Of a stretch of 64,000 bases of DNA, positions 1-64,000 are shown one piece after another. Each line of letters starts with the position of its first letter. Position 1 is the stretch's first letter. The DNA comes from Salinivibrio sharmensis (GTDB taxonomy: Bacteria; Pseudomonadota; Gammaproteobacteria; Enterobacterales; Vibrionaceae), in assembly GCF_001995985.1 (NCBI RefSeq), contig NZ_MUFC01000003.1, forward strand, positions 62,001 to 126,000, read 5' to 3'. The notes under the pieces are model-generated. The model did not search any database and was not told where the DNA came from. It saw nothing but the letters and a program-made list of their open reading frames with translations. Both the position numbers and the translations under genes were made by a program.

Positions 1-79
1 CTCTCGCCCACGTAAGATGGGCACTGAAGCGGCGGCCCCAAAGAACAAGAAGCTAATTAACAAAGGAGTGAGGCGCGTT

Positions 80-1399
80 ATGTCATCACTATTTAAGAAA
101 TCGCTAGTGGCAACCAGTTTATCTTTGTTAGCCGTGCAAGCACACAGTGCCGGCTTTCAAGTATCAGAAACCTCGGTATCCGGTTTGGGGCGTGCTTTTG
201 CCGGTGAAGCCGCTATCGCAGATAATGCCGCAGTGGGTGCACGCAACGCCGCTGCCCTAACCCGTTTTAACACCACCGCTTTCTCGGGCGGCTTGAGCAT
301 CATTGACCCAGATGTGCATGCGGACGTGGAAGAGAGCGCTAGCCCAGGGTACGCTCAAGGCTCAACATCACTAGACGCCAAAGATATTGCCCCCACTGAA
401 TATGTACCTAACATTCATATTATTCAGCCGATTAATGACAAACTAGCGGTGGGCTTCTCTGCCTTCTCGAATTTTGGTCTATCAACCGACTATCCGAAAG
501 ACTTTTACGCGGGGTCTATTGCGGGGTCAACTGAACTCGTGACCATGAACTTTAACCCTAATATTGCCTATAAGCTTAACGATCAATGGAGCATTGGTGC
601 GGGTATTAGCGCCATATATGCAGACGCAGAACTTAAGCGACAATCCGGCCCCTTATTTGCTGCTGTTTCTGCATTAGACAGCGCCACAGATCAGACAGCT
701 AAGCTGACTGGCGATGGCTGGGGATTTGGCTGGAACCTCGGCGTGCTTTGGGAGGTTAACGAGGATAACCGTTTTGGCCTAACCTATCGTTCTCAAACCG
801 ACGTCACCCTTGATGGTAAGTTTACAGACGGTACAGGGGCGAAAACAGGTAGCCCGGGTTCCACCGTCGATGGCGAACTAGAACTGAACCTTCCTGATAT
901 TATTGAGTTCTCCGGCTTCCACCAGCTAAATCAACAAATCGCCCTTCACTATAGCGCCATGTACACTGGCTGGGATAGCTTTAAAGAACTCAAAGCAACA
1001 GGTTCTGGCTGTTCAGCAACTGATGGTGTGTGTTTCCAAAAAGAAGAAGGTTGGGACAACAGCTGGCGTTATGCGTTGGGTGCCACTTATACCATGAATG
1101 ATAACTGGGCGTTCCGTGCTGGTTACGCTCACGATGAGAGCCCAGTACCGGCGGAAAAACGTACGTTAAGTATCCCAGACTCTGATCGCCAGTGGTGGAG
1201 CTTAGGTGCCACTTATACTGCTAATGAAAACCTCTCTATCGATGCGGGTTTCGCGTTCCTTGATGGTGAGCAAGTAGATGGTAGCGAAAAACTGACTGAA
1301 AACTCCTCTATTGAGGGCGCTTTGGGCGACTCAACTGTAGACTTCTCAGCCGGCGGTGATGCTTACATCTATGGTTTGCAGCTGAACTACTTGTTCTAA
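80..1399 (+). CDS. fadL: Long-chain fatty acid outer-membrane transporter FadL
   Basis: Outer-membrane beta-barrel of the FadL/OMPP1 family that moves long-chain fatty acids into the periplasm. The 439-residue product starts at an ATG preceded by AGGAG; an in-frame ATG at 17 would prepend 21 residues without signal-peptide character. Residues 1-24 form a signal peptide ending AHSA, and the mature chain opens GFQVSETSVSGLGRAF, as in the FadL hatch region. The C-terminal half carries the family stretch with SPVPAEKR and SIPDSDRQWW, and the chain ends NYLF with the terminal aromatic residue typical of outer-membrane barrels. The family's NPA motif in the hatch reads NAA here. A terminator follows directly, so this is probably a single-gene unit or the end of one that begins outside the window. 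No FadR site is visible in the 79 bases upstream. Confidence 0.93.
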   Translation: MSSLFKKSLVATSLSLLAVQAHSAGFQVSETSVSGLGRAFAGEAAIADNAAVGARNAAALTRFNTTAFSGGLSIIDPDVHADVEESASPGYAQGSTSLDAKDIAPTEYVPNIHIIQPINDKLAVGFSAFSNFGLSTDYPKDFYAGSIAGSTELVTMNFNPNIAYKLNDQWSIGAGISAIYADAELKRQSGPLFAAVSALDSATDQTAKLTGDGWGFGWNLGVLWEVNEDNRFGLTYRSQTDVTLDGKFTDGTGAKTGSPGSTVDGELELNLPDIIEFSGFHQLNQQIALHYSAMYTGWDSFKELKATGSGCSATDGVCFQKEEGWDNSWRYALGATYTMNDNWAFRAGYAHDESPVPAEKRTLSIPDSDRQWWSLGATYTANENLSIDAGFAFLDGEQVDGSEKLTENSSIEGALGDSTVDFSAGGDAYIYGLQLNYLF

Positions 1400-1422
1400 G
1401 CCCTGCAACTTAACCATAACCC

Positions 1423-1452
1423 AAAAGCTGGCCCACATAGGCCAGCTTTTTT
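1423..1452 (+). terminator. Rho-independent terminator of fadL
   Basis: Perfect 11-bp stem AAAAGCTGGCC / GGCCAGCTTTT (1423-1433 and 1440-1450) with a 6-base loop, followed by further T. It lies 24 bases after the fadL stop codon. Confidence 0.85.
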
Positions 1453-1807
1453 CGATCTAGTGTCCCGCCCTGAAATACATTAGAAGCGATGGCTGGCCGC
1501 TAAGCAGGCCCTCCGCGCTAAGGGCGGCGCGGCGGAGCCCCCAGGGATGGGTTAATAGCGTGCCTGCGTGTGGCCTGCAATTGCTTTCCTCTTTCCCTCA
1601 CACCACCAACATTTCCATCGCCCCTATTTGTCTACTTTACTGGTCGCGACTTTTAGCAAGGCTGACAAGCATGAAAGAAAGTAACCAAAAAAGCCGATTT
1701 CCCCTCGACATGGGCAAAATTTTGCGCAAACTGGGTAGCTTAATTACAAAACCATAGATATCCCTGCAGTGAAGCTGCAGTCACAACACCCATAACAGGA
1801 ATGTTTA
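1453..1807. other. Non-coding interval with remnant of an intergenic repeat
   Basis: About 350 bases between fadL and the next transporter gene. No protein-like ORF is convincing; a 65-codon ORF at 1560-1757 has no recognisable domain or ribosome-binding site. The left part is GC-rich with the short inverted repeat CCGCGC/GCGCGG (1513-1518 and 1527-1532). At about 1674-1695 lies a GAAAGAAAGTAACCAAAAA segment like one arm of the dispersed intergenic repeats built around TTGGTTACTTTCTTT in many marine gamma-proteobacteria; the opposite arm is not evident. I read it as a decayed repeat copy. Confidence 0.4.
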
Positions 1808-3130
1808 ATGAACCCGGTAGTCATTTCAGTCTGCGTCATGCTGGCATTGGCGCTTATGCGTGTGAATGTCGTTGTCGCACTCACGTTCAGTGCCGTCCTC
1901 GGCGGTCTTGTCGGCGGCCTCAGTATTTCCGACACCATCAGTGCCTTTGAGGGCGGGTTGGGTGGCGGTGCCACCATTGCGCTCAGCTACGCGATGCTCG
2001 GCACCTTTGCCGTCGCCATTAGCCGCTCAGGAATTACGGATGTGCTGGCGCACTCGGTGATCCGCAAGTTAAATGCGCGTCCAACCGATGCCAATACCGC
2101 CACCTTTAAATACGTTGTTTTAGTCCTTTTAGGGCTGTTAGCGATTTCGTCGCAAAATGCGATTCCGGTCCACATTGCTTTTATCCCTATTGTGATCCCC
2201 CCACTATTGCATGTGTTCCAACGCTTAAAGCTCGACCGTCGATTGGTCGCTTGTGTGCTTACTTTTGGCTTGATCATGCCGTATATGGTGTTACCCGTCG
2301 GCTTTGGCGGCATCTTTTTGAACAATATTTTGCTCAAAAATCTCAATGACAATGGTCTTGATGTGGTCGCAAGCCAGGTTCCTACCGCCATGTTATTGCC
2401 TGCAGCGGGTATGGTCGTTGGCCTGTTGATCGCCACCTTTATTAGCTACCGTCAGCCGCGCCAATACAGTGAAAAAGAGGTCTTAAGCGCTGAGCCAGAA
2501 AACCATGGCATTCAGTCGCGCAACTTGTGGGTCGCCGCCATTGCGATTGTTGCCGCGCTAAGTGTTCAGCTAATGGCCGGCTCAATGATTGTCGGCTCGC
2601 TGGCTGGTTTTATGGTGTTTACCTTTGGTGGCGTGATCCGCTGGAAAGACACCCAGGATGTGTTTACCAAAGGCGTGCACATGATGGCGATGATTGGCTT
2701 TATCATGATCACTGCCGCGGGCTTTGCCGCCGTCATGAAAGCGACAGGTGGCGTCGAATCCTTGGTCGCGTCCCTGTCTGGCTCAATTGGTGAGAATAAG
2801 CCACTGGCGGCTTTTCTAATGTTGGTGGTGGGTCTACTGGTCACCATGGGGATTGGCTCGTCATTCTCGACCATTCCCATTATCGCGACGATTTATGTGC
2901 CACTTTCACTGGCATTCGGCTTTTCACCGATGGCAACGATTGCGTTGGTGGGCACAGCCGCTGCGCTAGGTGATGCAGGCTCACCGGCCTCTGACTCCAC
3001 CTTGGGCCCCACGTCCGGGCTTAATGCTGACGGTCAGCACGAACACATTTGGGATACAGTCGTCCCCACCTTTATTCATTACAACTTGCCCTTGATTGCC
3101 TTTGGTTGGCTTGCCGCTATGGTGCTCTAA
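1808..3130 (+). CDS. Na+/H+ antiporter family (NhaC/YuiF-like) permease
   Basis: Polytopic inner-membrane carrier of 440 residues, hydrophobic almost throughout, with roughly 11-12 candidate membrane segments. It resembles proteins annotated as Na+/H+ antiporter family or as YuiF-type amino-acid permeases, which carry an N-terminal antiporter-associated domain followed by an NhaC-like domain. Recognisable pieces are the glycine-rich start [36 protein letters not shown] near residues 115-135, and the C-terminal [19 protein letters not shown] stretch typical of this branch. The start has an AGGA sequence seven to ten bases upstream. It is monocistronic between the fadL terminator and the 3181-3208 terminator. 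The substrate (Na+/H+ versus an amino acid such as histidine) cannot be decided from sequence. Confidence 0.75.
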
Positions 3131-3180
3131 GCGGACGCTCTAAAGACGTAAAGTGCGCTTTAACGCATTGATGAATACTA

Positions 3181-3208
3181 AAAAGCCACGTCTAAGACGT
3201 GGCTTTTT
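3181..3208. terminator. Bidirectional terminator between the permease gene and grxD
   Basis: Stem AAAAGCCACGTC / GACGTGGCTTTT with a TAA loop, A-run on the left and T-run on the right. It sits between two convergent genes and can serve both strands. Confidence 0.9.
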
Positions 3209-3234
3209 CAATACCTGTCACATCAGTAACAGCG

Positions 3235-3573
3235 TTATTCGTTTTCGCTCGCATCACGGCGTTCGGCCGCTTCTTTGACCAGTGGCTGTAGCTCACCTTT
3301 TTGGAACATTTCCAAAATGATGTCACAACCGCCAACTAATTCACCTTCAATCCAAAGTTGTGGGAAGGTTGGCCACTGCGCGTATACAGGCAGCTCTGCG
3401 CGGATATCTGGGTTTTGTAGTACATCCACGTATGCGAACTTTTCACCACACGACATAAGCGCTTGAGAGGCTTGTGACGAAAAACCACAGCTTGGCAGTT
3501 TTGGCGACCCTTTCATGTAAAGCAGAATCGCATTTTCTTCGATTTGCTGCTTGATTTTGTCCGTTGTTTCCAT
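3235..3573 (-). CDS. grxD: Monothiol glutaredoxin 4
   Basis: CGFS-type glutaredoxin that binds and delivers [2Fe-2S] clusters in the cytoplasm, often with BolA. The 112-residue product has the active-site CGFS at residues 29-32 preceded by KGSPKLPS, plus WPTFPQLWIEGELVGGCDI, which holds the cis-Pro and glutathione-binding elements of the family. Length agrees with E. coli GrxD (115). I chose the internal ATG (METTDK) because GAGGAA lies just upstream; the longer reading adds only five residues. It is transcribed divergently from sodB. A hairpin followed by seven T on this strand lies in its leader (3631-3665). Confidence 0.93.
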   Translation of the reverse strand: METTDKIKQQIEENAILLYMKGSPKLPSCGFSSQASQALMSCGEKFAYVDVLQNPDIRAELPVYAQWPTFPQLWIEGELVGGCDIILEMFQKGELQPLVKEAAERRDASENE

Positions 3574-3630
3574 TGCTTCCTCGAACACTGTCTGTGAATC
3601 TTGCCTTGATTCTACTGGTTAACAAGCCGG

Positions 3631-3665
3631 AAAAAAATGCCTAAATCTTTTGTGGGATTAGGCAT
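3631..3665 (-). terminator. Terminator-like hairpin in the grxD 5' leader
   Basis: Perfect 8-bp inverted repeat ATGCCTAA / TTAGGCAT (3637-3644 and 3658-3665), extended by TC/GA past a bulged A. On the minus strand it is followed at once by TTTTTTT (3637-3631, sharing the last stem base). It lies upstream of grxD with no gene preceding it on this strand, so it could be a leader attenuator or the end of a short unannotated RNA. Confidence 0.5.
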
Positions 3666-3855
3666 AAAAATTTTACTGCGATCCTTTTAATAAAGTAAAA
3701 ACTTGCTAAACTACACTCAGCAAAACGAAAATAGTAGCCACACCCGATGCTTAGGTGCTGAGTTGTTCGCGTGAGCATTCATGGCCAACAACACACACGA
3801 GCGCCGGTGATGGACTACAGGAAGCACTCTCACGATAAAAACGGAGATATAAGCA

Positions 3856-4440
3856 ATGTCATTCCAACTACCAGAACTCCCTTTCGCAAAAGATGCACTA
3901 GAACCACATATCTCAAAAGAAACCTTGGACTATCACTACGACAAGCACCACAACACCTATGTTGTGAAGCTTAATGGTCTGATTGAAGGGACTGATTTTG
4001 AAGGTAAGTCACTCGAAGAGATCATCAAGAACTCTTCAGGCGGTGTATTCAACAATGCCGCGCAAGTGTGGAACCACACCTTCTACTGGCACTGCCTAAG
4101 CCCTAACGGTGGCGGTGAGCCAACTGGTGACGTTGCGGACGCAATCACTAAAGCGTTTGGCTCTTTCGACGAGTTTAAAACTCAATTCACCAACGCAGCA
4201 GTTACCAACTTTGGCTCTGGCTGGACCTGGCTGGTGAAAAAAGCAGATGGTTCAGTGGCGATCGTCAACACATCAAATGCCGAAACCCCACTGACTCACG
4301 ACGGTGAAACGCCACTACTGACTGTGGACGTTTGGGAGCACGCTTACTACATCGATTATCGTAACGTACGTCCAGACTATCTGGCTGCCTTCTGGAAGCT
4401 GGTTAACTGGGACTTCGTCGCGAAAAACTTCGCAGGCTAA
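3856..4440 (+). CDS. sodB: Superoxide dismutase [Fe]
   Basis: Cytoplasmic iron superoxide dismutase, converting superoxide to H2O2 and O2. The 194-residue sequence begins [19 protein letters not shown]. The metal ligands are visible: His27, His74 in WNHTFYW, and Asp158/His162 in [11 protein letters not shown]. Gln70 in AAQVWNH is the feature that distinguishes Fe from Mn enzymes. The start has GGAG nine bases upstream. Codon choice is strongly biased, as expected for an abundant protein. A strong terminator follows at 4469-4494. A weak promoter candidate with the -10-like TAAACT at 3707-3712 lies upstream; in E. coli this gene is regulated by iron through Fur and RyhB, but no such site was established here. 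Confidence 0.96.
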
Positions 4441-4468
4441 GTCAACTGACGACAATAAGCTAAAAGCT

Positions 4469-4494
4469 AGGAGGCGTTTATCGCCTCCTTTTTT
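4469..4494 (+). terminator. Rho-independent terminator of sodB
   Basis: Stem AGGAGGCG / CGCCTCCT (4469-4476 and 4482-4489), 5-base loop, then TTTTT. Confidence 0.9.
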
Positions 4495-4541
4495 ATGCAC
4501 GCTTGATAGACAGAGATTAAGCGACAAAGAAAATCGGACAC

Positions 4542-4570
4542 AAAAAAGCCGCCAACTCCGTTGACGGCTT
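4542..4570 (-). terminator. Rho-independent terminator of asd
   Basis: On the minus strand GCCGTCAAC / GTTGGCGGC (one mismatch) is followed by six T. It lies 20 bases beyond the asd stop codon. Confidence 0.85.
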
Positions 4571-4591
4571 GCTACGGTTAGCGCTCGGTGA

Positions 4592-5716
4592 TTAGTCTTG
4601 CGCTTTTTCCGACAAGATAATACGCAACGTACGACGCAGAGGCTCTGCCGCGCCCCACAACAGCTGGTCACCCACGGTAAAGGCATTCAGGAAGTCGCCA
4701 CCCATTGCCAGTTTACGTAAGCGACCTACCGGCACAGACATGGTGCCTGTCACTTTGGCCGGACTCAGATCCGTCATGGTGACATCGCGCTCATTGGGAA
4801 CCACACTGACCCAATCGTTATGTGACGCAATCATGTCTTCAATTTCATCCATTGGCACCGCTTTTTTCAGCTTAATGGTCAGTGCCTGGCTGTGACAACG
4901 CATTGCCCCCACACGGACGCATGTGCCGTCGATAGGGATCGGGTTGTTGTCTAGCCCTAAGATCTTGTTGGTTTCAACCGAGGCTTTCCACTCTTCTTTG
5001 CTTTGACCATTGTCACGCTTCACGTCAATCCAAGGGATCAGTGAGCCGGCAAGCGGCACGCCAAAGTTGTCACTTGGGAAGTCGCCTGAGCGCATGGTTT
5101 GCGCGACTTTGCGGTCAATGTCTAAAATAGAAGTGGCAGGGCTGGCCAAATCAGTATTAACGGCATCGTTGATCACCCCCATTTGGCTGATCAGCTCTCG
5201 CATATGTTTAGCGCCTGAGCCTGACGCGGCTTGGTAAGTCTGGGCGGTCATCCACTCAACCAACCCGTTTTGGTATAAACCACCCAAGCCCATTAGCATC
5301 AAACTAACAGTGCAGTTACCACCAACAAAGGTACGCGTGCCTTTATGAATTCCCGCTTGGATTTGTTTGAAGTTAATCGGATCCAAGGTGATGATACTAT
5401 CATCTGCCATTCGTAGTGATGACGCCGCATCAATCCAATAGCCTTTCCAACCTGATTCACGCAGCTTCGCGTAAACATCGTTGGTGTAGTCTCCGCCTTG
5501 GCAGGTGATAATAGCATCGAGGGTTTTTAGCATCTCAATGTCGTAAGCATCTTTTAGGGTACCTGCATCCTTACCGTAGTTCGGTGCGTCGATACCAACC
5601 TGAGAGGTACTAAAAAATACAGGTTCGATATGGTCGAAGTCTTTTTCTTCTACCATACGCTGCATCAGCACAGATCCCACCATGCCTCGCCAGCCAACTA
5701 AACCTACTCGCATCAT
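4592..5716 (-). CDS. asd: Aspartate-semialdehyde dehydrogenase
   Basis: NADPH-dependent reduction of L-aspartyl-4-phosphate to aspartate semialdehyde, the branch point to lysine/diaminopimelate, threonine and methionine. The product (374 residues as called) shows the Rossmann start [18 protein letters not shown], the active-site Cys135 in [10 protein letters not shown], the substrate-binding [12 protein letters not shown] segment, and the general-base histidine in [12 protein letters not shown]. It closely follows the gamma-proteobacterial Asd type. Two adjacent ATG codons (5716 and 5713) follow a GGAG; a GTG at 5725 is also in frame but lies too close to the GGAG. It is monocistronic, with its own terminator and a long divergent upstream region. 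Confidence 0.95.
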
Positions 5717-6259
5717 AATTTTCACACTCCATGTTGTGTGACCGCCGTTTAAAGCACATTCTTAGTTCGACAGTCAGTGAAAAAACGTTTTTGATACTAA
5801 CACGTCTTTTCACAGTCGTCAGGTTAGCCCCTTTTTCTGCTCAATTATCCACCATTTTTTAAACCTTCCGTCACGAATACCTAACGTGGTTTAACGTACA
5901 TACGCCGAAAAACACCGCCTTCATACACATAAAATCCATTAATGAAAAACATATGACTAACCTTAATAAAACAAGATACCAACAAGTCACAGCGACAATT
6001 AACCCAGCTCGCGTTTGACTCACATAAGCGACAAAAATGTTTCCCATCTCATTGTTCTGTTAGCTAGAGTATGACGCCTCACAAATGGAACAAAGGATAC
6101 TGACACACGGACAGTGATGTGAGTTTGGTTGTTGCTAGTTGCATCGCTAAATCGCGCAGGGAGTAGTCGCGCAATCACAGACGATCCACCTTCCGATAAT
6201 GATATTGATACGTTCGCCATATCGGTTGTCACCGAGTGCGACGTGAAGAAGGTTCAGTT
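5717..6259. other. Long divergent regulatory interval between asd and nhaC
   Basis: About 540 bases hold the promoters of asd (leftward) and nhaC (rightward). The asd-proximal half is AT-rich. Near nhaC there is a 7-base direct repeat TCGCGCA (about 6153-6174) but no strong terminator hairpin. I looked for the conserved cores of the lysine riboswitch, since both neighbours could be lysine-related, and did not find them. No convincing small gene is present. Confidence 0.45.
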
Positions 6260-7699
6260 ATGACAACACATCAAATTCGATTACCATCCATCGTTCAGGT
6301 CATTCTCGCGCTTGGTGCATTTTTGGCGCTCGCGTTTTCGTTTACCGCAAAGCTCGATTTACCTATCCAACTAGCATTGTTTATTGGCTGGTTCGTGATC
6401 ATGGGCTTGGGACTCAAATTAGGCCATCAATACAAAGATCTTGAGTCAGCAGCGACCAAAGGTATTTCCAACGGTCTTGGGGCGGTGTTAATTCTCCTTT
6501 CCGTTGGCGCACTTGTGGGCACCTGGATTGCTGGCGGCATTGTTCCCACTATCATTTACTATGGTCTGAAAGCTATCCATCCTTCTATCTTCCTTTTAGC
6601 GACCATGTTGATTTGCTCGTTAACCGCTTTGGCGACAGGAACCTCTTGGGGCGCGGCGGGTACCGCGGGGATTGCAATGATGGGTATTGGCCAAGGCCTT
6701 GGGATCCCAGCGCCGATGACAGCGGGTGCGGTGCTATCTGGCTGTTATTTCGGCGACAAAATGTCTCCGCTGTCTGACTCGGTGATCCTGGCTTCATCCA
6801 TGTCAGGCGTGGAAATTGTCGAGCATATTAAAGGTATGCTTCCAATTGCGCTTATTAGCTACATCATTACCGGCATTTTGTTTACCCTGGTCGGCTGGCA
6901 CTATGCTGGCAATGTCGATATGAGCCAGGTGGAAATGGTGAAACAAGCGATGCAGGATCAGTTTGTGATCACCCCGATGTCATTTATCCCTGTGCTCATC
7001 GTACTCGCGCTGCTCGCCATGCGCCTGCCATCGTTCCCGGTGATTAGCTTTGGCTCATTACTCGGGGTTGTTTGGGCAGTGATGTTGCAAGATATGGCCC
7101 CTGTTGCGGCGATTAACACCGCCTGGGCCCCCTTCTCTGTCGCATCAGGGGTGGATTTTATTGATGCTATCCTCAATCGCGGCGGTATGTCGTCCATGCT
7201 TGGGTCTGTGGCAGTGATTGTATTTGGTCTCGGTTTTGGTGGCTTACTGGAAAAAGTGGGCGTGCTGCATACTATCGCGAGCCTCTTTGAACGTCGCGTC
7301 AACAGTGCTGGAAGCTTGGCCACCTCCACGATCGGCACGGCCTTTATGGGGAATATTTTTGGCTCAGCGATGTATGTATCACTGATCTTAACCCCCAAAA
7401 TCTGCGCGAAAAACTACGACCGCTTGGGTTATCAGCGCAAGAACTTGTCCCGTAACGCTGAGTTTGGTGGCACGCTGACATCCGGTATGGTGCCTTGGAG
7501 TGATAACGGCATCTATATGGCAAGCATCTTAGGGGTCGCTACCTTGTCGTATGCGCCATTTATGTGGCTAAGCTTTGTTTGTATCGCTGTGACTATTGTT
7601 ACCAGCTACATGGGTTGGTTTGTTGACAAAGTCGATCCAGCACAAGCCGTGCCCACTGATGACGCAACGACCCTAGACGCCGAGCCTGAGCGCGCGTAA
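6260..7699 (+). CDS. nhaC: Na+/H+ antiporter NhaC
   Basis: Inner-membrane antiporter of the NhaC family, 479 residues, expelling Na+ in exchange for protons. Hydrophobic segments cover nearly the whole chain. Family-typical stretches are GALVGTWIAGGIVPTIIYYGL (near residues 77-97), LTALATGTSWGAAGTAGIA, the GCYFGDKMSPLSDSVILAS signature near residues 160-178, and GTLTSGMVPWSDNGIYMA toward the C-terminus. I chose the ATG at 6260 because GAAGG lies seven bases upstream; an in-frame GTG at 6236 would add eight polar residues. Some NhaC relatives transport amino acids (LysW-type lysine carriers), so the substrate is inferred. It stands alone behind a long leader and ahead of a strong terminator. 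Confidence 0.85.
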   Translation: MTTHQIRLPSIVQVILALGAFLALAFSFTAKLDLPIQLALFIGWFVIMGLGLKLGHQYKDLESAATKGISNGLGAVLILLSVGALVGTWIAGGIVPTIIYYGLKAIHPSIFLLATMLICSLTALATGTSWGAAGTAGIAMMGIGQGLGIPAPMTAGAVLSGCYFGDKMSPLSDSVILASSMSGVEIVEHIKGMLPIALISYIITGILFTLVGWHYAGNVDMSQVEMVKQAMQDQFVITPMSFIPVLIVLALLAMRLPSFPVISFGSLLGVVWAVMLQDMAPVAAINTAWAPFSVASGVDFIDAILNRGGMSSMLGSVAVIVFGLGFGGLLEKVGVLHTIASLFERRVNSAGSLATSTIGTAFMGNIFGSAMYVSLILTPKICAKNYDRLGYQRKNLSRNAEFGGTLTSGMVPWSDNGIYMASILGVATLSYAPFMWLSFVCIAVTIVTSYMGWFVDKVDPAQAVPTDDATTLDAEPERA

Positions 7700-7746
7700 A
7701 ACGCAAATAACACAGTATAGCGAGCGCTTCTCTACGCAACCTAAAG

Positions 7747-7782
7747 AAAAAGCGGGACACCTGATGGTGTCCCGCTTTTTTA
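7747..7782. terminator. Bidirectional terminator between nhaC and yejK
   Basis: Perfect 15-bp stem AAAAAGCGGGACACC / GGTGTCCCGCTTTTT with a TGAT loop between two convergent genes. A-run and T-run make it usable from both sides. Confidence 0.95.
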
Positions 7783-7826
7783 TCATACAGATCAAACTGA
7801 CCCAGCCACGATCAATGGTCTAAACC

Positions 7827-8846
7827 CTAGTCGTCATCACGGCTCGACAAGCGGCGCTGAAGCTGGTCGCGCAAGTTCGGCGGTGTGCCTTTTATGGTCA
7901 GCGTATCTGTCTCTGGATCATAAAAAACACGTTCCCCCAATAACATGGCGTCAAAGTTTACCGACAAGCCACCGCCTGCCCCAACAAACTTGGTGAGCTT
8001 TCTCATCGTGGTTCTGTCAGCCGGGAATTGCTCTTCAAGCTCATACCCTTGCTGGTTAGCATACTGATAAAAGTCAGTGCCTTCGGGCGTGGCCGGTAAC
8101 TCGCCCGCAAGCTCTTTTACCACCACTTCATCGCCGGCTTTAAGCTGATCATTACAATAATCAAAAACTTGCTTGCGGTAGTTGTTCTTTTCCTCCTTGT
8201 CGAGACGGGCATCGTCGCAATAGTCTTCTACTGCTTGCATCAGCACCTGGTTTTGCTGCTTACTATCCATCCCCACTTCCGCTTGTAGAAAGTCGAGGAA
8301 AAAGTCAGCGACTTTGCGCCCCACGCGACCTTTGATAAAGGAAAGGTAGCGATTTGACTCGGCATCCGTCTCCCAAGTCGATAAGTCAATGCGCGCAGCG
8401 ATATCCATCTTGCTGACATCGAGATACTCGGTGGCATTCACCTCCAATTCATCGGTAACGCGTAAACTGTGCTTAGACTCGACAACACCGATAAACAGAT
8501 AATCCGTCGCTAGCGCTCGGTAGTGTGCCATCACCAAGGTGCCGTTATCGGCAAAAGGATATTTTGCGAGTTCGGCACGCAAGCGCTCCACCGCCTTTTC
8601 CGACAATGTTTGAAAGTCGAGCTCACCAGTACGATAGGCCTTTAACCACTGCTGGAAGTCACTCTCGGTATCAAACAAAGCAAACCCCTTGCCTGCTTTT
8701 GCATGATAAACCCGATGAATGTCTCCCATCAGGTTTTCGGTTTGCTCAGTCAGCGGCAACGGGCCGTCTCGAAGGTGAACGTTAAGCGAATCATCATCTT
8801 GCTTAACGATTTGATGCAATATTACGTTAGAAAGCGTGAGGGTCAT
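7827..8846 (-). CDS. yejK: Nucleoid-associated protein YejK/NdpA
   Basis: Nucleoid-associated protein of the NdpA (37-kDa) family, found on the chromosome in E. coli. The 339-residue product begins LTLSNVILHQIVK and contains family stretches such as FIKGRVGRKVADFFLDFL near residues 170-187 and the C-terminal LTKFVGAGGGLSVNFDAMLLGERV. Length agrees with the family (about 335). It is divergent from yejL; the TATAAT at 8889-8884 on its strand is a good -10 element. The exact role is poorly defined even in E. coli. Confidence 0.93.
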   Translation of the reverse strand: MTLTLSNVILHQIVKQDDDSLNVHLRDGPLPLTEQTENLMGDIHRVYHAKAGKGFALFDTESDFQQWLKAYRTGELDFQTLSEKAVERLRAELAKYPFADNGTLVMAHYRALATDYLFIGVVESKHSLRVTDELEVNATEYLDVSKMDIAARIDLSTWETDAESNRYLSFIKGRVGRKVADFFLDFLQAEVGMDSKQQNQVLMQAVEDYCDDARLDKEEKNNYRKQVFDYCNDQLKAGDEVVVKELAGELPATPEGTDFYQYANQQGYELEEQFPADRTTMRKLTKFVGAGGGLSVNFDAMLLGERVFYDPETDTLTIKGTPPNLRDQLQRRLSSRDDD

Positions 8847-8883
8847 GATTGAAAAGATTTTCAGTAAGACTAAAGTGTGAGTT

Positions 8884-8912
8884 ATTATACGCTGCTTTGG
8901 TTTTAAGAAGAA
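8884..8912 (-). promoter_or_regulatory. Candidate yejK promoter
   Basis: On the minus strand a perfect -10 TATAAT (8889-8884) has a TTCTTC-like -35 (8912-8907) at 17 bases. It is 38 bases upstream of the yejK start. The -35 match is weak. Confidence 0.45.
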
Positions 8913-8923
8913 AAGACGAATTT

Positions 8924-9142
8924 ATGCCTGTAACTTCAAAATATGACGACGAGCAAGTGGAACGTATTATCAACGATGTTGTCAACGTGTTAGAGCAACA
9001 CGATGCCTCAACGGATTTATCGCTGATGGTGATCGGGAATGTCGCCACCAACATCCTTAATCACAATATCCCTGCCGCCCAACGCCAGGCATTTGCCGAC
9101 AAGTTTGCCCAGGCATTAATGGCATCTATCGATAAGCAATAA
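8924..9142 (+). CDS. yejL: UPF0352 family protein YejL
   Basis: Small conserved protein of 72 residues (UPF0352/YejL), function unknown. The start MPVTSKYDDEQVERIINDV is the family N-terminus, so I reject the longer in-frame reading from 8849, which would overlap the yejK promoter region. The chain is helical and acidic, without membrane segments. It sits 42 bases upstream of yejM and is almost certainly cotranscribed with it, the arrangement also seen in E. coli. Confidence 0.92.
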   Translation: MPVTSKYDDEQVERIINDVVNVLEQHDASTDLSLMVIGNVATNILNHNIPAAQRQAFADKFAQALMASIDKQ

Positions 9143-9184
9143 TGCATAAAGCAGCAGACGCTACTAAGAGAAGAATTAATTTGT

Positions 9185-11062
9185 ATGGTTGATAGCGGAA
9201 CATCGTATCGTGACAAAGTATCCCAGCTAATCAGTTGGGGGCATTGGTTTAGCTTTTTTAACATCATTGCCGCTATGTTGCTGGGCACGCGCTACATCAG
9301 CCAATCAGGATGGCCTGAAACGCTATTAGGGCAAAGCTACTTAGTGTTCAACTGGGTTGGGCACTTTGGCTTTCTGGTGTTTGCGCTGTATATTCTGATT
9401 ATTTTCCCGGCCAGTTTTCTTATCCCCTCCCAGCGGTTAATGCGGCTGTTTGCCGTACTGGTTGCCACCGTTGGGATGATGGTGCTGCTGCTTGATATTT
9501 ACGCTTACCAAACCCTGCACCTTCACCTTAACCCATTGGTGTGGGAGCTGCTGTTAAGTGGCGAAAAAACCGATATGAATGCGCATTGGCAGTACTTGTT
9601 TATTGCCGTGCCCGCCATTTTTATCTTAGAGCTGATTATTGCCGAATGGGTGTGGCGCAAACTGCGCAAACTGACGCGCAAGCGTATTGGTATCCCGGTT
9701 GCTGCCGCCTTCGCGCTTTGCTTTATCTCTAGCCATCTTATCCATATTTGGGCGGATGCCTTTATCTATAGCCCGGTCACCGCACAACGCTCCACCTTCC
9801 CGGTCTCCTATCCGATGACCGCGAAAACCTTTATGGAAAAGTATGGCTTGCTCGACAGGCAAGAGTATCAGCGCTTACGTGAACAACGCGGGCAGGAAAC
9901 CAGCGAAGTGATTCGCTACCCTCTCAAGCCACTTGCGTTCGCTCCGGATGCCAACAAGTATCAGAAAAACTTACTGATGGTGATGGTAGAGGGGCTACGC
10001 GCGGACATGGTAAATCCAGTGACCATGCCTCACCTTCACCAGTTTGCTAACCAAAACCTGTGGTTTAAAAATCACTTTAGCAGCAGCAATGATGACATGG
10101 CGGGATTGTTTGGCTTTTTCTATGGCCTACCTGGCAGTTATGCGCAAAGCGCCCGTACCGAGGGGCTGCGTCCGGTACTGATAGAAACCCTCAAACAGCG
10201 TGATTATCAACTGGGGCTGTTTAGTGGCGATCATTTCGCCAACCCCATTTATTATCAAAGCATTTTCAGCCAAGCGCTTGAACGCGATAGCCAATCGGAT
10301 GCACCCGCTTGGCAAGCCGATGCCAATGCCGTCAGCACGATGCAAAATTGGCTGGGAAGTCGCGAAACCGACAAGCCATGGTTTGGTTACCTGGAATTGG
10401 CAACCGTGAATGAATATGAGCAAGGTGGTGGCTACCCACAGCCTTTTCAGCCGGCGCTGGATAGTGCCATGGCAGGGGTCGATACCCAGACAAGCTTGGT
10501 ATTGAAAAACAGTTATAATAACGCCGCACATTATGTTGACGATCAACTTGGCCGCTTGCTTAAGCACCTAGAGCAGTCAGGCCAGTTGGACAACACCGTA
10601 GTGATGATCACTGCCAATCACGGGATGGAGTTTAACGAAACCGGGCTCAACAGTTGGGGCTCAAACTCAAACTACAGTCGATATCAGTTACAAGTGCCCA
10701 TGATTATGCATTGGCCCAACCAAGATGCGGAGCAAATTGAGCACTATAGCAGCCATCTTGATGTCGCTCCTACGCTGATGGAATCCATGCTATCGGTCAG
10801 CTCTCCGGCGGAGACGTATAGCAGTGGAACCAACTTGTTCGAGCTTAAAAACCGTCCACGTAAATGGGTGCTCGCTGGCGATAGCCGAGATATCGTGGTG
10901 GTGCAACCGCAAAAAACCACCGTGGTGGATAAATTTGGCAACTATAAAGTGTTTGATAAACACTACACGCCGCTGCCAGAAGGGAAACCGCAATTGTCAC
11001 TGCTGATGCAAGTGATGCATGAACTGAAACGCTTTTATTATCCCGAAGAGCCGTCGTCGTGA
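9185..11062 (+). CDS. yejM: LPS-regulating inner-membrane protein YejM/PbgA/LapC
   Basis: Essential-class inner-membrane protein that in E. coli senses periplasmic-leaflet LPS and controls LpxC turnover through LapB-FtsH. The 625-residue chain starts with about five membrane segments (roughly residues 20-185), has a short basic linker (WRKLRKLTRKR), and ends with a large periplasmic alkaline-phosphatase/sulfatase-fold domain (LMVMVEGLRADMVN near residue 270, TANHGMEFNETG near residue 478). The hydrolase fold is present, but in E. coli the protein is thought to act as a sensor rather than an enzyme. It is somewhat longer than E. coli YejM (586). The ribosome-binding site AGAGAAGA is at a slightly long distance. 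Confidence 0.93.
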   Translation: MVDSGTSYRDKVSQLISWGHWFSFFNIIAAMLLGTRYISQSGWPETLLGQSYLVFNWVGHFGFLVFALYILIIFPASFLIPSQRLMRLFAVLVATVGMMVLLLDIYAYQTLHLHLNPLVWELLLSGEKTDMNAHWQYLFIAVPAIFILELIIAEWVWRKLRKLTRKRIGIPVAAAFALCFISSHLIHIWADAFIYSPVTAQRSTFPVSYPMTAKTFMEKYGLLDRQEYQRLREQRGQETSEVIRYPLKPLAFAPDANKYQKNLLMVMVEGLRADMVNPVTMPHLHQFANQNLWFKNHFSSSNDDMAGLFGFFYGLPGSYAQSARTEGLRPVLIETLKQRDYQLGLFSGDHFANPIYYQSIFSQALERDSQSDAPAWQADANAVSTMQNWLGSRETDKPWFGYLELATVNEYEQGGGYPQPFQPALDSAMAGVDTQTSLVLKNSYNNAAHYVDDQLGRLLKHLEQSGQLDNTVVMITANHGMEFNETGLNSWGSNSNYSRYQLQVPMIMHWPNQDAEQIEHYSSHLDVAPTLMESMLSVSSPAETYSSGTNLFELKNRPRKWVLAGDSRDIVVVQPQKTTVVDKFGNYKVFDKHYTPLPEGKPQLSLLMQVMHELKRFYYPEEPSS

Positions 11063-11079
11063 TAAGAAAAGCGCAGAGG

Positions 11080-11113
11080 AAAGCGTCACTTCACCTCGCT
11101 ATGTTGACGCTTT
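11080..11113 (+). terminator. Candidate terminator after yejM
   Basis: Stem AAAGCGTCA / TGACGCTTT (11080-11088 and 11105-11113) with a 16-base loop, then TTTAAT. The T-run is short, so this is a weak call. Confidence 0.45.
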
Positions 11114-11158
11114 AATAGCCAAACGGTTGAAAAACCGAAAAACAATTCCCCTTGGCAA

Positions 11159-11187
11159 TTGACACCCACCAGGCCGATTCGTAATAT
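11159..11187 (+). promoter_or_regulatory. Promoter of tRNA-Pro
   Basis: Consensus -35 TTGACA (11159-11164) and -10 TAATAT (11182-11187) separated by exactly 17 bases. The -10 ends 10 bases before the mature tRNA, as expected for a short 5' leader. Confidence 0.85.
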
Positions 11188-11197
11188 AGCGTTTAGT

Positions 11198-11274
11198 CGG
11201 TCTGTAGCGCAGCCTGGTAGCGCACTGTCATGGGGTGTCAGGGGTCGCTGGTTCAAATCCAGTCAGACCGACCA
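11198..11274 (+). tRNA. proL: tRNA-Pro(GGG)
   Basis: A 77-base tRNA including an encoded CCA end. The acceptor pairs CGGTCTG with CAGACCG, the D arm is GCGC...GCGC, the anticodon loop ATGGGGT gives anticodon GGG (reads CCC/CCU), and the T loop is TTCAAAT. The anticodon stem CTGTC/GTCAG contains one T-T mismatch, as remembered for E. coli proL. It has its own promoter and terminator. Confidence 0.97.
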
Positions 11275-11280
11275 CTATTT

Positions 11281-11312
11281 AAGCCCACCGTTCATCGAAC
11301 GGTGGGCTTTTT
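11281..11312 (+). terminator. Terminator of tRNA-Pro
   Basis: Stem AAGCCCACCGTTC / GAACGGTGGGCTT with a 3-base loop, followed by TTT, starting six bases after the tRNA. Confidence 0.92.
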
Positions 11313-11335
11313 CGTATGTGCGCATAAAGGACAAG

Positions 11336-13402
11336 TTACTTCGCTTGTCGCCCGACAAACGCCGCAACCACGGTATCGTCGCCAAGTTGGCGAGAAAACA
11401 CATAGGCACCCGCTTGGGGGATGGCTTGATGCTTGCCTGCACCAATAGCCGGGTGATCTTGCCTAAACTGGCCCACTTTACGCCAATGGTTTAGTAAGTC
11501 CGCTTGCATAGCGTTGCGCTGCCATATCATGTCTGAACGAGTGCCTTGATGGAAATCGTCCCCGTAAGGGCCCAAGTCACGTCCGACTTCATCACCATAG
11601 AACACTTGTACCGCACCGGGCGCTAGCAACAGTGCATTGGCAGCCCCCCGCTGCATGCTGGCGTCTTTAAAGCGACTGAAAAAGAGCTCAGTATCATGGG
11701 AAGACATATAACTTACCGGAATGAAATCGGCCTCTTTTGCCATAGTGTCGGCATATGCTTGATAAGTGTCTTGCATTTCACTGAGGCAATACGCTCCCTT
11801 GTCCATCTGCTTTTGCAAATCGAAATTAATCAGCGCATCAAAGCCTTGGTCAAAATACGGGCTGCGATAAGCACGGTGGCCCCATACCTCTCCCATCATC
11901 CAAAACGGCTCTCCCGTTTTGTCATGTTCACGCCGCCACGTCTCTAACGCCGCCGAGGCTTGCGATTTCAATGCTCGCCAAACCTCGCCATCGACATGCT
12001 TGACCGTATCCACCCGAAAACCATCAATACCGAAACGCTCTACCCATTGGGTTTGCCATTCAAGTAAGTAATCACTCACGGTATAGTTATCGCGCGCTTC
12101 AACACGGGTACCTGGGTTGTTGAGTAGCCATTGCGGTGGCGTCACTAGCTGATCGGATTCCGTTTTAAAATCCGGTAGCCCTGCTAGTGTCAGGGTTTTA
12201 TCACTGCTGCCGGGCTGATCATAACCAGGTAACCCAGCTCGCACCCAGTCTTTGCCCCACCACTGGTGCCAGTGGGTGCTCTTGTAGTCAATTGCCTGAT
12301 GGAAGTCATGCCAACTTTGCCCCTTATCGGGCTGCCAATCTTGCCACCTTTCTGGCAAGTCAGCGTCATTGACGACATTAATCCCGTCTTGCTGTAAGTC
12401 CGCCAGCGTGGCATAACCTGGGTGGTTGACCACAGCGTCAAGAAACACTTTTAGGCCGCGCTGGTGCGCTTCATCCACCAGGGTTTTGAGCACGGCGTCA
12501 TCACCAAAGTTGTTGTCTACTTGGGTAAAGTCACGTGACCAGTAACCGTGGTAGGCATAAAAAGGAAAACTACCTTTGCTTCCGCCTCCAACAAAGCCAT
12601 GGACTTGCTCGACAATCGGCGATAACCAGATCACATCTGTGCCGAGCGACTGGATATAATCCAGTTTATCGATTACCCCTTGCAGATCCCCACCATGAAA
12701 AGTGCCGATGTTCCGTGCATCATCTTGATGACGCCCATAACTGTGATCGTTGCTCGGATCGCCATTGTTAAACCTGTCTACCATCACAAAATAGATATTG
12801 GCATTCCGGTAACTAAACGTAGAAGAAGGCGCGTCAACGGGGGCCAATAACACCAAGCCACCGCTGTTCGCTGCCGGCGTCAGTGTGACACGTTGATCTT
12901 TTACACTCACCACTTGGCCACTGAGCGCCTCTTTTAGCTGGGTACCTTCAGCAAAGCTATCGCCAAGTTGCAGAGTGACAGGCCCGCCTTGATACTGCTG
13001 GCATTGCACATCCGGCAAAGGCCGTTTAAAGGTGGAGGCCGTCTTTTTCGGCTCACGTTTTACGCGTAATGTGCGTGTATCTGATTGATAATAAAAGCCA
13101 TAGTCACCAGCAAAACGAATAGTGAGATCAAAGGTGCTGGCAGTGTCGCACTTAAGCGGTATCGGCGTATTAAACTTAGCCTTCGAGGGGGTATTCGCTT
13201 GGCACTCACCGTCAACACCGTCCACCGTGACTTGGTACGTGTTTTTTCCCAATGCGAAGACCGCAGGTGCGTCTGCGCTGAGTGGCTTATCGGCTTGTGT
13301 GGTTGAGGTGGTCACCGTGATATGAGGAGAGGCTGCGGCTGTCATTGAAAGCGAAGCGGCTATCGCGATAGCGAGCCGCTGCCAAGTAAATACAGGGGTC
13401 AT
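11336..13402 (-). CDS. malS: Periplasmic alpha-amylase, MalS-like (GH13)
   Basis: Glycoside hydrolase family 13 alpha-amylase, 688 residues, close in size and layout to E. coli MalS (676). An N-terminal signal peptide (about residues 1-25) directs it to the periplasm or outside. Residues about 26-195 form a beta-rich N-terminal region containing four cysteines (67, 85, 134 and others nearby). The GH13 barrel starts near NIYFVMVDRFNNGD. Catalytic regions are all present: DAVVNH (322-327), GFRVD with nucleophile Asp465, GEVW with acid/base Glu505, and SSHD with Asp570. It would hydrolyse maltodextrins. It is a single gene on the minus strand; a GGATGA/TCATCC pair about 100-120 bases upstream resembles MalT-box cores but is unproven. 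Confidence 0.9.
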   Translation of the reverse strand: MTPVFTWQRLAIAIAASLSMTAAASPHITVTTSTTQADKPLSADAPAVFALGKNTYQVTVDGVDGECQANTPSKAKFNTPIPLKCDTASTFDLTIRFAGDYGFYYQSDTRTLRVKREPKKTASTFKRPLPDVQCQQYQGGPVTLQLGDSFAEGTQLKEALSGQVVSVKDQRVTLTPAANSGGLVLLAPVDAPSSTFSYRNANIYFVMVDRFNNGDPSNDHSYGRHQDDARNIGTFHGGDLQGVIDKLDYIQSLGTDVIWLSPIVEQVHGFVGGGSKGSFPFYAYHGYWSRDFTQVDNNFGDDAVLKTLVDEAHQRGLKVFLDAVVNHPGYATLADLQQDGINVVNDADLPERWQDWQPDKGQSWHDFHQAIDYKSTHWHQWWGKDWVRAGLPGYDQPGSSDKTLTLAGLPDFKTESDQLVTPPQWLLNNPGTRVEARDNYTVSDYLLEWQTQWVERFGIDGFRVDTVKHVDGEVWRALKSQASAALETWRREHDKTGEPFWMMGEVWGHRAYRSPYFDQGFDALINFDLQKQMDKGAYCLSEMQDTYQAYADTMAKEADFIPVSYMSSHDTELFFSRFKDASMQRGAANALLLAPGAVQVFYGDEVGRDLGPYGDDFHQGTRSDMIWQRNAMQADLLNHWRKVGQFRQDHPAIGAGKHQAIPQAGAYVFSRQLGDDTVVAAFVGRQAK

Positions 13403-13559
13403 GATCGTACTCCTTGCGATTTTCTTATAGGATAAAAAACCCGCAAGCGGTTGACATCATTCCCGCTTCTGCGCCCTAAAACTGTGAGCGATGACCATCA
13501 AAGGATGAGCCTAATCCATCATCCATTGCTCGCTTTATTGGCAACAGCATGGTGAAACA

Positions 13560-16505
13560 TCAATCATTCTCCACCCCCAAAAGCTCGCCAATATCGGCAG
13601 CAGGAGCTGGACGACGATATAAATAACCTTGTCCAAAGGTGCAGCCTAGCTCATGCAGTATGGTCTGTTGATGTAGCGTTTCAATCCCTTCCGCCACCAC
13701 GCCAATCCCCAAGCTATCTGCCATCGCAATCATTGCTGAAACAATGGCAACCTCTTCTTCATCGGGCGACTGGCTTTGAATATCTTTGATAAAGTGACGG
13801 TCAATTTTTAGTTTCGAGATCGGATAACGTTTTAGGTACGCCATCGAAGAATAGCCCGTACCAAAGTCATCAATTGCTATCCCAACCCCCTTTTCACGCG
13901 GCTGTTCGAGAACACGTAACGCATTGGCTTGATTTTCGATCAAAGTGTTTTCCGTGATCTCCAGCTCTAAAAAGCGTGGATCTGCGCCAGTTTGCTCTAA
14001 TGCCTCGGCTACCACTTGGGTAAAAGTAACATCCGCGAGATTGCGCGGCGAAATGTTCACGGCCATGGAGATCAGCGCCCCCGCATCATGCCACGCTTTT
14101 AATTGGCGACAGCCGGTTTCCACCACCCATCGGGTAATATCATGAATGATTGAGCGCTCTTCAGCGACCTCGATAAAATGAAGGGGAGACAGCAAGCCGC
14201 GTTCAGGATGATGCCAACGCAGTAATGCCTCGACACCTACAATTTGCCCTGTCACCAGATCCACTTGCGGCTGATAAAAGAGCGCTAGCTCTTCATTTTG
14301 CACGCATTGTCGCAACTCCACCGCTAAACGTAGCTTGTGGTTGGCATCAATGGTTAATGCATCATCATAGAACGCATAAGTATTGCGGCCCGACTTTTTG
14401 GCATGATACATGGCCGAATCGGCGAACGTGAGGAGCTCTTCGGTACTCGACGTATCGTCTGGGTATTGCGCAATACCAATACTTACCCCAATTTGCGCAT
14501 CAATGCCGCCGTCGAGGACAAACAAGCGGTTCATGGCGTGGATCACGTCTTCCGACAAGCGAATGCAAGCTGCGTTATCAGTATGAATCAAGCGCAGGAT
14601 GACAAACTCGTCGCCCCCCAAACGCGCCAAAGTGTCACCCTCAGCAAGCAAGCCATGTAAGCGCTCACTGACCAACTTCAACAACTCATCGCCCACCGCG
14701 TGGCCATGGCTGTCATTGACGAACTTAAACTGGTCAAGGTCCAGAAACATCAAGGCTATCTGATTGCGCTGAACCGACTGCATGCTCATCGCTTGACGAA
14801 CCCGGGACGTTAACAACAGACGATTTGGCAGCCCGGTTAACGAATCATAATGGGCTAAATCAATCAGTTTTTTCTCTGAATCTTTAAGCTTGGTGATATC
14901 CGAGAACACCCCAATATAATTAACCACATTATCAGCCTCATCTTTCACCACGCTGATAGAGAGTCGCTGGGGGTACACTACGCCATCTTTGCGTCGATTC
15001 CATATTTCGCCTTTCCACCGCCCGTGGTCGACAATTTGCTGCCACATTTCAGTGAAGAACGATTTGTCATGGCGACCAGAGTTCAAAATGGCCGGCGTGG
15101 CACCAATGACCTCGCTTTCTTGATAGCCAGTAATGGCACTGAACCCGCCATTCACTGCGACAATTTTCCCTTCCGCATCGGTAATCAGCACCCCTTCACT
15201 GGACTGCTCGAAAATTTTTGCATTGAGCATTAGCTTTCTTTCTACTTCAAGACGTTCTGACACATCATGAATCACAGAAAAAAGCAGCTTGGCATGGCCA
15301 ATGGTAATCGGTGAAGAATGGACTTCCACTTGCCGCACCTCACCACTTTTAAGCCGATGCGAGAAGATAAAACAGTTTTTCGCACGCTGTTGCGCCTGCG
15401 AGAGGCTTTCTTTAAGGGTATTACCGGTTTGAGTATTGATATCACTGATCCGCATCGACGTCAGTGAGGCATGGTCATAGCCATAAAACTGCTGCGCACT
15501 GTCATTGGCATCAAGAATATCGCCCGTTTTCGCATCGAGGAGCATCATCACAGCGTCGTGACGTTTAAAAATGCTTCTGAAGCGGTAGCTATCATCCACC
15601 ACTCGCCCTATCGATTGGGCAAAGCTGCGCCCCGCGTTGTAACGGCCATAAAGCCCTCCCAGCCAAAAAAGCAAAATAATCGTACCGACAACCCACACCG
15701 AGGGGTGAGGATGTAGCCCTTTCCACCCCGACTGAGGCACTCCCAGTAAACGCCAATCCCCCGACGGCAAATTGACCGTGACCGTCTCAGGCGACTGGCT
15801 CAGTACCGACGTGTCACCATAAACCGTGGTAAATAGTTGCTCAGATTCGCGTTTTTCCTGTAATACCGCACGGACAGGATAGTTTTCTCCTTGCTTAAAA
15901 CTGGCGGAGAACAAACTATCGATATCTAACACCGTAGATAACACCCCCCAAGGCAGACCGGTGTTTTGGTTGACTATCGACTGCCTGGCAATCAACGCTG
16001 TCCCACCTTGTATGAGCTCAACAGGTCCGGATATAACAGGCTGTCTTGAGGCATAAGCCGCACGAACGCTCTCTAGTTGTTCGGGAATATCATGATAATG
16101 GGTGCCCAATAAGGAGGACTCTAACGTGTTAGGGTAAACGTGGCTGATCACCCAGTTTCGCGCCGCGCCAAAATTAAGAATATAGGGCGTTTTACCTCTA
16201 AGCTGGCCGGCAAAGCGGGAAAATTCATCCTGGTCAAGCTCAGGGTTCAAGCTGATATAGGTGGCAAGTCCGTGACTTAAATCCAAATTCTGTGTCACTT
16301 TCAGCTCAATACGAGAGCGATAGGCCAGCAGCGCCCGTTGCACCTCTTTCACTTCTTGATCATGCGCTTGTTGGTACAGCCAAAACTCCACTGAGGCCAC
16401 AGAGAAAGCAAAGACCAAAATGGAAATAAGCACATTATAAACAAACCCCACTCGCGCGGAGCGGCGTGCAACTTTATCAAGCGCTGAAGGAACAGCTTGC
16501 TGCAT
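13560..16505 (-). CDS. CHASE-PAS-PAS-GGDEF-EAL cyclic-di-GMP protein
   Basis: Membrane sensor of 981 residues that could both make and degrade c-di-GMP. Order: membrane segment about 20-43; periplasmic CHASE-type sensory domain about 60-255; membrane segment about 268-288; PAS domains about 310-418 and 428-540; GGDEF about 545-712; EAL about 725-975. The GGDEF motif (630-634) is intact, but the inhibitory I-site, which should be RxxD five residues earlier, reads AEGD (621-624). The EAL module retains its signature (759-761, EALLR), ELEITE, DDFGTGYSS, KLKIDRHFI and EGIE, so phosphodiesterase activity is plausible. Ligand and net activity are unknown. It is monocistronic with no clear terminator. 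Confidence 0.88.
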   Translation of the reverse strand: MQQAVPSALDKVARRSARVGFVYNVLISILVFAFSVASVEFWLYQQAHDQEVKEVQRALLAYRSRIELKVTQNLDLSHGLATYISLNPELDQDEFSRFAGQLRGKTPYILNFGAARNWVISHVYPNTLESSLLGTHYHDIPEQLESVRAAYASRQPVISGPVELIQGGTALIARQSIVNQNTGLPWGVLSTVLDIDSLFSASFKQGENYPVRAVLQEKRESEQLFTTVYGDTSVLSQSPETVTVNLPSGDWRLLGVPQSGWKGLHPHPSVWVVGTIILLFWLGGLYGRYNAGRSFAQSIGRVVDDSYRFRSIFKRHDAVMMLLDAKTGDILDANDSAQQFYGYDHASLTSMRISDINTQTGNTLKESLSQAQQRAKNCFIFSHRLKSGEVRQVEVHSSPITIGHAKLLFSVIHDVSERLEVERKLMLNAKIFEQSSEGVLITDAEGKIVAVNGGFSAITGYQESEVIGATPAILNSGRHDKSFFTEMWQQIVDHGRWKGEIWNRRKDGVVYPQRLSISVVKDEADNVVNYIGVFSDITKLKDSEKKLIDLAHYDSLTGLPNRLLLTSRVRQAMSMQSVQRNQIALMFLDLDQFKFVNDSHGHAVGDELLKLVSERLHGLLAEGDTLARLGGDEFVILRLIHTDNAACIRLSEDVIHAMNRLFVLDGGIDAQIGVSIGIAQYPDDTSSTEELLTFADSAMYHAKKSGRNTYAFYDDALTIDANHKLRLAVELRQCVQNEELALFYQPQVDLVTGQIVGVEALLRWHHPERGLLSPLHFIEVAEERSIIHDITRWVVETGCRQLKAWHDAGALISMAVNISPRNLADVTFTQVVAEALEQTGADPRFLELEITENTLIENQANALRVLEQPREKGVGIAIDDFGTGYSSMAYLKRYPISKLKIDRHFIKDIQSQSPDEEEVAIVSAMIAMADSLGIGVVAEGIETLHQQTILHELGCTFGQGYLYRRPAPAADIGELLGVEND

Positions 16506-16730
16506 GACGTGATATAACCTTATTTCGCGCGGCTAGCGGAGCGAAAAATAACCAAATTTCAGATGTAGCTCGTGATTATAAAGGGCGTGAACAGATTCGC
16601 CAGTATTACTACTAGGTTTCACAACATCGCGCATAAACAGTATGCTTAAAGTGGTTTTGCTATCAAGCGGTTACACCACTCATCAGGCGTAGCCAAAATC
16701 ACACGCAGCGATTCCAGACAAGGAGCGTAC

Positions 16731-17489
16731 ATGGCAATCACCATAGAGTATGGCCTGCTACTGGTCAGTTTGGGGCTTGTCGCCGGGATAATTAATACAT
16801 TGGCAGGCGGCGGCTCTAACTTAACCTTACCCGCCTTGATGGTGATGGGCATGCCGGCTGATGTCGCCAATGCCACCAATCGCGTGGCAGTGTGGTTACA
16901 ATGTGCTTCAGGCATGGCGGGCTTTCGCCAGCACAATAAACTCGACACCCAAGATATTATCCCTGTTTTAGTCCCTAACTTAGTCGGCGGGTTATGCGGT
17001 GCTTTAGCGGCTGCGTGGCTGCCGGCAAGCTGGGTAAAACCCTTGTTGCTTGGCACCTTGCTAACCATGACGCTGGTGATGCTTATCAAGCCGGCGACGT
17101 TTGGTTCTCCCGAAGGCACGCCTATCAAAAAAGTCTCGTCAACTCCCTCTGCCTGGCTGGGCTTATTACTCGCAGGGTTTTATGGTGGCTTCGTGCAAGC
17201 CGGGGTCGGATTTGTGTTGTTGGCAGCCCTGTGTGGTACGCTTAACTACGATCTAGTCCGCGGTAATGCTCTGAAACTGGCTTGTACACTCGCTTTCACC
17301 ACCTTGTCCTTAATCGTGTTTATCGCTGATGATCTTGTGCGCTGGGTGCCAGGGCTGATTTTAGCCGTTGGCACCATGTTGGGCGCTCGAGTGGCCGTTC
17401 GCTTTGCCATTTCAGCTAACCCCAAGGTGCTTAAAGGCTTCCTGTTTGTGATGACACTGGTTGGCTGTATTGCCGCTTATGCGTTCTAA
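16731..17489 (+). CDS. TSUP family (TauE/SafE) membrane permease
   Basis: Inner-membrane protein of 252 residues in the TauE/SafE (TSUP, DUF81) family, associated with export or uptake of sulfur-containing or organic anions. Seven or eight hydrophobic segments are visible. The two family repeats show as GIINTLAGGGSNLTLPALMVMGMPADVANATNR near the N-terminus and GFYGGFVQAGVGFVLLAAL with GNALKLACTLAF in the second half. AGGAG precedes the ATG by five bases. It stands alone between two minus-strand genes. The substrate cannot be inferred from context. Confidence 0.87.
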   Translation: MAITIEYGLLLVSLGLVAGIINTLAGGGSNLTLPALMVMGMPADVANATNRVAVWLQCASGMAGFRQHNKLDTQDIIPVLVPNLVGGLCGALAAAWLPASWVKPLLLGTLLTMTLVMLIKPATFGSPEGTPIKKVSSTPSAWLGLLLAGFYGGFVQAGVGFVLLAALCGTLNYDLVRGNALKLACTLAFTTLSLIVFIADDLVRWVPGLILAVGTMLGARVAVRFAISANPKVLKGFLFVMTLVGCIAAYAF

Positions 17490-17577
17490 CATCTCACCTT
17501 GTATGTTTGCTCGCCGCATACTTCACGTGCAAGTTGTCGCCACCCTGGTGGTAATATGGCGTACCGCACCAACAACA

Positions 17578-19581
17578 TTATTTTGCGGTTTTGCGTCTCG
17601 CTTTCGTGGTACGCGTTGATGTCGCGGTTGACGTTGGATTAGCCGCCGGCTTTGCTTTCGCTGTCCGCTTTCGGTATCCGGACGTGCTCCGCCCTTTACG
17701 TGCGAACGATTTAGTAGGGGCGGCGGGCAAATCGCTTAACGACGCCGGCGGTGGCGATGTCTTCACGGTTTCAATTAAGCCTGTCACTTGTGCCGTTAAC
17801 CCTTGCATAAAGGGATGATAGGCGCACTGACGATCCGCCATATCTTGCAGTTGTCGCTCCCAATCCGCGGTCATATCTGGATAGGTGGCACTGTCTGGCA
17901 ACGCCGCGATGAGCCCTTTACCACTGGCGCTGGCGTGCAATGTTTTCCCTTGTCGCGTTAATAAGCCACGTTTCACCAATAACTCAATGATACCGGCACG
18001 GGTTGCTTCGGTGCCTAAACCGTCGGTCTCACGCAATATCTCTTTCAACGCTTTGTTTTGCACGTAGCGACCAATCCCGGTCATTGCCTGCAACAAGGTA
18101 GATTCCGTAAACGCTGCCGGCGGCTCTGTCATACAGTCTTTTATATCGCCTCGCTCACACCGTCTTTGCTCGCCCTTTTCCATTAGCGGCAGCGGGGCTG
18201 CGTCGCTGTCTGCGGTGTTATTTGTCGGCAACAAAGCACGCCAGCCAGCGTGTGTCAGCACCTTCCCTTTAGCAATAAAACATCCGCCTGCGATATCAAA
18301 GATGAGCTTCCCTTCCGCGTACTCAGCGGCCGGGTAAAACTGCATCACGTATTGGCGCGCGATGAGCTGATAGATCTTGGCTTCATCGGCTGACAAGCTT
18401 GCTGGTGCAACTTTTGCCGTGGGAATAATTGCATGGTGAGCCCCTACTTTACTGTCGTTCCATGCCTTCCCTTTACGCTTGGTGTCAGCCCCCTCACATG
18501 CTTGGCCAAGCGCCTCACAACCTTGCTTAATGGCACCGAGTATCTTATTCGCCTCGGCGAAATGGCCTTTGGGCAAATAGCGACAGTCTGAGCGTGGGTA
18601 AGTGATCAGTTTGTGGCGTTCGTAAAGCTGCTGGCACACATCCAGTGCTTTTTGTGCACTAAAACCAAATCGCTTTGAGGCATCAATTTGCAGTGCGGAC
18701 AAGTTGTACGGTAACGGCGCGGCCTGTTTGCGTTGTTGACGCTCCGCTTCAGTGACGGTCGCTGTTTGTCCTGCGATGCGTTGTGCGACGTTTTCTGCCA
18801 AGGGGCGAGACAGCACGCGACCCTGTTCATCTTGCCACTTTGCGCACGCTTCACTGGGCTGCCAGCGTGCCCGTATCTCACCTTCTGGATAGGCAATGAT
18901 TGCATCTAATTGAAAGTACGGGTGTGGCACAAAGCTGTCTATTGCCTGATCACGGCGCACCACCAGCCCTAACACTGGCGTTTGCACGCGTCCGACCGAC
19001 AACACCCCTTGGTAGCCAGCCTGTTTGCCCAATAACGTATAAGCACGGGACAGGTTCATGCCATACAGCCAATCAGCTCTCGAACGCGCCAACGCGGACA
19101 CCGAAAGAGGCATGTATGCTTTGTTATCTTGCAGTTGCGCAAGGGCTTTCTTCACCGCAGAGAGGTTTAAATCACTGATTAAAAGGCGCTTAATGTTGGC
19201 TTTTTTATTGGCACTGACCTTTGCGTAGTCAATCACTTCATCAACCAGTAACTGCCCCTCTCGATCGGGGTCGCCTGCATGAACCAGTTGGTCAAATTGC
19301 TTGATCAGTTTTTTGACAACAGCAAGTTGCCCGGCTGCCGCTTTGCGGGGACGAAGTTGCCATTGCTCAGGTACGATAGGCAGATCGGCAAGATCCCATT
19401 TTTTATAACGGCTGTCATAGGCGTCCGGCTCAACCTGCTCGAGCAAATGGCCGATACACCAAGTCACCACGTCGCCTTGTGCGGTCTCGATGTAGCCTTT
19501 TTGGTTTTTATGCGGTTTAGGCAGCCCTGCCGCAATTGCGCGCCCAAGGCTGGGTTTTTCCGCTATGAATAATCGTGCCAT
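17578..19581 (-). CDS. topB: DNA topoisomerase III
   Basis: Type IA topoisomerase that relaxes negative supercoils and decatenates replication and recombination intermediates. The 667-residue chain begins RLFIAEKPSLGRAIAAGLP (Toprim domain), has the acidic triad region HAGDPDREGQ at 101-110, and the catalytic tyrosine in ITYPRSDCRYLP at Tyr328, the same number as in E. coli TopB. The last about 50 residues are Lys/Arg/Thr/Ala-rich (STSGYRKRTAKAKPAANPTS) and likely a disordered DNA-binding tail. No C-terminal zinc fingers are present, as expected for TopB. It lies alone on the minus strand. Confidence 0.95.
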   Translation of the reverse strand: MARLFIAEKPSLGRAIAAGLPKPHKNQKGYIETAQGDVVTWCIGHLLEQVEPDAYDSRYKKWDLADLPIVPEQWQLRPRKAAAGQLAVVKKLIKQFDQLVHAGDPDREGQLLVDEVIDYAKVSANKKANIKRLLISDLNLSAVKKALAQLQDNKAYMPLSVSALARSRADWLYGMNLSRAYTLLGKQAGYQGVLSVGRVQTPVLGLVVRRDQAIDSFVPHPYFQLDAIIAYPEGEIRARWQPSEACAKWQDEQGRVLSRPLAENVAQRIAGQTATVTEAERQQRKQAAPLPYNLSALQIDASKRFGFSAQKALDVCQQLYERHKLITYPRSDCRYLPKGHFAEANKILGAIKQGCEALGQACEGADTKRKGKAWNDSKVGAHHAIIPTAKVAPASLSADEAKIYQLIARQYVMQFYPAAEYAEGKLIFDIAGGCFIAKGKVLTHAGWRALLPTNNTADSDAAPLPLMEKGEQRRCERGDIKDCMTEPPAAFTESTLLQAMTGIGRYVQNKALKEILRETDGLGTEATRAGIIELLVKRGLLTRQGKTLHASASGKGLIAALPDSATYPDMTADWERQLQDMADRQCAYHPFMQGLTAQVTGLIETVKTSPPPASLSDLPAAPTKSFARKGRSTSGYRKRTAKAKPAANPTSTATSTRTTKARRKTAK

Positions 19582-19640
19582 GACAAAGCCTTTTTACTGT
19601 CTCTGGCGCATGGTATGCAAAGGCCGATCGAGGCGCAATA

Positions 19641-19668
19641 AAAAACCTGTACATATGCACAGGTTTTT
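19641..19668. terminator. Terminator after ydjA
   Basis: Perfect stem AAAAACCTGT / ACAGGTTTTT with an 8-base loop. On the minus strand it follows ydjA by 25 bases and is followed by a T-rich stretch. Confidence 0.8.
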
Positions 19669-19693
19669 CGAGGTGAACGCGATTTATCCTAAT

Positions 19694-20242
19694 TTACAGG
19701 TAGGTCACAAACTTACTGGTATCTCGCTTCGGAGCATTGGCTGGGGCGCAATCAGGCGTCCCTAAGTACAAAAAGCCCACAATCTGATCGTCACCTTCTA
19801 CCGACAGTGCTTCACGCACTGCAGGGTGATAGGCAAATGCCCCCGTACGCCAAAATCCTTGGAAGCCTTGTGCCACCGCTGCCATCTGCATCGCTTGCGT
19901 GGCGCAACCCGCAGAGATATGTTGCTCAATGGTTGGTACCTTATCGTGCGGACGCGTGCGCGCAATCACTGCCACCACCATAGGCGCTCGAAACGGGGCG
20001 TTACGCGCTTTTTCAATCGCCGCCTCATCCGCGCCATTTGTTTGTGCGGCCTCAGCAAGAATGGTGGAAAGCCGGGTAAGGCCCTCACCTTCGCAGATCA
20101 CAAATTGCCACGGTGTTAACGCGCCGTGGTCAGGGGCGCGTAAGCCTGCTTGAATAATGTTTTCAAGCGCCTCGCCACTCGGGGCAGGCGCGGCGAGACG
20201 CGGTATCGAGCGGCGCTGTAAGAGCAAATCAAGTGCATCCAT
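19694..20242 (-). CDS. ydjA: Nitroreductase family protein YdjA
   Basis: FMN-dependent nitroreductase-fold protein of 182 residues, the minimal YdjA type. It begins MDALDLLLQRRSIPRL, with the RRS motif that contacts FMN phosphate, followed by LRAPDHGALTPWQFVI near residues 34-49. AGCATQAMQMAAVAQGFQGFWRTGAF near 111-136 is typical of the group. The physiological substrate is unknown; the E. coli enzyme acts on nitroaromatics in vitro. It is separate from topB, which is upstream on the opposite side of its terminator. Confidence 0.9.
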   Translation of the reverse strand: MDALDLLLQRRSIPRLAAPAPSGEALENIIQAGLRAPDHGALTPWQFVICEGEGLTRLSTILAEAAQTNGADEAAIEKARNAPFRAPMVVAVIARTRPHDKVPTIEQHISAGCATQAMQMAAVAQGFQGFWRTGAFAYHPAVREALSVEGDDQIVGFLYLGTPDCAPANAPKRDTSKFVTYL

Positions 20243-20336
20243 GACTTATCCTTTTTACCGTTAAACGGCCATGTATAGTTTATTTACCACAGGTTAACAC
20301 AGCCGTGAACGGATAAAATCGTGCAAATCGTATGGG

Positions 20337-22448
<2,112 letters not shown>

Positions 22449-22455
22449 TTATGAT

Positions 22456-22476
22456 CTGGGTAGGACTTTCACCCAG
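22456..22476. repeat. Inverted repeat upstream of sppA
   Basis: CTGGGT / ACCCAG separated by nine bases, in the fadH-sppA divergent interval and ten bases before a DnaA-box match. Function unknown. Confidence 0.4.
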
Positions 22477-22485
22477 TAATACTGG

Positions 22486-22494
22486 TTATCCACA
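22486..22494 (+). promoter_or_regulatory. DnaA-box match upstream of sppA
   Basis: TTATCCACA, a perfect match to the strong DnaA box consensus, lies 71 bases before the sppA start. A single 9-mer can occur by chance. Confidence 0.4.
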
Positions 22495-22565
22495 ACCGTT
22501 TAGCACCTATCGCTCTTGGCTCTTATCAGCTAGGATATCAACGACATGCACCGATGGACTCAAGT

Positions 22566-24452
22566 ATGAAAAAACTGTTCCGCTTTATTGCATCCCTTTT
22601 TAAATGGCTGTGGCGTGCGCTAAGTTTCGCACGGCAGCTTTTGTTGAACGTCATTTTTATCGGCGTCATCGTCGCCATCTACTTGGCGATCACATCAGAT
22701 ACACCCTTGACGCCAAAGGACGCTGAGTCGGTCAAGGTCGCTCAATCTGAGCCCGAACCACGTGCCCTTTTACTCAATATTGACGGTCCGATTGTCGAGC
22801 AGCGTCAGCGACTTAGCCCAATTGATACCTTATCACGCAACGCGCTAGGCCAGCCGATTGAAACAGAAAATGTGCTGTTTGATATCGTCGACACCGTGCG
22901 CCATGCCGCCTCCGACGAGCAAATCAACGGCCTGGTATTAAGCTTGGGTGATATGCCGTCTACCAGCTTGACCAAGCTGAGGTATATCGCCAAAGCCATC
23001 AATACCTTTAAAGAGAGCGGCAAACCCGTCATCGCCATCGGCGGAACCTATAGCCAAAGCCAATACTATTTAGCCAGCTATGCCGATGAAGTGTTGATGT
23101 CACCAGATGGCATGGTGATGCTGCAAGGCTACGGCAGCTATAACCTGTATTGGAAAGATCTGCTCGATAAGTTGGATGTCTCTACCCATGTGTTCCGCGT
23201 GGGAACGTATAAATCGTTTGTCGAGCCTTATACGCGTAATAATATGTCTGATGCTGCCCGCGAGGCGAATCAAGCTTGGCTCTCTCAGCTGTGGGACGCG
23301 TATGTCGGTGATGTCGCCGAGAACCGCGGCATCCAAGCGGATATGCTCTCGCCTAGTGCTGAGCAATTGCTCACACGATTACGCCGCTTCGAGGGGGACT
23401 TCGCCGCGTTGTCTAAAGATGTGGGGATCGTCGATCAGTTAATGACGCGCCAGCAAATCCGTCGCTATCTCGCTGAAAAATTCGGGAGCGATGGCAAAGA
23501 CAGCTTTGAGTACACAGGTTATTACGATTACCTGCCGAAGATACAAAATAGCTTTAGCTTGCCGGGCGACAATAACATTGCTGTCGTCGTCGCCAGCGGC
23601 CCCATCATGGACGGGCAACAACGTCCGGGTACGGTGGGTGGTGATACCACTGCGGCCTTACTTCGCGATGCACGCCTAGACCGCAGTGTTAAAGCTGTGG
23701 TGCTACGTGTTGATAGCCCGGGTGGCAGCGCTTTCGCCTCTGAAGTGATTCGCAATGAAGTGGATGCATTGCGAGAGGCCGGCAAACCTGTGGTGGTGTC
23801 GATGTCGAGCGTGGCCGCCTCGGGTGGGTATTGGCTATCAGCCAGCGCCGACCAAATCATTGCTCAACCTACCACGATCACCGGCTCCATTGGCATCTTT
23901 AGCCTGTTCACCACCTTTGAGAACACGCTCGATGATTTGGGTGTTCAGTCGGATGGTGTGGGCACCACGCCGTTTGCCGGTGTGGGGCTGACTCGCGCGC
24001 TCCCTGACGAGGTAGGAGACATCATGCAACTCGGCATCGAGCACGGTTACCACCGCTTCCTCTCCGTTGTCAGCAACCACCGTAACATGTCGATGGAACA
24101 AGCCGATCAGGTCGCGCAAGGCCGCGTTTGGACGGGACAAGACGCATTGAATCTCGGCTTAGTAGATAAGTTGGGTGACTTTGACGATGCGGTATCAACC
24201 GCTGCCGAGCTCGCTGGCATTGAGGACTACCAGCTCGATTGGATGCAACAGCCACTCACTCCCTTTGAGCAGTTTATTAACGACATGCTCGGACAAAGTG
24301 CGAGCGTGCTTGGCAAAACGGTCCAGGCGAATATGCCATCGATAGCTCAACAACTGGCGTCCTCACCACAGTGGCAGTCACTGACCTTATTGGAGAAATT
24401 CAATGACCCTCAAGGCCGTTACTTGTTCTGTTTGAACTGTCAATACCAATAA
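22566..24452 (+). CDS. sppA: Signal peptide peptidase SppA (protease IV)
   Basis: Inner-membrane serine protease that degrades cleaved signal peptides. The 628-residue product (E. coli 618) starts at MKKLFRFIASLFKWLW; the ORF extends four codons upstream without a better start. One membrane anchor lies at about 26-43. Two tandem S49 domains follow; the Ser-Lys dyad is split between them as Lys216 in GTYKSFVEPY and Ser419 in SSVAASGGYW, equivalent to Lys209 and Ser409 of E. coli. The C-terminus ends with two cysteines in FCLNC. It is divergent from fadH and closed by a terminator at 24462-24488. Confidence 0.94.
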   Translation: MKKLFRFIASLFKWLWRALSFARQLLLNVIFIGVIVAIYLAITSDTPLTPKDAESVKVAQSEPEPRALLLNIDGPIVEQRQRLSPIDTLSRNALGQPIETENVLFDIVDTVRHAASDEQINGLVLSLGDMPSTSLTKLRYIAKAINTFKESGKPVIAIGGTYSQSQYYLASYADEVLMSPDGMVMLQGYGSYNLYWKDLLDKLDVSTHVFRVGTYKSFVEPYTRNNMSDAAREANQAWLSQLWDAYVGDVAENRGIQADMLSPSAEQLLTRLRRFEGDFAALSKDVGIVDQLMTRQQIRRYLAEKFGSDGKDSFEYTGYYDYLPKIQNSFSLPGDNNIAVVVASGPIMDGQQRPGTVGGDTTAALLRDARLDRSVKAVVLRVDSPGGSAFASEVIRNEVDALREAGKPVVVSMSSVAASGGYWLSASADQIIAQPTTITGSIGIFSLFTTFENTLDDLGVQSDGVGTTPFAGVGLTRALPDEVGDIMQLGIEHGYHRFLSVVSNHRNMSMEQADQVAQGRVWTGQDALNLGLVDKLGDFDDAVSTAAELAGIEDYQLDWMQQPLTPFEQFINDMLGQSASVLGKTVQANMPSIAQQLASSPQWQSLTLLEKFNDPQGRYLFCLNCQYQ

Positions 24453-24461
24453 AATCGACTG

Positions 24462-24488
24462 GCCCTGACCATACAGTCAGGGCTTTTT
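24462..24488 (+). terminator. Terminator of sppA
   Basis: Perfect stem GCCCTGAC / GTCAGGGC with a 6-base loop followed by TTTTT, nine bases after the sppA stop. Confidence 0.9.
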
Positions 24489-24580
24489 CCTGTTTTTCTT
24501 CTATTCTGTGTGCCGCTCGGTGTTATCGATGCAACCGTTACATGTATACTGTGCTCACGCTCATTTAATGCAGATTTGAC

Positions 24581-25597
24581 ATGATGGAACGTAAACACAT
24601 TTATATCGCTTACACCGGTGGCACGATCGGTATGCAAAAGTCCGATCATGGGTATGTCCCTGTGTCTGGTTTTCTGCAACAACAGTTGGAGAAAATGCCC
24701 GAATTCCATCGTCCAGAAATGCCGCTTTTTACTATTCATGAGTACGAACCACTCATTGATTCATCGGATATGACGCCAACGGATTGGCAACGGATTGCGG
24801 ACGATATTGGCGAAAATTATCACAAATATGATGGCTTTGTGATCTTACATGGCACCGACACCATGGCTTACACCGCGTCAGCCCTGTCGTTCATGCTTGA
24901 AAACTTAGAAAAGCCAGTGATCGTGACCGGCTCGCAAATTCCAATCGCAGAGTTGCGCTCAGACGGGCAAGCCAACCTATTAAATGCACTTCATATTGCG
25001 GCCAATTACCCGGTAAATGAAGTCACCTTGTTCTTCAATAACCAGTTATTACGTGGCAATCGCAGTACCAAATCCCATGCCGATGGCTTTAATGCCTTTA
25101 CCTCGCCCAACCTACCCGCGCTGCTTGAAGCCGGCATTCATATCGAGGTAAAAGCAGACAAGCTCAATCAACCCTCAGCAGGCCCTTTTAAAGTGCATAC
25201 CATTAATGATCAGCCGGTTGCAGTGATCATGATGTACCCCGGCATCTCACCGGATGTGGTAAGAAACGCACTTAAGCAGCCAGTGAATGCCATGATTTTG
25301 TTAACCTTTGGGGTGGGCAACGCGCCCCAACAGCCCGATCTGCTGGACTTGCTTAAACAAGCCACCGACCGAGGTGTTTTGGTGCTTAACTTGACCCAAT
25401 GTTTGGCAGGACGCGTGAATATGGGCGGTTATGCGACGGGCTGTGCATTAGCAGACGCCGGCGTATTAAGCGGTTACGACATGACCCCTGAGGCGGCGTT
25501 GGCCAAGCTTCACTTCTTGCTGAGCCAATCCCTGCCATTTGAGACCCTACGTACCTTGGTACAAAAAGACCTCCGCGGTGAGCTCAGTTATTACTAG
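24581..25597 (+). CDS. ansA: L-asparaginase I (cytoplasmic)
   Basis: Type I asparaginase, hydrolysing asparagine to aspartate and ammonia in the cytoplasm. No signal peptide is present. The 338-residue sequence has the nucleophile motif YTGGTIGMQ (Thr15) and the second catalytic stretch HGTDTMAYTAS (Thr92-Asp93). It matches E. coli AnsA over its length, including FHRPEMP and SSDMTP. sppA-ansA is also the order in E. coli. The interval from sppA holds a terminator and a TATACT -10 candidate at 24545-24550, so ansA may have its own promoter. Confidence 0.95.
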   Translation: MMERKHIYIAYTGGTIGMQKSDHGYVPVSGFLQQQLEKMPEFHRPEMPLFTIHEYEPLIDSSDMTPTDWQRIADDIGENYHKYDGFVILHGTDTMAYTASALSFMLENLEKPVIVTGSQIPIAELRSDGQANLLNALHIAANYPVNEVTLFFNNQLLRGNRSTKSHADGFNAFTSPNLPALLEAGIHIEVKADKLNQPSAGPFKVHTINDQPVAVIMMYPGISPDVVRNALKQPVNAMILLTFGVGNAPQQPDLLDLLKQATDRGVLVLNLTQCLAGRVNMGGYATGCALADAGVLSGYDMTPEAALAKLHFLLSQSLPFETLRTLVQKDLRGELSYY

Positions 25598-25630
25598 CTT
25601 GTTACTATTTCACGAATCTTTCAGTGTGTG

Positions 25631-25656
25631 ACGCCGGCAAGGTTGCCGGCGTTTTT
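25631..25656 (+). terminator. Terminator of ansA
   Basis: Perfect 10-bp stem ACGCCGGCAA / TTGCCGGCGT with a 2-base apparent loop (opening to a larger loop in RNA), then TTTT. Confidence 0.85.
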
Positions 25657-25716
25657 ATTTGCTAACGTATACGAGAGGGCAATCATACTGTTGGTAGTCA
25701 TTAAAAGGAGCGCATT

Positions 25717-26400
25717 ATGAGGGTATTACATGGTGACTCGCTGTCGCCCCATACGCGAAAGATCGCACTGGCGCTGAGATTGAAGTATTTAGACTATCAA
25801 CTCGCCCCCACCTCCCCTTTCGAGGCACACGAGCGAGTTATTCACCACCCGCCCATGCAAACCGTGGTCGCCCTGTCCGATGAGGCGCAAACCATTTACC
25901 AAGACACTGTGATTACCGCCTACTTGGATGATGCGTACCCAGATCCACTCCTATATCCAGGTAATGCCGCCTATCGCGCCGAGCTCCGCTGGATTGAATG
26001 GTTCTGCCGCTACCAGCTTGACCCGTTAATCACGGATACGCTGTTCTACCAGCGCGTGGTACGTGGCCATATTTTAGACAAAGACGTTGATCACCAAGCC
26101 GTGAACCATGCGCTACAAACCTTGCCCGCTTATTGCCATTACTTGGGTGACCGTGTCGAAGCACTGCCTACACAGACGATAACGATCGCCAGTATCAGCA
26201 TATGGAGTCTCTTCCGTTGCGCCAAAATGGCCGGTTTGGTGCTCGACGATCGGTTTTCAGCACTCAACCAATATCTTGACGCACTCGAGCAACACCCTAT
26301 GCTCAACAGTTACGCGCAAGAAGAAAACCATCAGCTAACGCCGTTTTTTGCCAGCCCGATCAGTTTAGCCACCACTTCAGTGCTACCCCCTCATCGGTAA
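25717..26400 (+). CDS. Glutathione S-transferase-like protein
   Basis: Cytosolic GST-fold protein of 227 residues. The N-terminal thioredoxin-like domain shows SLSPHTRKIALALRLK (residues 8-23), then the cis-Pro stretch PPMQTVVAL and the YQDTVITAYLDDAYPD segment that corresponds to the glutathione gamma-glutamyl site, where family members often have ES; here it is DT. The C-terminal part is helical. A strong AAAGGAG precedes the ATG. It is a single gene converging on yeaC. Substrate unknown; the substitution leaves glutathione binding uncertain. Confidence 0.75.
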   Translation: MRVLHGDSLSPHTRKIALALRLKYLDYQLAPTSPFEAHERVIHHPPMQTVVALSDEAQTIYQDTVITAYLDDAYPDPLLYPGNAAYRAELRWIEWFCRYQLDPLITDTLFYQRVVRGHILDKDVDHQAVNHALQTLPAYCHYLGDRVEALPTQTITIASISIWSLFRCAKMAGLVLDDRFSALNQYLDALEQHPMLNSYAQEENHQLTPFFASPISLATTSVLPPHR

Positions 26401-26401
26401 C

Positions 26402-26422
26402 ACCAAGACGCAAGGACTTGGT
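26402..26422. terminator. Weak hairpin between the GST-like gene and yeaC
   Basis: ACCAAG / CTTGGT separated by nine bases in the 35-base gap between convergent genes. No real T-run, so termination is only suggested. Confidence 0.3.
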
Positions 26423-26435
26423 TTCGGATTGATGG

Positions 26436-26732
26436 CTAGTGCTTGGTCTCATCACTTTGTGTGGCGATATCAATCCGAGCTTCATCTGGGCGCGCAAACT
26501 CGCGTTTGAGTTCAGCTTTCGACTTCCACGTCACATTGCCGCCTTTCGCGACGGTCATGTGTTGGGGTTGGCTATTGTGACGCGATTGATAAAGCATAAC
26601 CGCTTGTAACGCTTGGTCACGCTGGGCTTGGTTCAACGTCGTGCCGTCCGGCCATTTGCCCGTCTCTACGGCATAACATAACCGATCATATACTTCAGGC
26701 GTCATTGCCTTTAACACTTGTTCAATATCCAT
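26436..26732 (-). CDS. yeaC: DUF1315 family protein YeaC
   Basis: Small conserved cytoplasmic protein of 98 residues, function unknown. It aligns with E. coli YeaC through MTPEVYDRLCYAVETGKWPDG, the internal VMLYQSRHNSQPQHMTV and KSKAELKREF. A good AGAGG precedes the start. The neighbourhood (ansA, gapA, yeaD, mipA, yeaG) matches the region of E. coli in which yeaC lies, which supports the assignment. Confidence 0.9.
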   Translation of the reverse strand: MDIEQVLKAMTPEVYDRLCYAVETGKWPDGTTLNQAQRDQALQAVMLYQSRHNSQPQHMTVAKGGNVTWKSKAELKREFARPDEARIDIATQSDETKH

Positions 26733-26885
26733 GATTACCTCTTGGCGATCCTCATTGGGCTATTATGCCTGAACTTGGTAGGTGGACGGCATGCTTGGTT
26801 CAGTGCGCTGTATCACGCTTTAGGCCATCAACTACACTAAAAGATCACGTATACTCATCGCAACTGACTCAGGATACGATAAACC

Positions 26886-27752
26886 ATGGATTTACGATTA
26901 CTCACGCGTTATTTTTACCCGTTGGGTCTGATTGCGAGCTTACTGCTACTCGCCGGCTGTGAAGGTGAACCCACCACGAATCAAGTCTGCGAAACTCACC
27001 CAGAGCTATGTGCAGGACTAAACACCGGTGATGGGCAATGCCGATTTGAACGCTCCGATTTGATTTTCGATCGCTTATCTGTCTATCAAAACCCCAGTGA
27101 TTTGAATAAGCTTGCCGAGCTTAAACAAACCAAAGTCTACCTGCGCTGTATGGAACTGGTTGCGGAAATAGAGCCCACTACCCTAAAAGAGCGCAAAACC
27201 AAGCGTACCGAGGCGGTATATCACGCTTACGACGCCATTGAGCGCTTAGAAGGAGAGCTGAAAGAATCTTACCAACCGCCCGTGATTTACTATCGCTGGT
27301 CGCAAGGCGATAACAGTGCGTTACCACAGTTTTTAAAGCTAGAGGGAACACGCCACCTCGAAACGCCACAATTGCAGCTGGGACTTGCCACCTATTATGT
27401 GTCACGCAACAAAGCGAAAACGGTGGAGATCCTACTCCATGCGTTAGAACTTTATGACGGTGACAATGACACGGTCCGCAAAGAGGTGATCCCAGAGGCG
27501 ATAAAATCTCTGGCAACCACTAACCATGCATTGAAACGCTTCGAACATGCTTATTTATGGGCAAAAGTGGGGGAAAGTTACAACCTTCCGATCGCACGCG
27601 CTGATCGCCTCGCTCGACTCTATCCATTGACAGAACAGCAGCAAGAGTCGCTACAACGCCTTGCGTTTGAGATCGCGGCCGCCATCGGAGACGGTGAGTT
27701 CGAAGCCACCTTGCTACAAGCTATCGATACAGAGACTCAAGCCTCCTCGTAA
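26886..27752 (+). CDS. DUF2989 family lipoprotein
   Basis: Predicted lipoprotein of 288 residues. The N-terminus has a hydrophobic stretch ending in the lipobox LLAGC (Cys at about residue 20), followed by EGEP. The rest is hydrophilic and mostly helical, with a repeat-like helical architecture in the second half (ATYYVSRNKAKTVEILLHALELYD, TTNHALKRFEHAYLWAKVGESYN) reminiscent of Sel1/TPR folds. It belongs to the DUF2989 group known mainly from Vibrionaceae and Shewanella; no function is established. Single gene, divergent from yeaC, followed by a hairpin without a T-run. Confidence 0.8.
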   Translation: MDLRLLTRYFYPLGLIASLLLLAGCEGEPTTNQVCETHPELCAGLNTGDGQCRFERSDLIFDRLSVYQNPSDLNKLAELKQTKVYLRCMELVAEIEPTTLKERKTKRTEAVYHAYDAIERLEGELKESYQPPVIYYRWSQGDNSALPQFLKLEGTRHLETPQLQLGLATYYVSRNKAKTVEILLHALELYDGDNDTVRKEVIPEAIKSLATTNHALKRFEHAYLWAKVGESYNLPIARADRLARLYPLTEQQQESLQRLAFEIAAAIGDGEFEATLLQAIDTETQASS

Positions 27753-27771
27753 ACAAGTCACCTCAACACTT

Positions 27772-27803
27772 CCGTGCGGCTCTTGTACCCGCGAGCTGCA
27801 CGG
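27772..27803. repeat. Stem-loop after the DUF2989 gene
   Basis: CCGTGCGGCTC / GAGCTGCACGG forms an 11-bp stem with one G-T wobble and a 10-base loop. No T-run follows. It may protect the mRNA end or terminate with help. Confidence 0.5.
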
Positions 27804-29108
<1,305 letters not shown>

Positions 29109-29132
29109 TGCGCATGTAACCCTATCCAACGT

Positions 29133-29156
29133 AAAGGCGGCCATTGGCCGCCTTTT
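29133..29156 (+). terminator. Terminator of gapA
   Basis: Stem AAAGGCGGCC / GGCCGCCTTT with an ATT loop and a final T. A second hairpin, AGGCCCC / GGGGCCT (29164-29184), lies eight bases on without a T-run. Confidence 0.8.
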
Positions 29157-29246
29157 GTTTATCAGGCCCCATGACTCGGGGCCTCGCTTTCTGTGAACGT
29201 GTCTTCGATAACTGATTAAGGAACACTTACCCAAGAGGATCAGGCT

Positions 29247-30131
29247 ATGACTTCTTCCACTGTGCATGTTGAGCGTCACCTTTCTGCATCTGTCGACTTA
29301 TGCTACCGCCAGTCCGTTCCTATTTTGCGTGTCTCGCATCCAGCTTGCTCGGCGACCATCAGCTTATTTGGTGGCCACCTCATCACGTTCGCTCCTACGG
29401 GCGAAACCTCCCTCACCTGGATGAGTGACAACGCTATCTACGATGCCAAGACGCCACTACGAGGTGGTGTCCCCATTTGCTGGCCATGGTTTGGCAATAC
29501 GGGACAACCCTCACATGGCTTTGCTCGCCGTCAAATGTGGCAGTTAGCACACATTGAAGAAGCGCCTGCGGGCGTGACTATTCAATTGCAGTTGACAGAC
29601 TCAGCAAGCTCTCGAGCACTCTGGCCTCATCGCTTCCAGGCGACAGTGACCTTTACGCTTACTCATCACGCCGACATCGCCCTAACCGTGACCAATACAG
29701 ACCACCACCCTTGGACCATGGGCGGTGCTTTGCACAGTTACCTTGCGGTAGAAGATAGCGAACAAGCTAACGTGGAAGGGCTCGGTTGTCAGTATCTTGA
29801 TAACTTTGCGGCAGGCAACGCCGTGCCAGCGACGGGAAAAGTGACCTTCGAGGAGCCAGTTGATAGGATTTATACGGGGGCTAACAACACCCTCACCTTA
29901 ACCGATCCAGTGGGAAACCGCCGTCTCAAGGTCAACAACCAAGGGGCAACCAGCGCCGTCGTCTGGAATCCAGGCCAAGCGGCGTCCATTCAGATGGCGG
30001 ATATGGACGATAACGGGTACCTCAAGTTTGTCTGTGTTGAAGCGGCGATTGAACAGCCCACACAAGTTGTCCACCCAGGCGAAAGCTACACGTTAGCAAC
30101 CCAGTTAATGGATGAGCGCCACTCAAGCTAA
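29247..30131 (+). CDS. yeaD: D-hexose-6-phosphate mutarotase YeaD
   Basis: Aldose-1-epimerase-fold enzyme that interconverts glucose-6-phosphate anomers. The 294-residue chain contains RGGVPICWPWFGN (residues 72-84), with an arginine that in the family contacts the phosphate, SHGFARRQMW (90-99) with the catalytic histidine, and MGGALHSYLAVED near 157-169. The second acidic catalytic residue is within GLGCQYLDNF or the VVWNPG segment. It lies downstream of gapA, as in E. coli, behind a terminator, so it may have its own promoter or rely on readthrough. Confidence 0.93.
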   Translation: MTSSTVHVERHLSASVDLCYRQSVPILRVSHPACSATISLFGGHLITFAPTGETSLTWMSDNAIYDAKTPLRGGVPICWPWFGNTGQPSHGFARRQMWQLAHIEEAPAGVTIQLQLTDSASSRALWPHRFQATVTFTLTHHADIALTVTNTDHHPWTMGGALHSYLAVEDSEQANVEGLGCQYLDNFAAGNAVPATGKVTFEEPVDRIYTGANNTLTLTDPVGNRRLKVNNQGATSAVVWNPGQAASIQMADMDDNGYLKFVCVEAAIEQPTQVVHPGESYTLATQLMDERHSS

Positions 30132-30140
30132 GTGCGCGTC

Positions 30141-30172
30141 ACAGGCCGCTTTACACCCAAGCGGCCTGTTTT
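30141..30172. terminator. Bidirectional terminator between yeaD and the MipA-family gene
   Basis: Perfect 11-bp stem ACAGGCCGCTT / AAGCGGCCTGT with a 7-base loop and TTTT on the right, between convergent genes. Confidence 0.85.
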
Positions 30173-30183
30173 AATGGGTAAAA

Positions 30184-30942
30184 CTACATAAAAATATAGT
30201 TTACCCCCAAGTAGCCCGAGGCGGCGGTGGATTGATCCACCATTGGGCTATCGGCAATATCATCATCCAAATTGGTGTAGCGCACACCACCCATGAGCTG
30301 AATACGCTCGGTCAGCATAAAATAACCACTGGCACCAATAAAATAATGGCCAGCCGAACCCGGCTCATAAGCGGACAATCCCGACCGTGCCGCTTCGTCT
30401 TCGCTGATCCCATACAAATGCTGATTGAGCTCATGACTGTTATAGGAGTAACCCACTTCCGGTGATACGCCCCAGCGAGGATGGTTGAACGCGTATTTCC
30501 AACTAGCCTCGCCATAGACTCCGTCTCTGTCATGCGTGACGCCTTCCCCAGCCAGCACCTGGAAACGACCTATCGGAGAATGGTACTGATAAGCTAACGC
30601 AGCAACGATGGATGTATCACGTTTATCGAGCTGGCTCAGTTGTGGGTCATCAGTGTCTGCGGGATCAAAGCGACGTGGATCATAAGTAGCAGACAAAACA
30701 AGGTTATGGGTCGAGCCTTTCGGCGCCAGTCGCGCGCCCGCAGTCAGGCCACGAAAATAAAAATGGTCGGTATCAACATTGACTGTGGGCACCACTAGCG
30801 GGTCGGTATCCGTGTCTTTATAAACCTGAGGTGAAAATGCGCCTATCACACCAGCAGAAACACGCGTTTCAGCGTAAGCACTGCTGGTGGTTAGCATGAG
30901 GGCGCAAGCGACCCAAGCCGTTTCTCTCGCTATGTTCATCAT
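30184..30942 (-). CDS. MipA/OmpV family outer-membrane protein
   Basis: Outer-membrane beta-barrel of 252 residues in the MipA (MltA-interacting)/OmpV family. Residues 1-24 are a signal peptide ending SAYA. The barrel strands alternate in the expected pattern (RGLTAGARLAP, YGEASWKYAFNHPRWGVSPEVGYSYNS, RIQLMGGVRYTNLDDDIADSP), and the chain ends YLGVNYIFM; the terminal residue is Met, with Phe at the penultimate position, rather than a terminal Phe. The order yeaD-mipA-yeaG-yeaH is conserved with E. coli, supporting homology to mipA (yeaF). E. coli MipA scaffolds MltA and PBP1B; Vibrio OmpV is osmosensitive. Which role applies here is unknown. Confidence 0.83.
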   Translation of the reverse strand: MMNIARETAWVACALMLTTSSAYAETRVSAGVIGAFSPQVYKDTDTDPLVVPTVNVDTDHFYFRGLTAGARLAPKGSTHNLVLSATYDPRRFDPADTDDPQLSQLDKRDTSIVAALAYQYHSPIGRFQVLAGEGVTHDRDGVYGEASWKYAFNHPRWGVSPEVGYSYNSHELNQHLYGISEDEAARSGLSAYEPGSAGHYFIGASGYFMLTERIQLMGGVRYTNLDDDIADSPMVDQSTAASGYLGVNYIFM

Positions 30943-31040
30943 CTATTCCCTTCTTGTTTGACGGCTGGCAACCGTCAGCCTAATCGCCCTAACTGGTAAA
31001 ACTATCACTGTTAGCATACCTCACTAGCTTGAACGCCAGC

Positions 31041-31056
31041 TGTCAATATCTTGACA
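31041..31056. promoter_or_regulatory. Palindrome in the mipA-prkA interval
   Basis: TGTCAATATCTTGACA, arms TGTCAA/TTGACA spaced by four bases, in the 276-base divergent interval. It looks like an operator for a dimeric regulator; no regulator is named. Confidence 0.4.
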
Positions 31057-31218
31057 AGACAAGTGTACGGATACGGCAACAAAAATTATCGAAAAAACAA
31101 ACAATTCTTTCACGCAAAATCGGCAAATCAGGTCTAACCTTATTACAAGGAAAGGGACTATTCAGCCAATTTTGCACCTTTTCTTTTTGAGTTATTAGAC
31201 GATTTAGGGGGCAGGACC

Positions 31219-33153
31219 ATGACTATTTTCGATCACTATCGTCAGCGTTACGAAGAAGCGAAAGACGAGGAAATGAGCCTTCAAGAATTCTTGGATCTGT
31301 GCCGAGAGGATCGCGGCGCTTATGCCAATGCGGCAGAGCGTTTGCTGATGGCCATTGGCGAGCCAGAAAAGATTGATACCTCGCTTGATCCTCGACTCAG
31401 CCGTATTTTCTCCAACCGAGTGATTTCCCGCTATAAGACCTTTGAAGACTTTTATGGCATGGAAGACTCGATTGAGCAAATCGTCTCTTATCTCAAGCAC
31501 GCTGCCCAAGGCTTGGAAGAGCGTAAACAAATTCTCTATTTACTGGGCCCGGTCGGGGGCGGTAAGTCGTCCTTGGCTGAAAAGCTGAAGAGCTTGATGC
31601 AGCAAATGCCTATCTACGTGCTGACGGCAAACGGCGAACGTAGTCCAGTGAACGATCACCCATTTTGTCTATTTGATGCCGAGGAAGACGGCCATCTACT
31701 CGAGAAAGAGTACGATATCCCCAACCGTTATATTCGCCATATTATGTCACCTTGGGCGGCGAAGCGGTTAAAAGAGTTTGGTGGCGATATTAGCCAGTTT
31801 AAAGTAGTGAAATTGCGCCCATCGATTCTCAACCAAGTCGGGGTGGCAAAAACTGAACCTGGGGATGAGAATAACCAAGACATCTCGTCACTGGTGGGTA
31901 AAGTTGATATCCGTCAGCTCGAACACTATTCACAAGACGATCCTGATGCCTACTCTTACTCCGGTGCGCTTTGTCGCGCTAACCAAGGGATGATGGAGTT
32001 TGTGGAGATGTTTAAGGCCCCTATCAAAGTGCTCCACCCACTGTTGACCGCCACCCAAGAAGGTAACTATAACGGCACCGAGGGCCTGTCAGCACTGCCG
32101 TTTGATGGCATCATTCTCGCGCACTCCAATGAGTCTGAGTGGCAATCGTTCCGCAACAACAAAAACAACGAGGCCTTCCTTGACCGTGTCTATATCGTCA
32201 AAGTGCCCTATTGCTTGCGCGTGTCGGACGAAATTCGAATCTACAATAAGCTGCTGTCTTCCAGTGAGCTACGCCACGCACCTTGTTCGCCCAGCACCTT
32301 AGATATTTTGGCGCGCTTCTCGGTGCTATCAAGATTAAAAGACCCTGAAAACTCGAGCATTTATTCAAAAATGCGCGTGTATGATGGCGAAACCTTGAAA
32401 GATACGGATCCCAAAGCGAAGTCCTACCAAGAATACCGTGATTTTGCCGGTGTTGATGAAGGCATGGACGGGCTATCAACCCGTTTCGCGTTCAAAATCT
32501 TGTCACGGGTGTTTAACTTCGACCATGCGGAAGTCGCCGCGAACCCTGTTCATCTGTTCTACGTATTAGAGCAACAGATTGAGCGAGAGCAGTTCCCGCA
32601 AGAAGTCGCTGAACGCTATCTTGAGCATCTTAAAGGCTACCTGATCCCCAAATACATCGAGTTTATCGGTAAAGAGATCCAAACCGCCTATCTCGAATCG
32701 TACTCCGAATACGGGCAAAACATTTTTGACCGTTACGTCACCTATGCTGACTTCTGGATCCAAGATCAAGAATTCCGCGATCCAGATACGGGCCAGTTGT
32801 TTGACCGTTCAGCACTCAATGCTGAATTGGAAAAAATCGAGAAACCGGCGGGCATCAGTAACCCGAAAGATTTCCGCAACGAAATCGTCAACTTTGTCCT
32901 CCGCGCGCGCGCTAATAACGAAGGCAAAAACCCAGCTTGGACCAGCTACGAGAAACTGAAAACCGTCATTGAGAAGAAAATGTTCTCCAATACCGAAGAT
33001 TTGCTTCCAGTGATTTCCTTCAATACCAAAACCTCGAGCGAAGAGCAGAAAAAACACGACGACTTTGTCGCTCGTATGATGGAAAAAGGCTATACCCGCA
33101 AGCAAGTTCGCTTGCTCGCAGAGTGGTATTTGCGCGTGCGTAAATCATCGTAG
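31219..33153 (+). CDS. yeaG: Serine protein kinase PrkA (YeaG)
   Basis: PrkA-type AAA+/kinase protein of 644 residues, involved in stationary-phase and nitrogen-stress responses in E. coli and sporulation in Bacillus. Walker A is GPVGGGKS at 110-117. The family stretches SPWAAKRLKEFGGDISQF, HNESEWQSFRNNKNNEAFLDRV and LLSSSELRHAPCSP are present, followed by the C-terminal kinase-like domain. It starts a three-gene cluster (yeaG-yeaH-ycgB) with gaps of 33 and 41 bases. The start follows a GGGGGCAGGA sequence. In E. coli yeaG is sigma-54 and RpoS controlled; no sigma-54 site was recognised here. Confidence 0.95.
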   Translation: MTIFDHYRQRYEEAKDEEMSLQEFLDLCREDRGAYANAAERLLMAIGEPEKIDTSLDPRLSRIFSNRVISRYKTFEDFYGMEDSIEQIVSYLKHAAQGLEERKQILYLLGPVGGGKSSLAEKLKSLMQQMPIYVLTANGERSPVNDHPFCLFDAEEDGHLLEKEYDIPNRYIRHIMSPWAAKRLKEFGGDISQFKVVKLRPSILNQVGVAKTEPGDENNQDISSLVGKVDIRQLEHYSQDDPDAYSYSGALCRANQGMMEFVEMFKAPIKVLHPLLTATQEGNYNGTEGLSALPFDGIILAHSNESEWQSFRNNKNNEAFLDRVYIVKVPYCLRVSDEIRIYNKLLSSSELRHAPCSPSTLDILARFSVLSRLKDPENSSIYSKMRVYDGETLKDTDPKAKSYQEYRDFAGVDEGMDGLSTRFAFKILSRVFNFDHAEVAANPVHLFYVLEQQIEREQFPQEVAERYLEHLKGYLIPKYIEFIGKEIQTAYLESYSEYGQNIFDRYVTYADFWIQDQEFRDPDTGQLFDRSALNAELEKIEKPAGISNPKDFRNEIVNFVLRARANNEGKNPAWTSYEKLKTVIEKKMFSNTEDLLPVISFNTKTSSEEQKKHDDFVARMMEKGYTRKQVRLLAEWYLRVRKSS

Positions 33154-33186
33154 CCCTCGGGCTGACGCAGATGACGGGAGAGAGAT

Positions 33187-34461
33187 ATGGCGCATTTTAT
33201 TGATCGTCGTCTCAATGGCAAAAATAAAAGCACTGTCAATCGACAGCGCTTTTTACGCCGACACAAACGGCAAATTAAAGAGTCCATTGCTGACGCCGTC
33301 AACAACCGCTCGATCACGGATGTCGAAAGTGGAGAGGATATTTCTATCCCTTCTCGCGATATTCGTGAACCGACCTTCCACCAAGGTAAAGGGGGACAGC
33401 GTGACGCTGTCCACCCAGGTAACGACCAATTCAGCCCCGGTGACCGTATTGCTCGCCCACCTGGCGGCGAGGGAGGTGGCGGAGCCGGAGAAGGACAAGC
33501 CAGTCCTGATGGCGAAGGCCAAGATGAATTCGTCTTTCAAATATCAAAAGACGAGTATTTGGATCTCTTGTTCGAAGATCTTGAGCTTCCGAACCTGAAG
33601 AAAAACCAAATGAATAAAATGGTGGAGTACAAAACGCATCGCGCAGGATATACCTCAAATGGGGTGCCCTCGAACATTGCCATTGTACGTTCACTGCAAA
33701 ACTCACTGGCACGACGCACAGCAATGTCAGCCGGCAAACGCCGAGAACTGGCAGAGCTTGAAGAAGCGCTTGATCGCGTGCGCGAGGCCGAGCCTGCACA
33801 ACCGCTTGAAGTGAAACGACTCGAAGAAGAAATCACGGTATTGAAGCGCAAAATCGCCGCGGTTCCGTTCATCGATACCTTTGACTTACGGTATAAAAAC
33901 TACGAAAAGCGGCCACAGCCAAGTAGCCAAGCCGTGATGTTTTGCTTGATGGATGTGTCTGGTTCGATGGACCAAGCGACTAAAGATATCGCCAAACGGT
34001 TTTATATCCTGCTTTATCTTTTCCTTACACGCACTTATAAAAACGTGGAAGTAGTCTTTATTCGCCATCACACGCAGGCGAAAGAAGTCGATGAGCACGA
34101 GTTTTTTTACTCACAAGAGACGGGCGGCACGATTGTATCCAGCGCTCTGCGCCTAATGGATGAAATCATCAAAGATAGGTATGACCCGACAGAATGGAAC
34201 GTCTATGCGGCACAAGCCTCGGATGGCGACAATTGGGCCGATGACTCACCCGGTTGCCGAGAGCTACTGCAAAACACTCTGTTGCCGGTCAGCCGCTATT
34301 ACGCCTATATCGAAATCACCCGCCGCGCGCATCAAACACTGTGGCGTGAATATGAGGCGTTGGCGCAAAGCCATGACAACTTTGCAATGCAAAACATTCG
34401 CTCAGCGGAGGAAATTTTCCCCGTGTTTCGCGAATTGTTTAAGCGTCAGGTCGAAGCCTGA
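33187..34461 (+). CDS. yeaH: DUF444 family protein YeaH
   Basis: Conserved partner of PrkA, 424 residues, DUF444/UPF0229. The N-terminus is very basic ([25 protein letters not shown]), and residues about 85-112 form a Gly-rich linker ([20 protein letters not shown]). A von Willebrand A-like domain begins near 248 with the MIDAS motif DVSGS at 256-260. A GGGAGA lies just upstream of the start. The function is unknown, but yeaG-yeaH cotranscription is widespread, implying a shared stress pathway. Confidence 0.93.
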
Positions 34462-34502
34462 CGCCATACCGGCATAGACGTATTTTATCAGGGAGACATG
34501 GT

Positions 34503-36050
34503 ATGGCTGTCACCAAAGGTAAACGTAACACTCCACTTCATGATGGACCCGATTGGACCTTTGACCTGCTCGAGCAGTATCACAAGGAAATCAAACGAGT
34601 CGCAGAACACTACAAGCTGGATACTTATCCAAACCAAATCGAAATCATTGCCGCCGAGCAAATGATGGATGCTTACTCAAGCGTCGGGATGCCCATCAAT
34701 TACAATCATTGGTCGTTTGGTAAAAAGTTTATCGAGACCGAACGCAACTACAAACACGGGTACATGGGGCTCGCTTACGAGATAGTGATTAACTCCAATC
34801 CGTGTATTTCTTATTTGATGGAAGAAAACACCATCACCATGCAAGCGCTGGTGATGGCACATGCCTGTTATGGCCACAATTCCTTTTTCAAAGGCAATTA
34901 CCTGTTTCAAACTTGGACAGACGCAGGCTCCATTATTGATTACCTGCTGTTTGCAAAAAATTACATCAGTGAATGTGAAGAAAAGTACGGCCTGGCAGAA
35001 GTAGAAAACCTGATCGACTCCTGCCATGCGCTGATGAACTATGGGGTCGATCGCTATAAGCGGCCGCAAAAGATCTCTCTTGCTGAAGAAAAAGCACGTC
35101 AAAAGGCCCGAGAGGACTACCTGCAGACGCAAGTCAATGAACTCTGGCGTACCATTCCGGGCGGTAAAAAAGAGCAAGAACAAGAGAAGCGTCGCTTCCC
35201 TGCCGAGCCACAAGAGAATCTTTTGTACTTTTTTGAAAAGCACTCTCCACTGCTTGAGCCATGGCAGCGAGAAATCGTGCGGATAGTGCGTAAGGTCAGC
35301 CAATATTTTTATCCGCAAAAGCAAACCCAGGTCATGAATGAGGGTTGGGCGACATTTTGGCACTACACCATACTCAATCATCTGTATGACGAGGGTTTGG
35401 TAACTGACAGCTTCATTATGGAGTTTTTACATAGCCACACCAATGTGGTGGCACAACCGCCTTACAACAGCCAGTTCTATTCCGGCATTAACCCATACGC
35501 GCTCGGGTTTGCCATGTTTCAGGACATTCGCCGAATGTGTGAAAACCCCACGGAAGAAGACAAATACTGGTTCCCTGATATCGCGGGAAAAGACTGGTTA
35601 GAAACCGTGCATTTTGCCATGGCAAACTTTAAAGATGAGAGCTTTATCAGCCAGTTTCTATCGCCCAAAGTGATGCGAGATATGAAGTTTTTCGCCGTCA
35701 ATGACGATGACCGACAAAGCTATATTGAAGTGACCAGTATTCACAACGAGCAAGGGTACCGCCAGTTACGTGAAGATCTCTCTGCGCAGTACAATCTCAG
35801 TAATCGTGAGCCGAACATTCAAGTGTTTGATGTCGATTTACGCGGTAATCGTTCACTCACGCTTCGCTACGTCCCTCATAACCGGATCCCGCTCGCCAAA
35901 TCTTATGAAGAGGTACTCAAGCACGTCCACCGACTATGGGGGTTTGAAGTGATCCTTGAAGAGGAAACAAGCGAAGGGAGAGGAAAAATACTGAGCAGCT
36001 GCCCCAAACGGCCGCAGTTTGACCCTGACATGCTAATGGGCAGTCACTAA
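34503..36050 (+). CDS. ycgB: SpoVR family protein YcgB
   Basis: SpoVR-like protein of 515 residues. Landmarks are GPDWTFDLLEQYHKEIKR near the N-terminus, the histidine-rich MPINYNHWSFGKKF and MAHACYGHNSFFKGNYLF, and MNEGWATFWHYTILNHLYDEG in the middle. In Bacillus the homologue is needed for spore cortex formation; in non-sporulating bacteria the family goes with PrkA and YeaH and the biochemical activity is unknown. E. coli ycgB is separate from yeaGH, whereas here all three are contiguous, strengthening the functional link. GGGAGAC lies upstream. A terminator follows at 36072-36106. Confidence 0.93.
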   Translation: MAVTKGKRNTPLHDGPDWTFDLLEQYHKEIKRVAEHYKLDTYPNQIEIIAAEQMMDAYSSVGMPINYNHWSFGKKFIETERNYKHGYMGLAYEIVINSNPCISYLMEENTITMQALVMAHACYGHNSFFKGNYLFQTWTDAGSIIDYLLFAKNYISECEEKYGLAEVENLIDSCHALMNYGVDRYKRPQKISLAEEKARQKAREDYLQTQVNELWRTIPGGKKEQEQEKRRFPAEPQENLLYFFEKHSPLLEPWQREIVRIVRKVSQYFYPQKQTQVMNEGWATFWHYTILNHLYDEGLVTDSFIMEFLHSHTNVVAQPPYNSQFYSGINPYALGFAMFQDIRRMCENPTEEDKYWFPDIAGKDWLETVHFAMANFKDESFISQFLSPKVMRDMKFFAVNDDDRQSYIEVTSIHNEQGYRQLREDLSAQYNLSNREPNIQVFDVDLRGNRSLTLRYVPHNRIPLAKSYEEVLKHVHRLWGFEVILEEETSEGRGKILSSCPKRPQFDPDMLMGSH

Positions 36051-36071
36051 GACACTACTGTGAACCAAACA

Positions 36072-36106
36072 AAAAGCCGCCATGAATCCTATTCACGGCG
36101 GCTTTT
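36072..36106. terminator. Bidirectional terminator between ycgB and fadR
   Basis: Long hairpin: AAAAGCCGCC / GGCGGCTTTT continues past one mismatch into TGAAT / ATTCA with a CCT loop. It serves convergent genes. Confidence 0.92.
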
Positions 36107-36128
36107 CACGTTTTGAGTATCGAGCGCG

Positions 36129-36980
36129 TTAAGCTTCTTCTTCGGCCATGTGCGCGGCAATCGTTTCACGATTACTAAACCACAATCCGCCACATTCGCG
36201 ACCGTATTGTTTCACCCGATCGCCAATCATGGGGTGCTGGTTATTGGCCACCATCTCCCGTAAATCACTGTAGAAACTCAATGCGTTCTCACAGGCACGG
36301 CGATCCATAAAGTAATATCCGCCCACACGCGAATAAATCTGACGCATGCCATTAATGGTTAACACATACACCTTGTTGCCAGAAAAGTGCGCCATGCCTT
36401 GGAACAAACGATAGTCAAAGTGATTAAACGCGCGCCCCATACATATGCGCTCACACAAGGCGGGATCTTGCTTACCGTATTTGTCCTGGATCTTTTTAAC
36501 GTCTTTTAAAACTTCACTTTGTTCATCAATAAGCTCCAAGAACTGCTCAAAGCTCTCGCATTCGAGCACTTGCTCACAGCGCTTGATCACATAATCGATA
36601 AGGTTCAAGCAGTCGTCGGGGCGGTTTTTCGCCGCATAACGCATGTACACGCCGCTGATATCGGTGCGCGCCGCAAGTAAGTCCTCAAGTACGCCATGGA
36701 CATCTTGCCCCTCTAGGGTGACCAGGGTATCAAGAATACTCAGCCCCGACGTACGCATATAATCATTCACGCGTGTGGGTTTGCCATGTTGAATGGTTAA
36801 CCAGCCATCACGCGCCAAGCGTTGCAACACTTCACGTAAGGTGGTGCGAGTGACCCCAATCAGTTCAGACAGTTCACGCTCTGCAGGTAAAATGGAGCCT
36901 TTAGGAAAGTGATTATTCCAAATACTTTCAATTATATATTTTTCAGCAAATGTTGCTGGGCTATCCGCCTTTATAACCAT
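36129..36980 (-). CDS. fadR: Fatty acid metabolism regulator FadR
   Basis: GntR-family regulator that represses fatty-acid degradation genes and activates unsaturated fatty-acid synthesis, released by long-chain acyl-CoA. The N-terminal winged helix runs about 8-72 (LPAERELSELIGVTRTTLREVLQRLARDGWL, with TIQHGKPTRVND as the wing). At 283 residues it is longer than E. coli FadR (239); the extra segment, about 138-177 (VLECESFEQFLELIDEQ to KYGKQDPALCE), corresponds to the insertion described in Vibrio cholerae FadR that forms a second ligand site. fadR is divergent from nhaB, as in E. coli. A perfect target site is on the fadH promoter at 22.4 kb. Confidence 0.96.
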   Translation of the reverse strand: MVIKADSPATFAEKYIIESIWNNHFPKGSILPAERELSELIGVTRTTLREVLQRLARDGWLTIQHGKPTRVNDYMRTSGLSILDTLVTLEGQDVHGVLEDLLAARTDISGVYMRYAAKNRPDDCLNLIDYVIKRCEQVLECESFEQFLELIDEQSEVLKDVKKIQDKYGKQDPALCERICMGRAFNHFDYRLFQGMAHFSGNKVYVLTINGMRQIYSRVGGYYFMDRRACENALSFYSDLREMVANNQHPMIGDRVKQYGRECGGLWFSNRETIAAHMAEEEA

Positions 36981-37377
36981 TGAATCTAAATTCCAATTTG
37001 CTTCTTGCTCTGATTAATAACTCATCATACCACCAGACGCCACCAGCAGAAACCGCTGAGTGAGATCACCGGATATCGCGTGACATCTGCTATCTTTTTG
37101 TACCAGATCAATGAAAAACTGGGCATAAATCGCAAAACTAACCCATACAAGATGTAACAAAATATGTCTGAGGCAAACTAGCGCACACTTATGCGTGACA
37201 AGGCTATCCATCCACGCGTTATGGTTACACGACGCGTCCTGATAAGCCTTGATCACTGATATCTGTCACCCTCTTACTGTGCCCATGCACTCGGTCGCCC
37301 ATTGTGCGTTTGTGTCGGTGCACGTTACTCGCCCATCCGCGCGCTAGGTAGGCATAGATAACAATGAGACTTTCACT
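36981..37377. other. Divergent fadR-nhaB interval
   Basis: Nearly 400 bases with no plausible gene. It must hold both promoters. Three copies of GCCCAT occur near nhaB (37281, 37297 and 37331) with irregular spacing. No FadR palindrome, riboswitch core or terminator hairpin was recognised. Confidence 0.4.
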
Positions 37378-38970
37378 ATGGCGAAGACCATGACACTCAG
37401 CACTGCGTTTCTTAAAAACTTTCTCGGCAAAGCGCCTGATTGGTATAAATTAGCCATTGTCGGCTTTTTAATTCTCAACCCTGTCATTTTCGCGATCGAC
37501 CCTTTTATCGCTGGCTGGCTACTGGTGGTCGAGTTTATTTTCACCCTCGCGATGGCCTTGAAATGCTATCCGCTGCAACCCGGTGGCTTGTTGGCGATCG
37601 AAGCGGTGGCAATCGGGATGACCAGTCCTGCGCAGGTCAAACATGAGCTGGTTGCCAACGTTGAAGTCCTACTGCTGCTGGTCTTTATGGTGGCGGGGAT
37701 TTACTTTATGAAGCAGCTTCTGCTGTTTATTTTCACCAAAATCCTGTTGGGCATCCGCTCCAAAATTGCCTTGTCATTGGCCTTTTGTGGCGCGGCGGCG
37801 GCACTCTCTGCCTTTTTGGACGCCTTGACCGTGATTGCCGTGGTGATCAGTGTCGCCGTGGGCTTTTATTCGATTTACCACCGTGTGGCATCGGGCAAAG
37901 AATTTGGCGCTAACCATGATCATACCTCGGATGAAAGCTTAAGCGACGAGCTTAGCCGCAACGATTTAGAAAACTATCGAGCGTTTTTGCGCAGCCTACT
38001 AATGCATGCTGGCGTAGGCACCGCCCTCGGGGGCGTGATGACCATGGTTGGCGAACCACAAAACTTGATCATTGCCGATCAAGCCAGCTGGCATTTCGGT
38101 GAATTTATTCTCCGTATGGCTCCCGTCACACTGCCGGTATTCGTCGCCGGCTTACTGACCTGCGCTCTGGTCGAAAAGTTTGCTTGGTTCGGTTATGGCG
38201 CACATCTGCCTCAAAATGTATTAAAAATCTTGGTGGAGTACGATAAAGCACAGCGGGCAAAACGTACGCCGCAGGATATCGCCAAGTTGGTGGTACAAGC
38301 ACTGATTGCGGTGTGGCTGATCACCGCATTGGCTTTACATTTGGCCGCCGTCGGCTTAATTGGCTTAAGTATCATTATCCTTGCCACCGCGTTTACGGGC
38401 GTCGTCGATGAGCACCATATCGGCAAAGCCTTCGAGGAAGCGCTTCCGTTCACCGCGCTATTAGCGGTCTTTTTCTCTGTGGTGGCGGTGATCATTGACC
38501 AACACTTGTTTGCGCCTGTCATCGATATGGTGCTATCGCTGGAAGGCCACCTGCAACTGACCATGTTTTATATCGCCAATGGCCTGCTTTCTATGGTGTC
38601 AGACAATGTATTTGTCGGCACCGTATATATCAACGAGGTAAAAACCGCCCTACTCAATGGCGTCATTAGCCGCGAGCAATTTGATATGTTAGCCGTGGCA
38701 ATCAATACAGGGACTAACTTGCCCTCAGTGGCCACGCCCAACGGCCAAGCCGCTTTCTTATTCTTGCTGACCTCTACGCTGGCGCCACTACTGCGTCTTT
38801 CATACGGTCGCATGGTGTACATGGCGTTGCCATATACCATTGTGATGGGCGTATTGGGTGTGATTGGCATTGAGTTTTTCTTGGTGCCTGCCACCGAATG
38901 GATGCTGCACCAAGGTTGGATTTCCGAGACCATACATATGACTCAGCAAGCAATACCTAGCGCTCACTAA
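37378..38970 (+). CDS. nhaB: Na+/H+ antiporter NhaB
   Basis: Electrogenic inner-membrane antiporter (3 H+ for 2 Na+ in E. coli), 530 residues with about 12 membrane segments. Highly conserved NhaB stretches are [20 protein letters not shown] near 58-77, [60 protein letters not shown], and [15 protein letters not shown] near 221-235. Two in-frame ATG codons (37378 and 37390) are possible; neither has a strong ribosome-binding site, and [11 protein letters not shown] from 37390 looks more like the homologue start. nhaB next to fadR and dsbB matches other gamma-proteobacteria. The terminator at 39015-39044 lies between nhaB and dsbB. Confidence 0.95.
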
Positions 38971-38983
38971 CACACTTCTACCA

Positions 38984-39012
38984 TTGACCTTAGTCTCAAC
39001 AAACGATTGAAT
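38984..39012 (+). promoter_or_regulatory. Candidate dsbB promoter overlapping the nhaB terminator
   Basis: TTGACC (38984-38989) and TTGAAT (39007-39012), 17 bases apart. The start would fall about 39019, inside the first arm of the terminator, so RNA from this promoter could not form the full hairpin. Confidence 0.4.
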
Positions 39013-39014
39013 AG

Positions 39015-39044
39015 CAAGGCTCTAAATATAGAGCCTTGTTTTTT
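39015..39044 (+). terminator. Terminator between nhaB and dsbB
   Basis: Perfect 10-bp stem CAAGGCTCTA / TAGAGCCTTG with an AATA loop, then TTTTTT. It ends three bases before the AGGAG of dsbB. Confidence 0.92.
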
Positions 39045-39058
39045 ATCAGGAGTGAGTT

Positions 39059-39598
39059 ATGTGGCGCGCCTTAAACCAGTTTTCTCGCAGCCGAGCGTCC
39101 TGGCTGTTGTTGCTTCTATGTGTTGTCGGGTTAGAAGCCACAGCACTTTATTTTCAACACCATCAAGGGCTTGCACCTTGTGTAATGTGTATTTATGAAC
39201 GCGTCGCGTTATTGGGTATCGGTGTCGCCGCTTTACTTGGATTGATCGCGCCCAACGACCCTTTTTGGCGTACTCTCGGCTTAATTGGCTTTGGCGTCAC
39301 AGCCGGGTGGGCGCTAAAGCTCTCGTTAGAGCACGTAAGTTATCAATTTCCTGATCCGAACCAGTTGTTCGGTGCCACCTGCGATGTGGCGGTGAACTTC
39401 CCTTCTTGGGCGCCACTCAACCAATGGCTGCCATCCGTCTTTGAAGCCTACGGTGATTGCAGCAAAGTGATGTGGCAGTGGCTGGGATGGTCAATGCCAC
39501 AATGGCTAGTGGGGATCTTTACCGCGATGTTGTTTGTCTGGGCGTTAGTGGTCATTGCCCAATTTATTGGCCGCCCCCCACGCCGCATTTTTTCGTAA
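39059..39598 (+). CDS. dsbB: Disulfide bond formation protein B
   Basis: Inner-membrane quinone reductase that reoxidises DsbA. The 179-residue protein has four membrane helices and both periplasmic cysteine pairs: Cys41-Val-Met-Cys44 in the first loop and Cys108/Cys134 in the second. AGGAG precedes the ATG by six bases. A strong terminator immediately upstream implies that expression does not simply continue from nhaB. A short hairpin after the gene lies within the end of the convergent nudG-like gene. Confidence 0.96.
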   Translation: MWRALNQFSRSRASWLLLLLCVVGLEATALYFQHHQGLAPCVMCIYERVALLGIGVAALLGLIAPNDPFWRTLGLIGFGVTAGWALKLSLEHVSYQFPDPNQLFGATCDVAVNFPSWAPLNQWLPSVFEAYGDCSKVMWQWLGWSMPQWLVGIFTAMLFVWALVVIAQFIGRPPRRIFS

Positions 39599-39625
39599 CG
39601 ACGCTACATCATAGCGTCGGCTTTA
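39599..39625 (+). terminator. Candidate terminator of dsbB within the nudG end
   Basis: Perfect stem CGACGCTA / TAGCGTCG (39599-39606 and 39612-39619) with a 5-base loop, followed by GCTTTAT. The left arm includes the stop codon of the convergent gene. Confidence 0.5.
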
Positions 39626-40059
39626 TCGGCGCCTGTGCAGGTCAACTCAGTGTCAAACTGATGACGTAATTTTTCAATCAAAGGACGATCAGCGGCACTG
39701 AACACTCCAGCATCGAGGCGACGAGGCTCACTCCAATACATCGCCTGATGCTGGTTGAGTGCTAACGTTCCATCAATTACGTCACACCAAAAGCTGCAAA
39801 GTACGATCACTTTATCGCCGTAATCGAATTCGGTTTCCAAAATTGGGGCGCCAACTTGGATATCTACCCCAAACTCTTCTCGCCACTCTCGCGCAAGTGC
39901 TTGCTGGTCGCTCTCGCCTTGCTCGACTTTGCCACCCGGAAATTCCCACCAACTAATAAACTGCGCATCCGGTTGGCGTTGAGCCACCAACACTTGGTGA
40001 TCTTGGGTCGCAACACCGGCGACAACACGAAGGGAAGAGCATTGTTTTGACTGCTTCAT
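39604..40059 (-). CDS. Nudix hydrolase, NudG/MutT-like
   Basis: Nudix pyrophosphohydrolase of 151 residues acting on (oxidised) nucleoside triphosphates. The Nudix box GKVEQGESDQQALAREWREEFGV begins at Gly43 and fits Gx5Ex7REUxEExGU. The flanking WWEFPGG and the C-terminal HQAMYWSEPRRL resemble E. coli NudG (5-hydroxy-CTP/dCTP and 8-oxo-dGTP cleavage) somewhat more than MutT, so I call it NudG-like; the split from MutT is not certain. It is the last gene of a tight minus-strand run, four bases after the YecA-family gene. Confidence 0.8.
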   Translation of the reverse strand: MKQSKQCSSLRVVAGVATQDHQVLVAQRQPDAQFISWWEFPGGKVEQGESDQQALAREWREEFGVDIQVGAPILETEFDYGDKVIVLCSFWCDVIDGTLALNQHQAMYWSEPRRLDAGVFSAADRPLIEKLRHQFDTELTCTGADKADAMM

Positions 40060-40063
40060 CTAA

Positions 40064-40702
40064 TTAACGCCCACAACATTTTTTAAATTTTGCGCCACTG
40101 CCACATGGACAAGGATCGTTGCGACCTATCGACTTAAATGGATTAACCTGGTGCGCACCATGCGTGCCTTGTTGTGCTTCATCCGCCGCTTTTGCCACTT
40201 CTTGGATCATTAAATCCAGTTGCTCCATATATTGCCCGGGCTCAACGTCAATGCCGACCTCTTTCATTTGCGCTAACGTGCCTGCTTCATCGTGCAGCAG
40301 CAACATGCTGGTGACTAAGGCGGATAGCATCCGGCGACTGCCATCATTGAGCGTCACCTCGTGCCAGTGCGGCTCAACATAGGGCCACACCGCTAAAAAC
40401 CCCTCGGCGAACGCTTGGGCGTGCTCACCGCGCATCGACAACATTAAGCTATCCGGCAATAGATAATCATTACGCATTAGGGCGTGATATTGCTGCTCAA
40501 GGTGCGCCAGTACTGCCTGCTTATCGTCTTGATTGAGGCTAACGACCTCATCCTCCTCTTCAATGCCTGCAGTCACTAACACCGACAGCCAGGTATCAGG
40601 ATCTAAAGGAGCCGGACATATATTCGCGGCCAGGAGGGCACCTTCAATAAAACTGGCGGGCATCCCCTCCCAGTGCTCAGAGAGTGTTACTAGTGTTGAC
40701 AT
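40064..40702 (-). CDS. YecA/UPF0149 family protein with SEC-C motif
   Basis: Cytoplasmic protein of 212 residues. The N-terminal YecA-type domain (about 15-165) shows [14 protein letters not shown] and [19 protein letters not shown]. The C-terminus is the zinc-binding SEC-C motif, [19 protein letters not shown], the same type that ends SecA. The molecular role is unknown; relatives in E. coli bind ribosomes or SecA-related targets in some reports. Its start overlaps the end of dusC by 13 bases, and nudG-like follows four bases after its stop, indicating translational coupling. Confidence 0.85.
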
Positions 40703-41691
40703 AAGCTTTCCTGTGTCATGAATTCTGTTTGTTGACGTGCTTTATCCAGCTCTCGAACGATTTCATCAGCGCGATTCAATACACGAATCGCTTTGAAACA
40801 CGCATCTGCTTGCGGGTAATACTGACGCAAATACTTAAACCATTGCTTGATGCGGTTGGGGAAATACTGTGCCTTATCCCCTTGGCGCTCTTGCTCGGCA
40901 TAGCGAATCAGCAATGCGAGCACGGCAGGCCAAGGCATCGGTGCGGCATCATCACGGATATGCTGACCGAGATTCGGCATGTTTAACGCCCCACGGCACA
41001 CCATTAAGGTATCGCAACCGGTCATGGCTTGGCAGCGAAGTGCATCGTCACGGTGCCAAATATCGCCATTAGCCGTCACTGGAATAGCCACTTGTTGATT
41101 GATATCGGCAATTAAATCCCAACGAATGGTCCCCGCTTTGTAGCCATCTCGCTTGGTACGTCCGTGAACCACTAACTCATTCGCCCCCGCATCGGCCACC
41201 GCTTGGGCAATACTCAGATAGTCATCAAGATCGTTAAAGCCAAGGCGAATCTTAGCGCTTACCGTATGAGCCGGGTCAACCGCATCTCTCACGGCTTTGA
41301 CCACATCAAACATATGCTCTGGGGTTTTAAGCAGCGCTGCCCCACCACGGTTGCCGTTGACGGTTTTCGATGGGCAGCCAAAATTAATATCAATTCCTTG
41401 CGAGCCCAGTTCGATGGCACGCACCGCGTTACCCGCCATCGCGTGGGGGTCTTGTCCTAAAAGCTGCACCCGGACCGGCGTGCCCGCGGTGGTGAAGCCC
41501 CCTTGCGCTAGTTCCGGACAAAAGCGATGAAAGACTTTTTCTGGCAAGCGTTGGTCGACCACGCGCACAAACTCGGTGACACAGAGGCTGTAGTGATTAA
41601 TCTCGGTGAGCAACTTGCGCATTAACGGGTCGAGTACCCCTTCCATCGGGCCCAAGACGATACGTGGTGGTGATTGATGTGTTTGACTCAT
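40690..41691 (-). CDS. dusC: tRNA-dihydrouridine(16) synthase DusC
   Basis: Flavin enzyme that reduces U16 in tRNA. The 333-residue chain starts with a short polar extension, then [22 protein letters not shown], where the MEGVLD pattern marks DusC rather than DusA or DusB. The active-site cysteine is Cys106 in [20 protein letters not shown] (E. coli Cys98). FMN-binding stretches [13 protein letters not shown] and [14 protein letters not shown] follow. It is the first gene of the dusC-yecA-nudG run and is slightly longer than E. coli DusC (315). Confidence 0.94.
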
Positions 41692-41752
41692 GCCATACCT
41701 TTGCGATTAAGGCGCGCTATTTTGCCAGCTTTTTCGCCAAAGCGCAGCTAAC

Positions 41753-41783
41753 AAAAAAGCCAGTCAAAAAATGACTGGCTTTC
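41753..41783 (-). terminator. Terminator of the Scs operon
   Basis: Stem AAGCCAGTCA / TGACTGGCTT with a 5-base loop. On the minus strand it is followed by TTTTTT, 24 bases past the scsC-like stop. Confidence 0.88.
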
Positions 41784-41807
41784 ATATCGTTAGCGACACC
41801 GGTGGCG

Positions 41808-42539
41808 TTAGCCGTCGGCTCTTGCCGCGTCAACCATGGCTTCTAGCTGTGGGTAAGGCAAATAGCCAGGTGCGACCTGCTCGCCGATGATCATTGCTGG
41901 AGTGCCTCTGAGCCCCAGCTCAACAAAGGCGCGATAGTTTTCTGCAACCGCTTTCCCGGTCACCTCTTTGCCTTCTAGTAACGCCTCTGTGTCGGTTTTC
42001 TTGGCAATTTTCTCTAATGAGCGGGCATCATGCATACCGCGTTTATTCATCAATAATTGATGAACCTGCGCAAAGGCCTCAGGTTTTTCCAGCCACACAT
42101 TCATCGCATACACCGCTGAATTGGTGCCGAGTGATTCGATACTCTGCTGTTTGAGTGGTACGGCAATATTGATCACCTTGACATCATCATGCGCGGCGAC
42201 CAATTTCTGTAACTCTTCTTCCAGCTTTTTACAGTATGGGCAGTTGTAGTCCATAAAGTTCACCACTGTGACGTCAGGGTTCTCAGCACCAATCCAACTG
42301 TGGGTGTCCGATTCAAACCAATCACGGCGTGCAGCAAGGTTTTCCTTTAACGTTTTTTGTTGTTCAACAAACTTTTGCAAACTCTGGTTGAGGTTGGCAA
42401 TCAGTTTGGGGTTCTCTTCCAACAAGCTAACAATTTCGTCCAGTTGCGCTTGCTCAGTATCCGACAACGTATTCGCACTGACAGGAAGAGCCAGAAGCAG
42501 TAGAGCCCAAAAAGGGGCGATATAGCGAGATAAGGACAT
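41808..42539 (-). CDS. DsbA-family thiol oxidoreductase, ScsC-like
   Basis: Periplasmic thioredoxin-fold protein of 243 residues from the MSLSRYIAPF start (AAAGGAA upstream; the ORF extends further into the preceding gene). Signal peptide about 1-22 ending VSAN. A helical N-terminal arm (about 25-75, rich in Glu/Gln/Leu) precedes the DsbA domain with CPYC at 100-103 and the cis-Pro loop GTPAMII. A leading helical arm is what makes some ScsC proteins trimeric; this is inference. It is the last gene of an operon with ScsD- and ScsB-type partners and should receive electrons from ScsB, acting as an isomerase or reductase, perhaps against copper-induced misoxidation. Confidence 0.83.
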   Translation of the reverse strand: MSLSRYIAPFWALLLLALPVSANTLSDTEQAQLDEIVSLLEENPKLIANLNQSLQKFVEQQKTLKENLAARRDWFESDTHSWIGAENPDVTVVNFMDYNCPYCKKLEEELQKLVAAHDDVKVINIAVPLKQQSIESLGTNSAVYAMNVWLEKPEAFAQVHQLLMNKRGMHDARSLEKIAKKTDTEALLEGKEVTGKAVAENYRAFVELGLRGTPAMIIGEQVAPGYLPYPQLEAMVDAARADG

Positions 42540-42565
42540 TGGGTTTCCTTTTGATAAATATAAAG

Positions 42566-43087
42566 TCATAACACCAGCCTTAACCATAGGCCAAGCGGTG
42601 TCGTGAAGCCTGTTGTGATTGACGTGATTTTTCCTTGCTCGATCACCATCACGGTGGGCGTCACTTTCACCGCAAATGCGTTAGAAAGCGCCCCGCTTTG
42701 ATCGTTCACTACAGGAAAATCATAACCATGATGAGCAAGGTATCCCGCAACGTGTTTATCTGAGCCTGAGCGTAACGCGATCGAGACTACCTGCGCATGA
42801 CCACTTAACCAATCTACCGAGGGTGTCACAAAACGGCAGACACCGCACCAACTTGCCCATACATAGACAAGCACGGGCTTTTGCTGCGACATGACGATCA
42901 AATCCTGCTGGCGGCCATCCAGCAAACGCATCGACTCGACCGGCATCTGACTGGTGTCGATATCGCGGCTTCGCCACCAATCCATCGCGGTACTCGATAT
43001 CAGCACAAACACGATGAGCCAGCAAATGTCACGCGCACCGCGTTTGACCCGTTGACGCCAAGACCGTTTCATTTGCTTGGCTGTCAT
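42566..43087 (-). CDS. TlpA-like membrane-anchored thioredoxin, ScsD-like
   Basis: Thioredoxin-fold protein of 173 residues with one N-terminal membrane anchor (about 20-37) and a periplasmic domain. The active site is WASWCGVC with Cys81 and Cys84, and the cis-Pro loop is KVTPTVMVI. It matches the ScsD/TlpA group. Its start overlaps the end of scsB by four bases (ATGA), so translation is coupled. The stop is 26 bases before the ScsC-like start. Confidence 0.83.
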   Translation of the reverse strand: MTAKQMKRSWRQRVKRGARDICWLIVFVLISSTAMDWWRSRDIDTSQMPVESMRLLDGRQQDLIVMSQQKPVLVYVWASWCGVCRFVTPSVDWLSGHAQVVSIALRSGSDKHVAGYLAHHGYDFPVVNDQSGALSNAFAVKVTPTVMVIEQGKITSITTGFTTPLGLWLRLVL

Positions 43088-45207
43088 GGTGTTTTCGCCT
43101 GCTCAATCGCCGCCATCACCGCTCTATCAGTCAAAATAACCGGTAAGGCGATCCCTTCAGGCGCACCGGGGCCATAAACAATGTTGAACGGTACCCCATA
43201 ACGCTGGTGCTTTTGCAAATACTGCGTCACGGTATCGCTCGGGCGCGTCCAATCACCTTGCATTGACACCACATTCGGTGCGGTGATGGCGTCATACACG
43301 GGGGATTGTAAAATCACACCCACTTTGTTGGCATGGCAGGTAATGCACCAATCCGCCGTCACATCAACAAACACCAATTTACCCTGATCCACCGCTTGAT
43401 CGATCGCGGCCTCATCAAGACTCATCCAGTTTGGTTCCGAGTTTAATGGCGTTGCCCATCGCTGCGCGGTCAATGACGCACCAATCAGCCCAAGCACCAC
43501 CACCACTAGCAACCCAGCCGTGCCTTTAATCGCCGCTAGTTTTCCAAGGGTGCGATATGTTAGCCACACACTGGCAACCAGCAGCAGCGTGCCCACTGCG
43601 ATAGCGCCAGCAACGCCAAGATATGGCATCCACAACCAGAATAACCACACCGTGGTACCGGCCAGCAATAACGCGAATACCCGTTTGACATGATTCATCC
43701 AAGGGCCAGGTTTGGGCAATGCACGCGTCAGCCCAGGAAAAGCCGCGACCAATAGCCACGGCAGTGCCATGCCAACCGCCAGAGCGGTAAAGATCAACCA
43801 CAAAGAGGTCAAGGACCCACCCAGCGCGTACGCCACGGCCGTACCAAGGAAAGGGGCCGAACACGGTGTGGCCAGTAAGGTGGCAAACACGCCTTGAACG
43901 AAGTGGCCGCTGGTGGTGTGGCCGCCGCGTGTCGCTAGCCACGTCTGCCAACTGGGCGGTAAGTCAAGACGCAGCACATCAAATAAGCTCAGGGCGAACA
44001 GCCAAATCACCAGCGTCATCACCCCAATAAATATCGGGCTTTGAAACTGGATCCCCCAACCGACGGCTTGCCCGGTGAGCTTTAATGCCATTAACAGACC
44101 CGCAATCGCCCAAAAGGACACCAGGATCCCCACCGCTGAGGCCAAAAACTGGCCGCGAATAGCGCCACGTGTGGCACTTGGATTGGCCACGATACTGTTG
44201 AGCTTGAGCCCAAGTACGGGGAGCACACAGGGCATTACGTTGAGAATCAAGCCACCCAAGAGGGCAATCCCGCCAATCATCCAAATCGATAATCCGGCTT
44301 GCGAAACCACACTGCCCGCCTGCACGATAGTGGCATGCTCAGCCAGCAGTTGCTTATCCATGACCGTCACTTGAACCGGTTTATCGGTAAGGTTGGGCGT
44401 TTCAATCCAATTGGTGACATCAAAGGTCGCGGTCAAGGTATCGCCATCACGCTGGATACTCGGCACGCCAAAGGTATCATCGATAACCGCATCACCATCC
44501 ACCAGCATATCGGGTTGCTGCCAAGCTTGGCTCCCAGTCACAGTGACCGCGAGCTGTTGCTGATTGGTATCCCACACCGCGGACTCAATCTGTACACTGG
44601 GTAGCGGCTTAGGCACTTGGCTCATCGCTTGGTTGAACTGATACATCCGCTCACCATCAGCCTCAAGCGTGCTCGGGGTAAAATCGAGAGAGAGCGGATA
44701 GTCAGTAATCACACACACAGTGGTGCACGAAGATAAACGTAAGGTGGCATCCAGCGATACCGGCTGTTGCCACGTATTAACCTCAAAGGTCAGCGGGAAA
44801 GTCACCTGCCCTTTGTAGCCCAACATGGTCAGGCCAAGTAGCTCATGGCGACTAGGGGCCGGCCAATGCCAAGTAATATCGTCCAGGTTTTGGCTGTCGT
44901 TGATGATAAGTTCCGGCGCCACCCCGCCCTCGCCTGGCGAGCGCCAATACGTTTTCCAATGGCCTTGTAACCGGATAGAGAGCAACCCATCGAGGTGTTG
45001 AGTCTCTGGATGACCTTGTCCAGTTAATGCGAGGCGCGCCTCAACGGGCGGATGGTCGGGGTTACTGAGCCAACCTGTATCAGGCGCAGTGGCTCGTACC
45101 GCCGGGCTGAGTAGCAGTAAGAACAAAAACAAAAGCGGCAGTAAAGCAAAACCTTGCCAAACATAGCCGTGTTTAACAAAGCGCCAATAGTTTTTGAGTC
45201 GATTCAT
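43084..45207 (-). CDS. DsbD-like transmembrane electron carrier, ScsB-like
   Basis: Membrane reductase of 707 residues that passes electrons from cytoplasmic thioredoxin to periplasmic partners. A signal anchor lies at about 16-38, followed by a large periplasmic N-terminal region (about 45-300). Then come about eight membrane segments with two conserved cysteine motifs, NVMPCVLPVLGLKL and ATPCSAPFLGTAVAY. The C-terminal thioredoxin domain has ADWCITCHANK. This is the ScsB layout, larger than E. coli DsbD (565) because of the N-terminal part. Operon partners ScsD and ScsC follow. Confidence 0.88.
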   Translation of the reverse strand: MNRLKNYWRFVKHGYVWQGFALLPLLFLFLLLLSPAVRATAPDTGWLSNPDHPPVEARLALTGQGHPETQHLDGLLSIRLQGHWKTYWRSPGEGGVAPELIINDSQNLDDITWHWPAPSRHELLGLTMLGYKGQVTFPLTFEVNTWQQPVSLDATLRLSSCTTVCVITDYPLSLDFTPSTLEADGERMYQFNQAMSQVPKPLPSVQIESAVWDTNQQQLAVTVTGSQAWQQPDMLVDGDAVIDDTFGVPSIQRDGDTLTATFDVTNWIETPNLTDKPVQVTVMDKQLLAEHATIVQAGSVVSQAGLSIWMIGGIALLGGLILNVMPCVLPVLGLKLNSIVANPSATRGAIRGQFLASAVGILVSFWAIAGLLMALKLTGQAVGWGIQFQSPIFIGVMTLVIWLFALSLFDVLRLDLPPSWQTWLATRGGHTTSGHFVQGVFATLLATPCSAPFLGTAVAYALGGSLTSLWLIFTALAVGMALPWLLVAAFPGLTRALPKPGPWMNHVKRVFALLLAGTTVWLFWLWMPYLGVAGAIAVGTLLLVASVWLTYRTLGKLAAIKGTAGLLVVVVLGLIGASLTAQRWATPLNSEPNWMSLDEAAIDQAVDQGKLVFVDVTADWCITCHANKVGVILQSPVYDAITAPNVVSMQGDWTRPSDTVTQYLQKHQRYGVPFNIVYGPGAPEGIALPVILTDRAVMAAIEQAKTP

Positions 45208-45256
45208 AAGTCTGTTCCTTGTTAAGAATAAATACGCTATTTAGGAAGCTGGCGCT

Positions 45257-45616
45257 TTATTCTCGGAACACACAAAAGCAAAGGTGCCGTCGTCGATAGG
45301 TGGGTGGGTCGTGAGTGGGTAAGGTGATCGATACACTAACGGTCGCCATCACCGCAAGTAGCACAATCAGCCACCAAAGTGGTGACGGTAGCCAGTCTAA
45401 TGCCAACGCAGACGGATGCATCAACTGCTCAGAAAGCGAACACTTTTTACCCAGTGCGCTTTTTGCTCCCTCGGCGTCACCAATACTGACTGCTTGGCAA
45501 ACCGCTTGCGCCCCTGATTGCCAGCTCAGTTGGTTTTGCAAGGCACACACTGCTAGAACCCATAACGCAATCGCGAGGGCCCAGCCAGCTTTTGAACGAC
45601 GCGTGTACCTTTGCAT
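45257..45616 (-). CDS. Small membrane protein heading the Scs operon, unassigned
   Basis: Hypothetical protein of 119 residues from an ATG with an excellent AGGAGGTGGA upstream; the ORF could extend 12 codons further. Two hydrophobic segments are visible: about 11-27 and 80-97. Cysteines occur at 20, 36 and 55-56 and in the C-terminal RRRHLCFCVFRE tail, which has a CxC. It is cotranscribed with the ScsB-like gene, 49 bases downstream. Salmonella ScsA is of similar length and heads the scs locus, but I cannot confirm homology. Plausible role: accessory factor for copper or thiol stress; not demonstrated. Confidence 0.7.
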   Translation of the reverse strand: MQRYTRRSKAGWALAIALWVLAVCALQNQLSWQSGAQAVCQAVSIGDAEGAKSALGKKCSLSEQLMHPSALALDWLPSPLWWLIVLLAVMATVSVSITLPTHDPPTYRRRHLCFCVFRE

Positions 45617-45707
45617 TCCACCTCCTGTCGAGTTGGCGATCATTATGCCCAACAGCAGAAAATAAACAATGGGTTAGTCTGCACCACGGGGTGATAACGC
45701 TTTGGCG

Positions 45708-46148
45708 TTATCGCGGTTGCTGAGTCAACTGGATATGATCCTCCCAATCAATCACATCGATTTCGTACACCACGCTCTCTTTGACCGAGATCCCCGCTTT
45801 ATGCATCGCCGCTTTTGATCCTGTGATCAGAGGGTGCCACTCAGGCAGCGGTTTATTCTCCGCCAACAAGCGATACGCACAGGTTTCCGGCAGCCAATAA
45901 AACTCATCAATTTTATCGCGGGTAAGCTTCAAACATGACTCTTCATACGAAAAGCGGTTGGGATAGTCTTTGCACGAGCAGGTTTTATCATCGAGCAAAC
46001 TACAAGCGACATTGGTGTAGTAAAGCTCGTCTGTCTCTTCATCAATCAATTTGTGTAGGCAGCAACGGCCACAACCGTCACATAAAGATTCCCACTCCTC
46101 ATCGCTCATTTGCGCTAAGGTTTTTTGTTGCCAAAACGGCGTGCTCAT
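45708..46148 (-). CDS. ycgN: UPF0260 family cysteine-cluster protein YcgN
   Basis: Cytoplasmic protein of 146 residues in the YkgJ-type zinc/iron-chelating superfamily. The metal-binding pattern begins [13 protein letters not shown], continues with [18 protein letters not shown] and ends with ESCLKL and [10 protein letters not shown] chose [11 protein letters not shown] as the start, in agreement with YcgN N-termini; the longer ORF lacks support. Function unknown. It is head-to-head with a second cysteine-cluster gene and downstream of the Scs operon on the same strand order, though not part of it. Confidence 0.9.
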
Positions 46149-46310
46149 GATGTTTAATCTCTTTTTTATTGCCGCCTTTTCACGGCAACGACATTGCGCG
46201 CTTGTTATAACCATCATAGCCCTAAAGTGCAAGCAAGGCTTTTGTGGGTTGGATAGTGCAAAAGTGAGTGGTAGAGTGCCCGACTTTGCACGTTGACGGA
46301 GGCCATGACT

Positions 46311-46577
46311 ATGCCAACTGCATCGCCATTTTCGTGCCGCCTTGGGTGTGGTGCTTGCTGTATCGCGCCTAGCATTTCGTCACCGATCCCCGGAATGCCA
46401 AACGGTAAGCCCGCTGACACCCGTTGTGTGCAGCTGGATGATCGCAACCTATGTAAGCTATTTGGCTCTGACAACCGCCCCGATGTGTGTGCCGCATTCG
46501 ATGCCGACCCTGATGTGTGTGGTAATACCTATCAGCAAGCGCTCGACAACCTTATTTATCTGGAAGCGGCGACATAA
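46311..46577 (+). CDS. YkgJ family cysteine-cluster protein
   Basis: Small protein of 88 residues with the CxxCxxC-type cluster [13 protein letters not shown] near the N-terminus and further cysteines in TRCVQL, NLCKLFG, DVCAAF and DVCGNTY, enough for one metal site. Three starts are possible; GGAGG at 46298-46302 sits eight bases before the ATG at 46311, against two bases for 46305, so 46311 is preferred. The stop codon overlaps the A-run of the terminator used by the opposite-strand gene. Function unknown; likely zinc or iron-sulfur binding. Confidence 0.83.
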
Positions 46578-46607
46578 AAAAACGCTGGCTTACCCTAGCC
46601 AGCGCTT
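46576..46607 (-). terminator. Terminator of the Tim44-like gene
   Basis: Stem CGCTGGCT / AGCCAGCG with a 6-base loop. On the minus strand it is followed by seven T that overlap the stop codon of the convergent YkgJ-family gene. Confidence 0.88.
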
Positions 46608-46637
46608 GATCTCTCCGGTTGTTTTCAGAGCAACGGA

Positions 46638-47498
46638 TTAGCTTTGAATACCCACGATTAGCCAAGGTGCGTTCGGCTGGCGTAAGTCACGCTCTAGGTG
46701 CCAAATATCGGTAATGTCCTCTTCCACGCCTTCAACACGGTCACAATAACGGCCGGTGAACTTCAGGCTCAGCTGGGCGGTGCGGCTGTCATAATCGGCG
46801 CGGACAATCTCTGCATCCACATACATGACCTCCGTATGCTGCTCTTCATCCAGTCTCGCACGCTCTGCCGCTAAATCATTATAAAGCTCGGGCGTCACAT
46901 ATTCTTGGATTTTATCCAACTCATTATGATTCCAAGCGCCTTGTAAAATACGATAATGTTCACGAGCACCACTTAAAAAGCTTTGCATATCGAACTGCGG
47001 AGGGAAATTAAACGGCACATCATTGTTTGCAGCACCAAACCCACCAGACGCCGCGCCTGTATCTGCCGCGTTTTGTCGGAAGGCATGAGGCTGTTCATGG
47101 TAATAGCCTTTATTTTGTCCCGCGTACGCTGGCCCTTGCGCTTGTGCGCCCGCTTTGGCTTGGGTAAGCCCGCGAAGAAATTTCATCGCAAAGTAAGCAA
47201 TGACACCTAAAATCAAGATGTCCATGAACTGGATACCTTCAAAGGCACCGCCGAAGAAAGCGGCCAGTAAACCACCGGCGAGCAAGCCACCGAGTAGACC
47301 ACCGGCGAGTCCTTTTTTGCTGGTTTTCGAGGTGTTTTGTTTGAGTGTGTTAGTATTGGTGGTGGTATTTTTGGGTGCAGGCGCGGTTTTAAAGCTTTTG
47401 CCAAACGATTTGCCGCCACCGAAGCGTTTTGCTTCTGCATAAGGTGCTGTTACAACAAAGACAAACATCAAGGCAGCAACAGAGAGTAATCTTTTCAT
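46638..47498 (-). CDS. Tim44-like domain membrane protein
   Basis: Protein of 286 residues. An N-terminal signal or anchor (about 1-22, ending YAEA) is followed by a low-complexity Lys/Thr/Asn segment, a Gly/Leu-rich hydrophobic stretch (KKGLAGGLLGGLLAGGLLAAFFGG, about 62-85) and another hydrophobic segment near 92-108. The C-terminal part (about 160-285) is a Tim44-like fold, with SFLSGAREHYRILQGAWNHNELDKIQEYVTPELY as its typical opening and a WLIVGIQS end. In mitochondria Tim44 recruits Hsp70; the bacterial role is unknown. Confidence 0.83.
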   Translation of the reverse strand: MKRLLSVAALMFVFVVTAPYAEAKRFGGGKSFGKSFKTAPAPKNTTTNTNTLKQNTSKTSKKGLAGGLLGGLLAGGLLAAFFGGAFEGIQFMDILILGVIAYFAMKFLRGLTQAKAGAQAQGPAYAGQNKGYYHEQPHAFRQNAADTGAASGGFGAANNDVPFNFPPQFDMQSFLSGAREHYRILQGAWNHNELDKIQEYVTPELYNDLAAERARLDEEQHTEVMYVDAEIVRADYDSRTAQLSLKFTGRYCDRVEGVEEDITDIWHLERDLRQPNAPWLIVGIQS

Positions 47499-47685
47499 TA
47501 TTGCATCATCTGTGGTTTTAGACTGTTATCATGCTAGATTTTCGGGTGATGAAGTCAATTATCAGTGCGAGAATAATTGTTACCAAACGTCATCCTAGCC
47601 CCGCTGTTTTGCGGTCAGTAGGAACCATTTGCCTCGCCTGTACTCCAAGCCATTAGTATTCTTTTCACTGCAATAGGACCAAGCC

Positions 47686-48081
47686 ATGAATGATACCCAC
47701 AGTAAATTTGTTGGTTACTTACTCTGGATCTTTGGTTTTCTCGGATCCCACCGGTTTTACTACGGAAAACCGGTAACTGGCACCCTCTGGTTTTTCACTC
47801 TAGGCCTTTTCTTTGTTGGCTGGATTGTGGATTTGTTCTTGATTCCTTCCATGGACAAAGAAGCCGATCTACGTTTTCGCAGTGGCCCCACGGATTTTAC
47901 CATTGCCTGGCTATTACTGACCTTTCTGGGTGTGTTTGGCATTCACCGTATGTACATGGGTAAATGGATCACTGGCTTTATTTACCTATTTACCGGTGGC
48001 TTTTTCTTAATTGGTGTGCTGTATGATTTTTGGACACTCAATGAGCAGGTGTCGATAAAAAACATGCAAAAATTCTCTTAG
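47686..48081 (+). CDS. Double TM2-domain membrane protein
   Basis: Membrane protein of 131 residues with two TM2 domains, each a pair of hydrophobic helices linked by a short turn with G-xHRFYYGK or G-xHRMYMGK: FLGSHRFYYGKPVTGTLWFFTLGL near 18-41 and VFGIHRMYMGKWITGFIYLFTGG near 86-108. The aspartate of each repeat (WIVDLF and LYDFW) follows. Function unknown; single TM2 domains occur in many bacteria, and the duplicated form is less frequent. Short unit with no neighbours on the strand until the MFS/PlsC gene. Confidence 0.82.
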   Translation: MNDTHSKFVGYLLWIFGFLGSHRFYYGKPVTGTLWFFTLGLFFVGWIVDLFLIPSMDKEADLRFRSGPTDFTIAWLLLTFLGVFGIHRMYMGKWITGFIYLFTGGFFLIGVLYDFWTLNEQVSIKNMQKFS

Positions 48082-48109
48082 TCCTCCTTTTTGTTAACTA
48101 ACTGGATGA

Positions 48110-48134
48110 TGCGCAACGCATTCAAGGTTGCGCA
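48110..48134. repeat. Inverted repeat upstream of the MFS/PlsC gene
   Basis: TGCGCAAC / GTTGCGCA with a 9-base spacer, in the 110-base gap after the TM2-protein gene. No T-run; possible 3' hairpin or operator. Confidence 0.45.
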
Positions 48135-48191
48135 CACCTCGCTCGCTGCTAGTATAAGTCGCTTACTGCAACGCGAAATGGATCTGCCTAC

Positions 48192-50054
48192 ATGAGCCAA
48201 CAGTTTCAGCTTTTACGCGAGCGACGTTTTTTGCCTTATTTTATTACCCAGGCATTAGGCGCGTTTAACGATAACGTCTATAAGAATGTGTTGGTGATCA
48301 TGGTCGCGTTCGCCTCGGCCGATCAACTGCCGATGGATGCCACGCTGTTTATCAACGCCGCCGCTGGTCTGTTTATTCTTCCTTTTTTCCTATTTTCTGC
48401 CTTTGCTGGCGAGCTGGCGGACAAATACGACAAGGCGCTGATCATGCGGCGGGTGAAATGGTTGGAAGTCGTTATTATGTCAAGCGCCGCTGTCGCACTG
48501 TATTATCACGCTTGGAATGTGTTACTCGGCTTACTGTTTTTGATGGGCACCCAATCGGCTTTTTTTGGTCCGGTGAAATACGCATTACTACCACAAACGC
48601 TCAATGACAAAGAGCTTGTTTCAGGCAATGCCTTGGTGGAAACCGGCACCTTTTTATCGATTCTGCTCGGTACCTTGCTGGCGGGCTTTATTGCCCATCA
48701 CCCTGACTCTAACCTGATCTCTGGGATAGCCGTATTAAGTTTTGCGTTGCTCGGCGTCATGTCTGCCCATGCCATCCCTCCCGCCCCCGCAGGAAACCCT
48801 GGACTCAATTTACGTTACCGGCCGGTAGCTTTAATGCGGCAAACCCTGCGCTTTGCGCGTAAAGACAAGGTCACCTTGCAAGCGATACTCGGGATCAGCT
48901 GGTTTTGGTTTCTAGGTGCCAGCTATTTAACCCAGTTTCCCAAATTCACCGCCTCGATCGGTGGCGGTGAAATTGGCGTGTCGTTTCTGCTCACCTTGTT
49001 TTCTGTTGGCATCGCTGTGGGCGCATTGCTGTGCGATAAGCTTTCTGGTCATCGTATCGAGCCCGGCATTGTCCCCTTGGGCAGTTTAGGATTAACCGGC
49101 TTTGGCTTACATTTGTTTTTTGCCACACCAGCCGCTCCAACGCTCCATACCAGCCTGCTTGCTTTTATCACTGATCCAGCCCTGACCTGGGTGTTTATCG
49201 ACCTATTGATGATTGGCGTGTGTGGCGGGATTTTTATTGTGCCACTGTATAGTCTGATGCAACAACGCGCCGATAAAGCCGCGCGTGCGCGTGTGATTGC
49301 CGCCAACAATATTTTCAATGCCTTATTTATGGTGGGCAGTGCGATACTCGGTATCACACTCTTGGTGGTGGTGGAGTTATCTATTGCGCAATTCTTCTTG
49401 GTATTGGCGGTGCTTAACCTTTTAGTGGCGGTGTACGTTAGCAAACTGGTTCCCATCTTTGCGTTGCGCTTTTTTACCTGGATGGTCACCCATACCCTGT
49501 ATCGAGTAAAACACCAAGACTTACACCATATTCCTGAAAAAGGCGGGGCTTTGCTGATTTGTAACCATGTCAGCTATATGGACGCGCTCTTGTTAGCTGG
49601 CGCGTGTCACCGCCCTATCCGCTTTGTAATGTTTGAAGATTTATATCAATTACCAGTGCTACATTGGTTCTTCCGTACCTCAAAAGTGATCCCCATTAGC
49701 CATCGTGGCCGCACGATCCGGGCCGCCATGAACGAGATTCAAAAGGCGCTTGATAATGGCGAAGTGGTGCTGATTTTCCCAGAAGGGCATCTTAGTTATG
49801 ACGGCGAAATCGACCAATTCCGCCGCGGGATGGATATGATTTTGCAACGCTCTCCGGTGCCTGTGGTACCGATGGCGTTACAGGGCCTTTGGGGCAGCTA
49901 TTTTAGCCGTCATGGCGGGAAAGCCATGTTAAAACTGCCCAAGCGGTTTTGGTCTAAAGTCACTGTCGTCGCCGGTCCAGCCGTTGAGCCTGAGCAAGCG
50001 ACCTCAGAGCATATGCGCAATGAAGTCATTCGCCTGCGCGCCGACCGACCTTAG
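48192..50054 (+). CDS. LplT-like MFS transporter fused to PlsC acyltransferase
   Basis: Fusion of 620 residues. Residues about 1-415 form an MFS transporter with LplT character (RFLPYFITQALGAFNDNVYKNVLV at the start, FFGPVKYALLPQTL near 120), which flips lysophospholipids inward. Residues about 420-620 are an acyltransferase with catalytic NHVSYMD (His459, Asp464) and a FPEGHLS motif around Glu531. Together they suggest uptake of lysophospholipid and its re-acylation. E. coli splits this between LplT and Aas, which also carries an acyl-ACP synthetase; that third domain is absent here. The stop codon overlaps menE on the other strand by four bases. Confidence 0.87.
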   Translation: MSQQFQLLRERRFLPYFITQALGAFNDNVYKNVLVIMVAFASADQLPMDATLFINAAAGLFILPFFLFSAFAGELADKYDKALIMRRVKWLEVVIMSSAAVALYYHAWNVLLGLLFLMGTQSAFFGPVKYALLPQTLNDKELVSGNALVETGTFLSILLGTLLAGFIAHHPDSNLISGIAVLSFALLGVMSAHAIPPAPAGNPGLNLRYRPVALMRQTLRFARKDKVTLQAILGISWFWFLGASYLTQFPKFTASIGGGEIGVSFLLTLFSVGIAVGALLCDKLSGHRIEPGIVPLGSLGLTGFGLHLFFATPAAPTLHTSLLAFITDPALTWVFIDLLMIGVCGGIFIVPLYSLMQQRADKAARARVIAANNIFNALFMVGSAILGITLLVVVELSIAQFFLVLAVLNLLVAVYVSKLVPIFALRFFTWMVTHTLYRVKHQDLHHIPEKGGALLICNHVSYMDALLLAGACHRPIRFVMFEDLYQLPVLHWFFRTSKVIPISHRGRTIRAAMNEIQKALDNGEVVLIFPEGHLSYDGEIDQFRRGMDMILQRSPVPVVPMALQGLWGSYFSRHGGKAMLKLPKRFWSKVTVVAGPAVEPEQATSEHMRNEVIRLRADRP

Positions 50055-51439
50055 TCAATCGCTTGGCGTTGCGCCCATTGGGTTAATTGCGCTCGAGACG
50101 GTTTAATCCCCGCCTCGGGCGATAAAGGTGGCCAAGGTAAAAACGCGACCGGGCGTTGATAAGCGGGCAAGCGCCGACAATAGTCAGCCAGCTGCTGGGC
50201 GTTGAGATGGCACCGACTCTGGATAATCGCCAACGGACGCGCCCCGAATTCGCGATCGTCAACCGGAACGACCATGGCCTGACGAATCTCGGCACACTGT
50301 TGCAAATGTGCCTCAATCACCTCGGGCTGAACGTTCTCCCCACCGCAGATAAATTGATTATCCTTCCGCCCGATGATGCGCAGTGTCGGCGGCTGAACGT
50401 CTGTACACCAGCTGGCTAAATCGCGCGAAGCCAGTCCTGTAGAAGCATCAATTGGATGCAGGGCACCCGCTTGCCAAACCCCTAAAGCTAACGTCTCTCC
50501 GCGGTGGATTACCTCACCGTCATCCGCCACCATCAGATCGCGATAAGGCAAGGTGGTGCCCACATCATCCCGTCCATCGGCTCGCTTTAAGGTGACCGTC
50601 GATGCCGTTTCCGTCATCCCATACCCACACCAACAGCTTATCCCTTGTTGTTCTGCCTGCTCCGTCAGTGCACTTGAAATCGCAGCGCCACCGAGCAACA
50701 CGTGAGATAAGGTGGAAGTATCTGGGAATTTTCTCAGTGCAGGCAACACGCGATAGAGCTGCGTGGGCACTAACGAGGCGTGGCTAACATGTGTGAGCGC
50801 CGATGCCATGCTTTCCCCACGACATGGATAGATAGCCAGCTGTGCGCCTTTATACAACCAACGCCATACAATGGCTAAGCCGGAGATATGAAACAGTGGC
50901 AACGATAAGAGCCAACGATCGACGCGGTTTTCTAGAGGTGTCGTCTTATCCGCCAAGCCCAAAAAAGGCAGCATTTGGGTTAAACCGGCAGCACTGGCGA
51001 GATGCTGGTGAGCCGCGTGAGCAATCACCTTAGGACTCCCCGTTGACCCGGAAGTTAAGGTTAACGTCAAAGGCTGATCGGGTTGCCAATGGCTCATCGT
51101 TGGCAGCACATTGACACGTGGTTCACACGAACGGTCAGGCAAAAATTGATAGACGCCAAGTTGACTCAGCACTGTGGCTTGCACCTCGTCACTTAAAGCT
51201 TGATTCAATACCAGCGTTTTTTTCCCTGCCTGCCAAGCGGACAACAACCCTATCACGAGATCTTGTGGCGCCAAGGTGCTGTCAAGCACCACAATGGGCG
51301 CCTCACCCTGTCGAGCTTGTTGGCCAGCCACGAGTGCGGTGAGTTCACCCCAAGTGAGCGGCATCTCGCTATCAATGGCTTTCGCATTCGGTGCCACAGC
51401 CGCCCAGTGCTGCCATGGCCACGTATCAAACCCAAACAT
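50051..51439 (-). CDS. menE: 2-succinylbenzoate-CoA ligase
   Basis: Adenylate-forming enzyme converting o-succinylbenzoate to its CoA thioester in menaquinone synthesis. The 462-residue chain carries the AMP-binding core LTLTSGSTGSPKVIAH near 125-140, CGYGMTETAS around 285-295, and GRKDNQFICGGENVQPEVIE near 360-380. I chose the ATG at 51439, eight bases after the menC stop, over a longer reading that would overlap menC. It is the last gene of the operon and converges on the MFS/PlsC gene with overlapping stop codons; no terminator is visible at the overlap. Confidence 0.92.
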   Translation of the reverse strand: MFGFDTWPWQHWAAVAPNAKAIDSEMPLTWGELTALVAGQQARQGEAPIVVLDSTLAPQDLVIGLLSAWQAGKKTLVLNQALSDEVQATVLSQLGVYQFLPDRSCEPRVNVLPTMSHWQPDQPLTLTLTSGSTGSPKVIAHAAHQHLASAAGLTQMLPFLGLADKTTPLENRVDRWLLSLPLFHISGLAIVWRWLYKGAQLAIYPCRGESMASALTHVSHASLVPTQLYRVLPALRKFPDTSTLSHVLLGGAAISSALTEQAEQQGISCWCGYGMTETASTVTLKRADGRDDVGTTLPYRDLMVADDGEVIHRGETLALGVWQAGALHPIDASTGLASRDLASWCTDVQPPTLRIIGRKDNQFICGGENVQPEVIEAHLQQCAEIRQAMVVPVDDREFGARPLAIIQSRCHLNAQQLADYCRRLPAYQRPVAFLPWPPLSPEAGIKPSRAQLTQWAQRQAID

Positions 51440-51447
51440 GCATTGAC

Positions 51448-52437
51448 TCACAAGGTGTTTATCCACACGAGTGGCTGGTCGTGGAGCGGGATCAATGGCT
51501 GCGACGCCCCTGGCCAGGTGCGATCGAGTTGATGCTGATAAATCCCCAATGTATCGAGTCCTGGCACGACACCAGGGGTCAACCAATCGGCCAATCGTGA
51601 TAATTGCGTTAAGCCCAAACTGGTTTCTAATGCCGAGCTAATCACCGCCGTTTTCCCCAGCGCTTGCGCCCGGCTCACCCATTGCTCAATGGTGGCCAGA
51701 TCGCCGAGTAAGCTGGGCTTAATCACCCAGGCAGATGCCAAATCGTGTTCAAGCAACGCAATGTCGCGTCTATCTGTTAAGCTTTCGTCCCACGCCAAAG
51801 GAAAGCCTAATGCCTGCGCTTGTAAGAGCGACTGGTTAGGATCGGGGCAAGGCTCTTCAATCCAGTGAATTCGTGCCTGGTGCGCCTCACTGAGCCCATT
51901 CCAAAAGCTGGCAAGTTGCTCAGGTTGCCAACGACGGTTCGCGTCAAGGCGCAACCTCAAGTCCGGCAACGCCTCTAACAGGGTCGCGATCATTAACCGA
52001 TCGCGGGCGACCTCATACTCCCCCACTTTAATTTTTGCCTCATAAGGCTGGCCCGCCGGTTGTTGTCCCAGCGTCACCAACAAGGCATCAGGATCCCCCG
52101 TACACACGGGCACATGACGAAAGCCTGACTGAGTGGGCAAACGCTTGTCTAACTCGGCTTGCGCGATACTTAGCCCCCATGCCACGGAAGGAGGCAGTTG
52201 TGGCATGGCAATATTACGATGATCACACCAAACCGCGGTGGCAGCAATTAACGCATGACGTGCCTCAGCAAAGGTTTCTTGGCTAAAACCGGGGAGGGGC
52301 GCTACTTCGCCCCAACCACGTTGTGCTCCCTCGCTTAATTCAACCACCAAGCCCTCTCTCTCCGTTAACGGCTGATCACGGACAAATAAACCGGCATTGA
52401 CTGGCAAGGTGTAGTGATAAATCCGTGCCTGTCTCAT
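51448..52437 (-). CDS. menC: o-Succinylbenzoate synthase
   Basis: Enolase-superfamily dehydratase that makes o-succinylbenzoate from SHCHC. The 329-residue protein shows the barrel catalytic elements AKIKVG (lysine), RLDANRRW, WIEEPC, WDESLTD and VIKPSLLG. Length is close to E. coli MenC (320). It starts eight bases after the menB stop and ends eight bases before menE, so the three are coupled. Confidence 0.93.
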   Translation of the reverse strand: MRQARIYHYTLPVNAGLFVRDQPLTEREGLVVELSEGAQRGWGEVAPLPGFSQETFAEARHALIAATAVWCDHRNIAMPQLPPSVAWGLSIAQAELDKRLPTQSGFRHVPVCTGDPDALLVTLGQQPAGQPYEAKIKVGEYEVARDRLMIATLLEALPDLRLRLDANRRWQPEQLASFWNGLSEAHQARIHWIEEPCPDPNQSLLQAQALGFPLAWDESLTDRRDIALLEHDLASAWVIKPSLLGDLATIEQWVSRAQALGKTAVISSALETSLGLTQLSRLADWLTPGVVPGLDTLGIYQHQLDRTWPGASQPLIPLHDQPLVWINTL

Positions 52438-52445
52438 AGTAACCT

Positions 52446-53312
52446 CTATGGATTACGTGGGAAACGATCAAATTCAGGGCGGCGTTTTTCATTAAAGGCA
52501 TTGCGCCCTTCTTGCCCCTCATCGGTCATGTAAAACATCATGGTGGCGTTACCAGCAAGCTCTTGTAGCCCTGCTTGGCCATCGCAGTCTGCATTTAAAG
52601 CGGCTTTTAAGCAGCGCAGTGCCATAGGGCTGTGCTGGAGAACTTCCCGGCACCATCGCACTGTCTCACGCTCAAGCTCATCCAGCGGCACGACGGTGTT
52701 CACCAACCCCATATCTAGCGCTTCTTGCGCATTGTAGAATCGACACAAGAACCAGATCTCTCGCGCTTTTTTCTGCCCTACGATTCGGGCCATATAAGAC
52801 GCCCCCCAACCACCGTCAAAGCTGCCGACCTTGGGACCCGTTTGGCCAAATTGAGCGTTGTCGGCGGCAATGGTTAGATCGCACATCATATGCAACACAT
52901 GCCCACCGCCGACAGCATAGCCTGCAACAGCGGCGATGACGGGTTTGGGGCAGGTGCGGATCTGGCGCTGAAAGTCCAGCACATTCAAATGATGCGTACC
53001 TTCATCATCTTGATAGCCGCCGTAGTCGCCCCGCACGGATTGATCGCCACCAGAACAAAACGCCTTCTCTCCCAACCCAGTAAGGATAATCACGCCCACT
53101 CGACTGTCGTAACGCGCATCAGCCAACGCTTGCATCATTTCTTTAACGGTTTGTGGCCGGAATGCATTGCGCACCTGGGGGCGGTTAATGGTGATCCGAG
53201 CGATGCCGTCGGCTGATTTATGGTAAAGGATATCGCTGAACGTCAGCGCAGTCGGCACCCACTCGATAGGGGCATAAAGTTCTTGTTCGGTCATTCCCGG
53301 CGTGACAGCCAT
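52446..53312 (-). CDS. menB: 1,4-Dihydroxy-2-naphthoyl-CoA synthase
   Basis: Crotonase-fold enzyme that closes the second ring of menaquinone. The product (288 residues; E. coli 285) contains [17 protein letters not shown], the oxyanion-hole stretch [15 protein letters not shown] and [13 protein letters not shown]. It ends [15 protein letters not shown] chose the ATG with GGGAGAC upstream; the ORF runs 14 codons further. It lies between menH (54-base gap) and menC. Confidence 0.96.
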
Positions 53313-53366
53313 AGTGTCTCCCTTTTCTCGGTTGCTTGGGACAAGGCCCGTCATAAAGATAAAAAG

Positions 53367-54146
53367 TCAGGCGAGCGCGTGACTTTGCGTCAGTACCTGC
53401 ACAAATCTATCTGGGTTTTCAACATGGCTGTTGTGCCCCGCTCCTTCTATCGACGTGGCGGGGATGCCAGTGTGTTGCCATAGTGAATGTGCAAGTGAGG
53501 TAAATTTGTTGTCGTGCTCTCCACAAAGGTAGTCAATCGTGACGCCTTGTCGAAAGGCTTCACCCAACCCCGCGCGTAAATTGGCCTGGCGACCCAAGGA
53601 GGTCGCCATCAGCATTTTCGCCACGGCAGGGCCATGATTATCACGACGCGCCGCGACAAGATTGGCCCGCTGCGCATCGGTTAATGAATGAAACACCGGT
53701 TGTCGATACCATTCGGCTAATACCACATCCATTGCTTGATGAGCGAAACGTTCCGCCCAGTTTCTATCGTGCTCAAGCCGCTGCTTACATTGGTTGGAAT
53801 CCATCAAACCTGGGTGACCTGCCTCCAAGAAGACCGCGCGCCAGATGCTGGGTTGGGTGCAGACAAGATGCATGGCAAGGCGCGCGCCGAGCGAGTATCC
53901 AACTAAACACGCCCTTTGGTGCCCCCACACCTGATGACACGTTTGCCGTATTGCTGCCACAGCAGTGGCAAAGTTAACGGCTTGATAGTTCACACTGCCA
54001 CCATGACCAGGCAGATCAATGCACAGCCAATGACAATGGCACATTTTATCCGTCACCGTGCGCCAATCTTCTCCGCTGCCTAAAAAGCCATGGAGAAACA
54101 CCACTTTCTTTCCATGCCGATCGCCGCCTTGCTGGTAACTAAGCAT
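53367..54146 (-). CDS. menH: SHCHC synthase MenH
   Basis: Alpha/beta hydrolase of 259 residues that eliminates pyruvate from SEPHCHC in menaquinone synthesis. The nucleophile serine is in GYSLGAR, the oxyanion strand is VVFLHGFLGSGEDW, and the catalytic histidine is in GAGHNSHVENP. Its start overlaps the end of menD by eight bases, and the menD-menH-menB order is the common one. Confidence 0.92.
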   Translation of the reverse strand: MLSYQQGGDRHGKKVVFLHGFLGSGEDWRTVTDKMCHCHWLCIDLPGHGGSVNYQAVNFATAVAAIRQTCHQVWGHQRACLVGYSLGARLAMHLVCTQPSIWRAVFLEAGHPGLMDSNQCKQRLEHDRNWAERFAHQAMDVVLAEWYRQPVFHSLTDAQRANLVAARRDNHGPAVAKMLMATSLGRQANLRAGLGEAFRQGVTIDYLCGEHDNKFTSLAHSLWQHTGIPATSIEGAGHNSHVENPDRFVQVLTQSHALA

Positions 54147-55905
54147 GTGTCCCCCTGGCTGCCATGGCAGCTAAGCACTCGCTGAGTGCCTGTCCCGCTT
54201 CTCCGGCCGGTGTCACCACTTCAATCACATCGGCGCCGGGGGTGGTGAGTGCCTGATTCACGCTTCGCACGAGATCATGGGCGGTAGCGGGTCGATGGAA
54301 ACCCAAAGAGAATTGTGCCGCGATGTGTTCAAACCCGAGATCATGCGGCATCCGGTAGTAGGTATCACAAAGGGTTTGATCAACCGGCAGCGCATCAAAA
54401 ATGCCACCGCCATTGTTATTCAGGATAAGGATGGCGGCCGGCGCAGACGTCTCCCGCCATAATGCAAGGCTATTAAGATCGTAAAGTGCACTGGTATCAC
54501 CCAGCACCACCAACATCGGATGAGCACGACCTCGCTGCACCCCAGCAGCGCAGGCGAGTAAACCATCAATGCCCGACGCTCCCCGATTGGCAAACACTCG
54601 ATGGCCGGAAAGATCAGACCATATATCGGCTAAGCGGATCGCTAGGCTATTACCGATAAAAATATCTGCATGTTTGGGAAGCAAAGCAGGGAGCTGTTGA
54701 AACACGCTATGCTCCGACAATGCCTTGTGGGAAAAGGTTGTGGCAGCCTGCTGCATCTGATAGTTGGCTTCTCGTATCAAAGTCTGCTGCCATGTCTTGA
54801 CGCTATCAATACCCTCGCCAGGTGCCGAGTAAGCGTTAGCCACTGACTCAGCCAACTCCTGGAGCCAAAGCAACCAATGAGGGGGCGGCACAACAAATTG
54901 CTCTAAAGACAGATGGTTAGGGTCAAGTGCCTGCGAGTGTTCGGTCAGCAACCAATAATGGGCAGTGCTTTGCGCGAGCCATTGGCTAAGACGCTTAGAT
55001 ACTAAGCGCCCACCCAGCTGAATCACCCATTGGGCTTGATTCAACTGCTGGAAAAGATCCGAATGATTAAGCCAAAGATCGTAACCGGGCGCGCTACTTG
55101 CCACCCCTGATTGGGGATCGGCCAGAACAATGGCATGAAGAGACTGTGCCACTTGCTCTACCACAGAAGCAACGCCCTCCGGTACCGCACCTAGGACAAT
55201 CACGGTTCGTGGATATCCATCAACTTTCTGCCCAAAAGACGGTAAATCCGGTACAGAAACACGATGCCCATGATGATGGTGGTGGATATAAGGCTTATCA
55301 CTTTGCCACCAGCGCGCGATAGGTGCTCGCACTCTTTCCTCTTCGACCATATCGCGTTCGCCATAAAAGGGCTCTCGAAATGGGCAATTAATATGCACGC
55401 TTCCGCCCTGCTCTGCTTGGCGAGCAAGTAGCTGATCCACTCTGGTGAGTAACGCCGGCAAAGGGAGCTCAGCGGTCGGTGCCGGAAGCGCCAATTCCGC
55501 GGTCACATGGGACGAAAACAGGCCTGATTGGGTAATCGCTTGATTCGCGCCACAATCGATTAATTCAAACGGGCGGTCAGCAGAAAGAATCACTAACGGT
55601 TCACCGGTTAAACCACTTTCCACCACAGCAGGCAGCAAGTTTGCCACCGCGGTCCCTGAGGTCACGATCACAGCGATAGGCTCTCGGACACTCTTGGCCA
55701 AACCAAGGGCAAGGTAACCTAGCCCGCGCTCATCAAAGTGACGGTGGATTGTCACCGAACGTTGGGGATGCTGACTTTGTTTCACCGCGGCCAGCGTCAA
55801 CGGTGTGGAACGTGAACCGGGCGCGACACAAATATGCCTGATGCCTAGGCGCGATAGTTCTTCTATCACAACCTCTGCCCAGGTGTGTGTGAGAGAAAGC
55901 GACAT
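54139..55905 (-). CDS. menD: SEPHCHC synthase MenD
   Basis: Thiamine-diphosphate enzyme that adds succinic semialdehyde from 2-oxoglutarate to isochorismate, the first committed menaquinone step. The 588-residue chain begins with WAEVVIEELSRLGIRHICVAPGSRSTPLTLA, has the family TSGTAVANLLPAVVE, and ends with ThDP-binding VVLGDTSALYDLNSLAL and LNNNGGGIFDAL. The ATG shares a base with the menF stop (TAATG). Length is close to E. coli MenD (556). Confidence 0.95.
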   Translation of the reverse strand: MSLSLTHTWAEVVIEELSRLGIRHICVAPGSRSTPLTLAAVKQSQHPQRSVTIHRHFDERGLGYLALGLAKSVREPIAVIVTSGTAVANLLPAVVESGLTGEPLVILSADRPFELIDCGANQAITQSGLFSSHVTAELALPAPTAELPLPALLTRVDQLLARQAEQGGSVHINCPFREPFYGERDMVEEERVRAPIARWWQSDKPYIHHHHHGHRVSVPDLPSFGQKVDGYPRTVIVLGAVPEGVASVVEQVAQSLHAIVLADPQSGVASSAPGYDLWLNHSDLFQQLNQAQWVIQLGGRLVSKRLSQWLAQSTAHYWLLTEHSQALDPNHLSLEQFVVPPPHWLLWLQELAESVANAYSAPGEGIDSVKTWQQTLIREANYQMQQAATTFSHKALSEHSVFQQLPALLPKHADIFIGNSLAIRLADIWSDLSGHRVFANRGASGIDGLLACAAGVQRGRAHPMLVVLGDTSALYDLNSLALWRETSAPAAILILNNNGGGIFDALPVDQTLCDTYYRMPHDLGFEHIAAQFSLGFHRPATAHDLVRSVNQALTTPGADVIEVVTPAGEAGQALSECLAAMAARGTHA

Positions 55906-57203
55906 TAGCAGGCTCCGAGTCTGATGGCGTCTTTTTCAGGCACCGTGCAAGCAGGCAAACACTGACGGAGAGTCGTGAGCTTATTGTCCAGCTCTTGCCA
56001 CTCAGCATCCGGATCCGACCCAGGGACAATACCGGCGCCGGCATATAAGTCCACGGTATTCTCGGTCACTTGGGCACTGCGTATCGCCACACAAAATTGG
56101 CTTTCACGCTGAGACAGATAACCGACCGCACCGCTATAACGGCCACGTGCGATGCCTTGCTCGGCTAAAAAGGTGCGCGCGTTTTCACGCGGCAAACCGG
56201 CCACCGCGGCGGTGGGCTGTAAGGCACTGAGCAGCACAGCATCATCGACACCTGGCCCGATGATGGCGCTGATACGACGACGTAAATGCTGAAGATGGCG
56301 AAGTACAATCAGATGCGGTTCAGGGTCAACCGTAATGGTTAAGGCATGACGGCGAAGCCCGGCGAAAATATCGTCCACCACCAGCTGATTCTCGTGCACG
56401 TTTTTCGTGTCACTTAATAGCCACTCGCCAAGATGGTGATCTTCACTAAAGCTTGCGCCACGACGAACTGTCCCTGCCACCGCTTCTGTGGTCACACGAC
56501 AATCGCGGCGGCGGTATAGCCGCTCTGGGGTTGAACCAACAAACGCGTCATCAGGACTCGTCGAAAAAAGAAAGTGAAAACTCTCGACATTGTGTTGTTG
56601 GCTGTGATTTAAAAGCTGTCCTGCGCTCAACGGTGCATCAAGCGTTAGCCGCGTTTGGCGCGCCAGTACGACTTTTTTGAGCGGCGTCTGCGCCATTTGT
56701 GTTAATGCACAGCGCACTGATTGACACCATTGGTGATGGTTGGGGGTGTGCGTTTCATCGCGCACTACCGTTTGCCCTGCCGCCAAAGGACGGCCTTGCC
56801 AAATCACCTGATTAAGTACCGCTTGACTGTCGCACTCTGCAGTAAGGTTGATGCTCAATTGCCACTGATGATCACGCCTAATTAGCTCCACCACCGGCAA
56901 GAAAAAATCTCCTCTTCCGGGGGCATCATCAAAGGCCACACAGCCCCAAATGCGCTGGTCAGGCAACAGACTGGCTTGGGCCGCTTGTAGCTGAGAAAAC
57001 TGACGGCCAGCGCCCAGTACCAATACTTCTTCACGACCATCGCGTGATTGCCAATAAGTCTTCGGGTAAACAGGCTGTGCATCCAACCAAGCAACGGGCG
57101 ACAAATCACCTGGCCAAGTAAACGCCATGGTCAATTGTGCAGGCGCTTGACTGATCGCTACTTGGCTTTGTAAATGATTAGCCGCTTGAATCAAGGTAGT
57201 CAC
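55905..57203 (-). CDS. menF: Isochorismate synthase MenF
   Basis: Chorismate-to-isochorismate isomerase, first enzyme of the operon, 432 residues as called. The C-terminal chorismate-binding domain shows KKVVLARQTRLTLD, FVGSTPERLYRR, TEAVAGTVRRG, PTAAVAGLPREN and YAGAGIVPGSDPDAEWQELDNK. I prefer a GTG start at 57203, since GGAGG lies five bases upstream; the ORF opens at a TTG (57242) with no ribosome-binding site. The operon menF-D-H-B-C-E is divergent from alaA. There is no menA or ubiE gene in the window. Confidence 0.93.
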   Translation of the reverse strand: MTTLIQAANHLQSQVAISQAPAQLTMAFTWPGDLSPVAWLDAQPVYPKTYWQSRDGREEVLVLGAGRQFSQLQAAQASLLPDQRIWGCVAFDDAPGRGDFFLPVVELIRRDHQWQLSINLTAECDSQAVLNQVIWQGRPLAAGQTVVRDETHTPNHHQWCQSVRCALTQMAQTPLKKVVLARQTRLTLDAPLSAGQLLNHSQQHNVESFHFLFSTSPDDAFVGSTPERLYRRRDCRVTTEAVAGTVRRGASFSEDHHLGEWLLSDTKNVHENQLVVDDIFAGLRRHALTITVDPEPHLIVLRHLQHLRRRISAIIGPGVDDAVLLSALQPTAAVAGLPRENARTFLAEQGIARGRYSGAVGYLSQRESQFCVAIRSAQVTENTVDLYAGAGIVPGSDPDAEWQELDNKLTTLRQCLPACTVPEKDAIRLGAC

Positions 57204-57474
57204 GACATCCTCCAACCGCCTAGGCGGCAGTGCTCTTTGCAAGTCAATCCGTACTCTTTTTATGTAGCACGTTATTCTTGCTTGTCAGTCTACCTGTGAG
57301 CGTCTTTTGCGAATATGCGCTAGATCAGTTATCTGTCAAACTTGGTCGATTTTTTTGTTCCATTCCTGGCAGTGAAACTTTATCTGCCCAAGTCTTTCGA
57401 ATTGGCAAACAAATAGTGTAAGTTACCAAAAAAGCCTAATAACAATTTTCACCTTTTTATTTACAGGAACGTTA

Positions 57475-58695
57475 ATGCAACCTATTGGAATGTCCGCCAA
57501 GCTGGATGATGTCTGCTACGACATTCGCGGTCCAGTGATGAAAGAAGCGAAACGCCTCGAAGAAGAGGGCCACCGCATTCTTAAACTGAATATCGGTAAC
57601 CCTGCTCCGTTTGGCTTTGATGCCCCTGATGAGATCTTGGTGGATGTGATCCGAAACCTCCCCACCTCGCAAGGATATTGCGATTCAAAAGGGCTCTATT
57701 CCGCCCGTAAAGCCGTGGTGCAGCACTACCAAAAGCGCGGCTTGATGGACTTAGACGTTGAAGACGTCTATTTGGGCAACGGTGCCTCCGAGCTTATCGT
57801 GATGGCCATGCAAGCGCTGCTTAATAATGGCGACGAGTTACTGGTGCCCTCACCCGACTATCCACTTTGGACGGCAGCAGCATCTTTATCTGGTGGCAAG
57901 CCTGTCCATTACCTTTGCGATGAAGAGTCGGACTGGTATCCAGACTTAGACGATATCAAACGTAAAATCACCCCCAGCACCCGGGGGATTGTCCTGATTA
58001 ATCCCAATAACCCGACAGGGGCTGTCTATAGCCGCGACTTTTTGTTGCAAGTGGTGGAGATCGCGCGCCAGCATAATCTGATCATTTTTGCGGACGAAAT
58101 CTACGACAAAATTCTCTATGATGGCGCGCAACACTACTCCATCGCCACCTTGGCGCCAGATGTGCTGTGTCTGACCTTCAACGGTTTATCCAAAGCCTAC
58201 CGGGTTTGCGGGTTTCGCGCCGGTTGGATGCTGGTAACCGGCCCCAAACAACACGCACGCGGTTACATAGAAGGCCTTGAGATGCTGGCATCAATGCGGC
58301 TTTGTGCCAATGTCCCGATGCAGCATGCGATTCAAACCGCCTTGGGGGGATACCAGAGCATCAATGAGCTTATCTTACCCGGCGGTCGGTTGCTGGAGCA
58401 GCGCGACAAAGCCTATGAGCTTATCAACCAAATTCCTGGGGTGAGTTGTAAAAAGCCGAAAGGGGCGCTCTATCTCTTCCCGAAAATCGACACCAAGCGC
58501 TACAACATCCATAACGATGAAAAGCTCATGCTCGATTTCCTGTTGCAAGAGAAAGTGCTTATGGTCCATGGCACTGGCTTTAATTGGCACCAACCTGATC
58601 ACTTCCGGCTTGTCACTTTGCCACGCGTCGATGACTTGGAGATGGCTATCAGTCGCTTTGAACGCTTTCTAAGCGGATACAGCCAAGAGGGCTAA
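57475..58695 (+). CDS. alaA: Glutamate-pyruvate aminotransferase AlaA
   Basis: PLP aminotransferase for alanine synthesis, 406 residues (E. coli 405). PLP-binding residues are visible: GNGASELI near 101-108, SPDYPLW, INPNNPTGAVYS near 175-187, FADEIYDKILYD near 205-216, and the Schiff-base lysine in FNGLSKAYRVCGFRAGW, Lys240. ACAGGAAC lies upstream of the ATG. The gene is divergent from menF. It ends with a hairpin at 58711-58742 without a T-run. Confidence 0.95.
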   Translation: MQPIGMSAKLDDVCYDIRGPVMKEAKRLEEEGHRILKLNIGNPAPFGFDAPDEILVDVIRNLPTSQGYCDSKGLYSARKAVVQHYQKRGLMDLDVEDVYLGNGASELIVMAMQALLNNGDELLVPSPDYPLWTAAASLSGGKPVHYLCDEESDWYPDLDDIKRKITPSTRGIVLINPNNPTGAVYSRDFLLQVVEIARQHNLIIFADEIYDKILYDGAQHYSIATLAPDVLCLTFNGLSKAYRVCGFRAGWMLVTGPKQHARGYIEGLEMLASMRLCANVPMQHAIQTALGGYQSINELILPGGRLLEQRDKAYELINQIPGVSCKKPKGALYLFPKIDTKRYNIHNDEKLMLDFLLQEKVLMVHGTGFNWHQPDHFRLVTLPRVDDLEMAISRFERFLSGYSQEG

Positions 58696-58710
58696 TCACG
58701 TACCTTTAGA

Positions 58711-58742
58711 TAACGCAAGCACGTGCGACACGGCTTGCGTTA
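58711..58742. terminator. Hairpin after alaA
   Basis: Perfect stem TAACGCAAGC / GCTTGCGTTA with a 12-base loop. The following TGTTATTG is not a good T-run. Confidence 0.5.
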
Positions 58743-58783
58743 TGTTATTGATCACCGTATTCGGTTATAGCGCCTTTATTCGT

Positions 58784-59383
58784 ATGTCTCGATACTGCTC
58801 TTACTGCCATAAAGCCCATGCCATTTGCATTTGCGATGCCATCACCAAGATTGATAATCCCAATCCCGTGATCCTGCTTCAGCACCCTGATGAAGTCTCG
58901 CACCCAAAGAACAGTGCCTGCCTGCTGAGCCTTTCGCTACAACATTGCGTCACCTTAGTCGGAGAAGATTTTAGCCAGCATCCTCAGCTGAATGCGTTAT
59001 TGGCGGACCCTGACATCACGTATGCCGTGCTCTACCCCGGTGAAAACGCGATGGCACTCAGTGAAATGACGGCCCGAGATGCAAATGCCAAGCAAGGGAT
59101 TATTTTGCTGGATGGGACCTGGAAAAAAGCCTACAAAATATATCAGTTATCTACCAATTTACAGGTACTTCCGAGTATCAGTATTGACGCCTGTGCGCCA
59201 AGCCACTATCAGATCCGTAAAAGCCGAAAGCCCGGGGCGCTTTCCACCCTCGAGGCCGGCTATATGGCACTGAGTCAGCTGGAGGGCAATGCCAAACGCT
59301 ATCAGCCTTTGCTCGATAGCTTCGACACCATGATTGCCCGCCAACTCGCCTTCCTGCCCGATGCGCGCAAACGCTGCGACTGA
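58784..59383 (+). CDS. tapT: tRNA-uridine aminocarboxypropyltransferase (DTW domain)
   Basis: DTW-domain enzyme of about 199 residues that adds the acp group to U47 of tRNA using S-adenosylmethionine. The N-terminal zinc-type cluster is CSYCHKAHAICIC, the DTW-type motif is LLDGTWKKA, and the C-terminal pattern is QIRKSRKPGALSTLEA. I chose MSRYCSYC as the start because it matches family N-termini; the ORF opens 14 codons earlier at 58742, immediately after the alaA hairpin, and neither start has a strong ribosome-binding site. Confidence 0.85.
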   Translation: MSRYCSYCHKAHAICICDAITKIDNPNPVILLQHPDEVSHPKNSACLLSLSLQHCVTLVGEDFSQHPQLNALLADPDITYAVLYPGENAMALSEMTARDANAKQGIILLDGTWKKAYKIYQLSTNLQVLPSISIDACAPSHYQIRKSRKPGALSTLEAGYMALSQLEGNAKRYQPLLDSFDTMIARQLAFLPDARKRCD

Positions 59384-59449
59384 GCACGCAAGGTACTTGT
59401 TATCTTGCTCGTGGGGGCTAAACCATCAACCTTTTCGCTCTGCCCATGG

Positions 59450-60808
59450 CTAACGAATCGCGTACAGCGGGCCATTACTGGCAGCGGTAAACATGGTGCT
59501 GTGGAGCTTTTGCGCAAAGCTGTCGGTCATCGACGACAGGTAATCAGCAATCACTCGCATCCCTGATTGGCCGTTTGCTCGAGCGGCCAGCCAATCGCGT
59601 CGATAGTCGGTTGGCAACAAACGCTCGGGATCAGACGCAAAGGCATCAAACAACTCCATCACCAACTGCTGGCCTTTGTACTCCACCACCTGTAACTCCG
59701 GCTGTTTAACCACAAACTCACTGACAAAGCGCTTTAGCACCTCCAAAACACCGGCCATTACCTCGGTTAAATAGGCATTCCACGCCAATAGCGGAGAGAT
59801 AAAACTGTGGGTGCCATCTTGATTGGTTGGCGCGATCTCCACGGAGGTCAATAACGTATTGACGAGGGCGCCAATCGCGTCTTTACGCTCGTACGGGGGG
59901 CCGAACATTTGCTCACTCAATTCACCAATATTGGCCTCGAGCCATGGGTCACCACACTCTGCCAAATGGCTTGCAACTGACTCTTGCCATTGCTCACGGG
60001 TGACCAAGCCCATCACGATGGCGTCCTCCAGATCATGGACGCCATAAGCAATATCATCGGCCAGTTCCATGATGGAGCAATCGATTGATTTATAGCGTGT
60101 TTTACGGTGTTGGTCCGCTGACGTATTCTCTCGGAACGCTAAAAACAGCGCGCGATCTGCCTCACTTAACGGACTCAGAACCCAGTCTCGCCGACCTTTA
60201 TCATCATCATAGATCCCTTTAGCAGGCTGCCAATCTCGCGCTTTAAGATGACGAAAATCATTAACGGGTGCTGGCTGGCTTCCCTTGTGTGCAGTATTGA
60301 TTAATGCCGGATACTTCATCACACCCAGTAAGGTACGGCGTGCCAAATTCATCCCATGATGCTGCGTGTAAGGCTCAAGCAGCGTGACAATGCGAAAGGT
60401 TTGCGCATTCCCCTCAAACCCACCTTCATTGCGCATCATGTAATTCAATGCGATTTCACCGCCATGCCCATAAGGCGGATGGCCAATATCATGTGCCAAG
60501 CACAAGCTTTCCATCAAGCCGGTCGACGGAAGCAGAGGGCGAAATGCTGGTTGTTTCTCTTTGAGCTGCGCGACAATGCCGGTACCAATTTGCGAGACCT
60601 CAAGCGAGTGGGTTAACCGAGTCCGATAAAAGTCGCTGTGCTCGGCACCGAGCACCTGGGTTTTTGCTTGCAAGCGTCGAAAGGCAGCTGAGTGCAGAAT
60701 CCGCGCACGATCGCGTTGGTACGCCGTGCGTTTATCATGACGACGCTTTTTCTGCTCGTTTGTCATCTGGCGAATTTGCCAGGCGTCAGACAGGTCAAAA
60801 TCCATCAT
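59450..60808 (-). CDS. dgt: Deoxyguanosine-triphosphatase-like HD hydrolase
   Basis: dGTPase-like HD-domain triphosphohydrolase of 452 residues. The metal motif shows as [14 protein letters not shown] and [15 protein letters not shown], with [20 protein letters not shown] further on. It follows the shorter type (about 440-500) of E. coli Dgt relatives. The ATG at 60808 (or the next codon, 60805) lies within the last codons of yfbR, an overlap of 14 bases. It presumably affects dNTP pools, and some dGTPases restrict phages. Confidence 0.88.
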
Positions 60809-61397
60809 CACTGATCTCATCCAACGACAGTGTAAAACTATCCACAAAAGTGGCCATAAAGTAATCGCTCGCCGGGGAACGCCTTTTTTCTAACGATGCT
60901 TCCAGCCGCTTCTTGGCTTGCTCAAACTCATGGTTACCTGCAGCAATCTCTTCCAAGCATTTCAAATAGGCACACAGGGTGTCGGCCTGTTTAACCAGTT
61001 GGTAATCATCCGGCGCGATGTGGTCGGAGTCAATCAGTCCGATATATTCTTCTTGCAGCTCAGGGGGAAGCATGGCGATCAGTTTTTTCTCGGCCATCTT
61101 CTCAATTTTTTTGTACTCGCCAGCAATCGAAGGATTGAAGTACTTGACTGGGGTAGGCAAATCACCCGTGATCACCTCACTGCAATCATGAAACATGGCT
61201 AACACCGCGATACGTTCCGGTTGGTAGTTGCCATTGAAACGCTTGTTATTGATTAACGCTAACGCATGCGCCACAAAGGCAACCTGTAAGCTGTGTTCAG
61301 AGATGTTTTCGGCGGAAACATTGCGCATCAGCGGCCAACGGTAAATTAGCTTCATTCGCGCAAGGTGGGCAAAAAAGTGGCTTTGTTTTTGAGTCAT
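60795..61397 (-). CDS. yfbR: 5'-Deoxynucleotidase YfbR
   Basis: HD-domain nucleotidase of 200 residues that hydrolyses deoxyribonucleoside 5'-monophosphates. Metal ligands are His35 (SEHSLQ), His70-Asp71 (MFHDCSEV) and a later Asp in [16 protein letters not shown]. It aligns with E. coli YfbR over its length, including [21 protein letters not shown]. yfbR is followed directly by the overlapping dgt-like gene, an arrangement that places two nucleotide-pool hydrolases in one unit. Confidence 0.94.
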
Positions 61398-61504
61398 CGC
61401 ATCCTGCTACCTTACTACACGTCGTTTTCATTGTGTGCATTCAAGCCAGCAGACACAAGTATTATTCGCGCAAAGCACAATGAGCGGCTTTGCGCGAGCA
61501 TCCT

Positions 61505-61807
61505 TTACACTTTGATGCGATCCCGGTTTTTATCTAAAGTCGACGCACCAATGCCCTTCACCTCCATCAAGGCCTCTGGCGAGCTAAACTCACCATGATC
61601 TTGGCGATATTCAATAATGGCCTTTGCTTTTGCAGGACCAATCCCACTCAATTGTTCTGACAGCTGCTGCTCACTTGCGGTGTTGATATTCACTGAAAGA
61701 CGCTCAACTTGCTCCGCCGCTTGCGCGGTGTTTTCGTCAGCACTCCACGCCACCGGGGCGGTGATTAGCACCATGGTGAATAACAGACAGGATAAAAGGT
61801 ATTTCAT
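61505..61807 (-). CDS. comEA: ComEA-family helix-hairpin-helix protein
   Basis: Small periplasmic DNA-binding protein of 100 residues. Signal peptide about 1-22 (ending AWSA), a short acidic linker, then a double helix-hairpin-helix: VNINTASEQQLSEQLSGIGPAKAKAIIEYRQDHGEF and ALMEVKGIGASTLDKNRDRI. ComEA pulls incoming DNA during natural transformation in Vibrio; short relatives such as E. coli YbaV are also common, and ppiD-ybaV adjacency fits that type. Single HhH domain, consistent with either role. Confidence 0.88.
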   Translation of the reverse strand: MKYLLSCLLFTMVLITAPVAWSADENTAQAAEQVERLSVNINTASEQQLSEQLSGIGPAKAKAIIEYRQDHGEFSSPEALMEVKGIGASTLDKNRDRIKV

Positions 61808-61879
61808 GGTTGACTCCTTGTAGAAATGTCAGCCTTACCCTAAGTCCACGCGCCCCTATTTGCATGTAAGCTATAAAAG

Positions 61880-61915
61880 AAAAACGACGCAGGACAAAGT
61901 CCTAGCGCCGTTTTT
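61880..61915. terminator. Bidirectional terminator between comEA and ppiD
   Basis: Stem AAAAACG ... CGTTTTT enclosing CGC/GCG and AGGAC/GTCCT with one mismatch and one bulge; loop AAA. It lies after ppiD on the minus strand. Confidence 0.85.
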
Positions 61916-61968
61916 CTTACTCAAGCAAAGAGGGTGCGAGAGAGATCGAACTCCTGCTACGCACTTGC

Positions 61969-63849
61969 TTACTGGTTATCTGACTCCGCGTAAGTCACAT
62001 CCACCTCTTCGCGCAACGCTTGTAAGGTTGCAGACAATGACATGTTACTCATCGCGCGTTGAACACGCGCCGCCATCTGGCTTTGCGGGCTAATGTCAGG
62101 CACTTCAGGCTCAATAACCTTATCTAGTGCCACCACGACCACATCACCCTCGCGGTTTTGCGTAACGCCATAACTTGCCGCATCAGATTCAGGCTGTGGC
62201 AGAGAGAACGCCAATTCGGCTACTGCTTGTTGCTGAGACACACGGTTGAGTGTGATCGGCGCACTGAAGGTGTAATCACTGCCTGCCAACTCACCTGTTT
62301 GCTCAAGCTGGGCAATCAAGTCTCCAGCGGTTTGTTTTGCTTGCTCTTGGCCTTTCTCGGCGGCGAGTGTTTCACGAACTTGGTCTTTCACTTCCGCAAA
62401 GCTAAGCTGTTTTTCCGGCTTCACATCATCAAGGCGTACAACAATCGCATGCTCACCAGACAATTCAATCAACTCTGAGTTGAGCCCGTTTTCACGAACG
62501 TCATAGCTGTCAAGTGCTTGCTGAATTTGAGGGCGGGCCATTAACCCCGTTGCAGCATCCAAGGCAAAGTAGTCAGTGTATTGCACGTCACTGTTTATCG
62601 CGGCCGCGGCTGGCCCAAGGCCATTGGCTTCCTCAAAAGCGACTTCAGCCAGTGTGGTAGACTGCGCGTAGAAACGATCCGCCGCACGCGCTTGTTGCAG
62701 TTCAGTACGAATATCGTCTTTTACCTCTGCAAGTGGTGTCACATCCGCCAGATCAATATCATCCAAACGAATAATATGATAACCAAAGTCAGATTGAACC
62801 AGCCCAGAAATATCACCTTTCTCTGACAGCGCATACGCGGCTTTCTCGAACGCCGGATCCATCACATCAGGTTCAATCCAATCGAGTGATCCGCCCTGCT
62901 CAGCACTGAAGGTATCATCAGACACCTCTTTCGCCAGCGCAGTAAATGCTTCGCCTTGGTTCAGGCGCTCTAGCACTTGCTCAGCTTTGGCTTTGGCCTC
63001 TTCACCGGTCCCTTCGATCAAGATATGGCTGACTTTGCGACGCTCTTGCGAGCCATATTGGGATTGGTTCTCTTGATAATACGCTTCGATGTCTTGATCA
63101 GAGATTTGAATGTCACTGGCCAGCCCTTCGCCTGTGAGCTCCACATAAGCGACTTTGACCATGCGAGGCTGGATATAATCGTCTCGGTTAGCTTGATAGT
63201 ATGCTTCCAGCTCATCGTCCGTTAGCGATACCTGCTCGGCAAAATCATCCACTGGGAGCGTGATGGTGCGCACTTGGCGGCTTTGCGCCTCTAGGCGATA
63301 CAAATTCTCTAACTCACTGGGCAAGACAAAGCCTGAGCCTTGTAGGCCATTAACCAGCTGCTGACGCATTAAGTCTGTGCGCATATAATTGGCAAATTCA
63401 TCGGCACTCATACCCGTCTGGCGCAGAGCGGCCTGATAACGATCGTTATTAAACTGCCCGCCTTGACGAAACTGTGGCATCGCACGAATAGCCGCTTTGA
63501 CCTGCGCATCACTCACGCGCAAACCGAGTTCGCTAGCCGCCTGCTCTAACAGCAAGTCATTGATCATTCGATCTAAGATGTTTTGACGAAAACGCTTCAC
63601 ATACTCTGGGTTGCCCAGCAGTTGGTTAAACTGCTCTCCGGCTTGTTGCTGCATACGAGCACGTTCGTTTTGATAAGCTCGATCGAGCTCTGCACGGCTG
63701 ATTTCTTTATCACCGACGGTTGCAGCGGGCGGGTTGGAACCGCCTGCCAGATAGCTGCCGACACCGGCAAAAGCAAAGGAAAAGATGATAAGGCTTAAAA
63801 TGATCTTCACCGCAAGACTATTGGTGCCTTCGCGTATACGTTCCATCAT
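61969..63849 (-). CDS. ppiD: Peptidylprolyl isomerase PpiD
   Basis: Membrane-anchored periplasmic chaperone of 626 residues. One membrane segment (about 15-35, IILSLIIFSFAFAGVGSYLAG) follows a short basic cytoplasmic tail. A SurA-like N-terminal domain (about 35-225) is followed by a parvulin domain, about 260-360 (RKVSHILIEGTGEEAKAKAEQVL ... FGYHIIRLDDI). A second, divergent parvulin-like part occupies the C-terminal half. I chose MMERIREGTNS as the start; the ORF is six codons longer. In E. coli ppiD lies between hupB and ybaV, matching the comEA neighbour. Confidence 0.94.
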   Translation of the reverse strand: MMERIREGTNSLAVKIILSLIIFSFAFAGVGSYLAGGSNPPAATVGDKEISRAELDRAYQNERARMQQQAGEQFNQLLGNPEYVKRFRQNILDRMINDLLLEQAASELGLRVSDAQVKAAIRAMPQFRQGGQFNNDRYQAALRQTGMSADEFANYMRTDLMRQQLVNGLQGSGFVLPSELENLYRLEAQSRQVRTITLPVDDFAEQVSLTDDELEAYYQANRDDYIQPRMVKVAYVELTGEGLASDIQISDQDIEAYYQENQSQYGSQERRKVSHILIEGTGEEAKAKAEQVLERLNQGEAFTALAKEVSDDTFSAEQGGSLDWIEPDVMDPAFEKAAYALSEKGDISGLVQSDFGYHIIRLDDIDLADVTPLAEVKDDIRTELQQARAADRFYAQSTTLAEVAFEEANGLGPAAAAINSDVQYTDYFALDAATGLMARPQIQQALDSYDVRENGLNSELIELSGEHAIVVRLDDVKPEKQLSFAEVKDQVRETLAAEKGQEQAKQTAGDLIAQLEQTGELAGSDYTFSAPITLNRVSQQQAVAELAFSLPQPESDAASYGVTQNREGDVVVVALDKVIEPEVPDISPQSQMAARVQRAMSNMSLSATLQALREEVDVTYAESDNQ

Positions 63850-63894
63850 AACTGGCCGGTACTCCAACTGGTTTGGGCTGGTTGTCTTTCAACT

Positions 63895-63922
63895 AAAAAG
63901 GCGCATCATGTGATGCGCCTTT
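63895..63922 (-). terminator. Terminator upstream of ppiD
   Basis: Stem AAAGGCGCATCA / TGATGCGCCTTT around a TG loop. On the minus strand the T-run is TTTTT (63899-63895). It lies upstream of ppiD and would end a gene beyond the right edge of the window, or act as a leader hairpin for ppiD. Confidence 0.75.
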
Positions 63923-63953
63923 ACGCTCTTGTGTGCCGAATTATACGCGGTTG

Positions 63954-64000
63954 TTAGTGGCTTTGCAGCTCCAACGCCCCGTCAAACGCGAATAATTCGG
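63954..64000 (-). other. Possible C-terminal end of an unidentified gene
   Basis: On the minus strand the last 47 bases are open in one frame and read ELFAFDGALELQSH before TAA (63956-63954). I do not recognise this as the end of hupB, which precedes ppiD in E. coli. The same strand holds a TATAAT (63944-63939) just downstream, so this may equally be promoter sequence. Confidence 0.25.

Follow-up and report, generated by a model that had tools for sequence, protein, structure and literature searches.

The 119-residue protein that heads an Scs-type thiol redox operon in Salinivibrio sharmensis is supported as the counterpart of ScsA, and we favour, with moderate confidence, a reading in which the protein serves scsB(DC) chiefly as a cis-acting nascent-chain leader that would pause and sense. 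The window, the whole 64,000-nucleotide stretch of contig NZ_MUFC01000003.1 that was analysed, carries the following features.

45617..45650, minus strand: ribosome-binding site of the leader (AGGAGG) and, by eye, a possible -10 element (CATAAT)
45257..45616, minus strand: leader, an scsA-type ORF of 119 aa from the ORF listing, with an ATG start and AGGAGG just 5' of it
45252..45268, minus strand: predicted 5' arm of a hairpin, the last four codons TTC CGA GAA TAA plus AGCGC (folding, family folding and covariation)
45215..45237, minus strand: predicted 3' arm of the hairpin, GCGTATTTATTCTT plus the scsB Shine-Dalgarno sequence AAGGAA at 45215-45220 (folding)
43084..45207, minus strand: scsB, DsbD-like membrane thiol reductase of 707 aa (Pfam DsbD_N, DsbD_TM and Thioredoxin_7)
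42566..43087, minus strand: scsD, membrane-anchored TlpA/ResA-like thioredoxin of 173 aa with WCGVC (Pfam Redoxin and Thioredoxin)
41808..42539, minus strand: scsC, secreted DsbA/DsbC-like protein with an N-terminal arm and NCPYC (ORF, Pfam and 4xvw match)
41748..41795, minus strand: terminator-like hairpin with U residues, 3' of scsC and closing the operon (-23.5 kcal/mol, z -6.76)

All four genes lie on the minus strand, with the ScsB-, ScsD- and ScsC-like genes behind the leader and their ends overlapping or close, as a sequence-only reading had described. The leader and scsB are 49 nt apart in the window copy, and scsB and scsD overlap by 4 nt. The longest ORF for scsC spans 42587-41808; the start at 42539 has its own Shine-Dalgarno sequence and a signal-peptide-like N-terminus (judged by eye), and with this start the scsD-scsC gap is 26 nt, without overlap. 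Consensus scans found no promoter at the leader and did not return the 41748-41795 hairpin as a terminator. The gene order in the window is A-B-D-C, whereas the scsABCD locus, named after Salmonella, runs A-B-C-D. The N-terminal domain of ScsB matches structure 6c29 (E 5e-40). The window ScsC aligns with trimeric Proteus mirabilis ScsC (4xvw; available text of PMC5524982) over the catalytic domain and a portion of the N-terminal arm, with a phmmer E-value of 8e-32 (query 54-253, chain 19-216), and this alignment, from chain residue 19 on, agrees with the helical N-terminal arm proposed for it earlier. The idea that ScsB is the sole DsbD of the genome was dropped because a second search led to another DsbD-like place on contig C8, although PF02683 had given one match.

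A hidden Markov model of 27 Vibrionaceae leaders matches the annotated ScsA of Klebsiella aerogenes (L210) with an E-value of 4e-12 among 6500 ORFs, and scsB lies directly downstream of the window leader; because of this homology and synteny, the ScsA counterpart that the earlier reading had suggested as one possibility is supported. The Klebsiella protein shares with the window leader its profile family, its place directly before scsB, its tail and its cysteines. Salmonella ScsA has a reported CxxC, whereas the window leader has none, as is the case for most relatives (a body CxxC, with the body delimited approximately, occurs in just 5 of 62 non-redundant relatives). In Pfam and NCBIfam scans the leader fell below every family cut-off, and Pfam searches with five relatives gave sub-threshold hits or none, so that the profile searches point to no unrelated family. 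The single PDB profile match of the leader, at E 0.31, was taken as chance.

The leader and scsB co-occur, as the proposed membership of the operon would lead one to expect: in 61 Vibrionaceae genomes, tallied by hand for presence in the genome and not for adjacency, 41 hold both, 7 scsB only, 1 the leader only and 12 neither (Fisher p 3e-7). By profile, 7 of the 48 scsB-bearing genomes are leaderless, and scsB can therefore dispense with the leader; six of the seven show no trace of it in about 1.2 kb upstream and one holds a degraded copy (L245), beyond which a maximum-sensitivity scan of the DNA 5' of the leaderless scsB genes found no convincing leader. A 36-nt pattern of the leader tail alone retrieved at least 118 genome stretches, and the family ORF is present in 115 of 118 among the matches listed. 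Collapsing identical leader ends brought 208 leader hits to 165, of which six were left out because their downstream DNA does not exceed 222 nt; scsB is downstream in 152 of the 159 assessable leaders among the matches listed, at a median gap of 52 nt, and the other seven of these listed matches precede scsD (5), scsC (1) or RND-type efflux genes (1). In a search of the phylum, 22 of 398 genomes gave a match; 19 belong to the same order, and the other three matches are weak or broken. Complete E. coli genomes gave no near match to a Citrobacter stretch from scsA onward in a comparison that needs about 85% identity or more, and E. coli K-12 is reported to lack scs (PMC3672137).

Hydropathy and conservation divide the leader into a transmembrane segment at about residues 8-32 with an invariant Cys24, a variable loop, an invariant Cys59, a second transmembrane segment at about 76-98 and a tail. 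AlphaFold2 (36 sequences) predicts helices only, at 6-45, 69-73 and 77-95, with modest confidence (mean pLDDT 68.9, pTM 0.37); the two long helices, 6-45 and 77-95, and the two hydrophobic stretches uphold the description as a two-helix protein. At this modest confidence no thioredoxin fold is predicted, and Pfam gives no match. Cys24 and Cys59 are present in 165 of 165 leaders among the matches listed; their spacing ranges from 16 to 72 in these 165 listed leaders, and in 162 of them the distance from Cys59 to the end is 61-63 residues.

The tail of the leader reads R109-x-H111-L-x-F-C115-x-F-R-E119-stop. A CFC tail had been singled out before, and the window copy does end HLCFCVFRE, but the second Cys alone is conserved (165/165 among the matches listed), the first column being mostly Thr or Arg. 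The family consensus is RxHLx[F/L]CxF[R/Q]E-stop, with R standing 11, H 9 and C 5 residues from the end, and the codons for its constant residues R, H, L and C vary freely among synonyms, which argues that the tail is selected at the amino-acid level. The 109 of 165 leaders that derive from the pattern have the motif by construction; of the 56 found independently of it, 47 show the motif in full, and a Cys stands five residues from the end in every one.

The leader's last four codons (Phe-Arg-Glu-stop) are predicted to pair with the Shine-Dalgarno region of scsB. This RNA hairpin, linking the terminal codons of the leader with the scsB start region, is absent from the sequence-only reading. 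The window copy folds with z -3.02 for 45222-45268 and -1.92 for 45190-45300, and in the longer fold GGAA of the scsB Shine-Dalgarno sequence pairs with TTCC of the leader. Loci with gaps of 25-160 nt (138) were clustered at 70% identity and a single member of each cluster was kept, and in the resulting 62 non-redundant loci the 44-nt segment from the last sense codon has a mean z of -2.12 (SE 0.22), its overlapping neighbours having -0.98 and -1.37 and all other segments -0.90 to +0.55. Mean z is -2.41 for 49 scsA-scsB junctions, chosen for gaps up to 85 nt and a recognisable Shine-Dalgarno sequence, versus -0.56 for 37 other gene junctions from pattern-derived loci (p 8e-6). At least one stop-codon base opens a stem in 53 of 63.

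Covariation was scored for a 12-bp stem in the 66 sequences where GGAG follows the stop at a distance of 35-41 nt, a set that omits the window copy and others with the Shine-Dalgarno sequence elsewhere or reading AGGA, and that was not thinned for kinship; the shuffles leave relatedness in. In this alignment three of the five measures support the predicted stem well, none of 500 shuffles reaching the observed values: 88.1% of cells are paired (82.9% shuffled), covariation is 0.215 (0.132) and 38 cells are changed on both sides (17.0). The other two measures, again for the 66 sequences, lie near the shuffled level, with 4 pairs changed on both sides versus 3.8 (reached by 377 of 500 shuffles) and 12 further pair types versus 11.3 (200 of 500). 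Slid versions of the stem are 44-69% paired, and RNAalifold on the 66-sequence alignment returns just 5 of 12 pairs, at -3.09 kcal/mol. Over 90 arm pairs, each arm pairs better with its own partner (-9.10) than with permuted ones (-7.36, SD 0.22).

Covering the stop codon in the calculation raises the mean probability that the Shine-Dalgarno sequence is unpaired from 0.20 to 0.42, and from 0.35 to 0.45 in controls; the energy of the tail:Shine-Dalgarno duplex shows no difference from that of controls (p 0.10). For the window copy the cost of opening drops no further than from 2.05 to 1.26 kcal/mol, and the unpaired probability goes from 0.29 to 0.25. The structure as such is well supported; covering the stop opens the Shine-Dalgarno sequence in part across the family and weakly in the window.

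We propose that a ribosome at the scsA stop codon would cover the 5' arm and thereby help to make the scsB start accessible. The tail, with its R, H and C, would then be in the upper exit tunnel and could slow termination, and Cys24 and Cys59, by then at or beyond the translocon, might set the length of the pause by copper(I) binding or by their disulfide state. The output of ScsB, ScsC and ScsD would follow periplasmic copper or thiol stress in proportion, and ScsA after release would be dispensable or degraded. In this reading the nascent-chain leader would work like CutF, probably sensing periplasmic copper or thiols. In its most specific form, offered tentatively and at somewhat less than even chances, the proposal makes ScsA a gammaproteobacterial nascent-chain sensor, not an enzyme, that would pause at its own stop, with a tail that blocks release, a Cys about 62 residues back that reads periplasmic copper or thiol through the translocon, and terminal sense codons that act as the anti-Shine-Dalgarno of scsB.

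Translational coupling often works through a masked start site, and the hairpin by itself would be sufficient to tie scsB translation to ribosomes finishing scsA, with neither pausing nor sensing and with ScsA as an ordinary small membrane protein that keeps its two-helix architecture. We regard this plainer explanation as rather unlikely, since it leaves unexplained an 11-residue tail that is fixed as a peptide while its codons are free and that always ends at the stop, a constant distance from Cys59 to the stop despite the variable loop before it, and a leader that is still in front when the next gene differs. That the hairpin is instead a transcription attenuator, intrinsic or Rho-linked, and not a Shine-Dalgarno mask seems to us improbable: U-rich stretches do follow several gap hairpins (for example in loci L012, L023 and L024), CruR operates via Rho (available text of PMC9426467) and the effect of scsA deletion is reported at the mRNA level (PMC4746619, in part), but the enterobacterial 3' arm ends in the Shine-Dalgarno sequence itself (TCATTTACGGAG in L168), with no U run after the stem.

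The Salmonella data bear on whether ScsA acts in cis or in trans. In the available text of PMC4746619, scsA deletion raises scsBCD mRNA, which fits the leader reading, although this microarray result reflects mRNA and not translation and could stem from the cassette in the strain used, and ScsA is proposed as a regulator of scsBCD, with no mechanism given there. In that of PMC3672137, a clean whole-frame scsA deletion, with the cassette removed, is not copper sensitive, whereas deletions of scsB, scsC and scsD are, and its peroxide sensitivity is gone in delta-scsABCD; both outcomes are expected if the anti-Shine-Dalgarno arm is lost and scsBCD deregulated. Both papers, citing work from 1997, treat scsA and scsBCD as separate transcription units, which speaks against the leader reading. 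Plasmid-borne scsA restores the cortisol phenotype (PMC4746619), which counts against a purely cis role and for ScsA as a membrane partner of ScsB, a carrier of copper or electrons in which the exported cysteines and the cytoplasmic HLxFC tail perform the chemistry, the cis linkage being an operon convenience. The invariant cysteines and histidine suit metal or thiol chemistry, the authors of PMC3672137 class ScsA as an oxidoreductase, and a Klebsiella record labels it a putative copper-binding protein. We nevertheless hold such a trans-acting ScsA to be slightly more improbable even than the attenuator, given the lack of a predicted thioredoxin fold, the rarity of a body CxxC, a deletion phenotype unlike those of scsB, scsC and scsD, and a hairpin that it leaves unexplained. 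Nor do we favour the earlier suggestion of a new component, if taken to mean one of a thiol redox relay, for its predicted fold and CxxC content speak against it and its peptide and RNA seem conserved in the manner of a regulatory leader. A 2022 paper remarks that little is known about ScsA (PMC8900818, in part), and the literature matches listed hold no proposal of ScsA as a nascent-chain leader, though the supplementary list of the CutF paper may include some ScsA.

If ScsA is a cis-acting leader, a whole-frame deletion such as that in PMC3672137 also takes away half a regulatory hairpin, and the phenotypes of Salmonella scsA deletions may reflect deregulated scsBCD. The family would then contribute a novel arrest-like motif, and a sensor of copper or thiols distinct from DUF2946 and CutF.

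SecM, VemP, MifM and TnaC likewise have a C-terminal motif at or near the stop and control the next gene via mRNA structure; we know of no sequence relation between them and ScsA. Unlike in these leaders, the conserved tail of ScsA runs to the last residue, and its pausing is what we infer. CruR/DUF2946, in the available text of PMC9426467, resembles ScsA as an upstream ORF that heads copper operons and whose exported cysteines keep a conserved spacing to a C-terminal motif. ScsA differs in having no DUF2946 match and no RAPP, in a median gap of 52 nt versus 162 bp, and in a stem that reaches the Shine-Dalgarno sequence, where CruR acts through a Rho site. DUF2946 (PF11162) has no match in the window leader or among the hits of five relatives and, as a candidate distant parent, was found in 1 of 114 genomes of the class and not in the leader's own genome at E 1e-4. 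CutF of Rhodobacter capsulatus (available text of PMC9973294) shares with ScsA a small exported ORF heading a copper operon, a stem-loop over the next gene's Shine-Dalgarno sequence, exported cysteines and a conserved C-terminal motif. The window leader fits the rule given there of under 150 aa, a same-strand gene within 1000 nt and a stem-loop at its Shine-Dalgarno sequence; that rule also names PP within the last 15 residues, whereas the window PP occupies residues 16 and 15 from the end and has a single P inside that limit, PP being present in 21 of 62 leader relatives. The CxxxC metal site of CutF occurs in 0 of 165 leader bodies among the matches listed; where CutF has this site and a cleaved signal, ScsA has the tail RxHLx[FL]CxF[RQ]E, two transmembrane segments by hydropathy and a predicted stem that uses the leader's own last codons.

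The four-gene Scs-type operon that the sequence-only reading had proposed, headed by a small leader protein, is confirmed by the open reading frames (ORFs) and Pfam matches in the window:

45616-45257, minus strand, leader of 119 residues (ORF)
45207-43084, minus strand, scsB (ORF; Pfam DsbD_N, DsbD_TM and thioredoxin domain)
43087-42566, minus strand, scsD (ORF; Pfam thioredoxin/redoxin)
42539-41808, minus strand, scsC (start placed by its Shine-Dalgarno sequence; Pfam DSBA)

ScsC aligned with the trimeric Proteus protein, and the alignment takes in part of its N-terminal arm, which had been likened to that of trimeric ScsC. Folding places a strong hairpin 3' of scsC, which is absent from the output of a consensus terminator scan. 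Two CxxCxxCC cysteine-cluster proteins, one of the YcgN family, adjoin the operon on opposite strands (45708-46148, minus; 46293-46577, plus), and a DsbB-like ORF, named by eye from its PCVMC motif, lies ~2.2 kb past the operon end (39059-39598, plus).

None of the Pfam and NCBIfam models matches the leader, and the profile search pointed to no unrelated family. Searched with a profile of 27 Vibrionaceae leaders, 146 of 247 Vibrionaceae genomes (E 0.001) and 92 of 345 genomes in the order (E 0.01; weak and broken in a few) hold relatives. The profile also matched, at E 4e-12, the annotated ScsA of Klebsiella aerogenes, which sits in an annotated ScsA-B-C-D row. This match and the synteny with scsB bear out the guess that the leader is the ScsA counterpart and, as judged by sequence, the window leader belongs to ScsA. 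It has no match to DUF2946, the family of the copper-operon leader CruR, and is not a member; nor is it a CutF-like protein by the authors' definition, having neither CxxxC nor PP in its last 15 residues. On present evidence it also falls outside the thioredoxin superfamily, with no conserved CxxC and an AlphaFold2 model of helices that lacks the thioredoxin fold (modest confidence, mean pLDDT 68.9).

In order to avoid selection by context, a degenerate 36-nt pattern covering nothing but the tail was scanned over the species-genome collection. Among the matches listed, 115 of the 118 stretches fetched hold a family ORF; the others are one 13-residue chance match and two with a similar tail lost at the slice end. 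All searches pooled gave at least 165 distinct leaders, six of which have too little downstream DNA for a neighbour count. Among the matches listed, scsB lies downstream in 152 of the 159 leaders assessed, within 256 nt in 149; the median gap is 52 nt, and 51 of the gaps measure 48 or 49 nt. Co-occurrence with scsB, a point the sequence-only reading had raised, holds across 61 Vibrionaceae genomes scored for presence rather than adjacency: 41 carry both, 7 scsB only, one the leader only and 12 neither (Fisher p 3e-7). The ~1.2 kb 5' of scsB holds no trace of a leader in six of the seven leaderless genomes, and in the seventh (G004) the scs locus is degraded. The sole leader-only case (locus L245, genome G020) has lost its tail and adjoins remnants of scsB and scsD. 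Thus, scsB can exist without the leader, while an intact leader is hardly ever found away from scs genes. At a locus from the window's own genus (L008, genome G006) an intact leader adjoins an scsB that is split in three and has internal stops. In Vibrio sp. S17_S38 (L140, 4429-7437) two tandem leader copies flank a minus-strand gene pair, which by eye resembles an AbiE-type toxin-antitoxin, and scsB follows the second copy.

The gene behind the leader varies. In five loci, three of them from Photobacterium (L155, L119, L143; the others L180 and L053), scsD is the first scs gene, 374-392 nt downstream, and scsB was not found at these loci; L155, read ORF by ORF, has a small ORF between leader and scsD. 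In genome G055, one of those scored above for presence, the leader lies 5' of scsD, with scsB elsewhere on the same contig. At L175 scsC comes first. An Oleispira MAG (L144, 5583-8000) has the leader at the head of RND-type efflux genes (membrane fusion protein and pump, by eye). At L100 (5-7079) of Shewanella fidelis such genes, likewise named by eye, stand between leader and scsB. Keeping the front place while the neighbour changes is typical of a leader.

The tail, RxHLx[FL]CxF[RQ]E, is kept right to the stop. It is imposed by construction in the 109 pattern-derived leaders; among the 56 others the full motif is present in 47, and the Cys five residues from the end in all 56. Synonymous codons for the tail His, Leu, Cys and Arg are used freely (e.g. 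TGT 31, TGC 31), so that selection acts on the peptide; the stem described below takes in only Phe-Arg-Glu-stop. Cys24 and Cys59, outside the scan pattern, occur in 165/165 leaders among the matches listed, the ORF-collecting profile itself containing both. In the same set the Cys24-Cys59 spacing ranges from 16 to 72, while 162 of the 165 leaders place Cys59 at 61 to 63 residues from the end. A nascent chain has ~30-35 residues inside the ribosome and 20-25 inside the translocon, so that Cys59 would just be coming out into the periplasm as the ribosome reaches the stop. This ruler is suggestive only, as a fixed two-helix architecture would equally keep the length; a conserved sensor-to-motif distance is likewise reported for CruR (PMC9426467).

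Segments of 44 nt were folded along 62 non-redundant loci, each against dinucleotide shuffles. The segment beginning at the last sense codon gave a mean z of -2.12 (SE 0.22), its overlapping neighbours -0.98 and -1.37, and all the others, reaching as far as 150 nt upstream and 120 nt downstream, -0.90 to +0.55. The scsA-scsB junctions (n=49) average -2.41 against -0.56 at 37 other junctions of the fetched loci (p 8e-6). At least one stop-codon base opens a stem in 53 of 63 structures, a set that contains the window copy alongside a relative almost identical to it. In enterobacterial loci the pairing is continuous when wobbles are counted: at L168, for instance, every base of the final four codons (TTC CGT GAA TGA) finds its partner in TCATTTACGGAG, the Shine-Dalgarno region of scsB.

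In an alignment of 66 sequences, with kinship kept, the 12-bp stem has 88.1% of cells paired against 82.9% shuffled (slid versions 44-69%), a covariation score of 0.215 against 0.132 and 38 cells changed on both sides against 17.0; 0 of 500 shuffles match any of the three. Two other counts show no excess over the shuffles: 4 pairs with changes on both sides against 3.8, and 12 additional pair types against 11.3. RNAalifold recovered only 5 of the 12 stem pairs from the same alignment. Matched changes occur in Klebsiella (L211; GAA to GAG with TTT to CTT) and Pantoea (L151; CGT to CGG with ACG to CCG). Own arms pair better than permuted ones (-9.10 against -7.36, SD 0.22; 90 arm pairs, 200 permutations), the shuffle, slide and permutation controls all leaving relatedness in. 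Covering 23 nt around the stop lowers the Shine-Dalgarno opening cost from 5.26 to 2.27 kcal/mol (controls 3.3 to 2.07), and its mean unpaired probability rises from 0.20 to only 0.42 (controls 0.35 to 0.45); no difference from controls was seen in the energy of the direct tail:Shine-Dalgarno duplex (p 0.10). The window copy has a clear hairpin (z -3.02 over 47 nt, -1.92 over 111 nt) and a weak Shine-Dalgarno contact, the opening cost going from 2.05 to 1.26 and the unpaired probability from 0.29 to 0.25.

The sequences thus show a stem that extends to the start of scsB, together with conservation of two kinds, and ScsA looks like a regulatory leader. From its sequences it appears to work like a nascent-chain leader with putative ribosome pausing: the tail would slow termination, copper or thiol state at Cys24/Cys59 would set the pause, and the paused ribosome would open the scsB start.

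That scsA regulates scsBCD is already in print: scsA deletion raised scsBCD in Salmonella, and the authors suggest such regulation (PMC4746619). PMC3672137 reports that a cassette-free whole-frame scsA deletion is not copper sensitive, while scsB, scsC and scsD deletions are, and that the peroxide sensitivity of the scsA deletion disappears once scsBCD is also deleted. Loss of the anti-Shine-Dalgarno arm along with the scsA ORF would give these deletion phenotypes. Against a purely cis role, plasmid scsA restored the cortisol phenotype (PMC4746619). The up-regulation was measured there at the mRNA level, and the cassette in that strain could account for it; both papers cite earlier work for scsA and scsBCD as two transcription units. 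Single-gene complementation of single scs mutants failed, as stated without data in PMC3672137, which could reflect cis dependence or poor expression.

ScsA as a nascent-chain leader was not found among the matches listed in the open-access literature. The logic proposed here for ScsA is the one published for the copper-operon leader CutF (PMC9973294), and it is shared by CruR, but with another read-out (PMC9426467).
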